DNA from: Bacteroidota bacterium | Lineage (GTDB): Bacteria > Bacteroidota > Ignavibacteria > Tepidaquicellales > Tepidaquicellaceae | DNA length: 64,000 nt | Direction of reading: 5' to 3' | Assembly: GCA_018266845.1 (NCBI GenBank) | Contig: JAFDZO010000006.1 | Location: 1,014-65,013, forward strand | Part shown: one piece after another, positions 1 through 64,000 of the stretch | Layout of the letters: each line of letters starts with the position of its first letter | Numbering within the stretch: the first letter of the stretch is position 1 | Position numbers and translations under genes: made by a program | The notes under the pieces: model-generated | The model's database searches: none | Told to the model about the DNA's origin: nothing | Seen by the model: only the letters and a program-made list of their open reading frames with translations

Positions 1-1334
1 TATTTATTCTTTAACTCTTTTATTCTCTGGTCTGCATCAACATACATTGTTCTGAATACATAATACTTCACTGCCTTCTCCTTGAAATAAACGTACTGGT
101 GATTTCCCTTCGTTTCTACTTCAGGCGCTTTTAGTCTTTTAGAAATATAAAATACCGGTCCCTTTGAATCCAACTTAATCAATACTGCTACAACAGCAAA
201 AATCGGTGTCAAAAATAATAAAGCGAAAAATGCCACAATTCTGTCAGTAGCATTTATTAAAAATAAATTGAACTTTGTTTTAAAAGGCACAAGCCTGTGC
301 GACTTCAGAACATTATCATCATCCACATACATTCCGAAATTTAACGGAACGCTAAGATGATAATTTTTATTTACAACGGAATCCTTTATCTCTACATCTT
401 TTCCTACATAAGTATTACTCATTATTACTGATTTGCTCAGCACTGCATTTTCATCAATGAATAGTTCCTTGCCGAGCACTAAAGGACCTTCAAGTTTTAC
501 TCCTTTAGCAATTTCAGTGTTTTCACCGATGATAATTGGCGGCTTAAAATTTTCTATCTGCAAGTCATCAAACTTTACGGAAGAATGAACATACATTCCC
601 TCCTTCAGCTTACTTGAATTTTTTGTATCCACAAGGTTTTCTTCGCAGAGTCTCATATTCAAATTCCAATATTCTTCAAGCGAATCTATATTATTCCATT
701 CATCTTCGGTTACAAAAACCGACACAGGGATATTTTTTTCTATTAATGCCGGAAGAACATCCTGCACAATGCTTAAGTGCGATTTATCAGCCGGCATGTG
801 CTGAAAAATCTCCGGCTCAAAAAAATACACTCCGCAATTGATAAAATCTTCAGTTATATTCTCAGCTTCATTGATGCCTTTAAGTTTATTCTCTTCGTCA
901 AGAGTAACTTTCCAGTCCTTGCTTTTCTTGCTTGCCTTTTTAACACAAATTGTAGCAACCGATTTATTTTCTTTATGAAAACTTAAAAGGTTGGCAAGAT
1001 TTATATTATGATAACTGTCTCCCGTCAAGACAAGAAATGTCTCGCTGAAAAAACTCTTTACTCTTTTTAAAGCTCCGGCAGTTCCGCAAAGATTTTTTTC
1101 AATTGAGTAGGAAATTTTCACTCCGTGCCTTGAGCCGTCTGAAAAATATTTATCAATTTGTTCGGGAAGGTAGTGAAGATTGATTTTAATATCCTTAAAA
1201 TCATGTCGGCTGCAAAGCTCTACAGAATACTCCATTACAGGCTTATTGCAGACAGGAAGCATTGGCTTTGGAATCGTAAGTGTCAGCGGTCTTAATCTTT
1301 CGCCAAATCCGGCGGCAAGTATCATCGCTTTCAT
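1..1334 (-). CDS. Sugar-phosphate nucleotidyltransferase fused to sugar transferase (partial)
   Basis: This is the N-terminal 444 residues of a protein running off the left edge; I translated it directly. It opens with MKAMILAAGFGERLRPLT and KPMLPV, the nucleotide-binding signature of NDP-sugar pyrophosphorylases (roughly residues 1-235). Residues 245-345 look like left-handed beta-helix hexapeptide repeats. From about residue 355 a new domain begins: a hydrophobic helix, then L-I-K-L-D-S-K-G-P-V-F and later F-R-T-M-Y-V-D-A, which is the start of a bacterial sugar transferase (polyprenyl-phosphate glycosylphosphotransferase, PF02397-like). Such transferases start lipid-linked glycan synthesis at the inner membrane. 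The ATG at 1334 abuts the TAG of the upstream HATPase gene, so translation is probably coupled. The nucleotide and sugar used cannot be told from the sequence. The fusion itself is seen directly because one frame stays open throughout; the catalytic C-terminus lies outside the window. Confidence 0.85.
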   Translation of the reverse strand, partial: MKAMILAAGFGERLRPLTLTIPKPMLPVCNKPVMEYSVELCSRHDFKDIKINLHYLPEQIDKYFSDGSRHGVKISYSIEKNLCGTAGALKRVKSFFSETFLVLTGDSYHNINLANLLSFHKENKSVATICVKKASKKSKDWKVTLDEENKLKGINEAENITEDFINCGVYFFEPEIFQHMPADKSHLSIVQDVLPALIEKNIPVSVFVTEDEWNNIDSLEEYWNLNMRLCEENLVDTKNSSKLKEGMYVHSSVKFDDLQIENFKPPIIIGENTEIAKGVKLEGPLVLGKELFIDENAVLSKSVIMSNTYVGKDVEIKDSVVNKNYHLSVPLNFGMYVDDDNVLKSHRLVPFKTKFNLFLINATDRIVAFFALLFLTPIFAVVAVLIKLDSKGPVFYISKRLKAPEVETKGNHQYVYFKEKAVKYYVFRTMYVDADQRIKELKNK

Positions 1335-1916
1335 CTATACATCATCTCCCTTAATATTTTTAATAATTGCAAACACGTCTTTACCGTTCTCTGTCCGGTT
1401 ATAGGTTACTTTATCCGATAAACATGCAATAAGATACAGACCGTAATGTTCCGGCACTTCCTTTTTTATCAAATTTTTATTTTCTGCTTTTTTGTGATGA
1501 AGCTCCATGCTGTATTTTCCGGTAACTCTGCTCAGGACAATATTTTCATCATCGCGGTAAACAACAAACTCGCTGTTCAGAATATTTTCATTGTAGGGCG
1601 GCGCATTTTTTTCCGCGTAGTTTCCGAATTCATCAACTGATTTAATCATAAAACCCTCGCCTGTTGTTTCAATTTCTATCTTCAGTTCTATACTGCTTAA
1701 AGTATATCTGAGTATAATATTGCTGCTTTGCGAGTGAGACACTGCATTTGAAAACAGCTCATAGTTGAGAATGCGTAAATCCTGTATAAATTTTTCCCTG
1801 TCTTCGTCTTTTTTAAATTTTGCTTTTGATTTGACTAAAATTTCAGCAGTATCATTTACAAAATGAATATAGTCAACGGAACTGTTTATGATTAATGAAA
1901 CACTTTCCTCTTTCAT
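1335..1916 (-). CDS. HATPase-domain serine kinase / anti-sigma-factor-like protein (RsbW/SpoIIAB type)
   Basis: 193 aa. The fold signature is a GHKL ATPase: an N box with E53, N57 and H61 in NYELFSNAVSHS, a G1-like ETTGEGF, and a G2-like EHYGLYLI near residue 157. In partner-switching systems this kinase phosphorylates a STAS antagonist and holds a sigma factor or other target. The STAS protein is encoded immediately upstream and a PP2C phosphatase two genes further up, so all three classical components are present. The gap to the STAS gene is 110 nt and no clear Shine-Dalgarno precedes the ATG. The stop abuts the start of the downstream nucleotidyltransferase gene. The G1 box lacks the usual Asp (D-x-G-x-G), so ATP binding may be altered. 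No sigma factor gene is seen in the window; the target is unknown. Confidence 0.75.
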   Translation of the reverse strand: MKEESVSLIINSSVDYIHFVNDTAEILVKSKAKFKKDEDREKFIQDLRILNYELFSNAVSHSQSSNIILRYTLSSIELKIEIETTGEGFMIKSVDEFGNYAEKNAPPYNENILNSEFVVYRDDENIVLSRVTGKYSMELHHKKAENKNLIKKEVPEHYGLYLIACLSDKVTYNRTENGKDVFAIIKNIKGDDV

Positions 1917-2026
1917 TAATGTTTTGATTGTGCTTTTGAATTAAAGAAATGAAAGATACATATTCTCCAGGGGGAACAACCGAGCGGCAGCAAAACATCC
2001 TGCTGATAAATATTTTAAACAAAAAC

Positions 2027-2365
2027 TTAGAAGCTGCTTACTGCATCTTCCTTTGCATCGAATATTTCAAAAACTTTATAAAGGCGTGTAAGCTCGAACA
2101 TAGCCCGTACAGGTGCCTGCAAACCGACAATCTTAATATCCCCTTTTACTGCCGTTACTTTCTTCAAGCCTGAAACTATTGCGCCGAGAAACGAGCTGTC
2201 AACAAATTCAACATCGGTCAGGTCAATGATAAGTTTTTTCTTTCCGTCTTTTTCAATTAAATCAAAAAGGTATTGTTTGAAGTCTTTTGCTGCATCGGCA
2301 GTTGCCCTGCGAAGCTTTATAACGAGAAATGTTATTCCGTTTTGGTCAATGGCTTCGTAATTCAT
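2027..2365 (-). CDS. STAS-domain anti-sigma factor antagonist (SpoIIAA/RsbV-like)
   Basis: 112 aa, the usual length for a single-domain STAS protein. The conserved phosphorylation loop is VEFVDSSFLGAI; by analogy with SpoIIAA the modified residue would be S58, at the same number as in B. subtilis. The phosphorylated form is expected to be released by the HATPase kinase encoded downstream and regenerated by the PP2C phosphatase encoded upstream. A strong Shine-Dalgarno (AAAGGAG, 2373-2379) lies 7 nt before the ATG. The gene is separated from the glycosyltransferase gene by 52 nt in the same direction. Assignment to the family is secure; that it pairs with these particular neighbours is inference from the operon. 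Confidence 0.85.
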   Translation of the reverse strand: MNYEAIDQNGITFLVIKLRRATADAAKDFKQYLFDLIEKDGKKKLIIDLTDVEFVDSSFLGAIVSGLKKVTAVKGDIKIVGLQAPVRAMFELTRLYKVFEIFDAKEDAVSSF

Positions 2366-2417
2366 TTTGTATCTCCTTTAAGGTTATAATATTATATATA
2401 TTGTATTTTTTTAAAAT

Positions 2418-3860
2418 TTATCTCTTTGCTCTTTCCCAGATTACCTTTTGCTCGCCCGTAATATAGCGTTTTAACCCGATATAGGCAGAGTAGTTCATAA
2501 CGAACAAAACATAGGGTATATTGAACAGTTTTACTTTCTTTTTTTGCTTTTCCAGTATAAAACCGAACAATGCAAATATATAAAAACTTATCTGAACTAA
2601 TAAAGTGAGAAAGTATAAATACGAAAATGAATTTATTAACAGATATATATTCAAAATCAATGCCAAAGGAATAATAAAAGGCACAACTGCCCACCTTAGA
2701 ACACGATGTGAAATATACTGAAAAGAGAGTATTCTGTATTTAAAAATGTTAAAAAGCGATTTCAAAATAACAATTGCCTGAAATCCGCCCGCTGCAATTC
2801 TCCTTCTTCGGATGTATTCTTCTTTCATATCTACTGTCGGCTCTTCCTCAGCGTATGCCTCCGGTTCGTAAATCACTCTGTATCCTTTTTCGGCAACCTT
2901 CATCGAAACGACAAAATCTTCTATCAAAGTATTCTGTGCAACTCCTTCGCCCCAGAGATTTTTTCTAATTGCGAAGATTTCCCCTGCTGCTCCTACGCAG
3001 GTCCACAACTTTGAATCAATTTTTTTGAGAAGCGATTCATACTTCCAATAAAGACCCTCGCCTTCCCCGCTTGTCGAGTGCTCGCTTTTTTTAACTCTCT
3101 TTTCGCCGGCAACGCAGCCGACCTGCTTATCTGCAAAATGTTTCGTGAGATTTATCAGCGCTTCTTTATTGAAATAAGAATTAGCGTCCGAGAAAACAAG
3201 TATTTCTCCGTTTGCCTTTTCTACTGTTCTGTTTACCTGAGAAATTTTTCCTTTTCTTTCAATGTCCTTCGTAATTTTTATATCAATTTCATCCTCGCTG
3301 CTCAATCTCTCAATATGCTTATCAATATTCTTTTTTCCTTCAAGTGAAATATCATCCGTCGTAAAAGATTCTCCCTCAAGATGCTGCTCAATTTCTGTTA
3401 ATACATTAGCGCTGCGAAGATTACCGCTGTTTTCATATTTACTGAACTTCAGGTATATTTCCTCATCCTTTGATGTCGTATTCTTTAAGTCAGGCTCAAT
3501 GAGAAAATTCTTATAAAACTCATCAATCGTTTCATCAACTTCTTTTGATGTATCATAAGCAATTGCAAAAACCACTTCAAGCTTTTCGCGCGGATAAATT
3601 AGCGCCTGAGTGTTTTCAATTTTTTCTTTGATTATACGCTGAGGTTCACCCGATGCAGATATTACAAAAGTTACAGCCGGATAGTATGATTCATTTTCCG
3701 GGACAATTCTTTCAGACTTAACGTAATTGTACGGCTTGGGTATCAGTTTCATAAGCGAAGGAACTTTTGAAATAAAAATTATCAAAATTCCATACCCGGC
3801 GTAAGAATAAAAAATTGTAAACAGGAAAACCCAGAATAATATTTCCGATGTAATATACAA
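2418..3860 (-). CDS. Family 2 membrane glycosyltransferase
   Basis: 480 aa. A transmembrane helix (about 6-30) precedes a GT2 catalytic domain: PAVTFVISASGEP (61-73), an acidic SDAN (D225) as the D-x-D equivalent, E314-D315 in LIEDFVVSMKVAEKGY, and an Arg-rich RRRRIAAGGFQ (351-361) in place of Q-x-x-R-W. At least two C-terminal helices follow (about 375-440). This layout is that of processive or polyprenyl-linked glycosyltransferases making surface polysaccharide. Residues about 112-195 form a charged insertion between the D103 region and the K-G-K-I-S-Q segment, which is longer than the usual spacing. The start is TTG at 3860, supported by an AAGGTG Shine-Dalgarno 8 nt upstream that overlaps the end of the preceding response-regulator gene. 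It is embedded among partner-switching genes, which suggests its product is controlled by them. Substrate unknown. Confidence 0.8.
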   Translation of the reverse strand: MYITSEILFWVFLFTIFYSYAGYGILIIFISKVPSLMKLIPKPYNYVKSERIVPENESYYPAVTFVISASGEPQRIIKEKIENTQALIYPREKLEVVFAIAYDTSKEVDETIDEFYKNFLIEPDLKNTTSKDEEIYLKFSKYENSGNLRSANVLTEIEQHLEGESFTTDDISLEGKKNIDKHIERLSSEDEIDIKITKDIERKGKISQVNRTVEKANGEILVFSDANSYFNKEALINLTKHFADKQVGCVAGEKRVKKSEHSTSGEGEGLYWKYESLLKKIDSKLWTCVGAAGEIFAIRKNLWGEGVAQNTLIEDFVVSMKVAEKGYRVIYEPEAYAEEEPTVDMKEEYIRRRRIAAGGFQAIVILKSLFNIFKYRILSFQYISHRVLRWAVVPFIIPLALILNIYLLINSFSYLYFLTLLVQISFYIFALFGFILEKQKKKVKLFNIPYVLFVMNYSAYIGLKRYITGEQKVIWERAKR

Positions 3861-3861
3861 A

Positions 3862-5421
3862 TCAATTGCACCTTATAGCTATCATGCTGACATCATCATC
3901 AAAAATGCCGCCCGTGAACTCAAGAAATTTTTCTTTTACATAATCGAATTGATTCGGCAGCGCAGCAGACTCTTCAATTGATAATACAAGCCGCTCCATG
4001 CCGTATTGCTCGCCGTTTTTATTTCGTGATTCTATTATTCCGTCAGTCAGCACAAACATAGAATCGTGATGCTTCAGGCTCATTGTAATCGTATCATAAT
4101 CTCCGTCCTGCCTTGCGCCGAGAAGCATTCCTTCAGACTGGTAAGGCATTACGTGTTTGCTGTCTTCATCGTAATAAAGTAAACCCAAATCTCCCGCCCC
4201 GGAGTATTGCACCTGCTTCGTTCTTCTGTTAACAATTATCAGTGAAACAGTCGTGAATATTTCCGAAATCTTCGCATCATCATAAATAGATTCGTTTACC
4301 TTCTTTAAAACTTCTTTAGCAGAAAAAACTTTCTGCTCTTTCAAAACAACTCTTATTGCGCTTCGCAGATAGCCGATGAATGAGAACGTAAAGAACCACG
4401 CGCCCCATTTCTTTCCCATAACGTCTCCAAGAATAACAACTAAATTATCTTCATCAAGCTCTATGTAATCTATGAAATCACCTCCGGGCATACCTTTGAA
4501 CGGAACGTGCCAGTGAATAATTTCAAAGCCGTCAAATGAAGGTGTGTTCTTCGGTACAACTTCCATACTGATTGAATCGGCAGCTTCCTGCAGTTCAAGC
4601 AAAGTGTTTTGTCTCTCTTTTCTTATAGTCTTTAGCACGTTGCCAACCTTTGCAGCAACAAGTCTCGGATTGGTAGTTTTGCTTATGAAGTCTTTTATAT
4701 CCAAGTCAAAACTTTCCATTATAACATTGTCCTGATCATTTGCGGTAAGAAAAATAAATGGAATCTGGCTCAGCCTGTTATCCTCAAGCAGCATTTTTCT
4801 GAATGAAAACCCGTCAACTTCCGGCATCATGTAATCGGATAAAATCAAATCGGGATTGTGCATTCTTGCCAAAGCAAATCCTTCCTGCGCATTATTTGCG
4901 ATTAAGCATTCATACCCTGCTCCGATGAAAGTAACGCTAAGAATTTTTAAAATAATCGGGTCATCATCTACGAGAAGAATCTGAAACGGCTTTTCTGCAA
5001 AAGTTTCTTCAAACTTTTTCCTGATTCCATAAACACGATAAATCTCAACCCTTTTCAAAATCGAATTTGTCTTCAAAAGCAAATCCTGAATGTTAACGGG
5101 CTTGGAAATAAAATCGTCCGCGCCTAAGTTAAGGGCTTTTATCTTATCTTCATTGGAAGTTTTCGCCGTGATAAATACGAATGGCAGCGCCTGATACCTT
5201 TCATCCTGTCTTACAAGTCCGCAAAACTCAAAGCCGTCCATATCATCCATCATTACGTCGCAGAAAACCAAGTCAATATTTTCTTTCTTAATTATCTTAA
5301 GACCGTTTTTGGAGGAGTCAGCATCAAACACTGTGTACCCCTCTTTTTCTAAATTATGACAGATTAGTTTTCTTGTAACGGCATCATCATCTATTACTAA
5401 TATTTGCCTGTTTTTCTTCAT
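3862..5421 (-). CDS. Dual-receiver PP2C-type serine phosphatase (RsbU/SpoIIE-like response regulator)
   Basis: 519 aa from ATG 5421. REC1 (about 5-120) has the acidic triplet IDDD and phospho-acceptor D55 in LVFCDVMM, with K in FISKPV. REC2 (about 147-262) has VDDDP, ILSDYMMPEVDGF and FISK. A helical linker leads to a PP2C/SpoIIE domain (about 300-519) with the metal-binding GGDF, GDVMGK, LTDGIIE and DDDVSMIAI motifs. Enzymes of this design dephosphorylate STAS antagonists in response to a two-component input. The STAS and HATPase partners are two and three genes downstream. A longer reading from TTG 5445 would overlap the barrel gene by 11 nt; I prefer the ATG because the REC domain begins directly after it, although neither start has a clear Shine-Dalgarno. 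No cognate histidine kinase is adjacent. Confidence 0.88.
   Translation of the reverse strand: MKKNRQILVIDDDAVTRKLICHNLEKEGYTVFDADSSKNGLKIIKKENIDLVFCDVMMDDMDGFEFCGLVRQDERYQALPFVFITAKTSNEDKIKALNLGADDFISKPVNIQDLLLKTNSILKRVEIYRVYGIRKKFEETFAEKPFQILLVDDDPIILKILSVTFIGAGYECLIANNAQEGFALARMHNPDLILSDYMMPEVDGFSFRKMLLEDNRLSQIPFIFLTANDQDNVIMESFDLDIKDFISKTTNPRLVAAKVGNVLKTIRKERQNTLLELQEAADSISMEVVPKNTPSFDGFEIIHWHVPFKGMPGGDFIDYIELDEDNLVVILGDVMGKKWGAWFFTFSFIGYLRSAIRVVLKEQKVFSAKEVLKKVNESIYDDAKISEIFTTVSLIIVNRRTKQVQYSGAGDLGLLYYDEDSKHVMPYQSEGMLLGARQDGDYDTITMSLKHHDSMFVLTDGIIESRNKNGEQYGMERLVLSIEESAALPNQFDYVKEKFLEFTGGIFDDDVSMIAIRCN
3869..3874 (-). promoter_or_regulatory. Shine-Dalgarno deciding the TTG start of the GT2 gene
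   Basis: AAGGTG on the minus strand ends 8 nt before TTG 3860. It lies inside the last codons of the REC-REC-PP2C gene (stop 3864-3862), so termination and re-initiation are close together. No in-frame ATG lies upstream before a stop. Confidence 0.55.
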
Positions 5422-5434
5422 TAAAAAAAATTTT

Positions 5435-6325
5435 CTAAAATTCAAGAATGAAACCGAACTTGCTTACATTACCCAAGTCTCCGTTTCTGCTATAGCTGAA
5501 ATCTAAATTTACATGAGAATATTTAATGCCGATTCCCGCAGAACCTGCATCCTGAATGCTGTTATATCCGCCCCTCAATTTAATCATATTTTTATAAATA
5601 TCATATTCACTCCCTATGGAAAATAATAGCTTTTTGTTTCCGGTTATAAAAATTTCCGGTGAAATTGTAAGCGAAGGAATAATCTTATATGCTGCGCCTA
5701 ATTTAAATTTGCTAATGTAAACATCTTCCCGCCCGTTCAATTTTATCTTCGCTCCGATTGCATCCTGTATCATTAATCCCATACTAAATTTATCATTAAT
5801 AGTGCTCAACAAAGCAACATCTAACCCATACCCCGTTGATTCAAATCCTGCAATTGAATGTCTTATAATTTTTGTATTCAAGCCTATCTGAAGATTATCC
5901 GTAACTTTACGCGAGAACGAAAATAATAATGCCATCTCGTTATCGGAAAATGTTTCGCCGGAAGGACCTGAAACGTTTTCTACATAGGGAATATCAGATA
6001 CAGATGAATAAATTACGCCAAGCCCTACAGTACCGAATTCAAAGCCCTTCGAGACTCCGAGATTTCCGTAATTTAAACCCGAAACTGCGCCGAATAGATT
6101 TGAATACATACCCATCACCTGTAATTGCGTATTCGTTGAGAGTCCTGCGGGATTATAATAGATTGCAGAAACATCGTTTGCGATTGCAGTGAAAGAATTG
6201 CCAAGAGAAGAGGCTCTTGCTCCGAAGCCGTTTTTCATAAACGCTCCCGGCTCGCCGCCCTCGCCGCTTTGCGCGAAAATTTTCGATGCGAATAATACTA
6301 ATGCTAAAAATAAAAATTTTCTCAT
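5435..6325 (-). CDS. PorV/PorQ-like outer-membrane beta-barrel protein
   Basis: 296 aa with a signal peptide (MRKFLFLALVLFASKIFAQ). The mature start GFGARASSLGNSFTAIANDV, followed by S-A-I-Y-Y-N-P-A-G-L, is the hallmark of the PorV/PorQ family, FadL-like 14-strand barrels of which PorV shuttles T9SS cargo to the attachment complex. The remaining sequence alternates polar and hydrophobic residues and ends in F-G-F-I-L-E-F, as expected for a barrel with a C-terminal aromatic residue. Its ATG overlaps the stop of the upstream T9SS cargo gene (ATGA, 6325-6322), so the two are translationally coupled. That pairing suggests a dedicated shuttle or accessory barrel for the cargo; this is inference. 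It could alternatively be a general porin of the same family. Confidence 0.8.
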   Translation of the reverse strand: MRKFLFLALVLFASKIFAQSGEGGEPGAFMKNGFGARASSLGNSFTAIANDVSAIYYNPAGLSTNTQLQVMGMYSNLFGAVSGLNYGNLGVSKGFEFGTVGLGVIYSSVSDIPYVENVSGPSGETFSDNEMALLFSFSRKVTDNLQIGLNTKIIRHSIAGFESTGYGLDVALLSTINDKFSMGLMIQDAIGAKIKLNGREDVYISKFKLGAAYKIIPSLTISPEIFITGNKKLLFSIGSEYDIYKNMIKLRGGYNSIQDAGSAGIGIKYSHVNLDFSYSRNGDLGNVSKFGFILEF

Positions 6326-9300
6326 CTTACTACTCCCATCTTTTGGCTTTTTGTGTATTCCGTTCCGCTTACATTCGCCTTTATTATATAGATGTAAGCC
6401 CCGTTTGCAACGGCTGTGCCTCTGTCATTTTTCAAATCCCATCTATAATCGTAGTAAAATCCGTTTCTCGTAAATTCTTTAAAAGTTACAGTCTTCACAA
6501 GCTGACCGCCAATATCAAAAATCTGGAGCTTAATATCCTGAGTTCCTATGGGAAGCTCTGCTCTTATCAATGTTGTTGATTCTTTAACGGGATTAGGGTA
6601 ATTAAAAATCTGTCCCAATTGATTTCCGGCAGGATTAACATTGTTTGCAATTCCGTCAAACTTTGTATTTGTTAAATCCTTACCGAAATACTGCCATTGA
6701 ATTATTCCGCTTGAAACGGAATTAGGAAGTTCATAGGTCTTAATCGTTTCATCAAAGGAAGCAATGGTAACATCAAATTTTCCGTTGCCGTCTAAATCTC
6801 CTATGGCGGGAGAAGAAATAATCCAGCCGCTCGCAAGGCTGAAAAGATTTGTGGAAGCCAAATCCATTACTCCGTCTTTGTTTATTACAAACACTGCTCC
6901 GTTCATTCCGCAGAAAATTGCTTCGGGAAATCCGTCGCCGTCAACATCTGCTGCAACCGGACTGGAATTTATTTCAGTGTTTGTCTGCATGTTCCAGATT
7001 GTAGAAAATGACGCATCAGGTGTTACAGATAAAATATTTCCGTCAGTACCGCCAATCAAAATCTCCTTAGTGGAATCTCTGTTCATATCGGCAACTATGG
7101 GAGAGGAGATGAACCCTTGTGAAAGCTGCCGCTTTGCGGTAATAGTCCCATTCGGTTTTATTAGATATAAATATCCTCCGCCTGAAGCAGCCACAATTTG
7201 AAACTCATTTCCGTTGAGTTTAGAAATCACCGGTGAAGAAAAAATCATGTTATCCAGCTTAACAGGAAATCCTGACTGTATGCTGCCATCTGCGCGCACA
7301 ACATTAATTGTGCTATCGGCAGTGCCGACTACAATTTCCTTCGAGCCGTCATTATCTATATCACCCACAGCCGGCGATGAGAGAATTACAAGGTTTCCGT
7401 AGGAATCCGCCGTGCTCTGAACTTTTACAGGAAAGCCGTTTTTCAACTGCCCGTCAAATCCCAGCACAAACACATTTCCACTTCCTGAAAAAGCGACTAT
7501 CTCTTTGTTTCCGTCATTATATATATCAGCAATTACAGGAGAAGATTTTACAGGACCACCTGTATAGAAAGGAAATCCTTTTAATAAGTTTCCGTTGTTA
7601 TCTATAGCAAAAATATTTCCGTCGTCAGAACCAAATACAATCACTTTCTTTCCGCCCTGAATTGAATCAACTGCAGCAGTAGAGCGGATTATGCCATCAG
7701 TCGGGAAAGGAAAACCGGGCATAAATTCTCCGTTGGACTTTAACGCATACATTCTCTTATCCATTGCGCCGATAATCACTTCCTTCTTTCCGTCTCCGTC
7801 TAAATCATAGTATTTCGGCGATGCAAAAAATTTTGAAATAGAATCCTGAAACAGTCTTTTACCAATGCCTTTGTTTCCTTCAAACCTATCTTGAGTATAA
7901 GAAACATTGGAATGAGAATCCGGGGTAACAATTCTCTTGTTCCATACTTTTGTTGTATCAGGAAAATTATACCAATCGGTGTTTGTAGTCTTATTTGATG
8001 TTATGTAAGAAGTAAATCTCGGATAAGCTTCCCATATCGGATAAGCAGGTCCCTCAAGGGGCCACCTGAAGTTATTCGGATTTTGATAACCCAAATCAAG
8101 ATAATATCCATAAAGAGGATTTCCGACAAGCGCCGCGTTATCAAGATTCTGCGTATTCCCGGATGGACCGGCTATAGAAGCTATATGTATTTCACCTCCG
8201 ACCGATGTAATAATAAAAGGATCTGATGACGATGTCGTGAACCCGCTTAAAGGATTGGAAGTATTGTTAACCGTAATTTCCAGTTTTGCCTTATACCCCT
8301 TTTTTACGCCTGACTGCAAAAGACTTGTATTGGTACTGAACAGTCCTCCGGCAGGCGGAAGCGCTGCCTTGCTTGAAGGAAATATTGTAGTTGTAAATGC
8401 TCCGCTGTTCGATTGATTAGAATAACTCAACGCGGAAATTGTATTTCCAAGCGTATCATAAACAGAAAGAGAAACCGTTGTGCTGCCTGTTAAGGAAATC
8501 TTGTGCTTGAATGTATGGTCGTATGATGAGCCTCTTGCAAGCGCTTCGTAATCATAGGTAATTTTCGTTATGTTCTGGCTGTTATCGGTTACAATTGTCT
8601 GCGTCATTGAGGCAACAAAATCATTCACATCCCAGTCGTTCCACGCGCTGTTTTTTATATCTTCAAATGCCAGCACATAATTGTTTACAACGGTATATGG
8701 ATTATTATTTTTAATTTTAATGGAAGACGAATTTTGCGCAGAGAGAGTATCACTAAGAGCATTTCCTTTCACTAAAGTAGAAATACTTAATTCAGTTCCG
8801 TTAGCCACGGGATTTCCCGTATAATAATTAGACTCCGCCTTACCGGTTATTTTTATTTTCAAAGTATCGGAGGATGAAAGGCTGAATGAACTTAAACTCA
8901 CCGTACTCTGAGCATTTCCTGCTGAATATGTTCCCGACCCAAGATTTCCCTGAGTATTGCTAACAAAGCTTGATGATTGGTAAAGAATGCCATCGGGTAT
9001 TGTTACAGTTACATTAGCTCCGCTTAATGCTGCGCCTGTAGGGTTTGTAACATAAGCAAAATATGAACAGGTATCACCCGATGTAACTTCCGGCTTGCTG
9101 AAATTATTTGTAACAGATAAGCTTTGCGCCGTTCCGTCATTTGCAAAACACATCCAGTCGCCTGACCAGTTACTTACAGCAGCAGTAACCGGCTGAGTGG
9201 AAGTAAGTCGCATGTAAGGAATTGTTGAAGAGTTTCCGCTTAATTGATTATACTTCGTTTTGTTTACCTTAAAATCATAAAATTTTCCTGCAGAAAGATT

Positions 9301-10563
9301 TACAGTTGTGTCTATAATTCCTGCGAGATTATTATCCTGAATTCTTACACTTGTATTTGCGTAGCTCGCATAAATGAAAAGATGAGTGAAAAGCCCGTCG
9401 CTGCTAAGCTGGGAATATTTTAATCCTGTTACAGGGTCAGTGCAGTTAGAGATATTATTCGGATACGGAAGATAAACAACTAAATTTTTTCCCGCCATAT
9501 TTCCCCTATCGGAAGCTGCATAGGAATAAATATCGGCTGTAGTAGCGCCTGATGAGCTTTGCAGATAGTTTCCTTCAAAAATTGAAACCTTGCCGCCGTT
9601 TGTATATGCGCGGAATTTATCTTCGTTCTGATTTCCGTTATCCAGAAAATTTCCGACCTGAAATTTATTTAATGTGTAGCTCTGAAGCTGCACCCAGTTG
9701 CTTCCGTTGTTCAGCCATTCTACTTTTAATGTAACGTTGTCTGAATATGAAACAATCCGAAGCTCCTGCTCTTTTTTATAATCGGAAGGAATATTGAAAT
9801 AAAAAAGCGAATCCAATGTGCTTCCCGTTCTACCCGGAACGTAAGCGCCTGCTTCACGAGAGTTAGTGTATAATGAACCGTACTGAACGCTGACGGGCTT
9901 GGATGTTGTTATCATATATGTCTTGCCGTTGTTCAGTAAATTTCTCCCGGCAGAACTTGTGTTAATCAAATCCTGATTTATATTCAGCATGGTATTGAGC
10001 ACAATATTATTTGCGGGATTGGGCTTAACTGACGTTAAGCCGGTAGTGTTTGTTCCCGAAACTGAAATATCATTTATCTTTACGCTTGTACTATCGAAAT
10101 AAGTAAAGACATTAATATCTCTGTTTGAAAAAGGCGATGTGTTTACATAAACAAAAAATGCGCTGCCGGTCATAGTCCCGTTATCTGAAGGAAGAAAATC
10201 ATGCTCCCAGTCAGAATCAACCGATTGATAGACAATAACGGGTTTATTGGCGGTAACGGTAAAGTAATCGCCGTCCCACTTTCCGCCTGCGTCATCATTG
10301 ACGGATTTATCTTTAATATAACAGATATAACTCTGCCCTTTCATTAAAATGCCCGACCACGAATCATCCGTATCGCCGTCGCTTCCGTCATCCGTAAGGA
10401 CAACGGAAGTCGAATCGGAAAAAGCAGTTACAACTAAACAAACAAATCTGTTGTTGTTTTCATTAACAGGCGGAACATACATCTGAAATTTTGTCCCTGC
10501 CCCTCCGCAAAAAGCTGCTGTGGAAGTGATAAATAACAGGAAGAATATTAAATATTTTTTCAT
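6322..10563 (-). CDS. T9SS cargo: LruC-like domain plus FG-GAP propeller surface protein
   Basis: 1413 aa. The protein has a signal peptide and an N-terminal region (about 20-560) of beta-rich repeats. About 625-830 resembles the LruC/DUF4842 domain (FEDIKNSAWNDWDVNDF, then A-L-A-R-G-S-S-Y and L-E-I-T-V-N-N). Residues about 915-1290 carry FG-GAP-type propeller blades with Ca-binding loops such as DLDGDGKKEVIIG, DIDNDGSKEIVVG and DVDGDGFPEAI. A C-terminal sorting domain begins at N-Y-P-N-P-V-K (about 1325) and ends K-M-G-V-V-R. It should be secreted through the outer membrane and anchored at the surface. It is the first gene of the operon with the PorV-like barrel and the partner-switching/glycosyltransferase genes, and no terminator separates them. 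The CTD is more divergent than those elsewhere in the window. Likely an adhesin or matrix protein; the ligand is unknown. Confidence 0.82.
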   Translation of the reverse strand: MKKYLIFFLLFITSTAAFCGGAGTKFQMYVPPVNENNNRFVCLVVTAFSDSTSVVLTDDGSDGDTDDSWSGILMKGQSYICYIKDKSVNDDAGGKWDGDYFTVTANKPVIVYQSVDSDWEHDFLPSDNGTMTGSAFFVYVNTSPFSNRDINVFTYFDSTSVKINDISVSGTNTTGLTSVKPNPANNIVLNTMLNINQDLINTSSAGRNLLNNGKTYMITTSKPVSVQYGSLYTNSREAGAYVPGRTGSTLDSLFYFNIPSDYKKEQELRIVSYSDNVTLKVEWLNNGSNWVQLQSYTLNKFQVGNFLDNGNQNEDKFRAYTNGGKVSIFEGNYLQSSSGATTADIYSYAASDRGNMAGKNLVVYLPYPNNISNCTDPVTGLKYSQLSSDGLFTHLFIYASYANTSVRIQDNNLAGIIDTTVNLSAGKFYDFKVNKTKYNQLSGNSSTIPYMRLTSTQPVTAAVSNWSGDWMCFANDGTAQSLSVTNNFSKPEVTSGDTCSYFAYVTNPTGAALSGANVTVTIPDGILYQSSSFVSNTQGNLGSGTYSAGNAQSTVSLSSFSLSSSDTLKIKITGKAESNYYTGNPVANGTELSISTLVKGNALSDTLSAQNSSSIKIKNNNPYTVVNNYVLAFEDIKNSAWNDWDVNDFVASMTQTIVTDNSQNITKITYDYEALARGSSYDHTFKHKISLTGSTTVSLSVYDTLGNTISALSYSNQSNSGAFTTTIFPSSKAALPPAGGLFSTNTSLLQSGVKKGYKAKLEITVNNTSNPLSGFTTSSSDPFIITSVGGEIHIASIAGPSGNTQNLDNAALVGNPLYGYYLDLGYQNPNNFRWPLEGPAYPIWEAYPRFTSYITSNKTTNTDWYNFPDTTKVWNKRIVTPDSHSNVSYTQDRFEGNKGIGKRLFQDSISKFFASPKYYDLDGDGKKEVIIGAMDKRMYALKSNGEFMPGFPFPTDGIIRSTAAVDSIQGGKKVIVFGSDDGNIFAIDNNGNLLKGFPFYTGGPVKSSPVIADIYNDGNKEIVAFSGSGNVFVLGFDGQLKNGFPVKVQSTADSYGNLVILSSPAVGDIDNDGSKEIVVGTADSTINVVRADGSIQSGFPVKLDNMIFSSPVISKLNGNEFQIVAASGGGYLYLIKPNGTITAKRQLSQGFISSPIVADMNRDSTKEILIGGTDGNILSVTPDASFSTIWNMQTNTEINSSPVAADVDGDGFPEAIFCGMNGAVFVINKDGVMDLASTNLFSLASGWIISSPAIGDLDGNGKFDVTIASFDETIKTYELPNSVSSGIIQWQYFGKDLTNTKFDGIANNVNPAGNQLGQIFNYPNPVKESTTLIRAELPIGTQDIKLQIFDIGGQLVKTVTFKEFTRNGFYYDYRWDLKNDRGTAVANGAYIYIIKANVSGTEYTKSQKMGVVR

Positions 10564-10647
10564 TAATTGAAGACTATAAAAATATTAATACATAATAAGG
10601 GCAATTTACATACCAAATATTTAATCAGGGGCAGATTTTCAGGGAAA

Positions 10648-11067
10648 CTAATTCTTGTTTTTCAACAAGTCCCTTATTTCCGTTAAGAGTACTTCTTCTT
10701 TTGTAGGTGCCGGGGGCGGAGGAGGCGCTTCCTCTTCCTTCTTTTTGGATAGATTGTAGGCTTTTAAAACCATAAAAATACAGAATGCGATTATAACAAA
10801 ATCTATAATAGTCTGCAGGAATGCTCCATAACCAATTGCCACTTCAGGGGAAATCACCTTATCGCCCTGCGTTACAGCAGTTTGCAATACGATTTTTAAG
10901 TCAGCAAAATTTACTTTTCCTAAGATAATTCCTATCGGAGGCATTATTACTTTATCAACAAATGCCGAAACAATTTTTCCGAAAGCTGCGCCGATGATAA
11001 CACCGACTGCTAAATCTAGCACGTTGCCGCGCATTGTGAACTCTTTGAATTCTTTAAAAAGTGACAT
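10648..11067 (-). CDS. mscL: Large-conductance mechanosensitive channel MscL
   Basis: 139 aa, typical length. The N-terminal helix and first membrane segment read [20 protein letters not shown], the most conserved part of MscL, followed by [20 protein letters not shown]. The second segment ([20 protein letters not shown]) lies near residue 87. A Pro-rich stretch and a charged C-terminal helix ([15 protein letters not shown]) match the cytoplasmic bundle. The channel opens under membrane tension to release solutes during osmotic downshift. It lies 84 nt upstream of the cargo operon on the same strand; no hairpin terminator was seen between them, so read-through is possible. Confidence 0.97.
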
Positions 11068-11147
11068 ACTGGTTGGATTTAGGTTTGTGAATTAGCTAAG
11101 AATTTAATTTATTTATAGGATAAATGTTAATCAAAAATTTTTGGTAT

Positions 11148-11432
11148 GGCTGTTTATTCACCACACGACAAAAAATTTTTATAACTTGTAAATATGTATT
11201 TAACCGCAAAGAACGCAAAATATGACAGCAAAGTTCGCAAAGCCCTTAAAAACGAACTTAAAATATGATTTCTCAAACTCGAAATTATTCAGCCAAAACA
11301 AACATTAAAGCGCAATTGGTTTTATGTTTGAGATATACAGGAAAAATATTTTATATTTTTGCGTGCTTTGCATCTTTGCGGTTAAATTCAATTTTTAAGA
11401 AAAATTGTTGTCGTGTGATAAGGGCTGTTTAT
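11148..11432. repeat. MITE-like element, copy A, with 10-bp target duplication
   Basis: The element spans 11158-11422 (265 bp). It begins TCACCACACGACAAAAAA and ends with the inverted counterpart GTCGTGTGATAAG, so the ends are terminal inverted repeats with a CACACGAC core. The flanks 11148-11157 and 11423-11432 are the identical 10-mer GGCTGTTTAT, as expected of a target-site duplication. Inside are AACCGCAAAG and CTTTGCGGTT modules, also inverted. Copies B (24.0 kb) and C (40.3 kb) are highly similar over the whole length but lie in the opposite orientation. No transposase is encoded in the element; an outside enzyme would have to mobilise it. Confidence 0.8.
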
Positions 11433-11774
11433 TTATTGTTCAGAAACAGTTGTGAAAATTTTTACAAAACTTAGCAGCTGATTTTCTTATCTTAATAAAA
11501 TTCACAATTAAGTATGCAAACTATGATTTTCAATTTCTAAGACTGGTTCACATAAGTATAGAAAAATTTCTAAAGAAGCTTTCAAATATATAGTATTGTT
11601 ACTATTTTAATAAAAATATTCGCGTCAATTAAGCCCAAAATACAAAAAACTATCACACAATCAGCAAAAAAAATCTGAATTTTGAATTTCCGTTCTGCAA
11701 AATAATCTTTCTTTTTTAAAAAATTACATTTACTTTTGTAAAGCAGATTTCTAAAAATAAAAATAGGGGGAAAA
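11433..11774. other. Gene-free AT-rich stretch between MITE copy A and the small-peptide unit
   Basis: This is 342 nt of AT-rich DNA with stop codons in all frames. The only element I can suggest is the promoter-like sequence at 11708-11738 described separately. No RNA gene or hairpin with a U tract was seen. Confidence 0.5.
11708..11738 (+). promoter_or_regulatory. Candidate Bacteroidota-type promoter for the 32-aa peptide
   Basis: TTTC at 11708-11711, 19 nt, then TACTTTTG at 11731-11738. This differs by one base from the Bacteroidota consensus TTTG-N19-TAnnTTTG and would give a leader of about 30 nt before ATG 11775. Whether this organism uses that consensus is not known from the window. 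Confidence 0.3.
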
Positions 11775-11873
11775 ATGCTGGTAAGAACTATCTCTGGACT
11801 TACTACATTTATTGTTGCAGCAGTCTTCGCAGTTGTAATAGCGGTGGCAGGTTTTATTCTGGCGACTAACTAG
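11775..11873 (+). CDS. 32-residue hydrophobic membrane peptide
   Basis: A short reading frame: ATG at 11775, TAG at 11871-11873. The peptide starts MLVRTISGLTTF, continues as one uninterrupted Ala/Val/Ile-rich membrane helix (about residues 10-30), and ends L-A-T-N. A G-rich ribosome-binding site (GGGGG, 11766-11770) lies 4 nt before the ATG. A 13-bp hairpin terminator follows 26 nt after the stop, and both flanking genes are on the minus strand, so this is a self-contained transcription unit. I do not recognise a family. Short single-span proteins of this size can be subunits of respiratory or photosynthetic complexes, regulators of membrane enzymes, or toxins; nothing here decides between these. 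Confidence 0.6.
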   Translation: MLVRTISGLTTFIVAAVFAVVIAVAGFILATN

Positions 11874-11898
11874 GGGAAAAGACAGTTTACTTACTATC

Positions 11899-11938
11899 AA
11901 CCCTCTTCGGACTCCTTCCGAAGAGGGTTTTTTATTTG
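11899..11938 (+). terminator. Rho-independent terminator of the 32-aa peptide unit
   Basis: A 13-bp perfect stem (11899-11911 with 11917-11929, AACCCTCTTCGGA pairing with its complement), a 5-nt loop, then TTTTTTATTT. The U tract is on the plus strand only, so it serves the small-peptide transcript. It ends against the stop of the CHAD gene. Confidence 0.9.
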
Positions 11939-12693
11939 TCAAACTCTCTCAAACCGGCTACTATGCTAAGTTTGTACCGGTTCTTTGCTTTTTTTAACCG
12001 TTCTAAATTTTTTTGCCCGCAGTGAATTTCCATGCGGCGTATCCTCTTCAACAGCATTACTTTATTGTGCCACTTTCCGAGAGTCTCATTTAGATTCTCT
12101 ATGCTATTTAAGAGCGCAGGATTTTGTGAAATCAGCAGAGCATCCGTTATCACCTGATAATTGTAATAGTATTCTTTTAGCTTTTTCCGCAAATCATGGT
12201 ACTTAAAATTCTGCTGCCCGGCTTTAAGTGAAAAATTCTTTAGTTCCTCATTCATTATTTGCAAATACTCATCTAGCTTTTCTTTTGCTTTCCCATCGGA
12301 TAACTCTATGCGAAAGATATATCTTTTTCTCTCAAAAAACTTTTTTAAATCTGAAAAGTGTTTAATAAATTCTTTTTTTGCTAAAGATTTTTTTTTCTTA
12401 AACTCCTGCCGGATTTTTTCAGAAAACGAATTGCATCTTTTCAGCCGACTTTTTAGCAGTGAAAAATTTCGTAAAATGCCTGCATTTTTATAGAGACTTT
12501 CAAACCGCGAAGCGCTATATATATTTTCCTCAAGAACAAAATTTAATAGCAAAGCAAGAGCGTTCAGCTTCTTAATCTCCAGACGAAAATCATGAATATC
12601 TTTTTTAGCAAATTTTTCCGAAACGGAACGGGCAAGCCGGAAAGCGTTCCGGTTTAAAGAAAGGAAATAGTCATATAAGAAATTTATGACCAT
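11932..12693 (-). CDS. CHAD-domain protein
   Basis: 253 aa, rich in Lys, Arg and Leu and predicted all-helical. The CHAD hallmark is visible twice, as expected for a two-lobed CHAD fold: DIHDFRLEIKKLNALALLL (about 32-50) and KYHDLRKKLKEYYYNYQ (about 163-179), each with a His in a basic helix; LNETLGKWHN near residue 203 matches the third conserved block. CHAD domains bind polyphosphate and often target proteins to polyphosphate granules. The protein lacks an attached CYTH domain. It is a single-gene unit with 125 nt upstream. The exact role is not deducible. Confidence 0.8.
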   Translation of the reverse strand: MVINFLYDYFLSLNRNAFRLARSVSEKFAKKDIHDFRLEIKKLNALALLLNFVLEENIYSASRFESLYKNAGILRNFSLLKSRLKRCNSFSEKIRQEFKKKKSLAKKEFIKHFSDLKKFFERKRYIFRIELSDGKAKEKLDEYLQIMNEELKNFSLKAGQQNFKYHDLRKKLKEYYYNYQVITDALLISQNPALLNSIENLNETLGKWHNKVMLLKRIRRMEIHCGQKNLERLKKAKNRYKLSIVAGLREFDK

Positions 12694-12743
12694 AAGTAAA
12701 ACTACAATTAATCTTTTCCCCGTTCAATAATGAAATTTTACAC

Positions 12744-12784
12744 ACAAAAAAAAAGCCCGGAGAAAAATTCCCCCGGGGCTTTTA
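12744..12784 (-). terminator. Terminator of the outer-membrane barrel gene
   Basis: Minus-strand hairpin pairing 12751-12760 with 12773-12783 (one bulged G), followed on the minus strand by a run of nine U. It lies 35 nt after the stop of the gene at 12819. Confidence 0.85.
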
Positions 12785-12818
12785 AGTTAAAAATTTCGAG
12801 ATTGTTTTGTGAAAAAAA

Positions 12819-13520
12819 TTAGAAATTGACAACTACACCAATCTTTGCTGTAACATAAGACGGGTTTTTCAATTCCTGAGTTGTAAATTGAGAATTATTA
12901 TTTCGAAAAACTTTATACACTTTAGCATATGTTACACCTGAATAATTATACTTTACTCCAAAATCTAAAGCTAACTTCGGCGCAACGGAAATTTCAGTTC
13001 CCAAACCAAAAGCAGCGCCTAACCCTGTTTCGCTGCCCGATTCAGTAGCTCCGTTTAATGATACATTTGAAGGATCGGAACTTGACGCATTAATCTGTCC
13101 TGTCAGTCTGTCGGAAAAGCTAAACATGCTAAAGCCAAGCTGCCCTTCTGCATAAGGCACAAATTTTCCTGTGCTCATCTTTAATCTTCCGCCCGCCATA
13201 ATCGAAATATTAGAAGCTTTCCAATCAGGAGAAAATCCTGTAACCCCAACTCCAAGATTTGTTTTAACCTGATTTATGAAATAATCATTTTTGTAAGAAA
13301 AAGAATTATATCCAGCCGAGACTACTAAATCTAACTTAGAAGCTGGTAACGAAAAAGCAACAAAACCTATTTCGGCGGAAGGTCCTGTTTTATATGAATC
13401 TCCAAAAGTCCCCATAGGAATATTTGCTCCGGCATTAATTAAGAGCTTATTTTGAGAATAAGAATTTGATGCAAAACAAAATGTAACCAACAAAACAATA
13501 ATTGAAAAAAATTTTTTCAT
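12819..13520 (-). CDS. Outer-membrane beta-barrel protein (porin-like family)
   Basis: 233 aa with a signal peptide (MKKFFSIIVLLVTFCFASN, S-Y-S-Q cleavage region). The mature part has the pattern of an 8-strand OmpA/PorT-like barrel: repeated Gly-aromatic strands such as VSAGYNSFSYKND and LDFGVKYNYSGVTY, ending in A-K-I-G-V-V-V-N-F with a C-terminal Phe for BAM recognition. No periplasmic peptidoglycan-binding domain is present. It is a single-gene transcription unit bounded by its own terminator. Function unknown; similar barrels occur in many copies in FCB genomes. Confidence 0.72.
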   Translation of the reverse strand: MKKFFSIIVLLVTFCFASNSYSQNKLLINAGANIPMGTFGDSYKTGPSAEIGFVAFSLPASKLDLVVSAGYNSFSYKNDYFINQVKTNLGVGVTGFSPDWKASNISIMAGGRLKMSTGKFVPYAEGQLGFSMFSFSDRLTGQINASSSDPSNVSLNGATESGSETGLGAAFGLGTEISVAPKLALDFGVKYNYSGVTYAKVYKVFRNNNSQFTTQELKNPSYVTAKIGVVVNF

Positions 13521-13620
13521 CTTTTTATATTAGTTTATAAAGTATGTTCATATAGTAAAGGGAGCTATTACCATAATAATCTTGATACTAAGCTGTAAGA
13601 ATAAAGTTCCGTATGTTCCA

Positions 13621-16458
13621 TTACTTTAGAACTACCATTTTCTTTACTTCGCTTAGCTTATCGGTGCTTAACCTGTAAAAATACATTCCGCTAGCTAAAT
13701 TTTTCGCGTCAAAACTTACACTGTAATATCCCGCTTCCTTCACTTCATTTACTAATGATGAAACTTCCCTTCCGCTTATATCATAAATCTTAAGCTCTAC
13801 AAAACTGTTAATTGCCAATTGATAATTAATGACTGTAGCAGGATTAAAAGGATTCGGATAATTCTGCATCAGCGCAAACTTATTCGGAACGCCTATTACA
13901 ACTTCACCCCGCAAATCATAATACTTGAAGCTGCCATTGTAATCTATCTGCTTTAGCCTGTAGCTGTATATACCCTTTGAAAGATTTTTATCATAAAAGC
14001 TGTAGAATGACTTTACCTGAGAATTTCCCGCGCCGTTTACTTTCCCTGCAAAGCTCCACTCCCCGCCTGCCTTTTTCTTTTCAACAACAAACTCTCTATT
14101 GTTTTGCTCACTTAATGTTTCCCACTTTAGAGTAACATTATTTTCATTTACAAATGAAACAAACGAATTCAGCTCTACAGGAAGCGGGCTATCGGGCCAC
14201 AATTTTCTTTCATATACTCCCCGCCCGTGCGTTGCAGCCCTTATTGTATTATTAGCAGGAGAAATGCTCAAATCAAAAATCATAATTGCCTCCGGCAGAC
14301 CATCTCCGAACGACGACCATGTAGTGCCTGAATTTGTGCTAATGTACATTCCAATATCTGTTCCAAGATAAACATTGTGAGAAATTTGCGGGTCAATCAC
14401 AATTGACTGCACAGGAACATCGGGCAATACTCCATTGATGTCGCTCCATGAGCTTCCTCCGTCAGTTGTTTTATATACATGCGATGTGCCGAACCCTCCG
14501 AACGCAGCATATACAATTCTACTGTCAGCCGGGTCAACAGCTATTTTATTCGGATACCTGTTAGGCAGCCCGGTTGTAATGTTAGTCCAGTTAGCGCTTC
14601 CATTCGTGCTTTTGAAAAATCCCATCTGATTTGCTCCGCCTGAATTCGGAACTGTTGCAGCGTAAAGCGTATCGGGGCTTGTATAAGAAACTGCTATAGA
14701 AAGAATTTTATTTCCGTCTAATGCCGATGAAAGAGAATCCCAGTTTAAACCGCCGTTAGTTGATTTAAAAATCTTCTTTGCCCCAGCATATACGACTCCC
14801 GTATCAGACCGGCTTCTTACTATTGGAGAAATGAAATTTGCGTTCACGCTATTGGAAGCAAACGTAGTCGTCAAAGTGTTTTGAGCAGCCTTTTTAGAGG
14901 AGTACCGAATTTCAAGATAGTTATCGCCCATTATTATTGAGCTATCTCTTAGGCGGTTAATACTGCAATAAGTGCCGTCGCCCCCTGTCGGTCTGTACCA
15001 GCTTGAGCTTCCGTCATATCTCGCAATTCCGTTATCCTGCAATCCTCCGATAGCAAGATTTGAATCTGTTTCCGAACAGGAAAACCCTCCGTAAAACTGA
15101 GCAGTAACTAATTTATTATTGCAGCGGGTATAATTCGCGCCGAAATCAAACGACCTGTATATTCCCCCGTCTGTAGCAACATAAATTTTATTGGCATCAT
15201 AAGGATTTGAAATAATGTGATGGTGGTCAACGTGCATATAATTTGCAGCAGAAGTATTCGTGCTCGTTACCTGAGTTAGGGTAACGCCGTAATCCGTTGA
15301 CTTATAAAAATTCACTCCGCTGAAAAGTATCTGCGAAGAATCATCGTCTTTTACTTTCACGCCAGCCGCATACCAGCCCTGATCTTCCAGTATATCCGGC
15401 GTTCCGCCTGAGGTTTGAGTCCAACTAGCCCCTTGATCTGTTGTCCGGTAAACGCCCACTGTTCCCGCCGATGAAGTTCTGCTTCCTATTACGGCAAAAA
15501 CTGTTCTATGATTCCCCGCAAAGGATGCAAGCGTTACTCTGCCGGTGTTTGTGCCCGGCACTCCGTTTGTTAGTTCAGTCCAGTTAGCTCCGCTGTTTGT
15601 TGACTGGTAAATTCCCTGTGTTGCGCTGGATAAGTTTCCCACTCCGGCGTATATTACATTAGTGTCAATTCTGTCTATTTCTAAATCCATAACCATTGTG
15701 CCTGTAAAAACCTGAGTCCAGTTACTTCCGCCGTTAATGGTTTTATATATCCCTTCAGATGTTGCTGCGTAAACTGTACTTGAGTTTTTCGGATTCATAA
15801 CTAAATCCGCTACGCCTCTGTTTTGTGAGTAAGTCCAGTCAAGAGATTTTGTCCAGTTCGTTCCGCCGTTTGTCGTCTTCAAAATTCCTATGCCGTAGCT
15901 GCCTCGTGTTGTTCTTGTAGAAAGTCCGTTCAGCGCATTGGTATAGCCGTAAACTTCTCCAGTGCCGATATACATTGTATTGGTATTTGCTGAATCTATG
16001 GCAATCGAGCTTACGCCTAACGTTTGAAATCCGGTAGGAACATTTACCCATGCAGTTGTGCCTAGTCCGCCGTTAGTGCTTTTCCACAATCCTCCCGAAG
16101 CCGAACCAGCCCATAGAATAGAAGTATCAGCAGGGCTTATGGCAACGCAAAGCATTCTTCCTCCGATGTTATCGGGCCCGATGTTTGTCCAGTCATTTGA
16201 AGCGTCCGTATTGGAAGTTAACGAAGGAATTGTTTTAGATTTTTCGTATTCTATAGAGTATTTTCCTGAAGGAATATCTGCATTCGGATAGGCTCTTCCA
16301 TCATTAACAAAAGTTAACGCCTCGAATGATTCGCTGCGCTCTTCATCGCAAAAAATTTCGGTTGTATTGCCTTGTGGTGATAGGTTTTCAACGGCAGGAT
16401 TTGTAAAAAAATAAAAAAGCACAATAAGCGCAATTACTATAAAAGCCCTAATAAACAA
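13621..16458 (-). CDS. T9SS type A cargo with sortilin/BNR-like propeller
   Basis: 945 aa. A hydrophobic N-terminus acts as signal. From about residue 88 (DWTNIGPDNIGGRMLCVAIS) to about 765 there are many VPS10/BNR-type blades with Asp-box-like turns: GLWKSTNGG, GIYKTINGGSNWT, GVYRTTDQGASWT, KIFKSTNGGLNWD. This is the architecture of large two-propeller sortilin-like glycosidase-type proteins. Residues about 775-860 form a Fn3-like spacer starting L-P-V-E-L-N-S-F. The sorting domain (about 863-945) starts NYPNPFNPATVINYQL and ends K-K-M-V-V-L-K. The start is uncertain: only TTG 16458 is available before the upstream stop and no Shine-Dalgarno is seen. Catalytic activity cannot be claimed; it may be a binding protein. 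Confidence 0.82.
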   Translation of the reverse strand: MFIRAFIVIALIVLFYFFTNPAVENLSPQGNTTEIFCDEERSESFEALTFVNDGRAYPNADIPSGKYSIEYEKSKTIPSLTSNTDASNDWTNIGPDNIGGRMLCVAISPADTSILWAGSASGGLWKSTNGGLGTTAWVNVPTGFQTLGVSSIAIDSANTNTMYIGTGEVYGYTNALNGLSTRTTRGSYGIGILKTTNGGTNWTKSLDWTYSQNRGVADLVMNPKNSSTVYAATSEGIYKTINGGSNWTQVFTGTMVMDLEIDRIDTNVIYAGVGNLSSATQGIYQSTNSGANWTELTNGVPGTNTGRVTLASFAGNHRTVFAVIGSRTSSAGTVGVYRTTDQGASWTQTSGGTPDILEDQGWYAAGVKVKDDDSSQILFSGVNFYKSTDYGVTLTQVTSTNTSAANYMHVDHHHIISNPYDANKIYVATDGGIYRSFDFGANYTRCNNKLVTAQFYGGFSCSETDSNLAIGGLQDNGIARYDGSSSWYRPTGGDGTYCSINRLRDSSIIMGDNYLEIRYSSKKAAQNTLTTTFASNSVNANFISPIVRSRSDTGVVYAGAKKIFKSTNGGLNWDSLSSALDGNKILSIAVSYTSPDTLYAATVPNSGGANQMGFFKSTNGSANWTNITTGLPNRYPNKIAVDPADSRIVYAAFGGFGTSHVYKTTDGGSSWSDINGVLPDVPVQSIVIDPQISHNVYLGTDIGMYISTNSGTTWSSFGDGLPEAIMIFDLSISPANNTIRAATHGRGVYERKLWPDSPLPVELNSFVSFVNENNVTLKWETLSEQNNREFVVEKKKAGGEWSFAGKVNGAGNSQVKSFYSFYDKNLSKGIYSYRLKQIDYNGSFKYYDLRGEVVIGVPNKFALMQNYPNPFNPATVINYQLAINSFVELKIYDISGREVSSLVNEVKEAGYYSVSFDAKNLASGMYFYRLSTDKLSEVKKMVVLK

Positions 16459-16564
16459 TTTTCGGAGATTTAGTTTAACTATTAGATAAAAATAGGCGTT
16501 ATGGATTGAAATTTAAATGAAATTAAACAATTGGCTTATGGAAAAATTCTTTGTTAAGTTTTTA

Positions 16565-16592
16565 ACAAAAAAGCCCGGCATAACCGGGCTTA
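16565..16592 (-). terminator. Terminator of the beta-helix cargo gene
   Basis: AAGCCCGG (16571-16578) pairs with CCGGGCTT (16584-16591); the minus strand continues in U residues. It is 40 nt after the stop of the gene at 16632. Confidence 0.85.
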
Positions 16593-16631
16593 TGAATCTT
16601 ACCTGCATATTTTCTTTCTATATTCTGCGTT

Positions 16632-19600
16632 CTACTTTACCAGCATCATTTTTTTGCTTTCGGTAAAATCTCCTGCCTGAATTTTATAGAAGTAAACTCC
16701 CGATGCAAGAGCGCTTCCATTAAAGTTAACAGTATAGTAATCCGCCTGCCTGAACTCGCCATTCAATAATCTTGCAACTTCCCTTCCTGAAATGTCAAAG
16801 ATAGTTAATGTAACTTTAGCATCTTTAGGAAGAGAAAAATTTATTTTTGTAGAAGGATTAAACGGATTGGGATAGTTCTGCGAAAGCTCAAACTTTGCAG
16901 GAACACCAACACTTACATTTGTGTTCAGATTATAATATTTAAACGAACCATTAAAATCTATTTGTTTTAATCTGTAAGAGTAAGTTCCTTTGTTTAAGTT
17001 TTTATCAGCATAGTTATAACTGTTCTCTGTATTTGAACTTCCCCTGCCCTGAACATAACCGATTTTATTCCATTCACCCTCTTGCGTTCTTCTCTCAATA
17101 TCAAATCCTGAATTGTTTTGTTCGCTTGATGTCTTCCAGCTTAGATTTACATCCCTGTTATTCACTATAGCCGAAAAATTTGTAAGCTCAACCGGAAGCG
17201 GGTTATCAATATCTCCGCCTAAGGCAAATTCCGAAAACCCTGTTAAGCCTGTTGCTTCGATGTATGTTGCAGTGTTTGTGGTTGTGGGCCATACAGACCA
17301 GCTTGAGGACGGTCCGCTTCTTCTTAATAGCTTTAATGTGCCCGGGACTAAAACTCCGTTTGACGGAATATTATTGAAATAAAATCTTACAGAGCCGCTG
17401 AAAGAACCTGCATCGGTTGAAACAGTCCAGTAATACCGCGACCTGTTTGTTACGCCGGGATTGCTTCCTGTGCTGCCCGATGAAAAATACTGACCTGTTA
17501 TAGTTGCTGATGCGGGTGAAATTGCTGACGGATTAACGGATAAACCTCCCGCGCCTGCCAGAGATAAAATAACGTTATCTGCGCCTGTTGTCGGAGAAGA
17601 AAGTGAACTCTGGTTTGCAGGCGGCTGAAAAGAAACTACTTCAACTGCTCCAATTGTAGGTGTAATCAATGACCTTGTTACGCCGTAATAATCAGTTAAG
17701 ACATAGGATAGCGTACTTGCCCCTCCGTAGCAAGGTGTGTTCGGAAGCAAATTCAAATTCGTAACGCTGTGATACAATGGAGTGCCTGAAATCGAAGAAC
17801 CGTCTCCGCCTGAAGTTGTTATCCAGTCAGGGAAATTAAATGATGCTGCTAACCACTGACCGACAGTTCCAGAAGTCGCAGAATAAATGTTATTATTATT
17901 TATGTTACCGGCTGTCCAGTTCAATGTTGAGTTAATAACTGAGACAGCAAAGTGTCCCCCTGTTCCGCCGGTTCTTATATTATATAAAATATTTCCTTTT
18001 AACTCTATAGGTGTTTCTCTTACTCTTTGAAACCCAAAGCTTGCTGCCGTTCCGCTTGCCGTGCCGGAGATATAAACGCTGTTAAATGAGACATAAAGCG
18101 GTCCTGTTTGAGCAGCCGTATTGAAATGCAAAATTCCGTGAACATTTAATGCATTGGTTGTATTATAGCCCATGCTGACTATGTTATTTGTAATCCACTG
18201 CCGGTTTGTTGCGTTGTAAATCAAAATTCCGCCTGCTCTTGAAGTAGCTCCTGTGTTTAAATTATTAATATCTGCTATATAATTATTACCAATATATGTT
18301 TTTGCGCTGTTAGTCGCTCCTATTCCAAATGCCGTCGTGTTTATTGCCGTTGTGCTTGTCATATTTAATCCGCTGATACTGTTATTGTAAATCGCGCATG
18401 AGTCAGCCGTTCCTACAAAAATTCCATTTAGAGGATTAGCATTTGTGGCATTAAACGTGGTGTTTATCCCAGATGTAACAAAATTGTTTAGAGTATTATT
18501 CATAATTGTTGCAGTACTTGCCGTACCTGAATGAAATATGCCCCGAATATTGTTATTCGTTCCTGTTGCGTTCGTGCATTGGAGATTGTTAATACTGTTT
18601 CCGATAATTGAAACCGTCGGAGCGCTGGAAACAATACCTCTGACCTCTCCGGTATTTCTTTGTATAACATCTGAAATAGTGTTTCCACTTACAGTAATAT
18701 TTGCTCCGGTGCCTCCCACATTTATACCCGTTCCTGCCGTTGTGGAAATCATTCTGATTTTTGATATAGTGTTTCCTGAAATAAATCCCGTCCCGCCGTT
18801 AGTCGAAACAATTCCCGTCCATTGCTGATTACCTGTTCCCATGTAGAAAGTATCGGCTGGCGTTGGTCCTGCTATTGTGTTGAAGTTCATCGTCCAGCCT
18901 GTAATAGCCGTAAGGATAGAAAGACAATTTGTAGCGCCTGACGCTTTTGTATAACTATTTCTGTAAACAAAATTACTGTCTATGTTCCAGTTGTTTCCGT
19001 TTAGACCGAACATTGAAAAACCACGATTGAAAAAATTTGTAAGCTCATTATTGGTAACCATGTTATTCGAGTTTAGCCCTGTTCCTGTACTTGTATTACC
19101 ATTTGCAGCCACACAATAGTTTGGAAGGTCGGTTACATTTGTCGGGTCGTCCTGCATTAAATTTCTTGTTACGTAATTGTTTGAATTGCCCAATGTGCCT
19201 GTTGTTGTTCCAAACTGAACAATTCCTGTTCCGCTGTTCCCGTCTTTAGCGGAACCTTGCAGAACGCAATATTTAATAACATTGTAACAGGCATCATTCT
19301 GTAATCTAATTGTTGATGTCCCGACTGTAGTGGAGTTCGATGTATTTCTGATAGTCAAATTTTTCGATGTGCCTGTACCGCCTGCCCTTCCGTCAATGAT
19401 AATGTAGTTAGCGCCGTTCAGGTCAAAAGTTCCAAAGCCAGCCTGATTCGATGAAATTAACAGACTCGAAACTCCGGCAGCGGGGCGGATTGTAATCGTA
19501 TTGCTTGCGCTAACGCCGCCGACCAAAGCCAACGTTACAGGAAAAGTTTCTGTGCTGCCGTCGTAAATAGACTGAAGCTCAATAGTATAAGCTTGAGTTA

Positions 19601-19745
19601 TCGGCGCTGCCCCTGTAATGGCAGCATAAGCAGCCGTAATACTATTGTAAAATGTACCGCCGGGAAAAAGCTGTACTGAATTTGTCTGAGAGTATGATGA
19701 GGAAAGACAAACGAAAAAAAATAATATTGGAAGAATTTTTTTCAT
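16632..19745 (-). CDS. T9SS type A cargo with parallel beta-helix repeats
   Basis: 1037 aa with a signal peptide (MKKILPILFFFVCLSSSYSQ). Residues about 80-690 are full of Asn/Gly/Ile/Thr ladders (for example NNMVTNNELTNFF, ISGNTISKIRMIS, IIGNSINNLQC) typical of right-handed parallel beta-helices (PbH1 repeats). About 790-870 ends in T-G-F-S-E-F-A-L-G-G-D, a module often seen before sorting domains. A Fn3-like spacer begins L-P-V-E-L-T-N-F and the sorting domain begins NYPNPFNPSTKINFSL near 960, ending M-M-L-V-K. Beta-helix proteins of this kind bind or cleave polysaccharide; no catalytic motif is evident. It has its own terminator and a divergent neighbour (19893, plus). Confidence 0.82.
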   Translation of the reverse strand: MKKILPILFFFVCLSSSYSQTNSVQLFPGGTFYNSITAAYAAITGAAPITQAYTIELQSIYDGSTETFPVTLALVGGVSASNTITIRPAAGVSSLLISSNQAGFGTFDLNGANYIIIDGRAGGTGTSKNLTIRNTSNSTTVGTSTIRLQNDACYNVIKYCVLQGSAKDGNSGTGIVQFGTTTGTLGNSNNYVTRNLMQDDPTNVTDLPNYCVAANGNTSTGTGLNSNNMVTNNELTNFFNRGFSMFGLNGNNWNIDSNFVYRNSYTKASGATNCLSILTAITGWTMNFNTIAGPTPADTFYMGTGNQQWTGIVSTNGGTGFISGNTISKIRMISTTAGTGINVGGTGANITVSGNTISDVIQRNTGEVRGIVSSAPTVSIIGNSINNLQCTNATGTNNNIRGIFHSGTASTATIMNNTLNNFVTSGINTTFNATNANPLNGIFVGTADSCAIYNNSISGLNMTSTTAINTTAFGIGATNSAKTYIGNNYIADINNLNTGATSRAGGILIYNATNRQWITNNIVSMGYNTTNALNVHGILHFNTAAQTGPLYVSFNSVYISGTASGTAASFGFQRVRETPIELKGNILYNIRTGGTGGHFAVSVINSTLNWTAGNINNNNIYSATSGTVGQWLAASFNFPDWITTSGGDGSSISGTPLYHSVTNLNLLPNTPCYGGASTLSYVLTDYYGVTRSLITPTIGAVEVVSFQPPANQSSLSSPTTGADNVILSLAGAGGLSVNPSAISPASATITGQYFSSGSTGSNPGVTNRSRYYWTVSTDAGSFSGSVRFYFNNIPSNGVLVPGTLKLLRRSGPSSSWSVWPTTTNTATYIEATGLTGFSEFALGGDIDNPLPVELTNFSAIVNNRDVNLSWKTSSEQNNSGFDIERRTQEGEWNKIGYVQGRGSSNTENSYNYADKNLNKGTYSYRLKQIDFNGSFKYYNLNTNVSVGVPAKFELSQNYPNPFNPSTKINFSLPKDAKVTLTIFDISGREVARLLNGEFRQADYYTVNFNGSALASGVYFYKIQAGDFTESKKMMLVK

Positions 19746-19892
19746 ATTCTTTAGAGGAAAGTTAAAGAAAATATTTAAAGAGCTGATAGTATTATAAAAA
19801 TAAGAAATTTTTATTGTAAATAATGTAAAATTTTTGTGCTACCGGAACGGAACAAACCGCCTGTTTTCTGCATTCAAAAAAATAAAATCGCG

Positions 19893-20363
19893 ATGAAGAA
19901 ACTTTACCTGCTTTTGCTTTTTTTAATAATCCCCTTTTCAAAAACTTTTTCCCAGTTGGAATTTACCGCATTTGCCCGCTCGGATTCTAACTTAACCTAT
20001 GCCGGCTTTGCAAATACAAAATTTTATTATATTACAAGCGACACGTTTTTGTTTACCAATAAAGCAGATGTAACAAAATTTACAGATTCGACTAAGTCAA
20101 CGCAGCCACATACAATAAACAAAATTGATTTTAGCAAAAAAGCTCTGCTTCTACTCCCATATAACGGAGTTGACTGTCATTCACGTTTTAATTTTTATAC
20201 CGATACTGATACAACCGCTAAAACTTTCACTGTTCATACTGATGTTATTGACGGCGGCTGCCGGGCGGGAGGACATTACTATACTGCATGGTTCCTTATA
20301 CCAAAGCTGCCGGACGATTACAAGCTCATCTTCACATCAAAAGTAATCGGAAAAAATGATTAG
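19893..20363 (+). CDS. Small secreted protein of unknown function
   Basis: 156 aa from ATG 19893, chosen because a clean signal peptide starts exactly there (MKKLYLLLLFLIIPFSKTFS); an upstream GTG at 19836 would add 19 unlikely residues. The mature protein is about 135 aa, beta-rich, with two Cys (C in GVDCHSRF and GGCRAGGHYY) that could form a disulphide, and an H-Y-Y-T-A-W motif near the end. I do not recognise a family. It is the only plus-strand gene in a 30-kb minus-strand stretch of secreted proteins, with its own intergenic region. It lacks a T9SS domain, so it is probably periplasmic. Confidence 0.6.
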   Translation: MKKLYLLLLFLIIPFSKTFSQLEFTAFARSDSNLTYAGFANTKFYYITSDTFLFTNKADVTKFTDSTKSTQPHTINKIDFSKKALLLLPYNGVDCHSRFNFYTDTDTTAKTFTVHTDVIDGGCRAGGHYYTAWFLIPKLPDDYKLIFTSKVIGKND

Positions 20364-20385
20364 ATTTTTTAAGAGTCCTTTCTTA

Positions 20386-20419
20386 TAAAAAAAGCCCGAA
20401 GAAAAATTCCTCCGGGCTT
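20386..20419 (-). terminator. Terminator of the frameshifted cargo locus
   Basis: AAGCCCG (20392-20398) pairs with CGGGCTT (20413-20419), followed by U residues on the minus strand. It lies between convergent genes; the plus side lacks a T tract. Confidence 0.8.
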
Positions 20420-20448
20420 CTCAGCATCTGTTACAATCTGTATATTTT

Positions 20449-22247
20449 CTATTTTACCACTACCATTTTTTTAACATCACTGAACTTATCTGTGCTTAAC
20501 TTGTAGAAATACGTTCCGCTTGATAAGCTCTTTGCATCAAATGTTACACTGTAATAGCCCGCATTTTTTACTTCATTAACCAAAGATGACACCTCTCTTC
20601 CGCTAATATCAATTACCTTCAATGATACAAATCCGGCAGCGGACAACTGGTAATTGATTACCGTATAGGGATTAAACGGGTTCGGATAATTTTGTGAAAG
20701 CTCAAAGCTGAATGGTGTTCCTATAACAATCTCATTTGAAAGATAATAATATTTAAAGCTTCCGTTATAATCAATTTGTTTTAACCTGTATGAGTATCTT
20801 CCCGTTTGGAGATTTTTATCTGTAAACGAATAGCTAACAGGAAAATTTGTCGTACCCGCCCCTGTAACGCTGCCTGCAATACTCCAATTATCCGCTTCGG
20901 ACTTGCGTTGAATTTCAAACGAAGAATTATTTATCTCAAACTGAGTCTGCCAATTCAGATTAACCGAATTCTTTACGATGGAACTTGTAAAACTGCTTAG
21001 CTCTACAGGAACAACGGCATTTAATCTGTCATAATAAACTCCCGGATTTGTGCCGTTCAAACCAACCCATAAAACCCCCATATCCCTCGCACCGCCATAG
21101 TTCTCTATTATATTCGGATAATAATTTCTCGTAGATGATTGCGGCGGATGTTCGCTGATTTGAACAGAGGCATTAAACGTAGAAGGCGCGCTAATATCTG
21201 CATAGGTATAAAACAGCTTATCAGAAATATTATCCGGCGTTCCTGTCTGAGCGCTATCTGAGTAATACACTACATCAACACCAAGAGAACCTGAATTGTA
21301 ATACGAGGCATCAAACCAATACTCATCTCTTCCTGTTAAAGTGCCGATTGTGGATGCTGTTCCAAAAGTTATCCCGTTATCTGTACTCAGCATGCAATTT
21401 AGATCCATACTGCCAGTTGTTCCTGATGTATAAAATAACCATGCTTTGCCCGCATTAATTACCCCTTTGAATTGCGGCTTTGCAGTTCCCGCAGTTATAT
21501 TCGTATGAAATGTGCCATCTATTAGCAAAGTGCCCGGAGTGCCTTCTCTGTAACGCACAGACCTTATTGCTCCGGTATTTGTATCGGCTAATATCGCGAC
21601 TCCATTGTAAACTATAAGAGCAGTATCTCCGGTCCCTGACATAGTAATTGTTGGGTTTGCGCCCGTCGAACTTAAAAATACAGCGCCTCCCCATGACGCG
21701 CCGGAAGTGGTAGAGCCAAACATTCTCACATCATTATTAATTGCGCGGTCAATAATAAGATATAGCGAATTTGTAGATGACATCGTAACATCAAAATAAT
21801 TTACATCCGTATAATTTGTAAATTGGTTTGTAAAATTTGTAATTACATTCCAGCAATAAACTGTAGTGCCCAATATAAAGAAACAATAAATCGAGTCGCC
21901 TCCGTTTTTTGAAGTCATTTTTACTTTTGAAATCACTGCTGCCGGGGAAAGCGAGCCTGCAACAGCCCAGTTTACTCCGTTATCAGTTGATGAAAGAATT
22001 ACTATTGCTTTGCGGATAATATATTGGTGTCCGGTATTGCTGCGTATAGAGTTGTATTGGAATTTCTGTAAACACCGGAAATCTTTCCGAAAGGTTCTGT
22101 TGTTGAGAGTGAGTTATCTGTACTCCAGTCAACATTTTTATGATAAGGAAGAGGCGGATTATAAACTTCAGTTTTTATTTCAACCGCTAAAACTGATTCA
22201 CTTAAAAGAACTGTCAATACTATTAAAAGAAATAAAATTTTTCTCAT
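20449..22247 (-). pseudogene. Frameshifted T9SS type A cargo (paralogue of the next gene)
   Basis: The N-terminal part (22247-22002: signal peptide, then VEIKTEVYNPPLPYHKNVDW and P-D-T-N-I-L-S-A-K) and the long C-terminal part (to 20449) match the intact paralogue at 22394-23911 end to end, but are in different frames. Comparing P-D-T-S-I-L-P-G-K-C-I-V-I-L in the paralogue with the DNA here, one base is missing at about 22004-22010, after which I-V-I-L-S-S-T-D-N-G resumes. The C-terminal part has a Fn3-like spacer (V-P-V-E-L-S-S-F) absent from the paralogue and an intact sorting domain (NYPNPFNPYTVINYQL to K-M-V-V-V-K). Everything except one base looks functional, so recent inactivation, phase variation or a sequencing error are all possible. 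Confidence 0.8.
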
Positions 22248-22331
22248 GATAGCAGGGGTTAGTTTTTATTCAAAACTAACTTACATTAATTGATTTCAAC
22301 TTCAAGGTTTTTTACGATTGCTTCATAAAAC

Positions 22332-22361
22332 AAAAAAGCCCGTAGAAATTTCTACGAGCTT
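22332..22361 (-). terminator. Terminator of the intact cargo paralogue
   Basis: CGTAGAAA pairs with TTTCTACG (22341-22356), extended by AAGC/GCTT around a mismatch, and followed on the minus strand by six U. Located 33 nt after the stop at 22394. Confidence 0.8.
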
Positions 22362-22393
22362 CAGAGTTTTTAATACATACTATTTTATACTTA

Positions 22394-23911
22394 CTACTTC
22401 ACCAAAATCATTTTCTTCGTTTCCTTAAAGCCCTCGGTTTCAAGGGAGTAGAAATATACTCCGGTTGATAAGCTTCCGGCGTTAAACGAAACTGAGTAGC
22501 TGTTAGCCTGTTTAAACTCATTATCAATCACACGCGCAACTTCCCTGCCGCTTGCATCGAATATTTTCAACGATACAAATCCGGCAACGGGTAACTGATA
22601 ACCGATAACTGTGCTGGGATTAAACGGATTCGGATAATTCTGCTCAAGCACAAATTTATCTGCAATAACATTTCCGTTGTGTGTTATACTTGTTACAGCA
22701 TTGTATCTATCATAATATACGCTTGCATTGCTGCCGTTCAAGCCAACCCATACTACACCCAAATCACCTGCGCCATTATAGTACTCGATTATTGAAGGTG
22801 TATATCCTCTGGATGAAGTGAGAGGAGGACGCTGGCTGATTTGTACAGGCGCTGCAAAGCTGGAGGGATTAATACTGCTGGCTGATGAATAATACAATTT
22901 TCTCGAAGTATTATTAATCGGTCCGCCGGTGCTATCCGAGACATACACTAAATCAACTCCTCCTGGTGAATAAGCCGCATCAAACCAAAACTCATCCCTG
23001 CCGGGCATTGAGTTAATCGTAAACGATGTACCGAACGTTGCGCCGTTATCATTGCTCTGCATACAGTTCATATCTATGCTTCCCGGAGTGCCTGAGCTGT
23101 AAAACAGCCATGCTTTTCCCCCGCTCATCACAGCTTTAAACTGAGGTTTTGCAGTTCCTGCAGTAATCGGAGTTAAAAATGTGCCGACTATTACAAGAGT
23201 TCCCGGAGCGCTTTCTCTATACCGCACAGTTCTTATCGCGCTGGTATTTGTATCAGAAAGAATTGCAACTCCGTTATAAGAAATTAAAACTGTGTCCCCC
23301 GTTCCTGACATATAAATATTCGGATTTGCACCTGTCGAGCTTAAAAAAACTGCTCCGCCCCATGCTCCGCCACCGTTTGCAGAACCAAAGATTCTTACAT
23401 CGTTGTTTGTGTTTAAGTCAATAATCAGGTAAAGGCTATTTGTTGAAGAAATTGCCGCATCAAAATTGTTTACATTGGTATAAGTTGTAAACGTTGTAAG
23501 ATTATTTGTAATCACGTTCCATGTATAAACCGTGCTTCCAAGCTGGAAGAAGCAGTAGATAGAATCGCCTCCCGATTTGGAAACCATTTTTGATTTTGAA
23601 ATCATTGCCGAAGGAGAAACCGAACCTGCAATAGACCAGTTAGCTCCGTTATTTGATGAGGCAAGTATTACAATACACTTGCCCGGCAATATGCTTGTAT
23701 CGGGTACAGCAGTGTAAATTGTCGTATTGGAAAGGCGGTAAGCCCCGCTCACTTTTCCGAACGGCTCTGTTGATGAAACAAGTAAGTCATTGCCCCATTC
23801 TGTATTGCCCTGATACGGAAGCGGCGGATTGTAAAGCTCGCTTTTTACTTCCAATGAGTAAGCTGAAGAAGAAAAAAGCAAAATAGCAAAAAGCAGGAGA
23901 AATTTTTTCAT
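22394..23911 (-). CDS. T9SS type A cargo, intact paralogue of the frameshifted locus
   Basis: 505 aa with a signal peptide (MKKFLLLFAILLFSSSAYS). Residues about 20-400 form a sialidase/BNR-like beta-propeller: SNNGANWSIAGSV, DNGATFGTSF and L-G-V-V-W-V-G-L-N-G-S near the end. No catalytic set can be assigned. The sorting domain starts NYPNPFNPSTVIGYQL (about 427) and ends K-K-M-I-L-V-K. Compared with the frameshifted neighbour it lacks the Fn3-like P-V-E-L spacer; the propeller joins the sorting domain through a short linker. The two loci are a tandem duplication in the same direction with a terminator between them. Confidence 0.8.
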   Translation of the reverse strand: MKKFLLLFAILLFSSSAYSLEVKSELYNPPLPYQGNTEWGNDLLVSSTEPFGKVSGAYRLSNTTIYTAVPDTSILPGKCIVILASSNNGANWSIAGSVSPSAMISKSKMVSKSGGDSIYCFFQLGSTVYTWNVITNNLTTFTTYTNVNNFDAAISSTNSLYLIIDLNTNNDVRIFGSANGGGAWGGAVFLSSTGANPNIYMSGTGDTVLISYNGVAILSDTNTSAIRTVRYRESAPGTLVIVGTFLTPITAGTAKPQFKAVMSGGKAWLFYSSGTPGSIDMNCMQSNDNGATFGTSFTINSMPGRDEFWFDAAYSPGGVDLVYVSDSTGGPINNTSRKLYYSSASSINPSSFAAPVQISQRPPLTSSRGYTPSIIEYYNGAGDLGVVWVGLNGSNASVYYDRYNAVTSITHNGNVIADKFVLEQNYPNPFNPSTVIGYQLPVAGFVSLKIFDASGREVARVIDNEFKQANSYSVSFNAGSLSTGVYFYSLETEGFKETKKMILVK

Positions 23912-23995
23912 GGCTAAATATTAAGGGTTTGGAAATAATACTTTTTACTAACATAATTTAATCATTGGATAAGTTCAAGGGAATGGACTAGGAAG

Positions 23996-24295
23996 ATGCT
24001 CGGAGCTTATCCCACTACAAAAATTTTTCTTAAAAAATTGTATTTAACCGCAAAGATGAAAAGTTTCTGGCAAAGCACGCAAAAAGTATAAAATATTTTT
24101 CCTAAATATATCAAACATAAAACTAACTGTGTTTTAATTTCTGTTTTGGTTGAACAATTTCGAGTTTGAGAAATCATATTTTGAGTTCGTTTTTAAGGTC
24201 TTTGCGGACTTTGCTGTCATATTTTGCGTTCTTTGTTGTTCAATATATATTTACAAGGTATAAAAAATTTTTTGTCGTGTGGTGAATGCTCGGAG
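23996..24295. repeat. MITE-like element, copy B, with 10-bp target duplication
   Basis: Element 24006-24285 (280 bp), flanked on both sides by the 10-mer ATGCTCGGAG (23996-24005 and 24286-24295). The left end CTTATCCCACTACAAAAATT has lost part of the CACACGAC core; the right end TTTTTTGTCGTGTGGTGA is intact. It is inverted relative to copy A and parallel to copy C. The perfect target duplication makes insertion the only simple explanation. Between the intact cargo gene and this copy (23912-23995) I see nothing else. Confidence 0.8.
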
Positions 24296-24596
24296 AAAAA
24301 ACTTCGATAGATATTTGTTCACGTCTGTTTGATACCGCAAAATTGCTATTTGACATACCTGTTAGAATTCGCAGCAAGATGTTATCACCGCGAAGGCGTA
24401 ACCCAATAATTACACATAACACGGTGCACTGCTTTTATTAAATTTGTGGCATTTTAAATATCTGTTATTACAGAATATATTGTTAGGTAGGGAATTTTCT
24501 TCGTTGTTTTATCAGCAATTTATCGCAAAACTTACGAGGGGGCGTAAGTTTCACCCTATAAAAAATCAGGAATTTAAGAAGATTTTCGGAGCAAAA
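24296..24596. other. Gene-free region with one small hairpin
   Basis: No coding frame is supported. A 9-bp stem (AAACTTACG 24528-24536 with CGTAAGTTT 24543-24551) with a G-rich loop is the only structure seen; no U tract follows on either strand, so it is not a standard terminator. Confidence 0.4.
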
Positions 24597-24633
24597 TAAA
24601 AAAAGCCCGATTTTTATTCAAAATCGGGCTTTT
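24597..24633 (-). terminator. Terminator of the ahcY-tRNA-Thr transcript
   Basis: A perfect 14-bp stem (24601-24614 with 24620-24633; AAAAGCCCGATTTT and its complement), 5-nt loop, U-rich on the minus strand. It begins 4 nt after the tRNA 3' end. Confidence 0.92.
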
Positions 24634-24636
24634 AAG

Positions 24637-24709
24637 AGCTAATGGGGAGACTTGAACTCCCGACCTGCTGATTACGAATCAGCTGCTCTACCAGCTGAGC
24701 TACATTAGC
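24637..24709 (-). tRNA. tRNA-Thr (anticodon CGT)
   Basis: 73 nt, complete cloverleaf on the minus strand. The 7-bp acceptor is GCTAATG/CATTAGC. The anticodon stem is GCTGA/TCAGC with loop TTCGTAA, anticodon CGT (reads ACG, Thr). The T arm has GGGAG...CTCCC with loop TTCAAGT. The CCA end is not encoded, and the discriminator base is T. It starts only 14 nt after the ahcY stop codon and is followed directly by a strong terminator, so it is probably processed from an mRNA 3' end. Confidence 0.95.
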
Positions 24710-24723
24710 GTAGAGCCTTATTT

Positions 24724-26046
24724 TTAATATCTGTACATATCGGATTTGTAAGGACCTTCGACCGTTACTCCAATATATTCTGCCTGCTCCTGAGTTAAAG
24801 TTTCAAGAGTTGCCCCGATTTTTCCGAGGTGAAGTCTTGCAACCTTTTCATCAAGATGCTTTGGCAATACATAAACTTTGTTTTCGTATTTTGAATGGTT
24901 TTCCCAAAGTTCAATCTGAGCCAATGTCTGATTTGTAAATGAATTTGACATTACAAACGACGGATGTCCCATTGCGCAGCCAAGGTTTACCAAACGTCCC
25001 TCTGCTAAAACAATGACTTCATGTCCGTCAACATTGTAAAGGTCAACCTGCGGCTTAATGGTATCTTTTGTGTGTCCATAGTTTTCATTTAACCATGCCA
25101 TATCAATTTCATTATCAAAGTGTCCGATATTGCAAACGATTGCTTTATCTTTCATTGCTTTGAAATGCTTGCCCTGAATGATATTTAAATTTCCTGTAGC
25201 TGTTACAAGAATATCGGCTTCTTTTACAGCCTCATCCATGGTTGTAACTTTGAAGCCGTCCATTGCTGCCTGAAGAGCGCAAATAGGGTCTATTTCAGTT
25301 ACGAGCACTCTTGCTCCTGCGCCTCTGAGAGAAGCAGCTGAACCTTTGCCTACGTCTCCGTAACCGGCTACAACGGCAACTTTACCTGCCATCATAACGT
25401 CGGTTGCTCTTCGGATAGCATCAACTAAAGATTCTTTACAGCCGTATTTATTATCGAATTTTGATTTTGTTACTGAATCGTTTACGTTTATAGCCGGCAT
25501 GTGTAATGTGCCGTTTTTCATTCTGTCATAAAGTCTGTGCACACCTGTTGTGGTTTCTTCGGAAAGTCCTTTAATGCCTGCGATTAACTCAGGGTATTTA
25601 TCAAATACCATGTTTGTTAAATCGCCGCCGTCGTCTAAAATCATATTGAGAGGTTTGTTGTCATCGCCGAAAAATAAAGTTTGCTCTATGCACCAGTCAA
25701 ATTCTTCTGCATTCATACCTTTCCATGCATAAACAGAAATCCCTGCTGCCGCTATCGCTGCTGCTGCGTGGTCTTGGGTAGAGAAGATATTACATGAAGA
25801 CCAGGTAACTTCAGCGCCTAAATCAACAAGAGTTTCGATAAGAACAGCGGTCTGGATTGTCATGTGAAGACATCCTGCTATTCTTGCTCCTGCAAGAGGC
25901 TTAGTTTTTTTGTATTCTTCTCTAATAGCCATTAGACCGGGCATTTCCGCCTCAGCTAATCTGATTTCTTTTCTGCCCCATTCGGCTAAAGAAATATCTT
26001 TAACTTTATATTTCAACTTTTCTTTTGTTAGTGCTGCTGTTGCCAC
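24724..26046 (-). CDS. ahcY: Adenosylhomocysteinase (S-adenosyl-L-homocysteine hydrolase)
   Basis: 440 aa. It hydrolyses S-adenosylhomocysteine to adenosine and homocysteine, NAD-dependent, recycling the product of methyltransferases in the cytoplasm. Clear family motifs are [41 protein letters not shown](K)YGC (catalytic Lys/Asp), the NAD-binding [31 protein letters not shown], and the C-terminal K-S-D-M-Y-R-Y tail that binds NAD of the neighbouring subunit. The start is GTG 26046, with AAGGAG (26057-26062) 10 nt upstream. No SAH riboswitch-like structure is evident in the 71-nt leader. It probably forms one transcript with the tRNA-Thr gene downstream, and possibly with aspS upstream. Confidence 0.97.
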
Positions 26047-26117
26047 TTTATTTTTGCTCCTTAATTTTTAGTAATTTGTAAGATACAATAAATAATTTTT
26101 TAAAAAAATTTATAAAT

Positions 26118-27947
26118 TTAATCCGAATTTTTAGTTTGTATGGTAATTGCAATGCCCAAATCATCCAGCTGCTGTTGTGCAACATTGCTTGGAGACTCAT
26201 CCATCAATGAAGCTGCGCTTACTGTTTTAGGAAAAGCTATTACATCTCTAATAGCATCAAGTCCGCAGAGAATTGCAACAATTCTATCGAAACCAAAGGC
26301 AACTCCTCCGTGCGGCGGCGCGCCGTATTGGAAGGCATTGAGAAGGAATCCGAATTTCTCCTGCTGTTCCTGTTCTGTCAAGCCCACTACATCAAAAACT
26401 TTTTTCTGTATATCCTGCCTGTGAATTCTAATGCTTCCGCTTGCTATTTCGTTCCCGTTTAAAACAAGGTCATAGCAGTCAGCTTTTATGCTTTGAAGAA
26501 GCTCCCCTCTTTCTTTACCTGAAAGATTTTTTGCTTCATCGAACTTATACATTTCTTCTGCTTTGGGGCTTGTAAACATATGATGTTCCGCTGCAATTTC
26601 TCCGCTTTCTTCATCATAGTGGAAGAGCGGGAAATCAGTTACCCAAAGAAATTCATACCTAGATTTATCAATTAACTTATAATCTGCTGCTATTTTATTT
26701 CTGATTGTTCCGAGTGAAGTAAGTACTTTCTTTTTCGCTCCCGATAGAATAAAAATTATTTCACCGTCTTTAGCTTCAAAAACATTTTTAATTTTTGCCT
26801 GAACTTCTTCATTTAAAAATTTTTGCAATGGGGACTGAACTGAACCATCCGAATTATACTTGATATATCCCAATCCGCCAAAGCCAAGTTTTTTTACAAA
26901 GTCAGTTAAGCCATCTATAATTTTTCTCGTAACATCAATATTATTTTCTGCAAAAGAGAATTTTACCCCGCCAACTATTCCATTTTTTTCAGCCAGCGCA
27001 TTTTTGAAAACAACAAATTCTAAATCTTTTACAATTTCAGAGATATTTACAATTTTTGATAATCCGAAAATTCTTAAATCAGGTTTATCTGAACCGTAAT
27101 TCTCTAATACAAAATCATAACTCATTTGAGGGAACGGAGTTTGTAATTCTATCCCTAAAATTTCTTTCCAGATTTCCTTAAACATAGGTTCAGTCATATT
27201 AAAAACATCCTGCTGATGAACAAAGCTCATTTCCAAATCAATCTGTGTAAACTCCGGCTGCCTGTCTGCGCGTAAATCTTCATCGCGGAAACATTTGCAA
27301 ATCTGAATATATCTATCCAGACCGGAAACCATCAAAATCTGTTTGTAAGTCTGCGGTGATTGAGGCAGCGCATAAAATTTTCCTTTATGAACTCTCGACG
27401 GAACAAGATAATCTCTTGCCCCTTCAGGTGTAGATTTCATAAGTATCGGTGTTTCAACTTCCACGAAATTTCTATCTGCATAAAAATTTCTTACAATTCT
27501 ATATACATCACTTCTAATCATTAAATTTCTTTGCAGCGAATGTCTTCTTAAATCAAGATACCTGTATTGCAAACGCAAATCCTCGGATGCTTTTACTTCA
27601 TCTTCAATCACAAACGGGGTTACGGATGCTTCATTTAAAATCTGAAATTTCTGAACATCAATTTCTATCTCTCCGGTAGGGATATTTTTGTTTTTACTTT
27701 CTCTTTCTATCACTACTCCGCCAACAGAAATAACAAATTCATTTCCTACTTTGGAAGCAACTTCATAAATATCCTTTTGCTCGGGAGCAATTTTAATTTG
27801 AGTAATTCCATATCTGTCTCTTAAATCTATAAATAAAAGCCCGCCCAAGTCGCGTTTTTTTGCAACCCATCCGTTCAATGTTACAACTTCATTTGCATTT
27901 GATAATTTTAATTCTCCGCAGGTATGTGTTCTTGTATTAAAGCTCAT
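26118..27947 (-). CDS. aspS: Aspartyl-tRNA synthetase (bacterial type)
   Basis: 609 aa, the usual length of bacterial AspRS with the GAD insertion. The N-terminal OB fold starts RTHTCGELKLSNANEVVTL, and class II motif 1 lies around R-R-H-S-L-Q-R-N. Motif 2 is FRDEDLRADRQPEFTQIDLE; motif 3 is GVAFGFDRIVAILCG with G-G-A-P-P-H-G before it. The GAD domain occupies about 290-410. It charges tRNA-Asp; whether it is non-discriminating (also charging tRNA-Asn) cannot be told by eye. It is followed by ahcY in the same direction with a 71-nt gap and no terminator. Confidence 0.97.
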   Translation of the reverse strand: MSFNTRTHTCGELKLSNANEVVTLNGWVAKKRDLGGLLFIDLRDRYGITQIKIAPEQKDIYEVASKVGNEFVISVGGVVIERESKNKNIPTGEIEIDVQKFQILNEASVTPFVIEDEVKASEDLRLQYRYLDLRRHSLQRNLMIRSDVYRIVRNFYADRNFVEVETPILMKSTPEGARDYLVPSRVHKGKFYALPQSPQTYKQILMVSGLDRYIQICKCFRDEDLRADRQPEFTQIDLEMSFVHQQDVFNMTEPMFKEIWKEILGIELQTPFPQMSYDFVLENYGSDKPDLRIFGLSKIVNISEIVKDLEFVVFKNALAEKNGIVGGVKFSFAENNIDVTRKIIDGLTDFVKKLGFGGLGYIKYNSDGSVQSPLQKFLNEEVQAKIKNVFEAKDGEIIFILSGAKKKVLTSLGTIRNKIAADYKLIDKSRYEFLWVTDFPLFHYDEESGEIAAEHHMFTSPKAEEMYKFDEAKNLSGKERGELLQSIKADCYDLVLNGNEIASGSIRIHRQDIQKKVFDVVGLTEQEQQEKFGFLLNAFQYGAPPHGGVAFGFDRIVAILCGLDAIRDVIAFPKTVSAASLMDESPSNVAQQQLDDLGIAITIQTKNSD

Positions 27948-27948
27948 A

Positions 27949-27988
27949 AAAAAAATAAAAAAGACCTGTCGGGCAAACCCGGCAGGTC
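27949..27988 (-). terminator. Terminator of the hybrid histidine kinase gene
   Basis: GACCTGTCGGG (27963-27973) pairs with CCCGGCAGGTC (27978-27988) through one G-U pair with a 4-nt loop, followed on the minus strand by a long U tract. It separates the kinase from aspS. Confidence 0.9.
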
Positions 27989-28019
27989 AGTAGTTTTTGG
28001 AATAACTCAATTTAATAAA

Positions 28020-30209
28020 TTATACTAACTTTTTATACTCACTAATTGTTCTCTGGTAAATATAATCAAGCTTCTCCAAATCGCTTCCTATTTCCATCAA
28101 GTCTCCTTTTCTGCACTTTGCCTCAATGCTTTTGCTCATTTCCTGAATCATCTTTGCCCCCATATTGATGCTTGAACCTTTCAAGTTGTGAAGCGCGAGA
28201 ATCATGCCATGAACATTATTTTCTTTCCAGCATTTTTTTATTTCACCGAGTATCACCGGAGTTTGCTCCGAATACAAGCTGACTACATCTTTTATGAATG
28301 AAGCGCTATCTATGCCGGTAATTTTTTTAAGATTTTCGACAGTCTCAAAATCAATCAAATCCTGATTATCATAAGCAATTCTTCCGGTAATTTTTGTAAT
28401 AGGATTGCTTCCCCATTTTTCGAGCATTGATTTCAACTCTTCAGATAAAATCGGCTTACTAATAAAATCATCCATACCTGCATAGAGGCATTTTTCCATA
28501 TCGCCCTGCGTGGCATTAGCAGTCATTGCAATAATTTTCGGTCTTTCGGCAGGAAGCCACTTTTCCAAAATTCTTCCCGTTGTTTGAATTCCGTCAAGCT
28601 CTGGCATTTGAACATCCATCAACACAACATCATAATGCTGACGTTCAAGGCACTCAAGCACTTCCGTTCCGTCCCCTGCAACATCTGCGCTGTAACCCAT
28701 TTGAGAAAGAATCCTCAAAGCAATTTTTTGATTGATAATATTATCTTCCGCTATAAGAATTTTTAGAGGCAGCTTATCGGATAGTTTCTTTTCCGCAGCC
28801 TCTGTCTTCCTGAAAACACTTTTATCTTTTAAGTTCAAAAGTTTCAGAAGGTCAAAAAGCTCTTCCTGATTGACAGGTTTGGAAATAGCCGCTGTAAATA
28901 ACTCCGGTATCATTACATCTTCTTCAAGCTTTCCTGTAAGCATAATTACAGGAAAATCCGCACCCTTTATTTTTCTTATCTCTTTAATAAGTTCTCCATT
29001 ATATTTTTCATTTAGAGCCAGGTCAAGCAGGACTGTATCAAACTTGAAATTCTTCAGCCAGTCAATGGCTTCATATCCGCTCGGAGTTGTTTTGGGTTTC
29101 ATCCCCCACATCTGCGTTTGAAGAGATAAAATCTGCCTGAGCACTCTATTCTCATCAATTATTAAAAGTGTCTTTTCCTTCAGCTCAGGTATATCAGATT
29201 TCAAGTACTCTTTCTCTTCTTTTACATCCGACATTTTTACTTTAATTGTGAAGTAAAAAGTGGCACCGGCACCTTCTTTGCTCTCAAACCAGATTTTTCC
29301 ACCCATCATATCAACAAGTTTTTTGCATATTGCAAGACCAAGCCCTGCGCCGCCGTATTTTCTTGTTAAGGAAGAATCTACCTGAGAAAATTCTCTAAAT
29401 ATTTTTTCACTGTCCTCAGTATTAATTCCTATGCCTGTATCTTTAATGGAAAACTCAAGCTCAATATCATTTCCGGGCTTATCCAGTTTTACGACAGAAA
29501 GGAAAACTTCTCCTCTATCAGTAAACTTTATAGAGTTATTTAGGATATTTACAATTATCTGCCTCAATCTTGTAATATCGCCGAAGATATTTTCAGGGAC
29601 TTGGGGGTCAACATAGTAGATTACTTCAAGACCTTTAAAAAAAGCTCCGCCGGAAATCAAGCCGATTGCATCATCAATACAATTGCGAAGCGAAAACGGC
29701 TGGTATTCCAAAGCAATTTTTCCCGAATCAATTTCCGTATAGTCAAGAATATCATTTATTAGAGTAAGCAATCTGTCCCCGCTTGAGCGGATTGTTTCAA
29801 CATATTCCTTTTGCTCCGGCGTAAGATTTGTATCCGTCAAAAGCCCGGACATGCCGATTATGGCATTCATCGGAGTTCTAATTTCATGGCTTATGACAGA
29901 AAGAAACTCTGATTTAGCATTTACGGCTGCCGCAAGCGCTTCCTTAGTTTCTTCAAGCCGGCTGATTAAAGATTTCTTTTCTTCTTTAGCAAAATCGCTA
30001 AAATCCTGCTTATTTGTAATTCGCGCATCGTCCAGACTAATCCTGCTGAACTGCTCATAAGGTTTATTGATTCTATTTGAAAGTTCTGACATTTTTTGTT
30101 CTTCTTTTGGTAAATCACTTTTCGTTAAATCGGAATCGGGCGTACTTATCCTTTCGCTTCCTTCCCCTAGTTTTTTTATTCTATTTTCTTCTGTATTTTT
30201 CAAGCGCAA
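28020..30209 (-). CDS. Sensorless hybrid histidine kinase (HisKA-HATPase-REC-REC-HPt)
   Basis: 729 aa. An N-terminal charged, partly coiled-coil region (1-100) replaces any recognisable sensor, and there are no membrane segments. HisKA has H108 in [13 protein letters not shown]. The HATPase has [10 protein letters not shown] (N box), IKDTGIGI and [12 protein letters not shown]1 (about 345-460) keeps the Asp in VLLDLAL but is degenerate around the acidic pocket. REC2 (about 485-605) is canonical: [27 protein letters not shown]-terminal HPt has [13 protein letters not shown]. This is the BarA/ArcB-type phosphorelay layout, cytoplasmic here. The start (TTG 30209) is weakly supported; ATG at residue 40 is an alternative. 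A separate HPt gene lies just upstream. Confidence 0.88.
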
Positions 30210-30372
30210 ATTAACCCATAATCGTAGTCAACTTACTTCTTTTTTCTTTAAAAAGAATACACTAATACTACTATAACCAACTCCAAATTCTCAAAAATTC
30301 GCTTTTTTTGAAGATTAGTAAGCATTTTTTTTGTTACACATGCTTATTAAATAAGAAAAACTGTGCCAAAAT

Positions 30373-30405
30373 AAAAAAGCCGGACAACTTTCGTTATCCG
30401 GCTTT
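30373..30405 (-). terminator. Terminator of the HPt gene
   Basis: AAAGCCGGA (30376-30384) pairs with TCCGGCTTT (30397-30405), with U residues on the minus strand. It lies 28 nt after the HPt stop and shows that the HPt and hybrid kinase are separate units. Confidence 0.88.
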
Positions 30406-30432
30406 GGGAGAATATCAAAATAAAGAGAAATT

Positions 30433-30774
30433 TTAGGAAATGATTTTTCTCAATTCCTCAACAGAATCTTCATATAATTTTTGAAGTTCAGCCATAGAGC
30501 TGTCCTTTTCGCTGTCATCGGCAAAGGAAGGGGTTTTTTCAAGCTTAAAACAGAACTCTCCAAGCGCCTGAGCGCCTATGCTGAGGCTTGAGCCTTTCAG
30601 CTTGTGAGCGGACTTATTCATCGCTGCTATATCGCCCGAAGCAGCGTGATTTTTAATGTCATCAAGAGTATTAACTGAATCTGTGATAAACAGGTTAATG
30701 ATTTCTTTTAAAAATTCCCCCTCTTCATCCATCATTCGTAATTCATCCAGCGCGTTATTATTAATTAATTCCAT
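30433..30774 (-). CDS. Stand-alone HPt phosphotransfer protein
   Basis: 113 aa, a single four-helix HPt domain. The phosphorylatable His is in KSAHKLKGSSLSIGA (about residue 57), with the usual L-x-G-S-S. It would carry phosphate between a REC domain and another REC. It is encoded directly upstream of the hybrid kinase but ends in its own terminator. Since that kinase already has a built-in HPt, this protein may serve as a shuttle for other regulators, for example the dual-receiver PP2C phosphatase at 3862; that link is speculation. Confidence 0.88.
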   Translation of the reverse strand: MELINNNALDELRMMDEEGEFLKEIINLFITDSVNTLDDIKNHAASGDIAAMNKSAHKLKGSSLSIGAQALGEFCFKLEKTPSFADDSEKDSSMAELQKLYEDSVEELRKIIS

Positions 30775-30847
30775 TATTACTTTATGCTTTTTAATACATT
30801 AATTAAATGCCATAACTACATTTTTATCAAGGTAGTTACGGTTTGGA

Positions 30848-31993
30848 TTATAAAGTTCCTCTTAGCTCCTGCTCTCTTTCTATTGATTCAAATAAGGCTT
30901 TGAAGTTACCCTTACCAAAACTGCGCGCGCCTTTTCTTTGAATGATTTCGTAAAACAATGTCGGTCTGTCTTCTACAGGTTTTGTGAAAATCTGAAGAAG
31001 GTATCCGTCATCATCTCTATCTACCAATATTCCAAGCCTCTCAAGCTCATATATCGGCTCATCAATTTTGCCTACTCTGTTTTCTAATTCCTGATAATAG
31101 GTAGTAGGAACTCTCAAAAACTGAACTCCCCTTTTCTGAAGCTCTGTAACTGTTTCCAATATATCGCCCGTAATAAGCGCAATATGCTGAGCACCCGGAC
31201 CTCTATAAAAGTCTAAATACTCCTCAATCTGAGACTTCTTTTTTCCCTGCGCAGGCTCATTGATAGGAAATTTTATCTTTCCTGAACCGTTTTGCATTAC
31301 CTTGCTCATCAAAGCAGTATATTCGGTTGAAATGTCTTTATCATCAAAGGAGATTAGCTGCTTAAAGCCCATCACATTAGCATAAAAATTCATCCATACA
31401 TTCATTTTACCAAGCTCGACGTTGCCTACTATGTGGTCAACAGCTTTTAATCCCGTATCTGTAATTCCTTTTACCGCTCTTTCGCCTGCATCAACAAATG
31501 AAGGCATAAATAAGCCGTTGTAGTTTTTCCTTTCTATAAAAGTGTGAATCGTATCACCATAAATTTTAATAGCGGACTTAATAATATATCCGTTTTCGTC
31601 TTCTATCTTAACCGGCTCAAGGTGAGGCACAGCCCCTCTTTTCACCGTTTCATTAAATGCGCTTGCCGCATCATCAACTTCAAATGCAATATCTCTTACT
31701 CCGTCTCCATGTTTTTTTACATGTTCAGAAATTTCATGGTCAGGGTCAAACGCAGTTGAAAGCACGAGTCTTATCTTACCCTGCTCAAGCAAGTAAGAAG
31801 TTACCTGCTTATCTCCGGTTTCAAGCCCTCTGTAACCGGTCAGCTTAAATCCAAACGCATACTGATAATAAAAAGCGGACTGCTTTGCATTGCCGACGTA
31901 AAATTCAATGTAGTCAATTCTTTTTAACGGGAGAAAATCAACTGCTTCTGCTCCGTTTGAAGATGCTACTTCATTTTCTAATGCTGTTTCCAT
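30848..31993 (-). CDS. hppD: 4-hydroxyphenylpyruvate dioxygenase
   Basis: 381 aa, typical length. It converts 4-hydroxyphenylpyruvate to homogentisate with Fe(II) and O2 in tyrosine catabolism. Two VOC domains are visible: N-terminal IDYIEFYVGNAKQSAFYYQY and C-terminal KAVDHIVGNVELGKMNVWMN. The 2-His-1-carboxylate iron site is H187, H270 (PGAQHIALIT) and E349 (LFYEIIQRKGARSFGKGNFK, whose Gly/Phe/Asn tail closes the active site). It implies aerobic aromatic amino acid catabolism, though the other genes of the pathway are not in the window. It appears monocistronic; the downstream HPt is 73 nt away without a terminator. Confidence 0.97.
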   Translation of the reverse strand: METALENEVASSNGAEAVDFLPLKRIDYIEFYVGNAKQSAFYYQYAFGFKLTGYRGLETGDKQVTSYLLEQGKIRLVLSTAFDPDHEISEHVKKHGDGVRDIAFEVDDAASAFNETVKRGAVPHLEPVKIEDENGYIIKSAIKIYGDTIHTFIERKNYNGLFMPSFVDAGERAVKGITDTGLKAVDHIVGNVELGKMNVWMNFYANVMGFKQLISFDDKDISTEYTALMSKVMQNGSGKIKFPINEPAQGKKKSQIEEYLDFYRGPGAQHIALITGDILETVTELQKRGVQFLRVPTTYYQELENRVGKIDEPIYELERLGILVDRDDDGYLLQIFTKPVEDRPTLFYEIIQRKGARSFGKGNFKALFESIEREQELRGTL

Positions 31994-32088
31994 AAAATTG
32001 TTTTTTCTAATTTTTCGGAAAATAATGTTAATATTTTCGTTTTGAAAGTCGTATTTTTATCGCATTTTTTAGAAACTAAGCCGAGATT

Positions 32089-32321
32089 TCAATAACTGAT
32101 TATTTTGATTTCTTATGATTTCAATGATAGCAACAAGAAAGTAACATATTTTTCAAGTATTATGTAGAAAGTAGAATGTATAAAGTAACATTATTGTAAC
32201 ATTTTCAATCACTGATTACTTTGATTTCTTATGATTTCAACGATAGCAACAAGAAAGTAACATATTTTCAAGTATTATGTAGAAAGTAGAATCTATAAAG
32301 TAACATTATTGTAACATTTTT
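32089..32321. repeat. Tandem duplication of about 116 bp, two units
   Basis: Units 32090-32205 and 32206-32321 are near-identical, differing by a handful of substitutions and one T deletion. Each contains TGATTTCTTATGATTTCAA and GTAACATTATTGTAACATTT. It lies upstream of the dioxygenase gene (start 31993) and downstream of the next cargo gene. No coding frame spans it. It may be a duplicated leader or regulatory segment, or simple slippage. Confidence 0.85.
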
Positions 32322-32329
32322 CTCAGAGT

Positions 32330-32409
32330 CGCTATTTAGCAATTACGCTATTTCTCTATTTTGCCATTACACTATTTCGCTATTTCGCTATCTCGCTATT
32401 TCACTATTT
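32330..32409. repeat. Degenerate octamer repeat (CGCTATTT)n
   Basis: About nine tandem or interrupted copies of CGCTATTT with variants (CTCTATTT, CACTATTT, CGCTATCT). The units are too short and lack spacers, so this is not a CRISPR array. From 32410 to the terminator at 32484 I see nothing further. Confidence 0.75.
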
Positions 32410-32483
32410 GAATGCTGTTTCATTTTCTTTCCTGAAACCTTGCTCAAAAAATTACACATTCTGCATTTTACCTCTAAAGAAAC

Positions 32484-32530
32484 AAAAAAAAAAATCCCTG
32501 TTCAAAAATAATAAATATTTCAAACAGGGA
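32484..32530 (-). terminator. Terminator of the HYDIN/FG-GAP cargo gene
   Basis: TCCCTGTT (32495-32502) pairs with AACAGGGA (32523-32530) around an AT-rich extension, followed by a U tract of about eleven on the minus strand. Confidence 0.85.
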
Positions 32531-32564
32531 AAACTATTTTTTACCTATTAGTACTAATAGGCAA

Positions 32565-35552
32565 TTATTTTACTAATATCATTTTTTTCGTCTCAACAAA
32601 ATTTCCGGCTTCTATCTTATAGAAGTATGTTCCGCTCGAAAGATTTACTCCGCTAAACTCTGCTTCATATGTTCCTGCCGAAAGTTTCTCATTCACCAAT
32701 TGCGAAACCTCTCTGCCGGATACATCAAATATTACCAGCTTTACAAATCCTTCTTTCGGAATTGCAAATCTTATCTTTGTCTGCGGGTTAAACGGATTCG
32801 GATAATTTTGCTCAAGGCTATACTTAGCTTCAACAGTTGACAAGTTGAGAATTCCTCCTGTCGTATAAGAGCCGCCCGAAAAGCACTTTATTCTTCCGTC
32901 TCGGCAGCCTGCAACAACTTCATTGCCGTTTGATACACTGCTTGGTTCTCTATTAATATTATCAAGCCGTCCGACTTTCTCACATGCAAAATCGGTGTTT
33001 CCGTTTCCAAATGAATATGTAAATTTAATTGCACCTGTATTTCCATTCAGAATGTAGAAATTGTTTCCAAGAGTTCCGCAGGCAACTGCATTATCATTTA
33101 ATAAACCCGGACCTGTCGGTCCGATAATATCCACGCCCATAACATAACTTGCATCAACAGGTTGATTCCAAAGCGGCAGTCCATCCCTTGGGTTCATCTT
33201 TACTACCTGTTTTGCTCCGTTAAATGTCATCATTTCTCCAATCCCGAAACCTAAGCCCGGATAGCTTCCGTTAGAATATTTTACTATTCCGTTTATACTC
33301 GTACCAAAATTTTGACTATAAATTACCTGTCCGGTTACTGCATTAAGAACGGTAATAGCAGATGTGAAACCGGAGAATACCGCTATATCGCTTACTGTAT
33401 CAGCATTGATACTTGGTATTACTGACATTCCCCAAATTACTGCAGACGAAGGATATGTCCATTGCTGCGTGCCTGTATTATTAAAGCCGATAATCTGATA
33501 AGGACCTCCGCTTTCACCCATGCCTACTGCAAAGCCCTGACTGGTAGAAACTAAATCATAAGAAAAAGTATTTGCCATACCCATCGTAAGAAGCGGAACA
33601 CCTGTAAGTCCGTTAAGAATGTAAATCATTTTTCTTCCCGGAGGATTTCCGCCTGTTCCGTTTGCATCCATTAATACATCCAGCACTCCGTCGCCGTTAT
33701 AATCTTTATCAACCTTAATAACATTAACATCTCCGTCACTGAATGTAACTGAATCTCCAAACTCCCAAATTTTCTTTCCTGTTCTTCCGGAAATTGTATA
33801 AACCTCTTCATTCCCTCCTGCGCATCCGATTACAATATCCTGAATGCCGTCGCCGTCAATATCAGTTCTTACCTGCATTGCCTGCTCATAAGGAACCGAG
33901 CCGGCATTGTTATTATTATATCCTGTATTGAATGTCCATAATACATCGGAAGTTACAGATGAGCCTCCGTTGAAACATGATACGAAGTAATTTTGTGAAG
34001 CAACTAACACATCATTTATTCCGTCTGCGTTCACATCATTAATCTGCTTTATTGAAACCGGCTTAAAGTCGTCAAAACCCGTTGACGGATTATCGGGTAC
34101 AGTTCCCTCCCATAAAATTTCACCTATGCTTCCTAATGAATTTGAAGCTGTACCTGAAACGCGGAGTCTTTGAACTGCGCCGTTAACTGCATTGGAATTG
34201 ATTGTTAAAGAATCGGAATAACTTGTAACGCTTGTAGGATTAAACCACACTCTTAGCTGTCTGGTCTTTTGAGTGTCAATCACAATCGGGAACGTAACAC
34301 CAACTGTATCCAGCCTGAATCTTTGACCTGCAAAAGATGCCGAAGTGATATTAAGAACCTGACTTCCTGTATTAGTAATATTAAACAAGTAACCCGATGT
34401 ACATCCGGTTCTTCTTGTTCCATAACTATATGTCGAAGCGCTGAGCGTCAAATATGCTCCGCTGTAAACACCTTTTCCTGTAAGTTTAATCTGCTTGTTG
34501 GGCGTGCCTCCATCGTTAGAAGCAATAGATAAAACTCCTGAAGTAGTATCGTAAACTGTCGGCGTAAAAGTTACGGTATAATTTTTCTGCTGCCCCGCAG
34601 CGATTGAATCCGGCGTTGTGAGATTTATAGTGTAGCGCGGATTCGATATTGAATATGAGTTTAATTTTAATGTGGCAGTACCTGTATTCTGAATTGTTAG
34701 CTGCTGAGGATTTGGAGTATTTAAAATTGTATTGCCGAAATTAATAGTTGAAGGGGCAGTTATGATAGGATTTCCTCCCCCGCTAATCGAATACTTGTAA
34801 AGCGTGGAGTATGAACTTGCTGTATTGCCTATTCTTTGAGCCAGCAAGTATAAGTTCTGCCCGTCCCAGTACATTCCTCTCGGGTCATCGTCTCCGTCAG
34901 GGTCAGGACCGGGGAATGAAAAGATAGTATCGCCTACTGCCTTCCTGAACGCAAATATTCTTTCCGGCTCGCCGTTGAACGCATCATTCACATAAAAAAT
35001 TGTATCACCTTTAAAAGCAATTCCCTGTGCCTGCTTACATCTTAAAGGAATTGAATCTACCTTTAGCTTCGTTGTGAGATTGAAAGCATAAGCCCATGTA
35101 AAAGGATAGGAAGTTGCTTCAGGATAATAAACCGTGCACCAGATGTTTCCGCCGTTGATTGCCAATCCGCCTATACCCTGTGAGTAAGTGCCAGTGTATA
35201 TGCTGTCAACTATTACGCCCGCTGTATTTATTTTATACAAACGCGCTCCTGATGTTCTCAAGTCTTCCGCTATCCAAAAACCTGTTCCGTCCCAAGCCAT
35301 TCCGTGATTGAAATTTTTGGGAGAAACCAAGCTATCCAATATCACACCTGTCTTTGTAATTTTGTAAATCTTTGCAGGTATCGAGGGGAGATTGTCATAA
35401 TCTGAACCAACCCACAGTGTATCGTTCTTAGCCGTAATGCCCCATAAAAAATTATATGAACCGTAATTGGGGAAAGGATAAGAGTTCACTAATGTCTGGC
35501 TGAAAATTTTAGAGGAGAAGAGAATTAAAAAAAGAAGAAGTAACTTTTTCAT
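32565..35552 (-). CDS. T9SS type A cargo with HYDIN-like and FG-GAP domains
   Basis: 995 aa with a signal peptide (MKKLLLLFLILFSSKIFSQ). Residues about 25-265 look like a propeller (repeated W-x-G and G-I-A-F-K-G-D). About 270-470 are two ASPM-SPD2-HYDIN/choice-of-anchor-D type Ig domains: INFGNTILNTPNPQQLTIQN with S-N-D-G-G-T-P-N, and a second ending R-L-R-V-S-G-T-A-S-N. About 490-880 has FG-GAP-like loops (VKIDKDYNGDGVLDV-type; DIDGDGIQDIVIG). The sorting domain starts NYPNPFNPQTKIRFAI (about 919) and ends K-K-M-I-L-V-K. Secreted or cell-surface; the ligand is unknown. Monocistronic with its own terminator. Confidence 0.8.
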   Translation of the reverse strand: MKKLLLLFLILFSSKIFSQTLVNSYPFPNYGSYNFLWGITAKNDTLWVGSDYDNLPSIPAKIYKITKTGVILDSLVSPKNFNHGMAWDGTGFWIAEDLRTSGARLYKINTAGVIVDSIYTGTYSQGIGGLAINGGNIWCTVYYPEATSYPFTWAYAFNLTTKLKVDSIPLRCKQAQGIAFKGDTIFYVNDAFNGEPERIFAFRKAVGDTIFSFPGPDPDGDDDPRGMYWDGQNLYLLAQRIGNTASSYSTLYKYSISGGGNPIITAPSTINFGNTILNTPNPQQLTIQNTGTATLKLNSYSISNPRYTINLTTPDSIAAGQQKNYTVTFTPTVYDTTSGVLSIASNDGGTPNKQIKLTGKGVYSGAYLTLSASTYSYGTRRTGCTSGYLFNITNTGSQVLNITSASFAGQRFRLDTVGVTFPIVIDTQKTRQLRVWFNPTSVTSYSDSLTINSNAVNGAVQRLRVSGTASNSLGSIGEILWEGTVPDNPSTGFDDFKPVSIKQINDVNADGINDVLVASQNYFVSCFNGGSSVTSDVLWTFNTGYNNNNAGSVPYEQAMQVRTDIDGDGIQDIVIGCAGGNEEVYTISGRTGKKIWEFGDSVTFSDGDVNVIKVDKDYNGDGVLDVLMDANGTGGNPPGRKMIYILNGLTGVPLLTMGMANTFSYDLVSTSQGFAVGMGESGGPYQIIGFNNTGTQQWTYPSSAVIWGMSVIPSINADTVSDIAVFSGFTSAITVLNAVTGQVIYSQNFGTSINGIVKYSNGSYPGLGFGIGEMMTFNGAKQVVKMNPRDGLPLWNQPVDASYVMGVDIIGPTGPGLLNDNAVACGTLGNNFYILNGNTGAIKFTYSFGNGNTDFACEKVGRLDNINREPSSVSNGNEVVAGCRDGRIKCFSGGSYTTGGILNLSTVEAKYSLEQNYPNPFNPQTKIRFAIPKEGFVKLVIFDVSGREVSQLVNEKLSAGTYEAEFSGVNLSSGTYFYKIEAGNFVETKKMILVK

Positions 35553-35617
35553 TTAAATTAATTGATTGTCCTTTAAATTACCTTAATTAATTTTGTTTTA
35601 AAAGCAAAAAAGCAGGC

Positions 35618-35652
35618 AAAAAAAAGCCCGCTCCAGCAAAGGCAGCAGGCTT
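35618..35652 (-). terminator. Terminator of the first metallopeptidase gene
   Basis: AAGCC-GCT (35624-35632) pairs with AGC-GGCTT (35644-35652) with one internal mismatch, followed by a U tract on the minus strand, 24 nt after the stop at 35676. Confidence 0.8.
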
Positions 35653-35675
35653 AAAATTTTAATATATGCCGAATT

Positions 35676-37889
35676 TTACTTCAATAAAACCATTTTTCTG
35701 GTTTCAGCATAAGAACTTGTTTCGATTTTATAGAAGTATGTCCCGCTCGCCAAAGATGCAGCATTAAAACTTGCCTCATAAATTCCTGCTTTCAGTTTTT
35801 CATTAACCAAAGATGAAACTTCTTTTCCTGATAAGTCAAACACCGTGATTTTCACGAACTCATCCTTGGGAATTTCAAACTTAATTTTCGTAACCGGATT
35901 AAACGGGTTCGGATAATTTGAATGCAGCCTATGTTTTACCGGAACTATAGAAGATATACTGTTTACGCTGACTGTATTTGTCCTTATAGTTACGGAGCGA
36001 ACCTCACTTGATACCGAATCGGAGTTAATGAATGCAGTCGCAATCCATCCGCAAAAAATTGAGTCGCCTGTCAAACCGAAAGTGTATGCAGCAATGGAAT
36101 CCAGTTTGCTCTTTGCAATTGTAATCCTTGAAGCAGAGCCGTTAGAATCAGCCGTAAATGGAACATAAGCGCCTCCGGGTCTTCTTATTTTCCATTTATA
36201 TTTAATCGCAGGAAGCGTTCCGCTTGAAGTCCAGCTAAAAACAACTTTTGATGTATCATTAAATGTAGTGAAGTAAGACGCGCCGTTTACAGGAGAAACG
36301 AGAGAGATATTGTTAAGAGTGGCTTTAATTGTAAAAACTCCGTTTACTGTATCCGCAAATGCGGGATTTGCGGCATCGTAAATTTTAATCTTGCAATTTG
36401 CCGCAGTCGGAATATATGGAACTGTCCAAACAAAATAGTGCTGCTGCGCAGGAACATTAACACCCAATGACGACCAGCTAATGCCGTTATTTGTAGTAAG
36501 GTCAATATTCATGTTAGCTGTGGAAGAGGTTCCCCAGTAAATATATTGCTGTGAACTTGTGGCAAATATTTCTCCTCCTTGAGGATATGAAAGTAAAAGC
36601 TGCTCAGGCGCGGCAGATATGCACGGAGCGTTCTCTGCATTTGTTCTTATAAGCGCCTTCGGAAGCGGTCCGAATCCAAGCCTTAAATCTATACTTCCGT
36701 TCAGATGGCAGTAGCTCATTATTGTCCCTACTCTTGCTCTTGTTGACCCCGTAAAACAGTTACCTTCAGGTCTGTAACAGGTATCAATTGGTCCCCCGGG
36801 CCAATTGCAGTTAAAAGTATGCGGCGAGCCAAAGTTATGACCAAGCTCGTGAGCAACAACCATCACATCCCACGAGTAAACCGGCAGCTGGCTGTATGCT
36901 CCGGCAATGTTGCTGAAGCCATAGCCGTTGCCATTTGTTGGGGAATCACATAACACATCAAGATATGCAATGCCTCCAAGCCCTCCTGTTCTTCTTGTAA
37001 GAAAATGCGCAAGAGTTCTATTTACGGATGAGAAGTTTGCATTCCAGTGGTCAACAAACTGGCCGAGCAATGCGCCTGATGTAGTTCCGGTATATGGGTC
37101 TGTTGTTGTCCACACATGAATATAAGGCACATTTAACTTTACATTAATATCACGATTGTATATTGCAGATGCCACACTAAGCAGCGCTAATGACGCAGCA
37201 GAAGCATTCGGTACAGATGAGCCGTAAGTGGCATACGTTATCTTGTCTATTTCAAGAGCAATGTTCGCCTGAAGAAAAGTATTGGAAACATTTTCAGCGC
37301 TCAGGTTTTGCATTTGTGTTTTAATCTTTTCAGGAATAGCAAATGCTTCCGAACCGCAGTGAAAATCATTCTTTATTTTCAATTTACTATCCTGATACAG
37401 CACACAATTTTCCGATAAGCTTTTATCGCCGAATGTCGAAAGTGTATAGCTGCTGTTTTCAGTTAACAAAATTCCCTTTACAAAATACTCGGAAATGCAG
37501 ATAACTGCCAGCGAGCTTGCATCATTATTATAAACACCTTTAAAACATCTAAAAGGAATTTTTCCCGTGAAAGTTTTTTCTCCCTCATTTGTCATCATGC
37601 TTATTATTGCATTATCCGTAAGAATGTTGTATTCACTCAGCTTCAGGTTTGCTGCTGCCCCTGTTTCTAAAGGAAGAGTTACTTCAAGCGTTTTTAAGTT
37701 TGAATTTAAAATCCGGTCAACGGCAGCCTTGTTGACATTTAAAAACTGCGCTTCTTCAACTTCTGCGGAAAATTTCAATTTCATTTCTCCAGCTTCCCTT
37801 TCAGATGATTTTGTAAAAAGCGATAAGCTTTGGGCAAAGGAAAAAACAGGGAGTAGTAAAAACAAAACAATGATGAGAGTTTTTTTCAT
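35676..37889 (-). CDS. T9SS type A secreted zinc metallopeptidase (reprolysin/M12-like), copy 1
   Basis: 737 aa. A signal peptide (1-20) is followed by a pro-region (about 20-200) and a catalytic domain of about 205-435. The extended zinc motif HELGHNFGSPH (H347, E348, H351, H357) lies in MVVAHELGHNFGSPHTFNC, and a Met-turn candidate is G-T-I-M-S-Y-C-H downstream. These are metzincin features shared with reprolysin-like M12B/M43-type peptidases. Several Cys (P-I-D-T-C, G-N-C, S-Y-C) suggest disulphides. Then come two Ig-like domains (about 440-640) and a sorting domain from NYPNPFNPVTKIKFEI (about 655) to K-M-V-L-L-K. The neighbour at 37950 is a close paralogue. Confidence 0.87.
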   Translation of the reverse strand: MKKTLIIVLFLLLPVFSFAQSLSLFTKSSEREAGEMKLKFSAEVEEAQFLNVNKAAVDRILNSNLKTLEVTLPLETGAAANLKLSEYNILTDNAIISMMTNEGEKTFTGKIPFRCFKGVYNNDASSLAVICISEYFVKGILLTENSSYTLSTFGDKSLSENCVLYQDSKLKIKNDFHCGSEAFAIPEKIKTQMQNLSAENVSNTFLQANIALEIDKITYATYGSSVPNASAASLALLSVASAIYNRDINVKLNVPYIHVWTTTDPYTGTTSGALLGQFVDHWNANFSSVNRTLAHFLTRRTGGLGGIAYLDVLCDSPTNGNGYGFSNIAGAYSQLPVYSWDVMVVAHELGHNFGSPHTFNCNWPGGPIDTCYRPEGNCFTGSTRARVGTIMSYCHLNGSIDLRLGFGPLPKALIRTNAENAPCISAAPEQLLLSYPQGGEIFATSSQQYIYWGTSSTANMNIDLTTNNGISWSSLGVNVPAQQHYFVWTVPYIPTAANCKIKIYDAANPAFADTVNGVFTIKATLNNISLVSPVNGASYFTTFNDTSKVVFSWTSSGTLPAIKYKWKIRRPGGAYVPFTADSNGSASRITIAKSKLDSIAAYTFGLTGDSIFCGWIATAFINSDSVSSEVRSVTIRTNTVSVNSISSIVPVKHRLHSNYPNPFNPVTKIKFEIPKDEFVKITVFDLSGKEVSSLVNEKLKAGIYEASFNAASLASGTYFYKIETSSYAETRKMVLLK

Positions 37890-37904
37890 ATATATTGAGG
37901 TTTA

Positions 37905-37931
37905 TAAAAAAAATCCCGCCGGAGCGGGATT
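37905..37931 (-). terminator. Terminator of the second metallopeptidase gene
   Basis: AATCCCGC (37912-37919) pairs with GCGGGATT (37924-37931) with a 4-nt loop, U tract on the minus strand. It lies 18 nt after the stop at 37950 and ahead of copy 1. Confidence 0.9.
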
Positions 37932-37949
37932 ATCAATACTTCTTTTATA

Positions 37950-40169
37950 TTATTTAAGAAGAACCATTTTTCTGGTTTCTGTAAATGAGTTTGTTTCAAT
38001 TTTATAAAAGTACGTGCCGCTTGCTAAAGATGCAGCATTGAAGCTTGTCTCATAAGCTCCCGCTTTCAGCTTTTCGCTTACAAGTTCAGTAACAGCTTTA
38101 CCGGATAAATCGAACACTGTTATTTTTACAAACTCATCCTTGGGTATTTCAAATTTAATTTTTGTAACAGGGTTAAACGGATTAGGATAATTTGAGTACA
38201 GCTTATGCTCCGAAGGTATAACGGATGAGATATTACTTACACCGACGGAAGAAGATTTTATTATCAGGATGTTAGCATTACTGGTTACTGAATCTGCATT
38301 CAGATACCCTGTGCCTGCCCATGCGCATAAAACGGAATCGCTGGATAAGCCAAAGCTCTTTGCAAGTGAATCAAGCTTGCTCTTTCTTATGGTCATACGG
38401 GTTGCAGTTCCGTTTGAATCGGAAGTAAAAGTTGTATATTGACCTGAACCTTTTCTAATTTTCCATTTATAGGTTATCCCCGGCAGTGTTCCGGTTGAAG
38501 TCCAGACAAAAGTAATTCTCGATGTATCTGCGGGACTGGTTATTAAAGTAGTCGGGCTTACCGGCGTAACAGTAGAAATTCCGTTTAGCTGAACTTTAAT
38601 AGTAAAATTCGGAGTTGTATCGGAGGCATTCGGATTTCCTGCATCGTAAATCCTCAAACGGGAAGTTGTGCTTGTTGCCATATACGGAACCGTCCAAACA
38701 TAATAATGCTGCTGAGCGGAAATGTTTGTAGCAGCGCTAGTCCATGTCGAACCTGCATTTGTAGAATATTCAATGTTAACGTTTCCTGCCGAAGATGTTC
38801 CCCAATAAATGTACACCTGAGAATTTGTTATAAATGTTTCTCCGCCTTGAGGATATGACAAGAGCATTGATTCAGGAGCCGGACTCATACATCCGGCATT
38901 TTCTGCTCCCTGCCTTATCTTTGCTTTCGGCAAAGGTCCGAAGCCTAAACGTAAGTCTATTCCGGCAGATGTCAGGTGGCAGTAACTCATTATAGTTCCC
39001 GGTCTGGGAATTGCAGGACCTGTATAGCATGTGCCTTCAGGGGTGTAACAAGAGTCTATCATCCCTCCGGGCCATGTGCAGCTATGTGTATGCGGCGAGC
39101 TGAAGTTATGTCCAATTTCATGTGAGACAACCATTGCATCCCATGAATAAGTCGGTAATGGATTTATCGGTCCATCCGTGTTGCTAAAGCCGTAACCATA
39201 TCCGCTTGAAGTTGAAGCGCATAAAGCGTCAATCCAGGCAATGCCTCCCAAGTTGCCGGCTCTTCTTGTAATAAAATGCGCAAGAGTTCTCGGCGCTGCC
39301 TGCATATTGGAATTCCACCAGCTTCTGAATTGATTTAAAAGCCCGCTTGAAGTAGTTGCATTGTACGGGTCAGAAGTTGTCCAGATGTGAATGCTGGGCA
39401 CAACAAATTTTACGTTTATATCACGATTATACAATGCCGAAGAAACACTTAAAAGCGAAAGGCAGTATGCCGATACATTCTGAGACGACTGTCCATACAA
39501 ATTATACGTGAAGTTATCCACTTCTAAAGCAATATTTGCCTGAAGAAATGTGTTCGTTAAACTTTCAGTTCTAAGATTTTGAATATCTCGTTTTGTATTT
39601 TCTGAAAGCGGAAGTTCATCCGCTGCGCAATGAAAATTATTCTTCCTCAGAATTTTATTATTCGCATATAAGATACATTCATTACTCAATCTCGTTTCAT
39701 CTTCAAGAGTTGCAAGAGTGTATGAATTATTATCCGTGAGCAAAAGCGCTTTGACAAAATTATCTGCAAAGCACATTATCACAAGCGAGTTCATATCATT
39801 ATTATAAAAACCCGTGTAGCATTTGAATCTTACGTTTGCCGGAATTGTCTTTCTGCCATCGGCGGTTTCTTCCATTATTACTGCTCCAGGCGTAAGGATT
39901 TTGTATTCGGAAAGTTTTAGATTGGCGGAATTATTTCCATCTAAAGGAATATCAATATTAAGAGTCTTATAATCTGAGTTTAAAATCTGCCTTACACTCT
40001 CTTTGTTAACAGATAAAAAAACCGGAGAATTAACTTCTTTGGAAAATTTTGCATTCAGATTTTCGGACTGTGTGGTCTGGACATTGCCAAACAAACTGAC
40101 ATTTTCACAGAAAGAAACTGAAGGCAAAAAAAGCAATGCCATTGCAAGAAACAAAAATTTTTGCATCAT
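37950..40169 (-). CDS. T9SS type A secreted zinc metallopeptidase, copy 2
   Basis: 739 aa, the same layout as copy 1: signal peptide, pro-region with L-K-L-S-E-Y-K-I-L-T, catalytic domain with HEIGHNFSSPH (H350, E351, H354, H360), Met-turn candidate G-T-I-M-S-Y-C-H, Ig-like domains and sorting domain (NYPNPFNPVTKIKFEI near 658, ending K-M-V-L-L-K). The sorting domains of the two copies are almost identical while the pro-regions differ most. The active site is intact in both, so both should be active enzymes. The tandem arrangement with separate terminators points to gene duplication. Likely role: extracellular protein degradation. No inhibitor gene is adjacent. Confidence 0.87.
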   Translation of the reverse strand: MMQKFLFLAMALLFLPSVSFCENVSLFGNVQTTQSENLNAKFSKEVNSPVFLSVNKESVRQILNSDYKTLNIDIPLDGNNSANLKLSEYKILTPGAVIMEETADGRKTIPANVRFKCYTGFYNNDMNSLVIMCFADNFVKALLLTDNNSYTLATLEDETRLSNECILYANNKILRKNNFHCAADELPLSENTKRDIQNLRTESLTNTFLQANIALEVDNFTYNLYGQSSQNVSAYCLSLLSVSSALYNRDINVKFVVPSIHIWTTSDPYNATTSSGLLNQFRSWWNSNMQAAPRTLAHFITRRAGNLGGIAWIDALCASTSSGYGYGFSNTDGPINPLPTYSWDAMVVSHEIGHNFSSPHTHSCTWPGGMIDSCYTPEGTCYTGPAIPRPGTIMSYCHLTSAGIDLRLGFGPLPKAKIRQGAENAGCMSPAPESMLLSYPQGGETFITNSQVYIYWGTSSAGNVNIEYSTNAGSTWTSAATNISAQQHYYVWTVPYMATSTTSRLRIYDAGNPNASDTTPNFTIKVQLNGISTVTPVSPTTLITSPADTSRITFVWTSTGTLPGITYKWKIRKGSGQYTTFTSDSNGTATRMTIRKSKLDSLAKSFGLSSDSVLCAWAGTGYLNADSVTSNANILIIKSSSVGVSNISSVIPSEHKLYSNYPNPFNPVTKIKFEIPKDEFVKITVFDLSGKAVTELVSEKLKAGAYETSFNAASLASGTYFYKIETNSFTETRKMVLLK

Positions 40170-40274
40170 TTGTTTTAATTTTTTGAATTTTAGTGAATTT
40201 ATAGTAAGGCAATCTCCGCCATAAAATTACAGCCATATCACTTTAAATTCAATAGGAATTTTTAACCTGCAATA

Positions 40275-40574
40275 ATTGCCTCGCCGCCGACAAAAATTTT
40301 TCTTAAAAAATTGAATTTAACCGCAAAGATGCAAAGTTTTTGTAAAGCACGCAAAAAAAAAATATTTTTCCTAAATATCTCAAACATAAAACTAATTGCG
40401 CTTTAATGTCTGTTTTGGCTGAACAATTTCGAGTTTGAGAAATCATATTTCGAGTTTTTTTTAAAAGGTCTTTGCAAACTTTGCTGTCATATTTTGCGTT
40501 CTTTGCGGTTAAATACATATTTACAAGTTATAAAAATTTTTTGTCGTGTGGTAAGAAAAATTGCCTCGCCGCCG
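40275..40574. repeat. MITE-like element, copy C, with unusual flanks
   Basis: The core (about 40290-40559) aligns with copies A and B throughout and keeps the right end TTTTTTGTCGTGTGGT. The left end lacks the CTTATCACACG part and joins GCCGCCG directly to ACAAAAATTTTT. The flanks are a 15-bp perfect direct repeat (ATTGCCTCGCCGCCG at 40275-40289 and 40560-40574) rather than 10 bp, and similarity continues for about 20 bp beyond the right flank (AAAAAAATTTTTCT). The rest of this intergenic region (40170-40274 and 40575-40752) shows nothing I can name. Confidence 0.75.
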
Positions 40575-40752
40575 GAAAAAAATTTTTCTCATAAATTATA
40601 AATTACCAAAGGGATACAAAATCTGAGTCATCTCTGTAAAGTTAGATAAAAAATTTGTCATGGCATTCGGAAGGGACATCAGTAGAAACGCAATATATTA
40701 CGTCTCTACATTAATATGCGCGATTATATATGCTTCGTAAGGATGTAATTTA

Positions 40753-43587
40753 TTACTTTACCTTTTGATTCAATCCTATATACAAAAACTCTTTCTTATT
40801 TCTAATCCACTCTGTAAAAGCATCGCTTGAAGAGGACTTCTCTCTGAGATTAAGAATTTCAATCAAATTGTATTTTATCGCTTCTTCGTAGCTTATGTTT
40901 TTGCTTAAAATAATATCAAATACATTTTTGAATTTATTTTCTTCAAGAGCAGATATTGAATAAATAAACTGCTGAAAGGCATGGCGGTTTGCAGTAAAAC
41001 CCGACACAGTGTTATCGGAAACCCCGTATTCGTTCCAGTAACTTTTCAAAGCTTCGGAAGAGATAAATCTTGGTCCGTAATAATTATTGAACAACAATTT
41101 TTTATATGCTTCAAAACTCTGAGGTGATTTGTAATTTTTTAATGCGTGCGCAATATCTTTGTATAAAATTTTATTACTGTCATTTTCATTTACTATTTCC
41201 AAAAGACGCGATGATACCTTATAGATAAATTCAGTATCGGCTGTATCAACAATAATTTTGCCGAGCGCATTTATTGCAGAAGATTTTACACGAACATTTT
41301 CGTCATAGCTTAAAAGAAGTAATTCTTCTTTTGCAGAAGGATTTCTGGTTTCACCATATAGATAGCAAACGAAAGAAACCTGATTATAGTTTAAGCCGCG
41401 AGGCACTCCCTCCGCCAATAGTGTTTCTTTCAGTTCCCTCTTGAAAACCTCTGACATAGAGTAACCGATTTTGAAAGCTAAATTTCTTAAAACCAGACTC
41501 ACTCTGTGGTCATCAGTATCAAGATACTTCAAAATAAATTCTGCCGTGTTTGCGCTGTCTTCAACAAGCTTATTAAAACCATACTCCTGCCATTTTGAAA
41601 ATCGCGGCTCGATAGTTTTTGCCATTATAAAACATTCTTCAAGCGAATAATTTTTTGAAGAGTTTAACGGCACTTTATAATTATCTCCGCTTACCTGATT
41701 AGGCGCTTCATCCTGAGCAGAATAATCATCAAACGTTCCCCATAACGAGCCGTTGCTTATTGTGCTGTCATATCCTGCTTGCGAATAAAAATCTGTTCCG
41801 CTTCCATCAAGAAAAATTCCAAGGCTGCCGTATTCCCTTCTCGGATTTCCATAGCCCCGGCAATTTCCCGGCTCCTTATTTAAGTAGCCGTCCCTGCCTT
41901 CCGTATCAATGAACATTCCTATTCCGTTTGCATTGCCTGCGCCCTGTGAGAGCGAGTAGGCGGAATAATTATCATTACCTTTTTTATCGTGCAGTAAACC
42001 AAAGCCGTAGTCATGACCGCATCCTTGAGAAACTCCGTTTGACTGATAAAAATCCCAACCATCATCATCCTGCAATAAACCAACTGCTAAGTGAATGCCT
42101 GCTCCTTGCGAATACTGATAGCCGTTATACTTGTCATTTCCTTTTTTGTCAATTAGGCAGCCAAGCGCATACCAGTAGCCGCCGCCCTGCCCGAAAATAT
42201 CCGTATTATAAATATCGTTGCCTTCGCAATCGATCAGCAAGCCGATTCCCCCCGCATAGTAAGGGCGAAGCCCAAGCCCGTACCCCTGACACATTGAAAC
42301 ATAGTGGTCTTCATATCTTCCAATATCTAATGAGCGCGGAGAGATTAAATAAGAATCGTTTCCTTTTTCATCAATAATTGAGCCGATGCCCTGAGTCATA
42401 CCAAATGCCTGCGAGCAGGTGTTTGCGATGTACGTATCATTGCCGGAGTTATCGCAGAGAAGCCCTATACCAAAGCACGCTGCGCCCTGCGAGAAAGCAT
42501 TTCCTTCGTAAATATCATCGCCTGCTTCATCGTACAGCAGACCTATGCCTCCGATAGCTGTGCCGAGCGAGCCGTTTTTTGATTTGTAAATATCGTTTCC
42601 CTCTTTATCAAAAATCATTGAAGTTGAGAACACCGCTCCAGCTAAGCCAAAGTCATCGTATGTATTGTAAAAATCATTTCCTGTAAAATCCATTATGCAC
42701 TGAAAATTATTTCCTATTAGGATTTCGTTTTTCATATTGTAAACATCATCCCCGCCAATATCTATAATTAAATCGAAGTGTCCGTTATACATATTTTTTC
42801 CTTCCGCGCCGATTGCAATGCGAACATCTCCGTCATCGAGATAGTAGTAAAAGTCGCCCTGAACGTATTGGTTGGAGATGTGCTGTTTGTCTAGATTAAG
42901 AAAGCTAATAGTGTTTCCAACAATTGCACTGTAATAGTAATACATCAATCTAAAATAATAATATTCATTGGACAAAAAAGAATCAAAATCAATTTTGGAC
43001 AAAATATCTAAAGTTTGTTTTGATATTTTCCAAGACGAATCTCTGGATTCATTATATTTAAAAATGTCATTACTATTCTCTTTTGTATTATCTTCAGAAT
43101 CTTCTATAATTGAGAAAAGGTTTTTCTTTAAGAAGCTAATTTCTTCTTTGACTAAGTTCTTTTTCAGTTTGGCTTCTTCTACTTTATAATTCTTAATATC
43201 TCTAACAATTCTTTTAAGTAGATTAATATAAGATCTTTCAAAATCCTTTTCATCAATGACAAAGGAAAAATGGCCTTGAATAGTAGGAAAGTCACTCGGT
43301 GCCAAATACCTAACTTTATCAAGTAATTCCATTTTATCTAAATTCTTTAAGCTTTCCATAAACTCAAACGACTTCAGCGGAGACTCCATAATCTCCTTCA
43401 CTTTTGGCAATAATAAATTCGATTGATTCGTAGGAGATTTATCTTTATCGGTTGTGATAGGGATTGTAATATCCTTCTCACTCAATCCTCTGAAAGAAAG
43501 AGTTTTATTCAGCTTTGAATGAATATCTTCCTGCGGAAAACAGTTTACGAAAATTGAGAAAAAGATGATTAAAAATAGTACTTTCAT
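40753..43587 (-). CDS. Exported repeat protein with about twelve 27-residue G-N-D-x-Y repeats and a HEAT-like tail
   Basis: 944 aa; I do not recognise a named family. An N-terminal hydrophobic segment with Cys (MKVLFLIIFFSIFVNCFPQ) suggests export; the Cys context is a poor lipobox. Residues about 30-245 are helical and charged. Residues about 272-600 hold roughly twelve repeats of period near 27 with consensus G-N-D-x-Y-x(5)-S-Q-G-x-G-x(3)-G-I-G-L-L-x-D-x-x (examples: EAGDDIYEGNAFSQGAACFG, KKGNDKYNGYQYSQGAGIHL, KKGNDNYSAYSLSQGAGNAN); one unit carries a longer loop. The Asp/Gly/Asn turns resemble calcium-binding beta-roll turns, but the period is not that of RTX repeats. Residues about 680-850 look like HEAT/ARM helical pairs. 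There is no T9SS domain. It is alone in its unit, divergent from rfaE1. Confidence 0.7.
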   Translation of the reverse strand: MKVLFLIIFFSIFVNCFPQEDIHSKLNKTLSFRGLSEKDITIPITTDKDKSPTNQSNLLLPKVKEIMESPLKSFEFMESLKNLDKMELLDKVRYLAPSDFPTIQGHFSFVIDEKDFERSYINLLKRIVRDIKNYKVEEAKLKKNLVKEEISFLKKNLFSIIEDSEDNTKENSNDIFKYNESRDSSWKISKQTLDILSKIDFDSFLSNEYYYFRLMYYYYSAIVGNTISFLNLDKQHISNQYVQGDFYYYLDDGDVRIAIGAEGKNMYNGHFDLIIDIGGDDVYNMKNEILIGNNFQCIMDFTGNDFYNTYDDFGLAGAVFSTSMIFDKEGNDIYKSKNGSLGTAIGGIGLLYDEAGDDIYEGNAFSQGAACFGIGLLCDNSGNDTYIANTCSQAFGMTQGIGSIIDEKGNDSYLISPRSLDIGRYEDHYVSMCQGYGLGLRPYYAGGIGLLIDCEGNDIYNTDIFGQGGGYWYALGCLIDKKGNDKYNGYQYSQGAGIHLAVGLLQDDDGWDFYQSNGVSQGCGHDYGFGLLHDKKGNDNYSAYSLSQGAGNANGIGMFIDTEGRDGYLNKEPGNCRGYGNPRREYGSLGIFLDGSGTDFYSQAGYDSTISNGSLWGTFDDYSAQDEAPNQVSGDNYKVPLNSSKNYSLEECFIMAKTIEPRFSKWQEYGFNKLVEDSANTAEFILKYLDTDDHRVSLVLRNLAFKIGYSMSEVFKRELKETLLAEGVPRGLNYNQVSFVCYLYGETRNPSAKEELLLLSYDENVRVKSSAINALGKIIVDTADTEFIYKVSSRLLEIVNENDSNKILYKDIAHALKNYKSPQSFEAYKKLLFNNYYGPRFISSEALKSYWNEYGVSDNTVSGFTANRHAFQQFIYSISALEENKFKNVFDIILSKNISYEEAIKYNLIEILNLREKSSSSDAFTEWIRNKKEFLYIGLNQKVK

Positions 43588-43617
43588 AATAACATTTTAT
43601 GCAATTGAGAATTATAT

Positions 43618-43700
43618 TAACCCCACCCTTTAGGGTGGGGTCGAAGAAATATTTAAGCTGCCCTTCAGGGCAAAAAGTTTAACCCTAAAGAGTGAGGTTA
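43618..43700. repeat. Nested-hairpin intergenic repeat
   Basis: Three inverted elements lie within 83 bp: CCCCACCCT/AGGGTGGGG (43621-43640), GCCCT/AGGGC (43660-43671), and an outer pair in which TAACCCCACCCTTTAGGGT at the left end matches the complement of ACCCTAAAGAGTGAGGTTA at the right end. It lies in the divergent promoter region between the repeat protein and rfaE1. No U tract follows, so it is not a simple terminator; it could be a small non-autonomous repeat. Confidence 0.7.
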
Positions 43701-43794
43701 CCGTATTACTTATGTTTATATCTTAGTTTCTTTTAAGAATATTATTCAATCAAACTACATTGAATAACGTAATTTTAAAAGGTATTTTTACGCA

Positions 43795-44790
43795 ATGAAT
43801 TTTACAAATTTAAACTCAATTTTTTCTAAGGCAAACGGCAAAAAAATTGTCGTTATCGGCGATATAATGCTCGATAGATATTTGCTTGGAAACGTAACGC
43901 GAATTTCACCCGAAGCTCCCGTGCAGGTCTTCGATATTGGCACTTCCGAAAACAAACTCGGCGGCGCTGCTAACGTAGCTTACAACATAAAAACACTCGG
44001 CGCAGAGCCGTTACTAATCGGCGTATGCGGGAACGATGATGAAGGAAAAATTTTAAAAAAGGTTTTTGAAGATTTAGGCATCAGTACTGAAGGAATAATC
44101 GCCGAAGCAAATAGAAACACTACGTGCAAAACACGAGTCATCGCAGCCGCGCACCATCTAATCAGATTAGACAGCGAAAGCAGAACAAAAATCTCCGAAG
44201 AATCGTCTGGCAGCATATTAAAAATTCTTGAGGAAACAAAAAACGATTTTGATATAATTATTCTTGAAGATTATAACAAAGGCGTGCTCACAAAATCTTT
44301 AATACACTCCGTAATCGAATTTGCAAAAGAGAACAGCAAGAAAATTCTTGTTGACCCTAAGTTTGAAAACTTCTTTGAATACAAAGATGTATTTCTTTTT
44401 AAGCCGAACAGAAAAGAACTCGAAGATGCTATCTTAAAGCGGACCGACGGAATTGATGAGCTTACCGAACGGGCAAAAGATTTCATCAAAAAAATTAACT
44501 GCAAAAATCTTGTTCTCACATTGGGCGAGCATGGTATGCTCCTAATCGAAAACAATAATGATAAAATTGAAATAGTAAAAGTTCCGACACAGGCGAGAAA
44601 AGTTTCCGATGTTTCCGGCGCAGGCGATACGGTTATATCAACTATTGCAGTTTGTTTAGCGGGCGGCGCTGAAGTAAAAGAGAGCGTTATCATTGCGAAC
44701 TTTGCTGCGGGACTTGTAGTTGAAGAAGTAGGGATAGTGCCTATTTACAAAGATATTTTGATTGAACATTTAGTCGAAAGGGATGTATAA
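43795..44790 (+). CDS. rfaE1: D-glycero-beta-D-manno-heptose-7-phosphate kinase
   Basis: 331 aa, PfkB/ribokinase fold, corresponding to the N-terminal half of E. coli HldE. It phosphorylates heptose-7-phosphate at C1 in ADP-heptose synthesis for the LPS inner core. Visible motifs are VVIGDIMLDRYLLGNVTRIS at the N-terminus, P-E-A-P-V-Q-V with NKLGGAANVAYNI, and the anion-hole/catalytic SDVSGAGDTVIST (Asp of G-A-G-D) near residue 275. The adenylyltransferase half is the next gene, 5 nt downstream. The pair starts the plus-strand run that continues into tamB and rnr. Confidence 0.95.
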   Translation: MNFTNLNSIFSKANGKKIVVIGDIMLDRYLLGNVTRISPEAPVQVFDIGTSENKLGGAANVAYNIKTLGAEPLLIGVCGNDDEGKILKKVFEDLGISTEGIIAEANRNTTCKTRVIAAAHHLIRLDSESRTKISEESSGSILKILEETKNDFDIIILEDYNKGVLTKSLIHSVIEFAKENSKKILVDPKFENFFEYKDVFLFKPNRKELEDAILKRTDGIDELTERAKDFIKKINCKNLVLTLGEHGMLLIENNNDKIEIVKVPTQARKVSDVSGAGDTVISTIAVCLAGGAEVKESVIIANFAAGLVVEEVGIVPIYKDILIEHLVERDV

Positions 44791-44795
44791 ATACT

Positions 44796-45248
44796 ATGGA
44801 TGCCTTGATTGAAAAAATACAAAAGCTAAAGAAAGACGGCAAGAAAATTGTTTTCACAAACGGAGTGTTCGATATAATTCACAGAGGTCATGTAGAATAT
44901 CTTAACGAAGCAAAAGCTCTCGGCGATTATTTAATTGTCGGGCTTAATGCTGACGCATCGGTTAAAAGACTTAAAGGCGATACAAGACCTGTCAATAAAG
45001 AGAACGATAGAAAGTTTGTAATGGAAAATCTTAAAGCCGTTGATGATGTGATAATTTTCACGGAAGATACTCCGTTTAATCTTATATCTAAAATCATTCC
45101 TGATGTTTTAGTAAAAGGGGGCGACTGGAAGGAAGACCAGATTGTCGGCTCGGATATAGTAAAGCAAAACGGCGGAAAAGTTTACAGCCTTAAATTTGTA
45201 AATAATTATTCGACAACGGGTATCATTGAAAAAATCTTAAAGTCATAA
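44796..45248 (+). CDS. rfaE2: D-glycero-beta-D-manno-heptose 1-phosphate adenylyltransferase
   Basis: 150 aa, cytidylyltransferase-like nucleotidyltransferase corresponding to the C-terminal half of HldE. It joins AMP to heptose-1-phosphate, giving ADP-heptose. The H-x-G-H signature is in FTNGVFDIIHRGHVEYL, followed by VGLNADASVKRLKGDTRPVN, D-V-L-V-K-G-G-D-W and N-N-Y-S-T-T-G-I-I, all matching the family. It has the usual length for the free-standing form and is co-transcribed with rfaE1. The last bases nearly touch the TTG start of the TamB-like gene. Confidence 0.96.
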   Translation: MDALIEKIQKLKKDGKKIVFTNGVFDIIHRGHVEYLNEAKALGDYLIVGLNADASVKRLKGDTRPVNKENDRKFVMENLKAVDDVIIFTEDTPFNLISKIIPDVLVKGGDWKEDQIVGSDIVKQNGGKVYSLKFVNNYSTTGIIEKILKS

Positions 45249-45251
45249 CGA

Positions 45252-48200
45252 TTGCCAGATAACGATGTAGAAAATATTACTCAGGAAAAACCCGAAGGCG
45301 CAGAAAATCCTGCGCCGGAAAAACCTTCTGCTCCGAAAAAGAAAAGAGGATTCTTTTCAAAACTTTTCAGATTTTTTTTGTTTTCGTTCATTGGTATTAT
45401 TTTACTCCTCGTCGGATTAGTTCTCTTCCTTCAAACTTCATTTGCGAAAAACTGGATTCTTCACTATGCAATTGATAAGGTAAATGAATCCCTTGCAAGC
45501 AAAGAAAGCAGAATTTACGCAGAGTCAATCGAAGGCAGCATTATCAGCGGACTGAAACTTAACAAAGCAAGTGTTGTTGTAAAAAAGGACACTCTTCTAA
45601 ACTTTGAGTATATAGACTTGGGGTACGACTTGTGGGGAATTCCTAATAAAAATGTTTATGTATCGAAAGTTATACTAAGCAACCCAACTGTAAACCTCAC
45701 CAAAGTAAATTTTACCAAAGATAGTTTGATGTGGAATCTGAACTATCTTTTAAGAAGTGATAAACCCGAAGAACCTGAAGATACGGTAAAGAAACCCTTT
45801 GACTGGAAAATAACTGCGGATAAAATTGAAATTATAAACGGAAACTTTCGGATACTTAAAAATAAAAACTCTGATCTCCCTATCGGGCTGATTCCTGTTA
45901 CAAACATTAATGAGTTCGGCATCAGTAATCTTTTCATTAAAAATTTTAATTTAGATCTTTCAGCTAAATATTATCCCGATAGGAAAACAGTTGATATAAA
46001 GAAAATAAACTTTAATACAAACTCCGATTTTAATGTAAAAAATTTAAGCCTTCAGACAATCATTCAGAAGAATAAACAGACTCAGGTAAACAATCTGAAT
46101 CTTACAACTAATAAAACAAAAGTTGATATAAAGACCGTTTCATTGGATGACTTCGATCCGCTGGAGCAGAAAGTTGAATACGAAAAGTTCGATGACAGAA
46201 TTATGACTCTTGATATTACCACCGATAAGTTTGATTTCGACGATCTGAAATTTTTTCTTCCCGATTTGAATTTTCTTGACGGCAGAGTTTACCTTAATTT
46301 TAAAGTTAAAGGCAAGTATAACAATTTTACATTTGAAAAGCTTCAGCTTAAAACCGATAACTCATTTTACAATCTTGCGGGTACTATTAAAAACCTTGAC
46401 GAACCTGATAAACTTTACTTAGACGTAACATCAAACCAATCTGAAATAGACCCTATTGATACGAAAACCATTATACCGGGTCTTCCCGTGCCTGACTACA
46501 GCCATATCGGAAAACTTAAAGCGGATTTTCATTTTGTCGGCGAGCCGGTAGATTTTACCGCCGATATAGATATGAACTCATCTGCGGGAAATATTTCCGG
46601 CAAAGGTTCATTAAATCTTAAACCCAAAGAAGCTGTTTACAAAGGAAGTTTTAAAACGAATAATTTTAATCTTGGGAAACTGCTAAAAGAGAAAAGCCTC
46701 GAGGGAAGCGTTACGGGTGATATATCAGCAGAGGGAGTCGGTTTCGATTACAAGACAATGCGCACAAAAGTTAATTATGAAATTAGGGAGAGCAATATTT
46801 TTGAACAGAGAATCAGCCGGTCTGGAGGACAGATAATATTAAGCGGAGGAACAGCCGACCTGAATATTGATTATAATACAAACTATGTGAGCAGCAAGAT
46901 TGACGGAAAAGTTGTGTTCAGGGATTTCAAAAATATTCAGTATGATGTAAAGGGCAACATCCAAAATCTTAATATTGCCGGCATTACGAAAAATAATTCG
47001 CAGCAGAGCAGCCTTAATTTTACCTATGATATTAATGGCAGCGGAAGCAGTCTTGCAAATATACAGGGAGATTTCAAATTAGATTTTTCAAAATCGTATT
47101 ACAGCAAGTATCAAATCCCCGCCTCCCCTATGATTGGCTATATCCATAAGAGCGGAGATTCAACCGATATTTCTCTCAAATCGAATTTTATAGAAATGAG
47201 GGCATCGGGGTTATATACTTTGGTTTCGCTTCCGGCAATACTTTCATCCAATATTGAAAAAATATCAGCCAATATAAAGCAGGTATTCGCTAAAGACTCG
47301 ACAACTCAAAAGCTCACTGCTTCTTTAGACAGCTCTGCTAAAAAAGTTTTTAATACAAATTTGTCATCTCTCCCGGATAGCTCAAGACTAACCTATGAAA
47401 TAAAAATAACCGACTTCAAGCCTATTGCAGCTTTGATTGATTATCATGACTTTGATATTATTATTGATATGAAAGGCAGAGTCTCAAATAACCAGAACAG
47501 GTTTGTATTTGCCATTGATACAGGAAAGGTTACCAAGCTTGTTTTTCAGGATTCCGTTTTTAAGGTGAACAAGGCAAATCTCTCAATGAGAATCGGTAGC
47601 GATAATAAACAGAACATAAACGGAGTAAGAGCGCGCCTTAATTTTACTTCCGATTCCCTATTTGTCAATAACATGAAGTTCGATAGCGCTTTCATGTTTC
47701 TTGATTACAGGGATAACAGCAATAAGTTCACTGCCAGAATTATAAAAGATTCATCAATTAAACTATTTTCGGGAGGAAAATTCACTTTAGATCCTTTTAA
47801 GTCAACGTTCATTGTTGATAGTCTTGCTCTTCGTGCCGGAAAATATTTATTCACCGATTCTGATTCGCTTCTGTTTTATTTCGTGAATGAAAACGGCAGC
47901 AGGTATTTTGATATTCAGCATTTCCGGCTGGAACAAGGAAGGCAAAGGGCAAATATTCTCGGAAAATATTCTCTTGATGACAGCAGTAATGTAAAAGTTA
48001 CTCTTAATAATTTAAGCATCGCCGAAATCCAGAAATATTTGAATCCGAGCATCGAAGCAGAAGAACAAATAAAAGGTAATTTCCGCCGTGTTGAGCTTAT
48101 TTACAAAGGAGATTTAAAAAATCCAGAGTTTCATTTTGAAACGAACTCCGACATGTTAAGCATGGGCAATACTTCCATAGGCAGAATTGACGCGCTTATG

Positions 48201-49952
48201 GACTATAAAGATTTCAAAGTTACTCCTGACATCAGTTTCTATAATCTAAGCAACACAGGTAATCTAAAAATCAACGGAGATATGCCGATTTATATTTCGT
48301 TCAATAGCGCAGACTCTGCATTCATAAAAGAACGAATGGCTGTAGATAAAATAAATCTGCACATTGCCTCCACCAATTACCAGCTGAGGATAATTGAATC
48401 AATACTTCCTTTCACATCAAATCTATCGGGTACGCTGAACGGAAAATTAGACGTGGGCGGTACAGGAAACAAGCCCCTCTTAACAGGCGGCTTAAATGTT
48501 CAAAACGGTTCGTTTAATGTTGACCTCACAAGGATGTTCTATAAGTTTGAGGCAAATTTAGCAGCGGAAGGACAAAAGCTTCTTCTTAACTATTCAAAGC
48601 TATATACGCCGGATGAAGACTCAAGATTTATCAGTACTACGGGATATATTGATTTTAGCAATCTCAAGCTAAGCGATATTGATTTGTATATGACGGGCGA
48701 TGTGAAGCTGTTCGATAAAAATAACGGCAACACCGACCTCGGAATATCAGGTGATTTGTATGGGGGCAGCGGAACGCCGCAGCTTCATCTGAAAGGAAAT
48801 GATAAGTCAATGCTTCTCAATGGAAACCTGTCTTTAAAAAAAGGAAACGTTACCATTAATCCGTTCCAGCAGGAAACACTGGATTTGTATGCGGATAATT
48901 TTAATTATAAAATTGTTTATGACTCTTCGTCATTTACTCACGATAGCTTAATAATTTTATCTTCTAATTTTACAGACAGCATAAAAAGAAAAAGCAGAAA
49001 AGAGTGGAATCCTTTTGAACGCTATCTTATGGCGCAGGAAGACTCCAGCTTTAACAAGCCGCTAAACAAAAGCTCATTTGTTTACGATATTACCGTTACT
49101 AATGAAACTCCGATTTTTTTAAGGTTCATCACAAATCCAAAATACAAACAGGAATTTTACGGAGAAGTAAACGTAGATTTATTCGTAGATAACAGAAACA
49201 ATGGAAATATGGAAGCCAGAGGTAATGTTGTTTTGGGCGATAACTCATACTATAGGTTCTATAAAAACTTTAAAGCTGCCGGCACAGTAAAGTTTAACGG
49301 ACCCATAAGAAACCCTGAGTTAAATATTCAGGCAAATCTTTTAGGAACAGTGCAGCCTGAAAATTCAAACTATGAAACTACTCCTGAAACAGTTGAGATT
49401 GTGCTTTCAGTAACCGGAGATGCAACAAACCCAAATCTCAACTGGAAATTGTATAAAAGCGGAGTTCTTGATAATAGCGCTGATCCTTCACAGCAGGCAA
49501 TAAATTTTATTCTTTTCGGAACATTTAATCCCAGCGCAACGCAGCAGCTGACATTAGCTTCGACTGTCGGAGCTAATGTAGGCTCGGTTATATTATCAAA
49601 TTATTTTTCGTCATTTATTCAGGAAATTCTTCCTTTCATAGTTAACACAGATTTTAATTACGTTAACTCTAAAGGAGGTACATTCGCTCAAAATACTGAC
49701 ATCAGAATAACGGCAGAGTTTGGCGATGCAATTGTCAGAGTTGGAGGACAGGTCTTTGATGATGTAAATAATACAAACTTTGTTATTCAATATCCGCTTG
49801 GAAAATTGCTAAAGATTAAAGGACTTTCAAATAACTTATTTATTCAGGTAGAAAGAATAGTTGACCCGCTAAAAGCCGTCAACTCATCTACCGTTACAGA
49901 AACTTCAGATGTAAGAACCGGCGCAACAGTTTATTACAGAATTAAATTCTAA
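45252..49952 (+). CDS. TamB-like translocation/assembly module protein (DUF490)
   Basis: 1566 aa. A short Pro-rich cytoplasmic tail is followed by one membrane anchor (about 38-60), then a very long region of short beta segments with no globular domain signature, as in the beta-groove of AsmA/TamB proteins. The C-terminal DUF490 domain includes VEIVLSVTGDATNPNLNWKL, Q-Q-A-I-N-F-I-L-F-G-T-F and T-G-A-T-V-Y-Y-R-I-K-F. TamB-family proteins span the periplasm and move phospholipids (and help some outer-membrane proteins) to the outer membrane. No TamA/Omp85 gene is adjacent in the window. The start is TTG 45252, 3 nt after the rfaE2 stop; no in-frame ATG is near the N-terminus. Co-location with heptose genes fits outer-membrane biogenesis. 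Confidence 0.88.
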   Translation: MPDNDVENITQEKPEGAENPAPEKPSAPKKKRGFFSKLFRFFLFSFIGIILLLVGLVLFLQTSFAKNWILHYAIDKVNESLASKESRIYAESIEGSIISGLKLNKASVVVKKDTLLNFEYIDLGYDLWGIPNKNVYVSKVILSNPTVNLTKVNFTKDSLMWNLNYLLRSDKPEEPEDTVKKPFDWKITADKIEIINGNFRILKNKNSDLPIGLIPVTNINEFGISNLFIKNFNLDLSAKYYPDRKTVDIKKINFNTNSDFNVKNLSLQTIIQKNKQTQVNNLNLTTNKTKVDIKTVSLDDFDPLEQKVEYEKFDDRIMTLDITTDKFDFDDLKFFLPDLNFLDGRVYLNFKVKGKYNNFTFEKLQLKTDNSFYNLAGTIKNLDEPDKLYLDVTSNQSEIDPIDTKTIIPGLPVPDYSHIGKLKADFHFVGEPVDFTADIDMNSSAGNISGKGSLNLKPKEAVYKGSFKTNNFNLGKLLKEKSLEGSVTGDISAEGVGFDYKTMRTKVNYEIRESNIFEQRISRSGGQIILSGGTADLNIDYNTNYVSSKIDGKVVFRDFKNIQYDVKGNIQNLNIAGITKNNSQQSSLNFTYDINGSGSSLANIQGDFKLDFSKSYYSKYQIPASPMIGYIHKSGDSTDISLKSNFIEMRASGLYTLVSLPAILSSNIEKISANIKQVFAKDSTTQKLTASLDSSAKKVFNTNLSSLPDSSRLTYEIKITDFKPIAALIDYHDFDIIIDMKGRVSNNQNRFVFAIDTGKVTKLVFQDSVFKVNKANLSMRIGSDNKQNINGVRARLNFTSDSLFVNNMKFDSAFMFLDYRDNSNKFTARIIKDSSIKLFSGGKFTLDPFKSTFIVDSLALRAGKYLFTDSDSLLFYFVNENGSRYFDIQHFRLEQGRQRANILGKYSLDDSSNVKVTLNNLSIAEIQKYLNPSIEAEEQIKGNFRRVELIYKGDLKNPEFHFETNSDMLSMGNTSIGRIDALMDYKDFKVTPDISFYNLSNTGNLKINGDMPIYISFNSADSAFIKERMAVDKINLHIASTNYQLRIIESILPFTSNLSGTLNGKLDVGGTGNKPLLTGGLNVQNGSFNVDLTRMFYKFEANLAAEGQKLLLNYSKLYTPDEDSRFISTTGYIDFSNLKLSDIDLYMTGDVKLFDKNNGNTDLGISGDLYGGSGTPQLHLKGNDKSMLLNGNLSLKKGNVTINPFQQETLDLYADNFNYKIVYDSSSFTHDSLIILSSNFTDSIKRKSRKEWNPFERYLMAQEDSSFNKPLNKSSFVYDITVTNETPIFLRFITNPKYKQEFYGEVNVDLFVDNRNNGNMEARGNVVLGDNSYYRFYKNFKAAGTVKFNGPIRNPELNIQANLLGTVQPENSNYETTPETVEIVLSVTGDATNPNLNWKLYKSGVLDNSADPSQQAINFILFGTFNPSATQQLTLASTVGANVGSVILSNYFSSFIQEILPFIVNTDFNYVNSKGGTFAQNTDIRITAEFGDAIVRVGGQVFDDVNNTNFVIQYPLGKLLKIKGLSNNLFIQVERIVDPLKAVNSSTVTETSDVRTGATVYYRIKF

Positions 49953-49956
49953 TCAC

Positions 49957-52059
49957 ATTAAATTAAAAAATCAAATATTTCATTTCTTTAAGAAAAACCG
50001 AGAGAAAAAAGTTAAGCTGCACGGTATTCTTAAAAATCTAAATCTCCCCCGATTCAAGCTTGAAGCTTTACGAAACATACTATACGATTTGGTAGATGAA
50101 GGGTTAATCGTAAAGGAAGGCAAGCTGTATTCACTAAATAAAATTCCCCCGTCTTCTATACTTGAAGGCACAATTGATTTCGGCAGCGACGGAAGATTTG
50201 AAGTGAAGCACTTTAACAATGAAGGAAGCGAAATCAGGTATAAGATAATTGGAACAAGCAGCCGGACCTTAAACCTGAACGATAAAGTTACCTTTCAGAT
50301 AAAAGAAACTGACGGAATCAGCTTTGCTGAAATTAACACAATATCCCGTGAAGAGATAAAATTTGTTACGGGAGATTTTGAAAATAACAGAAGCTACGGG
50401 ACCGTTTACCCCGATTCCCGTGTAATCAAAAAACATATTTACATTGAAAAACGATTTTTTGCGGGAGCGAAAGACGGCGACAAAGTATATTGTGAGATTA
50501 CAAATCCGCAGGATATTAATAATGAGTTTACTGACCTTAAAGGAGTTGTGAAAGAGGTTCTCGGAAAATCCGGCAACGCAGAAGCAGAGCTAAACTCCAT
50601 AGCGAAAAAGTTTGCGCTGGAAAAAGACTTCCCGAATTATGTTGTTGATGAAGCTGAAGCAATTAAGTTTGTTTCCGAAACCAAAGGAAGAATTGATTTG
50701 CGGGGTGAAACAATTTTCACAATTGACCCCGTAGATGCGCGGGATTTTGATGATGCCGTTTCACTGGAAAAAACAAAAGACGGCTTCCGGCTAGGAGTGC
50801 ATATAGCAGATGTTTCTCACTATGTAAAAGAAGGAAGCAATTTAGATAAAGAAGCGCATAGAAGAGGCACGAGCGTTTACCTCGTTGACGGAGTAATTCC
50901 TATGCTGCCGGAAAACCTCTCAAACGATATTTGTTCGTTAAAGCCAAATGTTGACAGGCTGGCGTTTTCTATTTTTATTAATCTGACAAAAAAGTATCAC
51001 GTAAAGGATTTTGAAATTAAGAAATCCATTATTAACAGCAAAAGGCGTTTCACCTATGAAGAAGCCCAAATGATAGTAGAAACTAAAAAAGGTGATTTTG
51101 CCAAAGAGCTTTTACTGATGTATAAAGTTTCAAAATGTCTCACCCAAAACAGGATCAAATCAGGCGGACTGGATTTCGATACGAGAGAAGTAAAATTTAT
51201 TTTTGATAAAAAAGGAAAAGTAAAAAAGATTGTGCCGAAAGAACGGCTCGATACTATGAGATTGATTGAGGAGTTTATGCTGCTCGCAAATATATGCGCA
51301 ACCCTTTATGTGAAAAATTTGCAGAAAGACTCCGAAATGCTTTACCCGTTCATTTACAGAGTGCACGATAACCCGGATATTGAAAAACTCAAAAACCTTT
51401 CGGAGTTTGTCAATCAATTCGGTTACAAAGTAAACGTTAACGATAAAGATTCACTTGCAAAGCTGCTCGAAGATGTGAAGGGAAAGCCAGAAGAATATAT
51501 AATAAATGATTTGCTTATCCGCTCTATGGCAAAAGCCATTTACACTCATAAAAATATCGGACACTACGGGCTGGGCTTTGAACACTATACGCACTTCACC
51601 TCCCCCATCAGGCGGTACCCTGATTTGATTGTGCACAGAATTCTTTTTGATTACATGAATTCCAAAAAAAATATCCTGAAAGCTGTTCAGCGATATAACC
51701 AGATATTGCCGGAAGTTTGCAAGCGCAGTTCCGAACGCGAACAGAACGCAGTAGCGGCGGAGCGCGAGTCAATTAAGATAAAACAAATTGAATACCTGCA
51801 AAGCAGAGTCGGCGATGAATACGACGGCATCATTTCAGGCATTGTGCAGTTCGGTATCTATGTGCAGATTGACGATATTCTAATCGAAGGTATGGTGAGA
51901 TTTAAAGATATTGAAGATGATTATTACGAATTCGATGAAAAGAAACACATTGCTTTCGGAAGAAGGACTAAACGCATACTACGGGCAGGAGATAAAGTAA
52001 GAATCTCCGTTGCCCGCGTAAATATGTTCTCTAAAAAAATAGATTTTGCGATTGTATAG
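49957..52059 (+). CDS. rnr: Ribonuclease R (start probably non-canonical)
   Basis: 3'-5' exoribonuclease of the RNB family. From TTG 50089 the product is 656 aa, but the frame is open back to the TamB stop, and the upstream 44 codons encode a good HTH_RNase_R domain (KKNREKKVKLHGILKNLNL, then L-E-A-L-R-N-I-L-Y-D-L-V-D-E-G-L-I-V). That stretch has no ATG, GTG or TTG; ATT 49957 or ATA 49975 are the only near-start codons before it. Further domains are cold-shock/OB folds, the RNB core with the metal-binding Asp cluster IDPVDARDFDDAVS and H-I-A-D-V-S-H-Y-V, and a C-terminal S1 domain (GIISGIVQFGIYVQIDD). I place the start at ATT 49957 tentatively. It converges with pepP, 4 nt between the stops. 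Confidence 0.85.
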   Translation: MKLKNQIFHFFKKNREKKVKLHGILKNLNLPRFKLEALRNILYDLVDEGLIVKEGKLYSLNKIPPSSILEGTIDFGSDGRFEVKHFNNEGSEIRYKIIGTSSRTLNLNDKVTFQIKETDGISFAEINTISREEIKFVTGDFENNRSYGTVYPDSRVIKKHIYIEKRFFAGAKDGDKVYCEITNPQDINNEFTDLKGVVKEVLGKSGNAEAELNSIAKKFALEKDFPNYVVDEAEAIKFVSETKGRIDLRGETIFTIDPVDARDFDDAVSLEKTKDGFRLGVHIADVSHYVKEGSNLDKEAHRRGTSVYLVDGVIPMLPENLSNDICSLKPNVDRLAFSIFINLTKKYHVKDFEIKKSIINSKRRFTYEEAQMIVETKKGDFAKELLLMYKVSKCLTQNRIKSGGLDFDTREVKFIFDKKGKVKKIVPKERLDTMRLIEEFMLLANICATLYVKNLQKDSEMLYPFIYRVHDNPDIEKLKNLSEFVNQFGYKVNVNDKDSLAKLLEDVKGKPEEYIINDLLIRSMAKAIYTHKNIGHYGLGFEHYTHFTSPIRRYPDLIVHRILFDYMNSKKNILKAVQRYNQILPEVCKRSSEREQNAVAAERESIKIKQIEYLQSRVGDEYDGIISGIVQFGIYVQIDDILIEGMVRFKDIEDDYYEFDEKKHIAFGRRTKRILRAGDKVRISVARVNMFSKKIDFAIV

Positions 52060-52063
52060 CTTT

Positions 52064-53395
52064 TTACTGCTGCATTAATTTTTCAATCTCATCAATTTCT
52101 TTTACAGCTTTTTTGGTGAGATTCAGGCAGCCGTTTTTCCCGATTACAACATCATCCTCTATTCTTACGCCTGTTCCCCAGTATTTTTTCGGAATTTCTT
52201 TGGAGCCAAAAGGAAAATACAATCCCGGCTCAATTGTAATTACATCACCGGTAACAAGCCTGTCATCTAAATCTTTATTCAGCTTGTACGGCACAGCATC
52301 ATGCGTATCTAAACCAATGTGGTGGGAAACTCCGTGAATGGTATATTTTTTAAAGCTCTTTCTGTTTTTCAAAATTCCCTTTGAAATCATTCCATCCGTT
52401 AAAATCTTCTCGGAATAATTTTTGAGTTCATCCAGCTTAACGCCTTCCCTTGCCTTTTGGATACATTGCTTATTTGCTCTAAGAACAATTTCATACACAT
52501 CTTTTTGCTCCTTAGTAAACTTTCCCGAAATAGGATAAGTTCTCGTAATGTCAGCGCAATAATATTCATACTCCGCACCGGAGTCAATAAGTATAAGCTC
52601 ATCTTTTTTCAGTGTGTCATTATTAAGCTCATAGTGGAGAATGTTTGCATGATTTCCCGATGCGCAAATAGGAGGATAAGCATTATCGGAGGAGCCTCCG
52701 TTTTTGTAATAATACTCAAGCGATGCCTGAACCTGATACTCATTCATACCGGGTTTAATTTTTTTCATCGTTTCGTTAAAGGCATCTGCGCTTAAATCGG
52801 CAGCCTGCTGCATCATTTTAAGCTCGTAGGGAGCTTTTCTTCTTCGCATTTTACCGAGTATGTAGGAGCTGTCAATCAACTGAACAGAAGGCGCAAGACT
52901 TCGCAGCCCGTCAAAAAACTGTGTGGTGAACTCCTTTATATCTCCCGTTAATGCAAGAGCATCGGCAAAGTTAAAATAAACTTTCTTATAGCCTTTGAAC
53001 AAGTTATAGCTTAAAAAATCCGGCAGGTCAAAATTTTCTTTCGCATCATTTATTCCTAATGTCTTCTTTACATTCTCCGCTCCAAGACGAATCCCCGTCC
53101 ATGTCTCCTTTTTAGAATCTTTTTCCTGCACGAATAAAATTTCTTTTGAAACAACTTCTTTCTTTGTTTCATAATCATAATACCTGATACCTGAGTTTGA
53201 GAGCATCAAAACGGAATCCGGCTCGCGAAACCCGGTCAGGTAGTAAAAATTTTTATGCTGCTTGAAGGAATAGTTCGCATCGTAAGACCTGTTGATATGA
53301 GTGTTGCCGAAAATGAGGGCTATGGAATCATCGCCGATTAACTTAGCGAATTCTTCCCTTCTGGATTTGTGAAAATCTATTTTTTCTTTATTCAT
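52064..53395 (-). CDS. pepP: Xaa-Pro aminopeptidase (M24B family)
   Basis: 443 aa. The N-terminal AMP_N domain (about 1-140, with YDANYSFKQHKNFYYLTGF) and the pita-bread M24 domain match aminopeptidase P. The five dinuclear metal ligands are visible in ILIDSGAEYEYYCADITRTY (two Asp), GVSHHIGLDTHD (His), TIEPGLYFP (Glu) and GTGVRIEDDVV (Glu). It removes N-terminal residues preceding proline in the cytoplasm. It is the last gene of a five-gene minus-strand operon, 9 nt after purF. No terminator was seen between the two convergent stops (52059 and 52064). Confidence 0.93.
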   Translation of the reverse strand: MNKEKIDFHKSRREEFAKLIGDDSIALIFGNTHINRSYDANYSFKQHKNFYYLTGFREPDSVLMLSNSGIRYYDYETKKEVVSKEILFVQEKDSKKETWTGIRLGAENVKKTLGINDAKENFDLPDFLSYNLFKGYKKVYFNFADALALTGDIKEFTTQFFDGLRSLAPSVQLIDSSYILGKMRRRKAPYELKMMQQAADLSADAFNETMKKIKPGMNEYQVQASLEYYYKNGGSSDNAYPPICASGNHANILHYELNNDTLKKDELILIDSGAEYEYYCADITRTYPISGKFTKEQKDVYEIVLRANKQCIQKAREGVKLDELKNYSEKILTDGMISKGILKNRKSFKKYTIHGVSHHIGLDTHDAVPYKLNKDLDDRLVTGDVITIEPGLYFPFGSKEIPKKYWGTGVRIEDDVVIGKNGCLNLTKKAVKEIDEIEKLMQQ

Positions 53396-53404
53396 TTTAT
53401 TTTT

Positions 53405-54922
53405 TTAATCGTCAAAACCGTTTTTGGGAATCTCATCAATTCCCTCTATTTGTATTGGATAGTTTCCCGAAAAGCAGGCAGTGCAAAAGCCTGTTTCAGG
53501 TCTTGTATTTGTTGCGCTTTCAAGCAGTTTCTCTTCGCTTAGATAAGCTATCGAATCAACTCCCAGCCACTCTTTTATTTCTTCTAAATTTTTATCTTTC
53601 CTCGCAGCAATCAGTTCCTGTTTTGAAGGGAAATCCATTCCGTAATAGCAAGGGGAAATTATCGGCGGCGATGTAATCTTTAAATGAATTTCTTTCGGCG
53701 AAGCTTTTTTAAGTAAATCTACAAGCAGTTTTGAAGTGGTTCCACGCACAATAGAATCATCAATCATAACAACTTTTCTATCTGAAAGAACTCCCTTAAC
53801 AATATTAAATTTTGTTCTCACCTTCATTTCCCGTTTATCCTGCCCTGGCTGAATAAATGTTCTTCCTACGTAATGACTTCGGATTAACCCTATTTCATTT
53901 TTAATATCCGAATTGTGTTTCGCAGCTTCGCTGAAATATCCTAAGGTAGCCGTATTGGAAGAATCAGGCACGTTTATCACAACAACTCTTTTCCTGTCAT
54001 CTTCCTTTTTGGGAGGCGGACTTTCAAGCGCAAGATTTTTTCCTATACGCCTTCTTACCTTATCTACTTTCTCCTCAAAAACAATGCTGTCAGGTCGTGA
54101 AAAATATATAAACTCAAAAATGCAATGCCTGTACCTCTCAACTTTTTCAAAATAGACAGATTTCGGCTCGCCGCTTTTAATTACATCTTTATCAATTGTA
54201 ATCATTTCTCCCGGCATAACATCGCGGACATAATCTGCGTTAATAATATCAAGCGCGCAAGTTTCAGAAGCAAAAACAAAACTCTCTCCCAGCTTTCCCA
54301 TACAAAATGGTCTTACTCCATAAGGGTCGCGAATTGCAAAGAGCTTATCATCGGTAAGTATGCAAATGGAATAAGCTCCTTTGATAAATGAGACTGCCTC
54401 TAAGATTTTTTCTTCAATAGATTCCTTTTTGCTCCGCGCAATTAAGTGAAGCAAGAGTTCGCTGTCAGTCGAAGTCTGAAACAGAGTTCCCTCATCCTGC
54501 AAGTGATTACGAAGCTCCCGCGTATTTGTTAAGTTTCCGTTATGTGATAAAGCTAAATTTCCTCCCTTAAAAATTACTTTAAAAGGCTGAATGTTTGTGC
54601 GCTTATCGGATGCGCCGGTGGTTGAGTACCTCGTATGCCCTATTGCAGCAGTTCCTCTTAGCGCATCGGTCAATATCTTTTCATCCCTGAAAACATTGGA
54701 AACCAGTCCGTGGTCTTTGTGAATATTAAATCTGTGTCTGTTCTCTGATTCAAGAAACTCCGAAGTTACAATCCCTGCTGCTTCCTGTCCTCTATGCTGC
54801 AGCGAATGCAGACCGTAATAAGTGAGTATTGCCGCTTCGGGATTATTATAAATTCCAAAAACACCGCAGTTGGAATTTATGGAGCTTTCTTTTTTAAGAT
54901 ATTCGTTTAACTTTTTTTTCAT
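53405..54922 (-). CDS. purF: Amidophosphoribosyltransferase
   Basis: 505 aa. It catalyses the first committed step of purine synthesis, transferring the glutamine amide to PRPP. C19 in NSNCGVFGIYN is the Ntn nucleophile after a propeptide of about 18 residues, which must be removed. The glutaminase domain includes LQHRGQEAAGIV and GHTRYSTTG; the PRPP loop is VVMIDDSIVRGTTSK. Cysteines equivalent to the B. subtilis-type [4Fe-4S] ligands are present in RHCIFEFIYFSRPDS, SPCYYGMDFPS and FCTACFSGNYP, so this is the iron-sulphur, propeptide-processed type. It is encoded in an operon with pepP and a PHP-domain protein (1-nt gap). Confidence 0.96.
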   Translation of the reverse strand: MKKKLNEYLKKESSINSNCGVFGIYNNPEAAILTYYGLHSLQHRGQEAAGIVTSEFLESENRHRFNIHKDHGLVSNVFRDEKILTDALRGTAAIGHTRYSTTGASDKRTNIQPFKVIFKGGNLALSHNGNLTNTRELRNHLQDEGTLFQTSTDSELLLHLIARSKKESIEEKILEAVSFIKGAYSICILTDDKLFAIRDPYGVRPFCMGKLGESFVFASETCALDIINADYVRDVMPGEMITIDKDVIKSGEPKSVYFEKVERYRHCIFEFIYFSRPDSIVFEEKVDKVRRRIGKNLALESPPPKKEDDRKRVVVINVPDSSNTATLGYFSEAAKHNSDIKNEIGLIRSHYVGRTFIQPGQDKREMKVRTKFNIVKGVLSDRKVVMIDDSIVRGTTSKLLVDLLKKASPKEIHLKITSPPIISPCYYGMDFPSKQELIAARKDKNLEEIKEWLGVDSIAYLSEEKLLESATNTRPETGFCTACFSGNYPIQIEGIDEIPKNGFDD

Positions 54923-54923
54923 T

Positions 54924-56003
54924 CTATAATACTCTGATGTGATTGGAGAAAATCCACCCTTTGCCGTTCTTCCAGCATTCTATTCTATAGCAGCCTTTTT
55001 CATCGGAATCCCAAATGCACTCCATTGATTCAACTTCATCAATACAAACACCGTCTTTTATCAGCCTTACCAAAGATTTTTCGGGAACCAGAGTCCTCAA
55101 AATAATTTTTTTTCCGGGCTTATCATAGTTCACGTCATCTCCCATCATATAGGTTTTGCCGTCATAGTCTGCAAAAAATCTGAATCCCCTGCCGCTGCCG
55201 TGGTAATTATTTACTATAAAAGATTTTCCGTTTCGTAATGCCGTAAGAATTTTTTCTTTATCATGATGAAAAGTCTGCTGATTGTTTTTCTTAATTTCGG
55301 AATCAAGCAAAACATTCGTTCTGATTGACTTGAACAAAACTTTATACGGAAATATTTCTACTTCATATACTCCCATAATATTTTGTTTATGGGCATGAGC
55401 ATCTATGCCTCCGATTGCAACAACTTTTCTCTTAGAGTTCAGCTTGTCCCACTTTTCAAGCGTAACTTTTGGCGGCGCAACAATGGAACGCAGCGGGTGA
55501 ATAAATCTTTGCAGCTTATTTTTTTCATTCATGCCTTCAATCCATTCGCTCATGTGATTCCATATTTCAATTCCGGTAAACTCCGCATCCCACGCCAGCC
55601 ACGGATATGGGGGGTGGTCAGGCATTAAGTCCCGCTTTTCATCGGGATGCGCGGTAAAGCCAAACCCGCCGGCTTGCGAAATTTTTGCTACATATTCTTC
55701 CGCAGAAAGAACCGAGCCAAGCTCGCCGTCATCAAGGCGTTCATACGAACCTATTACTTTATCTAAACCAAATGTGAGATAATGATTTTTATTTTTTAAA
55801 TCATTCATTTCATAGCCTACGATAAGCATAGAATTATTATGCCATCTTTCATATCCGTCATCTTTGGCTTTCATATTGTTGTGGTCGGTCAGAATTGCAA
55901 AATCGAGCTGAGTCTCATTTGCATAACGCATTATATCAGATACCGAACCTGTGCCGTCTGAATAAGTAGAGTGAATGTGAATTGCGCCGGAGTACTCAAA
56001 CAT
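54924..56003 (-). CDS. PHP-domain metal-dependent hydrolase (CehA/McbA-like)
   Basis: 359 aa. The PHP core is at the N-terminus: IHIHSTYSDGTGSVSDI (motif I with two His), FAILTDHNN (motif II), G-Y-E-M with a metal Glu, then F-G-F-T-A-H-P-D-E-K and G-G-I-D-A-H-A-H further on. The C-terminal 100 residues form a beta-sandwich-like extension (F-R-F-F-A-D-Y-D-G-K, L-V-R-L-I-K-D-G). The layout resembles the CehA/McbA family of phosphoesterases; the substrate cannot be assigned. No signal peptide. It lies directly upstream of purF, so a nucleotide or sugar-phosphate substrate is conceivable but not shown. Confidence 0.85.
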   Translation of the reverse strand: MFEYSGAIHIHSTYSDGTGSVSDIMRYANETQLDFAILTDHNNMKAKDDGYERWHNNSMLIVGYEMNDLKNKNHYLTFGLDKVIGSYERLDDGELGSVLSAEEYVAKISQAGGFGFTAHPDEKRDLMPDHPPYPWLAWDAEFTGIEIWNHMSEWIEGMNEKNKLQRFIHPLRSIVAPPKVTLEKWDKLNSKRKVVAIGGIDAHAHKQNIMGVYEVEIFPYKVLFKSIRTNVLLDSEIKKNNQQTFHHDKEKILTALRNGKSFIVNNYHGSGRGFRFFADYDGKTYMMGDDVNYDKPGKKIILRTLVPEKSLVRLIKDGVCIDEVESMECIWDSDEKGCYRIECWKNGKGWIFSNHIRVL

Positions 56004-56006
56004 ATT

Positions 56007-56528
56007 TTATTGTTGTATCGGGGGCTGTTGAAAGTTTTTCTTTTTAAATATGTGAAACGCTATGTAGCTTCCGAGAATTCCGAACAAAGGAAACAGAACA
56101 AGATTCATTACAAGCGTTATAATAGTTAACGTAGGCGAATAACCGTATTTCGTAAATTCCTGAGAAAGCTTCTCCAATATTTCCATTGCTTCCGGCGGCA
56201 TTTTGCTGCCTGAATTGCTGAACAGTTCCAGCATCTCTGCAATAGGATTTGTCTTTGAAAACAAACTTATTACGAGAGAGATTCCGGTATTAACAATTCC
56301 TGCAATTATGCCGGAGAGCAAACCAATCATAACAGAATCTTTTGCCGTCAAAAGTCCGCTGCCCGGAGTAACCTGCCTTGAGTAATAGCTAACGCCGGCA
56401 AATCCGCCAAGGATAATTCCCATACAGCATAAAACATTAATAAGACTTATCACAGGCACTGTGGATAAAACTATCATCACAATTGCGCTGATTATAACAG
56501 CGGAGAGTTTATTGGGTGTATTATTCAT
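56007..56528 (-). CDS. Integral membrane protein of unknown function (DUF4199/DUF5518-like)
   Basis: 173 aa with four predicted membrane helices (about 8-30, 32-50, 65-92 and 132-158) and a hydrophilic loop rich in Glu and Ser between the third and fourth (about 95-128). The pattern recalls small DUF4199-type proteins, but I cannot assign a family with confidence. The TAA of the upstream DUF2085 gene is immediately followed by this ATG, and the PHP gene follows after 3 nt, so it is a middle member of the five-gene operon. Confidence 0.6.
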   Translation of the reverse strand: MNNTPNKLSAVIISAIVMIVLSTVPVISLINVLCCMGIILGGFAGVSYYSRQVTPGSGLLTAKDSVMIGLLSGIIAGIVNTGISLVISLFSKTNPIAEMLELFSNSGSKMPPEAMEILEKLSQEFTKYGYSPTLTIITLVMNLVLFPLFGILGSYIAFHIFKKKNFQQPPIQQ

Positions 56529-57017
56529 TTAATAATTTTTTTTAAAAAATAATGAACCTTCATTAAACATTTTTACAAATCCGGGAATTAAAAAAAAAGG
56601 AAGAACTGCTCCTATAACAAAGCCTGTAATACTCCTTGAAAAAAAGGAATTGGAAAAAAATCCGAACATATCCATAAAAACGTCAAGCCCCGTTAAAACT
56701 GCCGGAATAAGCAAGAGCCATATTGAAGGAAGCTCAATGTTATACAATTTATACTTTACAGGATACAAAATAACTGCGAATAAAAATCCCAAATAAATAA
56801 ACATGCACCTTGAGCATACTGCAAATTTATATCCTAAAATGTGAAACGAACGCGCATCAGACTGGTGGCAGACGGGGGAAAAAAAATAATATAAGAATAC
56901 CGATATTTTTGAAAAGATTCCCCCCATACTCATAAAAACCGGGGTAAGTATTACTGCTGCATTCCACAAAAGCGTAACTGAAAGTATGGAAAAATATACA
57001 CGCCTCGCAGTTTTAAT
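56529..57017 (-). CDS. DUF2085 membrane protein
   Basis: The DUF2085 hallmark is present: SPVCHQSDARSFHILGYKFA followed by V-C-S-R-C-M-F-I-Y-L-G-F-L, with paired Cys that may bind metal, and several membrane helices. From TTG 56969 it is 146 aa, but that start cuts the first helix. The frame is open upstream, and ATT 57017, preceded by AGGAA at 57027-57031 (9 nt spacing), would give 162 aa with K-T-A-R-R-V-Y and a complete first helix (V-Y-F-S-I-L-S-V-T-L-L-W). I list the longer form as tentative. Function of the family is unknown. It heads the DUF2085-membrane-PHP-purF-pepP operon. Confidence 0.7.
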   Translation of the reverse strand: MKTARRVYFSILSVTLLWNAAVILTPVFMSMGGIFSKISVFLYYFFSPVCHQSDARSFHILGYKFAVCSRCMFIYLGFLFAVILYPVKYKLYNIELPSIWLLLIPAVLTGLDVFMDMFGFFSNSFFSRSITGFVIGAVLPFFLIPGFVKMFNEGSLFFKKNY

Positions 57018-57128
57018 ATTGATGTGTTCCTGTTCGATTAATTAAAATATGTATTCTGCAAATAAAGATTAATTAATAAATTTATTCTCAATATTTTATT
57101 GGGTAAATTATACGATAATCAAATTTTA

Positions 57129-57767
57129 ATGGACCAATTAATAGAGTTTTTCAAAACAATTATGACGCCCGAAAAGGTTATTAACTGGGGCGGTTTAACA
57201 GCGCTTATAGCTATAGTTTTTGCCGAGACGGGACTTTTAATCGGATTTTTTCTGCCGGGAGATTCACTGCTTCTGACCGCAGGGCTATTGGTATCGCAGG
57301 ATATTTTTAAAGTTAACATTCTTACGCTTAACATCAGCTTAATACTGGCTGCAATCATCGGCGATACAGTCGGATACTGGTTCGGAAGAAAAACCGGACC
57401 TAAAATTTTTGCAAAGGAAGATTCAAGATTTTTTAAGAAAAAATATCTTCTTAAAGCACAGGAGTTTTACGAAAGGCACGGAGGCAAAGCAATTATATAT
57501 GCGAGGTTTGTTCCTTTTGCCAGAACCTTTGCCCCGATTCTTGCAGGTGTCGGAAATATGAATTATACAAAATTCGTAACGTATAATATTGTTGGCGGAA
57601 TTGTATGGGTTGTTTCGATGACCTTGCTTGGATATTTTTTTGGAAAAATTCCTATTGTTAAAGATAATTTTGAAAAAGTTGTTATCTTGGTAATAATATT
57701 GTCGGTGATGCCAATCGTGATTGGTTATTTCAAGGAAAGAAAAAGAAACAAGCTGGAAGGGAAATAA
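57129..57767 (+). CDS. DedA-family membrane protein
   Basis: 212 aa from ATG 57129 (a TTG at 57099 would add 10 residues). It has the VTT/DedA fold with two re-entrant regions: FAETGLLIGFFLPGDSLLLT near the N-terminus and RFVPFARTFAPILAGVGNM in the middle, where the conserved Arg residues are needed for transport in characterised members. Five or so hydrophobic segments. DedA proteins act as undecaprenyl-phosphate or phospholipid flippases supporting envelope synthesis. It stands alone on the plus strand between two minus-strand units, ending 1 nt from the stop of the next gene. Confidence 0.92.
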   Translation: MDQLIEFFKTIMTPEKVINWGGLTALIAIVFAETGLLIGFFLPGDSLLLTAGLLVSQDIFKVNILTLNISLILAAIIGDTVGYWFGRKTGPKIFAKEDSRFFKKKYLLKAQEFYERHGGKAIIYARFVPFARTFAPILAGVGNMNYTKFVTYNIVGGIVWVVSMTLLGYFFGKIPIVKDNFEKVVILVIILSVMPIVIGYFKERKRNKLEGK

Positions 57768-58781
57768 TTATTTTTTAAAGTCTTTTACTTTGTAATTTTC
57801 TTTAAAAAAGTAATAAGCGCCGATTAAAATCTGGAGAATAAATCCCGTTAAGTGATTTACAGTTGCATATCCAAATGCAACTTCCCTGTCTATACCGAAT
57901 ATATTTACCAGCGTTCCTGAACAAATATAGTGGAATGCCCCTGCGGAATTTCCCGGAAGGGGCAAAAACATTGCAAAAGTTATCATAGTAAGGACTAAAT
58001 TTGCATCTACCAAATTCAGGTTATTAATACCGCACGCAAAAAAAGTAATATAAGCTGAAAGCAGATACATAATCCAGATTAGAACCGTGTAAATAAAAAT
58101 CGGAAGATATTGTTTGGGGTACTTGATAAATAAAAACCCGCTCATTGTAGAAGAGAAAAACTTCTTTATCTTTGCCTGAATTTTTTCAGGGAAAAATTTT
58201 CCCGTTATTTTTTCGATTACCAGCTCCGACTTTTCAATATTAAAAATTACGATTATTAAAAGTATAATAATCGCAAGAGTTATCAATGAAGCCACTACTG
58301 CAATTTTCTCTATATTGTATTCCGGGAATGCAGCTCCAAGTTTATCTTTAAAAGCGAAAAGCGAAATTCCAAACGCTGCAAGCACACTTAGCACATCAAA
58401 AATTCTTTCAACAAGTATAGTTCCGAACGATGCAGCCTTTGATATATCTTCATTACGGGCAAGAATGATTGGGCGCGTAAACTCGCCTCCCCTTGGAATA
58501 ACTGAATTCAGCATATAGCCAATCATTATAGGCGGAAAAAGATTTTTCATAGAGATATTTTCCTTGATAGGATTTAGAAAATATCTCCAGCGCAATGCCC
58601 TGAAGTAGCTTCCGATGAAAACTCCGACCAAACCCCCGGCAATAGCAAGCAAATAGTTTGTTTTCTTCAGTTCCGTAACTAAATCATCAAAGTTGACTGA
58701 GCGCAATGCAAGATACAGGAACAGCGCAAGCAGCCCCGTTATCAAAAGAAACTTTAATATTTTTTTCAGAGTAGGATTCAA
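57768..58781 (-). CDS. Flippase-like integral membrane protein (LPG synthase TM/AglD-type)
   Basis: 337 aa with about eight membrane helices. Family features are GSYFRALRWRYFLNPI, IGYMLNSVIPRGGEFTRPII with its Arg-Gly-Gly-Glu, and T-I-L-V-E-R-I-F-D-V, matching the N-terminal membrane domain of MprF and the UPF0104/AglD group. No C-terminal lysyl-transferase domain follows, so it is the flippase-only type, presumably moving a lipid or lipid-linked sugar. The start is TTG 58781; no ATG is near. It is separated from the upstream LolA-like gene by a hairpin. Confidence 0.85.
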   Translation of the reverse strand: MNPTLKKILKFLLITGLLALFLYLALRSVNFDDLVTELKKTNYLLAIAGGLVGVFIGSYFRALRWRYFLNPIKENISMKNLFPPIMIGYMLNSVIPRGGEFTRPIILARNEDISKAASFGTILVERIFDVLSVLAAFGISLFAFKDKLGAAFPEYNIEKIAVVASLITLAIIILLIIVIFNIEKSELVIEKITGKFFPEKIQAKIKKFFSSTMSGFLFIKYPKQYLPIFIYTVLIWIMYLLSAYITFFACGINNLNLVDANLVLTMITFAMFLPLPGNSAGAFHYICSGTLVNIFGIDREVAFGYATVNHLTGFILQILIGAYYFFKENYKVKDFKK

Positions 58782-58794
58782 TCGCAGCAGCTAA

Positions 58795-58837
58795 AACAAA
58801 AAAAGTTAAGCGCCGAATAAACACTTAACTTTTTTAA
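58795..58837 (-). terminator. Terminator of the LolA-like gene
   Basis: AAAAGTTAAG (58801-58810) pairs with CTTAACTTTT (58824-58833); A and T tracts flank both sides, so it could act in both directions. It is 28 nt after the stop at 58866. Confidence 0.85.
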
Positions 58838-58865
58838 AACAAAATTCTTTATAAATAATTTCAAA

Positions 58866-59504
58866 TTACCTCATATCAATTACTTCAACATCGGCAGGCG
58901 GAGAAAACGTAAACTTCGAGGATGAAACTCCGGCATCAAGACTTACATCTTTCAGAGTATAAGTGCTTGAACCTTCTTTTGTATTTACGTTTACTTTTTT
59001 GATTATATAATCGTTTTTATCAATCCAGATTTTCGCTGATTTGATGTTTCCTTTACTGCGCGGGGAAAGCTTCAGCACGTAGCAGTCAGCCGAACCGACC
59101 TTTTCCTCACCGTCTAAATCAGAATAAAAATTTTCCGGGTAAGTGAACAAAAACTTATTCGGAGAAAAAGAGCTTCCGTCATCCTTATAATTATCAATTA
59201 CAACCTGCTTTTTCTTCGGCGAGTAAGTCCATGAAGTAGTTCCGTCAGTAATAATTATCTGCCCGCTTGTTTCTATTCTGTATTTATTGGTTTTCTTAAT
59301 ATAGATAGTTCCTGAAGCGGACTGGGATTTTCCCGAAGAGCCTTTTACGCTTTGTGAAAATGTTGCTTTAGCATCGGAAATACTTTCGTATTTATCCTGT
59401 GTTTTTTTTATAATTTCCTGAGCCGTCTGGGAATAAGTTTTGTCTATTCCGACAATTAAGGTCAGAGCTATTACAACGTACTTTAGTATGCTTATTTTTT
59501 TCAT
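58866..59504 (-). CDS. LolA-like outer-membrane lipoprotein carrier protein
   Basis: 212 aa with a signal peptide (MKKISILKYVVIALTLIVG). The mature sequence has the LolA pattern: Q-E-I-I-K-K-T-Q-D-K-Y-E-S-I, A-T-F-S-Q-S-V-K, SGTIYIKKTNKYRIET, ITDGTTSWTYSPKKKQVVID, and a C-terminal FTFSPPADVEVIDMR. LolA carries lipoproteins across the periplasm to the outer membrane. FCB genomes often have several such homologues, some serving other lipids, so a strict LolA role is not certain. Monocistronic with its own terminator. Confidence 0.88.
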   Translation of the reverse strand: MKKISILKYVVIALTLIVGIDKTYSQTAQEIIKKTQDKYESISDAKATFSQSVKGSSGKSQSASGTIYIKKTNKYRIETSGQIIITDGTTSWTYSPKKKQVVIDNYKDDGSSFSPNKFLFTYPENFYSDLDGEEKVGSADCYVLKLSPRSKGNIKSAKIWIDKNDYIIKKVNVNTKEGSSTYTLKDVSLDAGVSSSKFTFSPPADVEVIDMR

Positions 59505-59567
59505 ATTTACAAAAATAACTATATTTTAGTTTGTTTTCAATTTAGACTGTTTTCGCTACAACAGAGC

Positions 59568-59741
59568 AAAAAGTAACGCAAAGAATGCTAAGAGTTTCGC
59601 AAAGGTTGCGAAGATTTTTAAAACTAATTTTAACTGTTAAAATGAATACATAACAAATTGGGTTCTCATATTAACATATTTTCTTAAGTTATATTTCCAG
59701 CTTTGCGTTCTTTGAGTCAAACTTTGTGTTTTTACCGTTTA
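59568..59741. repeat. Degenerate relative of the AACGCAAAG inverted-repeat family
   Basis: The left end GTAACGCAAAGAATGCTAAG and the complement of the right end (GTAAAAACACAAAGTTTGAC continuing to AACGCAAAGC) form an imperfect inverted repeat of about 33 bp around AT-rich DNA. It fills most of the 262-nt gap between the LolA-like and DUF3108 genes. It resembles the inner modules of the MITE copies but lacks the CACACGAC ends. Confidence 0.5.
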
Positions 59742-59766
59742 GGAATTACTTTTGAATAAAGATGAA

Positions 59767-60555
59767 TTAATTCTTGAATTTCGGGGGCTTCCAATTCGTT
59801 TTTTTGTAGGTAGATAATTCTAATGTAATACTTCCAATTAAAACATTCAGCTGCGCTTTTATCGGCACTCTGTATTCATCATCGGAAAACCAGCCGATAA
59901 ACTCCCCCGTCAGCCCAAACACACCTGTAAAATCAGCCACGCCTGCAATCTTTATAACCGAAACATCATAATCCACACTTGAAATAGAAACAACATCCTT
60001 GTTAATGTTGAAAGAGTACTTTACGGAGCTTTGAGACTCATTTATATACACCGGAACGATGTAATTTTTATTAGCAAAAGAATTCAGCCTTGCCAGATAA
60101 AAAATTGATAATCCGTCCTGATACTTTACGCCTTTATTAAATGCAACTGATTCATTTCTTTCAATCTTATAATTTGTTTCTTTTATTATTTTTACTTTGT
60201 TGGAATCGTAGTTAAACCTGTAATCCGTCTTTGCAATATCTTTTCCCTTAAACTCAGTAGCGTAGAATTTTTTTGAATAAAGCTGCTCTTTCACTACTTC
60301 CATCTCGGATTCAAAAATATTATTCAATGAAACAAACGGCACTCCGTCATAGCTTTTTAAAGTCGCGCTTGCATTGCAGATTTTTTTTCCTTCGGAAGAT
60401 TCCACATTCGACATCTTAATTTTTACTTCGCCCAGCTTAATAAAACCGAAATAAACGATATACTTCAAATCCTCTCCCTGGTCTAATACTTTCGACTGCG
60501 GAAAGGTATTTGCGCTTAAACCAAAAAAAATAAATATGCAAAGTATATGTTTCAA
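59767..60555 (-). CDS. DUF3108 periplasmic protein
   Basis: 262 aa with a signal peptide (MKHILCIFIFFGLSANTFPQ). DUF3108 features are GEDLKYIVYFGFIKLGEVKI at the start of the mature protein, the central Y-Q-D-G-L-S-I-F-Y-L-A-R, and the C-terminal GWFSDDEYRVPIKAQLNVLI with G-S-I-T-L-E-L. The fold is beta-rich and probably lipocalin- or LolA-like. It is a periplasmic protein of unknown function that in FCB bacteria is found near envelope genes, as here. Single-gene unit, preceded by the S41 protease with a terminator between. Confidence 0.85.
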   Translation of the reverse strand: MKHILCIFIFFGLSANTFPQSKVLDQGEDLKYIVYFGFIKLGEVKIKMSNVESSEGKKICNASATLKSYDGVPFVSLNNIFESEMEVVKEQLYSKKFYATEFKGKDIAKTDYRFNYDSNKVKIIKETNYKIERNESVAFNKGVKYQDGLSIFYLARLNSFANKNYIVPVYINESQSSVKYSFNINKDVVSISSVDYDVSVIKIAGVADFTGVFGLTGEFIGWFSDDEYRVPIKAQLNVLIGSITLELSTYKKTNWKPPKFKN

Positions 60556-60563
60556 ACAGGTGC

Positions 60564-60611
60564 AATAAAAAATGGTTTACCTGCGCGCAAAAAATGGGAG
60601 GCAAACCATTT
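60564..60611 (-). terminator. Terminator of the S41 peptidase gene
   Basis: AAATGGTTT-CCT (60570-60582) pairs with AGG-AAACCATTT (60599-60611) with one internal mismatch; minus-strand U residues follow. It is 11 nt after the stop at 60622. Confidence 0.75.
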
Positions 60612-60621
60612 CAAAATAAAA

Positions 60622-62217
60622 TTATTTTTTTAAATTACTTAATTCTTTAGCTTCATTAAAAAGTGTTATAGCTTTGAGAAACTGCTCATCCGATGTTACA
60701 AATATTGCATAGCTTCCCTCGTTGCCCCAAATATCCCTTGCTATCTGAGATTTTATGGAAATCTCTATAAAGCTTTTATCCTTATCATATTCCGGTTGGT
60801 TCAGCTTTACACCCTTGCTCTCTGCGAACTTCTTAAAATCATCCATCATAGAAGAAGAAAGATTAAAATCATCTCTGAAAGCATTATATGATTTATATTT
60901 CGATTCAATATTCTTTCTGTTCGACTGCATGTAATTCTCGGTGAACAGATACATTATATTATTTCTTCTCAAAGCAACAGTGTAAGGAGTGAGTGTATCA
61001 AGCTTTACAATATAGTCCGGTGTAATTCCGCCTCCGCCGTAAACGATTCTTCCGCCCATTGTCTTAAACTCAGGGTGTGTGGAATCTGACTTATCTTTAT
61101 TGTGATTAATATTATCTCCTTCGCTTTCATCTCTGGATAAATCGGATTTATATTTTCCGCCTTCATACGGTTTTTGGATAAGCCTTCCGACAGGAGTATA
61201 ATATCTTGCCGTAGTAACTCTGAAAGCAGATCCGTCCGGCAAATCAAACTGCCTCTGAACAAGTCCTTTGCCGAATGTAGTTTCGCCGACAACCAATCCC
61301 CTGTCCCAATCCTGAATAGCGCCTGAGACAATTTCACTTGCAGAAGCCGAGCCGCTGTTTACAAGAACAACTAACGGAACATCTGTCAGCTTTCCGCCTT
61401 CGGAATTATATACTTCGTTGAAATCTGTAATTCTGCTTTTCGTATAAACAATCTTTCCGCCTTTGGGAATAAACTCGCTTCCCATCTTGAATGCCTGGTC
61501 TAAATATCCGCCCGGATTTCCCCGCAAGTCAAGAACCAATTTTTTCATGCCTTCGCCTTGAAGTCTCTGGTATGCCTTTGCAAATTCATCGTAAGTAGTT
61601 GCTGCAAAACGCGAAACCTTAATATAGCCGATGTCATTATTATACATAAAGGAAGCATCAACGCTGTAAAGCGGAATTTTATCACGGATGATTTCAAAAT
61701 CCATCGGATTCTTGTTTCCTGCTCTTACAATCGTAACTGTAACTTTTGTGCCTTTTTGACCACGAAGTTTTTTCGGAACATCTTCGCGCGTCATTTTTAT
61801 TGCGGACTGACCGTCAATTTTTACAATTTTATCTCCTGCTAAAATGCCGAGCTTTTCTGAAGGACCGCCTGATATGGGCGAAACAATTGTAATCGTATCT
61901 GAAATTATATCAAACTCAACTCCGATGCCTTCAAAGCTGCCCTGAAAATCTTCGTTTACTCTCTTCAATTGCTCTGCCGCAATATAAACAGAGTGAGGGT
62001 CAAGCTCTTCAAGCATGCCTTTAATAGCTGCTTCTGTCAGCTTTTGGGAATCAACATCATCAACATAATATCTTGTAGTAATGTTAAGAGCATCGCTGAA
62101 TTTTCTTACCTGCGCAGATGTCTTATCGTCCGATACTGCATTCTGAATTCTGGTACCGACAAAAAACGCAGCGCCTACTATTAAAACATATACAAGAACT
62201 AAAAGTTTTTTATTCAT
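60622..62217 (-). CDS. C-terminal processing (tail-specific) peptidase, S41 family
   Basis: 531 aa. A single N-terminal membrane anchor or uncleaved signal (about 4-22) leads to a helical region, a PDZ domain (about 98-182; G-S-F-E-G-I-G-V and A-G-D-K-I-V-K-I-D-G) and the S41 catalytic domain. The predicted nucleophile is S292 in VNSGSASASEIVSGAI, with general base K317 in TTFGKGLVQ. After about residue 360 comes a hydrophilic segment and an extra C-terminal region to 531, longer than CtpA. Such enzymes trim or degrade periplasmic proteins by their C-termini. A T9SS link is not implied, since sorting-domain cleavage uses PorU. Preceded by a repeat-bearing gap. Confidence 0.93.
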   Translation of the reverse strand: MNKKLLVLVYVLIVGAAFFVGTRIQNAVSDDKTSAQVRKFSDALNITTRYYVDDVDSQKLTEAAIKGMLEELDPHSVYIAAEQLKRVNEDFQGSFEGIGVEFDIISDTITIVSPISGGPSEKLGILAGDKIVKIDGQSAIKMTREDVPKKLRGQKGTKVTVTIVRAGNKNPMDFEIIRDKIPLYSVDASFMYNNDIGYIKVSRFAATTYDEFAKAYQRLQGEGMKKLVLDLRGNPGGYLDQAFKMGSEFIPKGGKIVYTKSRITDFNEVYNSEGGKLTDVPLVVLVNSGSASASEIVSGAIQDWDRGLVVGETTFGKGLVQRQFDLPDGSAFRVTTARYYTPVGRLIQKPYEGGKYKSDLSRDESEGDNINHNKDKSDSTHPEFKTMGGRIVYGGGGITPDYIVKLDTLTPYTVALRRNNIMYLFTENYMQSNRKNIESKYKSYNAFRDDFNLSSSMMDDFKKFAESKGVKLNQPEYDKDKSFIEISIKSQIARDIWGNEGSYAIFVTSDEQFLKAITLFNEAKELSNLKK

Positions 62218-62317
62218 TTTTTAAAAAATTTTAATAAAAATAACACATAACCTGCTTATAAGAAATACTATTAATATCAGAATAAAGTTTCACTCACAAT
62301 TCGAAAGAACTTTTTAA

Positions 62318-62488
62318 TTAACCGCTAAGAGCGCAAAGATTTTTGCAAAAACCGCTAAGATTAAAACGAAGATTTTTTTAATTCCCTTGAGAAATTTCAA
62401 ATTCATAAAATTTTTTAAAAAAATTTATAAGATTTTTTGATTACCTTTGCGAACTTTGCATCAAGTTTTGCGTTCTTTGCGGTTAAAT
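62318..62488. repeat. Short inverted repeat sharing an end with the MITE family
   Basis: The right arm CTTTGCGAACTTTGCATCAA...TTTGCGTTCTTTGCGGTTAA (62452-62488) is nearly identical to the same module in copies A and C; the left arm TTAACCGCTAAGAGCGCAAA is its inverted counterpart. The centre is different AT-rich DNA and no CACACGAC end is present. It lies in the 380-nt gap between the S41 peptidase and osmC genes; the remaining gap shows nothing else. Confidence 0.6.
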
Positions 62489-62597
62489 ATAAATTCTAAG
62501 CTTAATTTTTGAACTATTTCCAAGCTCCGGCTTGGGAAATAAACCAAATATATTTACTTTCAGTGTATCCATCTGTGTCCTCTCTGGTTAAAGCCAA

Positions 62598-63014
62598 TCA
62601 CCTCTTTTCTAATGTCGTAACCACAAAATTGTTCCCGCCTTCTAATATCTTTGATATAGGGCATGCATTAGCAATAAACTTTATCCTTTCAAGCTGAGCG
62701 TCATCAAGTTTGCTCCTGACAATAAGATTTCTTTCAAAGATTGTCCGGCTTACATTTTCTATTTTTTCTGTTTTCAGGTTTACATCCACAAGAAGCTCAT
62801 CTATTTCCCAGCCTTTTCGTTCAAGATACATTTGAATTGTTATAGCGGTGCAGCTTGCCAGAGAGCCGGCAATCAGCTCATACGGGTTCATACCCTCATC
62901 GCTGCCTCCCTCTTCCAATGGCTCATCGGAAATTACCGTATGCCCTTCTGTATGCAGGATTACCTTGTAGGATTTATTAATCGAAATAGCCCTTATCCTT
63001 TTTTTATCAGTCAT
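62598..63014 (-). CDS. OsmC/Ohr-family protein
   Basis: 138 aa, typical length. OsmC features are a beta-rich N-terminus, N-P-Y-E-L-I-A-G-S-L-A-S-C-T-A (first catalytic Cys in a helix), and I-A-N-A-C-P-I-S-K-I-L (second Cys), giving the two-Cys peroxidase pair, with a conserved Glu/Arg region (T-I-F-E-R-N-L-I-V) between. Members reduce organic hydroperoxides; the subgroup closest to this (YhfA-like) has no settled role. It lies 13 nt downstream of the Cys/Met-metabolism enzyme gene, so the two are probably co-transcribed, linking it with sulphur amino acid metabolism. Confidence 0.9.
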   Translation of the reverse strand: MTDKKRIRAISINKSYKVILHTEGHTVISDEPLEEGGSDEGMNPYELIAGSLASCTAITIQMYLERKGWEIDELLVDVNLKTEKIENVSRTIFERNLIVRSKLDDAQLERIKFIANACPISKILEGGNNFVVTTLEKR

Positions 63015-63027
63015 GCTATTTTAAAAT

Positions 63028-64000
63028 TTAAACTTTACTTAAAGCGTTTCCGATGTCATTTTCCAAATCATATACATTTTCCACGCCTATAGAAAGCCGT
63101 ATTAGTTTATCGGTAATATTCATTGCTGCTCTGTGATGCGGCTCAACACCTGCATGAGTCATGGTTGCAGGATGCTCTCCAAGCGATTCCGTGCTGCCGA
63201 GACTTACGGCAAGCTTTACCAGTTTAAGATTATTTAAAAATGTAAATGCTTCCTTCTCCCCGCCCTTTATATCGAACGATACCATCGCTCCGGGAGAAGA
63301 GCACTGTCTTTTGTAAATTTCGTACTGCTCATCATCTGCGCTTAACAATCCGGGATAATAAACCTTCTCAACTTTCGGATGATTGTTTAAAAAGTTTGCA
63401 ATCACCTCGGCGTTTTTCGCCTGCTGCTCCATCCTTACTTTTAGTGTTTCAAGGCTGCGCAGCAAAAGCCATCCCGTCCATGGTCCCGCCATGTTTCCGA
63501 GAAAAGTTCTTAAATTTTTTATTCTCGTCATAACTTCTTTCGAGCCGAGGCAAGCCCCTGCAATTACGTCGCTATGCCCGCCGATATATTTCGTTGCCGA
63601 ATACAAAACAAAATCCGCTCCCAGATTTAAAGGATGCTGCCACAAGGGTCCCATATATGTATTATCAACTGCAAGATAAACTTTTTTATCTTCGCGGGAA
63701 TATTTTTCAGCAATCTCTTTGCAGCACTGAATATCTATTAAATCATTCGTGGGGTTAGCAGGCGTTTCAAGATAAATCATAGCAAGCTTATCTGCCTTGC
63801 CTGAGTTTTCTATAAGCGCAGTCATATCTTCGTATGTTTGCCTCGGCTTAAATTCAATTACATCAATTCCTATTTTCGGCAGAAAGTGATTTACGAAATG
63901 GTCAGTGCCTCCGTATAGCGGACTGCTAACCATAAGCAAATCACCGGGCGAAAGAAACTCAAGCAGCAGAGTTGAAATGGCAGACATGCCGCTTTCAAAA
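63028..64000 (-). CDS. PLP-dependent trans-sulphuration enzyme (Cys/Met metabolism family), partial
   Basis: The last 324 or so residues; the frame continues past the right edge (F-E-S-G-M-S-A-I-S-T at the boundary, matching the S-G-M-A-A-I start of the PLP domain). It is a fold-type I enzyme: VSSPLYGGTDHFVNHFLPK, a Y-L-E-T-P-A-N-P-T motif, D-N-T-Y-M-G-P-L-W and the PLP lysine in YSATKYIGGHSDVIAGA. Near the end, SLGSTESLGEHPATMTHAGV is typical of methionine gamma-lyase and cystathionine gamma-synthase/lyase; the sequence leans to methionine gamma-lyase or cystathionine gamma-synthase but does not settle it. Followed by osmC after 13 nt. Confidence 0.9.
   Translation of the reverse strand, partial: FESGMSAISTLLLEFLSPGDLLMVSSPLYGGTDHFVNHFLPKIGIDVIEFKPRQTYEDMTALIENSGKADKLAMIYLETPANPTNDLIDIQCCKEIAEKYSREDKKVYLAVDNTYMGPLWQHPLNLGADFVLYSATKYIGGHSDVIAGACLGSKEVMTRIKNLRTFLGNMAGPWTGWLLLRSLETLKVRMEQQAKNAEVIANFLNNHPKVEKVYYPGLLSADDEQYEIYKRQCSSPGAMVSFDIKGGEKEAFTFLNNLKLVKLAVSLGSTESLGEHPATMTHAGVEPHHRAAMNITDKLIRLSIGVENVYDLENDIGNALSKV

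Follow-up and report, generated by a model that had tools for sequence, protein, structure and literature searches.

Gene Content of the Locus

The analyzed stretch of DNA, 64,000 nucleotides of contig JAFDZO010000006.1 from a Bacteroidota bacterium of the class Ignavibacteria (the window), begins with five genes on the minus strand. They code for a REC-REC-PP2C phosphatase, a GT2 glycosyltransferase, a STAS protein, an RsbW-type HATPase, and a nucleotidyltransferase-phosphoglycosyltransferase (PGT) fusion. The order and strand given in a preliminary description of the sequence were borne out by the open reading frames, their positions, and their Pfam domains. The features are as follows.

3862..5421, minus strand: REC-REC-PP2C (SpoIIE/RsbU-type) phosphatase, 519 aa; Pfam Response_reg (twice) and SpoIIE
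2418..3860, minus strand: 480-aa membrane glycosyltransferase of family GT2, starting at TTG; Pfam Glyco_trans_2_3 and structure match
3282..3527, minus strand: insert in the GT-A domain of GT2, from the alignment; low-confidence fold
2027..2365, minus strand: single-domain STAS (RsbV/SpoIIAA-like) antagonist, 112 aa; Pfam STAS and TIGR00377
2192..2194, minus strand: Ser58 codon of the STAS protein, expected phosphorylation site in the motif DSSFLG; S57 and S58 invariant in the alignment
1335..1916, minus strand: HATPase of predicted RsbW/SpoIIAB fold, 193 aa; AF2 model, structure matches, and residue tally
1665..1667, minus strand: Thr84 codon of the HATPase, where GHKL G1 boxes have the adenine-contacting Asp
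1..1334, minus strand: nucleotidyltransferase - left-handed beta helix - PGT (Bac_transf) fusion, partial at the window edge; Pfam

The fusion crosses the window edge, and the contig continues with an N gap, the remainder of the PGT domain, and then rmlA. Its Pfam domains are NTP_transferase (128.6 bits) and Bac_transf; in relatives, the protein has approximately 600 aa (598 aa in an intact homologue, L024). The PP2C stop and the GT2 start are separated by 1 nt, while the HATPase stop directly abuts the ATG of the fusion (0 nt), a junction at which most relatives show a 4-nt overlap. The tight junctions described earlier are thus real, but the fixed stoichiometry deduced from them finds no support in the spacing. 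The gap between the STAS and HATPase genes showed no signal of structured RNA (folding z-score of +0.81), an Rfam search of the window returned one tRNA and no other family, and a plasmid collection searched with the GT2-STAS-HATPase stretch contained no similar DNA.

Phosphatase, STAS Protein, and Glycan Enzymes

Partner-switch proteins form a bacterial on/off switch, the usual role of which is the control of gene reading. Here, the phosphatase carries a SpoIIE domain (111.2 bits, Pfam) in addition to its two Response_reg domains, with ATG 5421 as the preferred start. In the homologue alignment, the phospho-acceptor Asp/Lys pairs of both REC domains (D55/K107 and D196/K248) were invariant, as were D315, D333, D460, and D509/D510 among the metal residues D315, D318, D333, D460, D509, and D510. 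The STAS domain reached 56.6 bits in Pfam and 60.4 bits on TIGR00377, the NCBIfam anti-anti-sigma superfamily (cut-off 53.45). Its DSS motif was invariant in nine homologues, and S58, proposed before as the phosphorylation site, holds as a candidate, being the second Ser of DSSF. The locus therefore encodes both a SpoIIE-type PP2C with metal Asp residues and a STAS protein with a conserved phosphorylatable Ser, as expected of a partner switch.

The GT2 contains the GT-A core motifs F223-S-D225-A-N227, E314-D315, and R351xxR354, followed by C-terminal membrane helices. Its model matched PcManGT (6yv7) with a Z of 33.6, and hyaluronan synthase (HAS) and BcsA with a Z of 22-24, so that the predicted structure is a GT-A fold with C-terminal membrane helices like that of PcManGT, hyaluronan synthase, and cellulose synthase. 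The processive motif Q(Q/R)xRW was not found in the window GT2, which reads RRRRIAAGG without a Trp, and Pfam reported no PilZ domain in it. The Ignavibacteria GT2s are longer by about 73 net residues owing to an insert (residues ~112-193) that is absent from those of the Sphingobacteriaceae and of locus family f54. We considered this insert as a dock for the HATPase; this is not favored, as two loci (L226 and L227) carry it without a HATPase and its fold is of low confidence (pLDDT 37-62).

Conservation across Bacteroidota

The full gene order was found in seven related Ignavibacteria genomes (G324, G316, G334, G328, G329, G559, and G461), and cut or variant forms in six further ones, including G335, where the full order is interrupted by a contig end. 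An order kept despite protein identities of often only 28-70% between the genomes is far more than chance would produce, and the proposal of a conserved unit survived this comparison. The searches of genome contigs succeeded with a PP2C alignment; a single HATPase sequence gave no match.

In the Sphingobacteriaceae, about 43 loci from several genera show an independent arrangement linking PP2C, GT2, STAS, and HATPase, with GT2 and a second GT2' divergent from the set [180-aa membrane protein]-PP2C-STAS-HATPase. Cultured carriers exist, namely Pedobacter and Mucilaginibacter, among them P. glucosidilyticus DSM 23534 and M. oryzae DSM 19975. A third arrangement, in family f54, reads HK-REC-NtrC-GT2-STAS-fusion-PP2C, and in a Flavobacteriaceae MAG, STAS-HATPase-PP2C adjoins a REC-PGT gene. 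Two kinds of loci count against a glycan enzyme as output: L028/L034, in which GT2 is missing and a sugar epimerase gene comes after PP2C-STAS-HATPase, and L037, in which PP2C-GT2 has neither STAS nor HATPase adjoining.

Fold and Nucleotide Site of the HATPase

The HATPase scored just above the cut-off for HATPase_c_2 (28.9 bits against 27.4, Pfam) and below that of the RsbW profile (26.6 against 145). Its AF2 model (pLDDT 89) matched SpoIIAB (Z 13.8, rmsd 2.9-3.5 over 127-131 residues), RsbW (Z 13.7, rmsd 1.5 over 104), and SiaB (Z 10.9), and the modeled protein has the RsbW/SpoIIAB fold. Of the GHKL motifs ExxxN, DxGxG, and GxG, only the first is intact (E53/N57); the G1 Asp is replaced by T84, the G2 box reads E156-H-Y-G159, and a long conserved hairpin region lies where the ATP lid is expected.

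The HATPase had been regarded as a fixed, classical kinase, which does not agree with its distribution or residues. It is missing from three glycan-operon variants (L223/L224, L226, and L227), and the G1 position is T, L, M, S, or F in 17/17 Ignavibacteria homologues. Given these absences and the atypical nucleotide site, STAS and PP2C are the constant regulators. The HATPase might be a binding-only or different-nucleotide partner with no ATP-dependent kinase activity, S58 being phosphorylated by another kinase or never. The first Gly of the G2 box is replaced in both lineages, and a STAS-HATPase fusion is known in L136. However, the N-box Glu and Asn are retained in 60/60 HATPases of both lineages, which would be expected if metal-nucleotide were still bound, and the G1 residue is D or E in 43/43 Sphingobacteriaceae proteins. 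We regard this non-kinase role as doubtful, yet well worth keeping in mind; it is a sub-question compatible with the other explanations.

Possible Outputs of the Switch

Two outputs known from other partner switches could be rejected. No protein of the window genome scored above the cut-off of TIGR02980 for SigB/F/G-type sigma factors, the best match being the primary sigma factor (114.6 bits against 234), and the earlier remark that a sigma factor is missing thus extends to this kind genome-wide. GGDEF proteins, and with them a c-di-GMP output, were absent from the window genome, seven relatives with the system in the same locus family (f1), and four Sphingobacteriaceae genomes, in a search that gave matches in control genomes.

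We give an even chance to the reading that the module outputs surface- or exo-polysaccharide synthesis, not a sigma factor or c-di-GMP, through binding of STAS to a glycan enzyme. It draws on the gene content, the conserved linkage, the intact phosphatase, REC, and STAS signatures, the lack of SigB/F/G or GGDEF, and the variability of the HATPase. As judged from the sequences, the switch probably controls the sugar-building enzymes themselves, with STAS as the likely effector and GT2 as the likeliest target. Phosphotransfer to both REC domains would set the activity of the phosphatase, which, following family knowledge, would dephosphorylate S58. STAS would then bind a membrane glycan enzyme of its own operon and alter its activity, GT2 being the first candidate and the fusion the second. 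Where present, the HATPase, with its predicted fold, may oppose this by sequestering and/or phosphorylating STAS via the altered nucleotide site.

Alternatively, the HATPase or STAS could target a primary or ECF sigma factor or a sigma54 activator encoded elsewhere, with the operon as an autoregulated target. The window genome has 15 sigma70-region-2 matches, mostly ECF, and HsbR binds RpoS in Pseudomonas aeruginosa (PMC6482189). In many genomes of the class, STAS-PP2C pairs closely related to the glycan ones adjoin HK and NtrC, a sigma54 activator, without glycan genes, and a transcriptional output is therefore possible in the wider family. Moreover, f54 combines HK/NtrC and glycan genes in one locus, and its STAS falls with the NtrC-linked clade of the tree. 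Against this, no NtrC or sigma gene lies within the f1 or Sphingobacteriaceae loci, no NtrC-linked STAS paralogue was found in the f1 genomes tested, where the glycan STAS gave the only strong matches, and the sole GT2 of its subfamily adjoins PP2C in 8/8 Sphingobacteriaceae genomes tested. Overall, we consider a transcriptional output unlikely.

Co-location may also mean co-expression only, with the module placed in the operon for timing and acting elsewhere, e.g., on T9SS or motility. The upstream neighbors indeed vary by lineage (PorV/LruC genes in the window genus, an E1 dehydrogenase in others), and in L031, L132, and L137 a STAS-HATPase pair has neither PP2C nor glycan genes with it; as the module joins the same GT2 family in three arrangements across distant lineages, this explanation appears improbable.

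Comparison with Known Systems

With RsbU/RsbV/RsbW and SpoIIE/SpoIIAA/SpoIIAB of the B. subtilis sigma-B and sigma-F pathways, the locus shares a PP2C, a STAS protein with conserved Ser, and an RsbW-fold HATPase. It differs in the genome lacking SigB/F/G, in a HATPase that is below the RsbW cut-off and without the G1 Asp, in the two REC domains of its PP2C, and in the interleaved glycan enzymes. SiaABCD and HsbRAD of P. aeruginosa and BgrSTUWV of S. meliloti are partner switches for biofilm or polysaccharide control with a diguanylate cyclase as enzyme output, and in SiaC-SiaD and HsbA-HsbD a STAS-type protein is already known to act on an enzyme (PMC8457831, PMC6482189). SiaB resembles the window HATPase in structure, whereas the GGDEF target of these systems has no counterpart in the genomes searched here.

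Further systems for comparison are SypE/SypA of the Vibrio fischeri syp locus and HmpUVW of Nostoc, in which PP2C/kinase-STAS modules control a polysaccharide locus and the unphosphorylated STAS is active (PMC8256260, PMC4517449). While SypE is a fusion of kinase, REC, and phosphatase, the parts in the window are separate and conserved beside one GT2, and a candidate target can therefore be named. That GT2 shares the GT-A domain and membrane helices with PcManGT and the hyaluronan and cellulose synthases; it departs from these proteins in its RRRRIAAGG stretch, its insert, and the lack of a Pfam PilZ domain. A literature search on STAS or PP2C with a glycosyltransferase or in Bacteroidetes, with subscription papers mostly outside its coverage, found no description of the arrangement.

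The output targets of the polysaccharide-linked SypA and HmpV are unknown so far, and where a partner switch is known to act on an enzyme, that enzyme makes c-di-GMP. Here, the switch is paired with one single-copy membrane GT2 in bacteria without GGDEF proteins (and, for the window genome, without SigB/F/G), which reduces the shortlist of candidate STAS targets to two enzymes. A more specific and rather speculative version, which we would not bet on, is a c-di-GMP-free control of polysaccharide production in Bacteroidota, in which STAS, set by a two-component-driven PP2C, would bind a HAS/cellulose-synthase-fold GT2 directly and gate it, and the Ignavibacteria RsbW-fold partner would no longer recognize adenine and would be a sequestering or different-nucleotide sensor, not an ATP kinase. 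If true, this would explain how a BcsA/HAS-like synthase is switched on and off in bacteria without c-di-GMP.

Genomic Context of the Module

The five genes of the preliminary description, a partner-switching module interleaved with glycan genes, were all confirmed on the minus strand of the window (G000:C43:1014-65013), and two further genes are located upstream of the phosphatase:

3862-5421, minus strand: REC-REC-PP2C phosphatase
2418-3860, minus strand: membrane glycosyltransferase GT2
2027-2365, minus strand: STAS antagonist
1335-1916, minus strand: HATPase
From 1334, continuing past the window edge, minus strand: nucleotidyltransferase-phosphoglycosyltransferase (PGT) fusion
5435-6325, upstream of PP2C: PorV-family gene
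6322-10563, upstream of PP2C: T9SS-type LruC-domain protein

Past the window edge, the contig holds a run of N, the remainder of the PGT domain, and rmlA. The run (approximately 170 N) lies directly beyond the window, within the fusion gene (window 1-2; L006:844-1013). In G324, a genome of the same genus, the identical order is followed by rmlA, rmlC, a carbohydrate phosphorylase, and a UDP-sugar dehydrogenase, and in G316 the module precedes an OEP-type outer-membrane protein and a 759-aa Wzz/ParA-like protein. From these neighbours, it can be concluded that the module belongs to an operon for polysaccharide synthesis.

Conservation and Arrangements

The window HATPase found matches in 8 of the 44 genomes of the order, and the HATPase alignment found full-length members in 16 of the 391 genomes of the class; its weaker matches were numerous and mostly short stretches of larger kinases. 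Annotated neighbourhoods had the order PP2C-GT2-STAS-HATPase-fusion in G324, G316, G334, G328, G329, G559, and G461. G574 has the same order, but its PP2C carries a single REC, and in G335 the locus is broken by a contig end, with PP2C at another contig end. A PP2C alignment search gave 70 loci in named genomes, and most Ignavibacteria among them repeated the order. Exceptions to the linkage are L028 and L034 (without GT2) and L037 (PP2C-GT2 alone).

In approximately 43 loci of Sphingobacteriaceae (Mucilaginibacter, Pedobacter, Arcticibacter, Desertivirga, and others), GT2 and another GT2 gene are oriented divergently to an operon encoding a ~180-aa membrane protein, REC-PP2C, STAS, and HATPase. 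In eight of these genomes, a GT2 search (E ≤ 1e-30) returned one match each, the PP2C neighbour. As the genomes are related, these loci do not count as separate events; independence lies in the different arrangements, namely the operon (g209 and f1, the Ignavibacteria group of the window genome), the divergent form, and that of group f54. The membrane protein (L048:9439-9981 and orthologues) is conserved, opens its operon, and matches only DUF2207_C, weakly and below cut-off. In a Flavobacteriaceae MAG (L084:7063-11563), STAS-HATPase-REC-PP2C, the HATPase having a standard DxGxG box, runs divergently to a lone REC and a PGT that carries a REC-like domain at its N-terminus.

The AF2 model of GT2 (pLDDT 74.7) matched PcManGT (Z 33.6) and HAS/BcsA (22-24). 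DAN, ED, and RxxR are retained, but the processive-motif Trp is absent. Ignavibacteria GT2s carry ~73 additional residues past the nucleotide-binding strand, modelled with a low-confidence fold, that are missing in the Sphingobacteriaceae and f54 relatives; these three form separate groups in the GT2 tree. GT2 relatives in groups f10 and f11 do not lie near a PP2C of this family.

The HATPase

Structure matches of the HATPase model (pLDDT 89) to SpoIIAB (Z 13.8), RsbW (13.7), and SiaB (10.9) place its predicted fold in the RsbW/SpoIIAB type. Residues were tallied across 60 family members and one sequence from Flavobacteriaceae, and neither the Glu nor the Asn of the N-box varies among them. 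In GHKL proteins, adenine is contacted by the G1 Asp; at that position, the Ignavibacteria HATPases have T, L, M, S, or F (17/17), and those of Sphingobacteriaceae have D or E (43/43). Most Ignavibacteria proteins retain the second G1 Gly (15/17), which all of the Sphingobacteriaceae proteins have lost (43/43), and the G2 box is EH[FY]G in nearly all. An invariant N-box alongside changed G1/G2 residues suggests a nucleotide site that is altered and yet under selection. In Ignavibacteria, this site possibly does not use ATP. One caution on this reading is that another RsbW-like gene of the window genome (L141) has a non-standard G1 box as well.

Across loci, STAS and PP2C are nearly constant while the HATPase is variable. 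It is missing from HK-REC-NtrC-GT2-STAS-fusion-PP2C in f54 (L223, L224; the STAS-fusion-PP2C end is visible in L225) and from PP2C-GT2-STAS-fusion in G586 (L226) and G421 (L227). A paralogous HK-NtrC-STAS-PP2C set, with neither an RsbW-type HATPase in between nor glycan genes, is common elsewhere in the class. In the STAS tree, whose bootstrap is not fully settled overall, f54 joins this set (100/100), and the glycan-linked STAS proteins of other lineages fall outside it.

Related sets were also observed. L229-L240 and L242 hold an HK-NtrC (sigma54 activator)-STAS (DST motif)-REC-PP2C operon, widespread in the class, without an adjoining HATPase of the module's family. One G421 protein (L136:9185-10114) fuses STAS to such a HATPase, which alters how partner switching could run there. 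L031, L132, and L137 are STAS-HATPase pairs of the family without PP2C or glycan genes, with a ~759-aa protein next but one; that of L132 matches Sigma70 region 4 (26.7 bits, cut-off 24.1). The window genome has a second HATPase-PGT neighbourhood, in which a canonical RsbW-like HATPase (DEGEGF) lies directly 5' of a WbaP-type PGT (L169:8111-10092, G000:C25), and a separate STAS-HATPase-GAF-PP2C set without adjoining glycan genes (L170:6150-8740, G000:C12), whose HATPase also has a non-standard G1 box.

Candidate Targets of the Switch

SigB/F/G sigma factors are absent from the window genome, and GGDEF is absent from it, from seven f1 relatives that carry the module, and from four Sphingobacteriaceae; single GGDEF matches occur in g209, g257, and f54. 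No NtrC-linked STAS paralogue was found in the f1 genomes tested. Glycan machinery is what remains as a candidate target in the f1 loci. The proposal that HATPase or STAS acts on a glycan enzyme holds in part: a regulator of glycan synthesis is likely, while the role of the HATPase was overstated, given its altered nucleotide site and the several glycan loci lacking it, and so was fixed stoichiometry. Our best reading, inferred from the linkage, is that STAS would bind and act on GT2 (first choice) or the fusion (second), and that the HATPase, where present, would oppose STAS. SypA and HmpV are likewise polysaccharide-linked, with targets unknown (PMC8256260, PMC4517449). Together with the absences, this reading is favoured by SiaC-SiaD and HsbA-HsbD, where enzymes can be acted on by STAS-type proteins (PMC8457831, PMC6482189).
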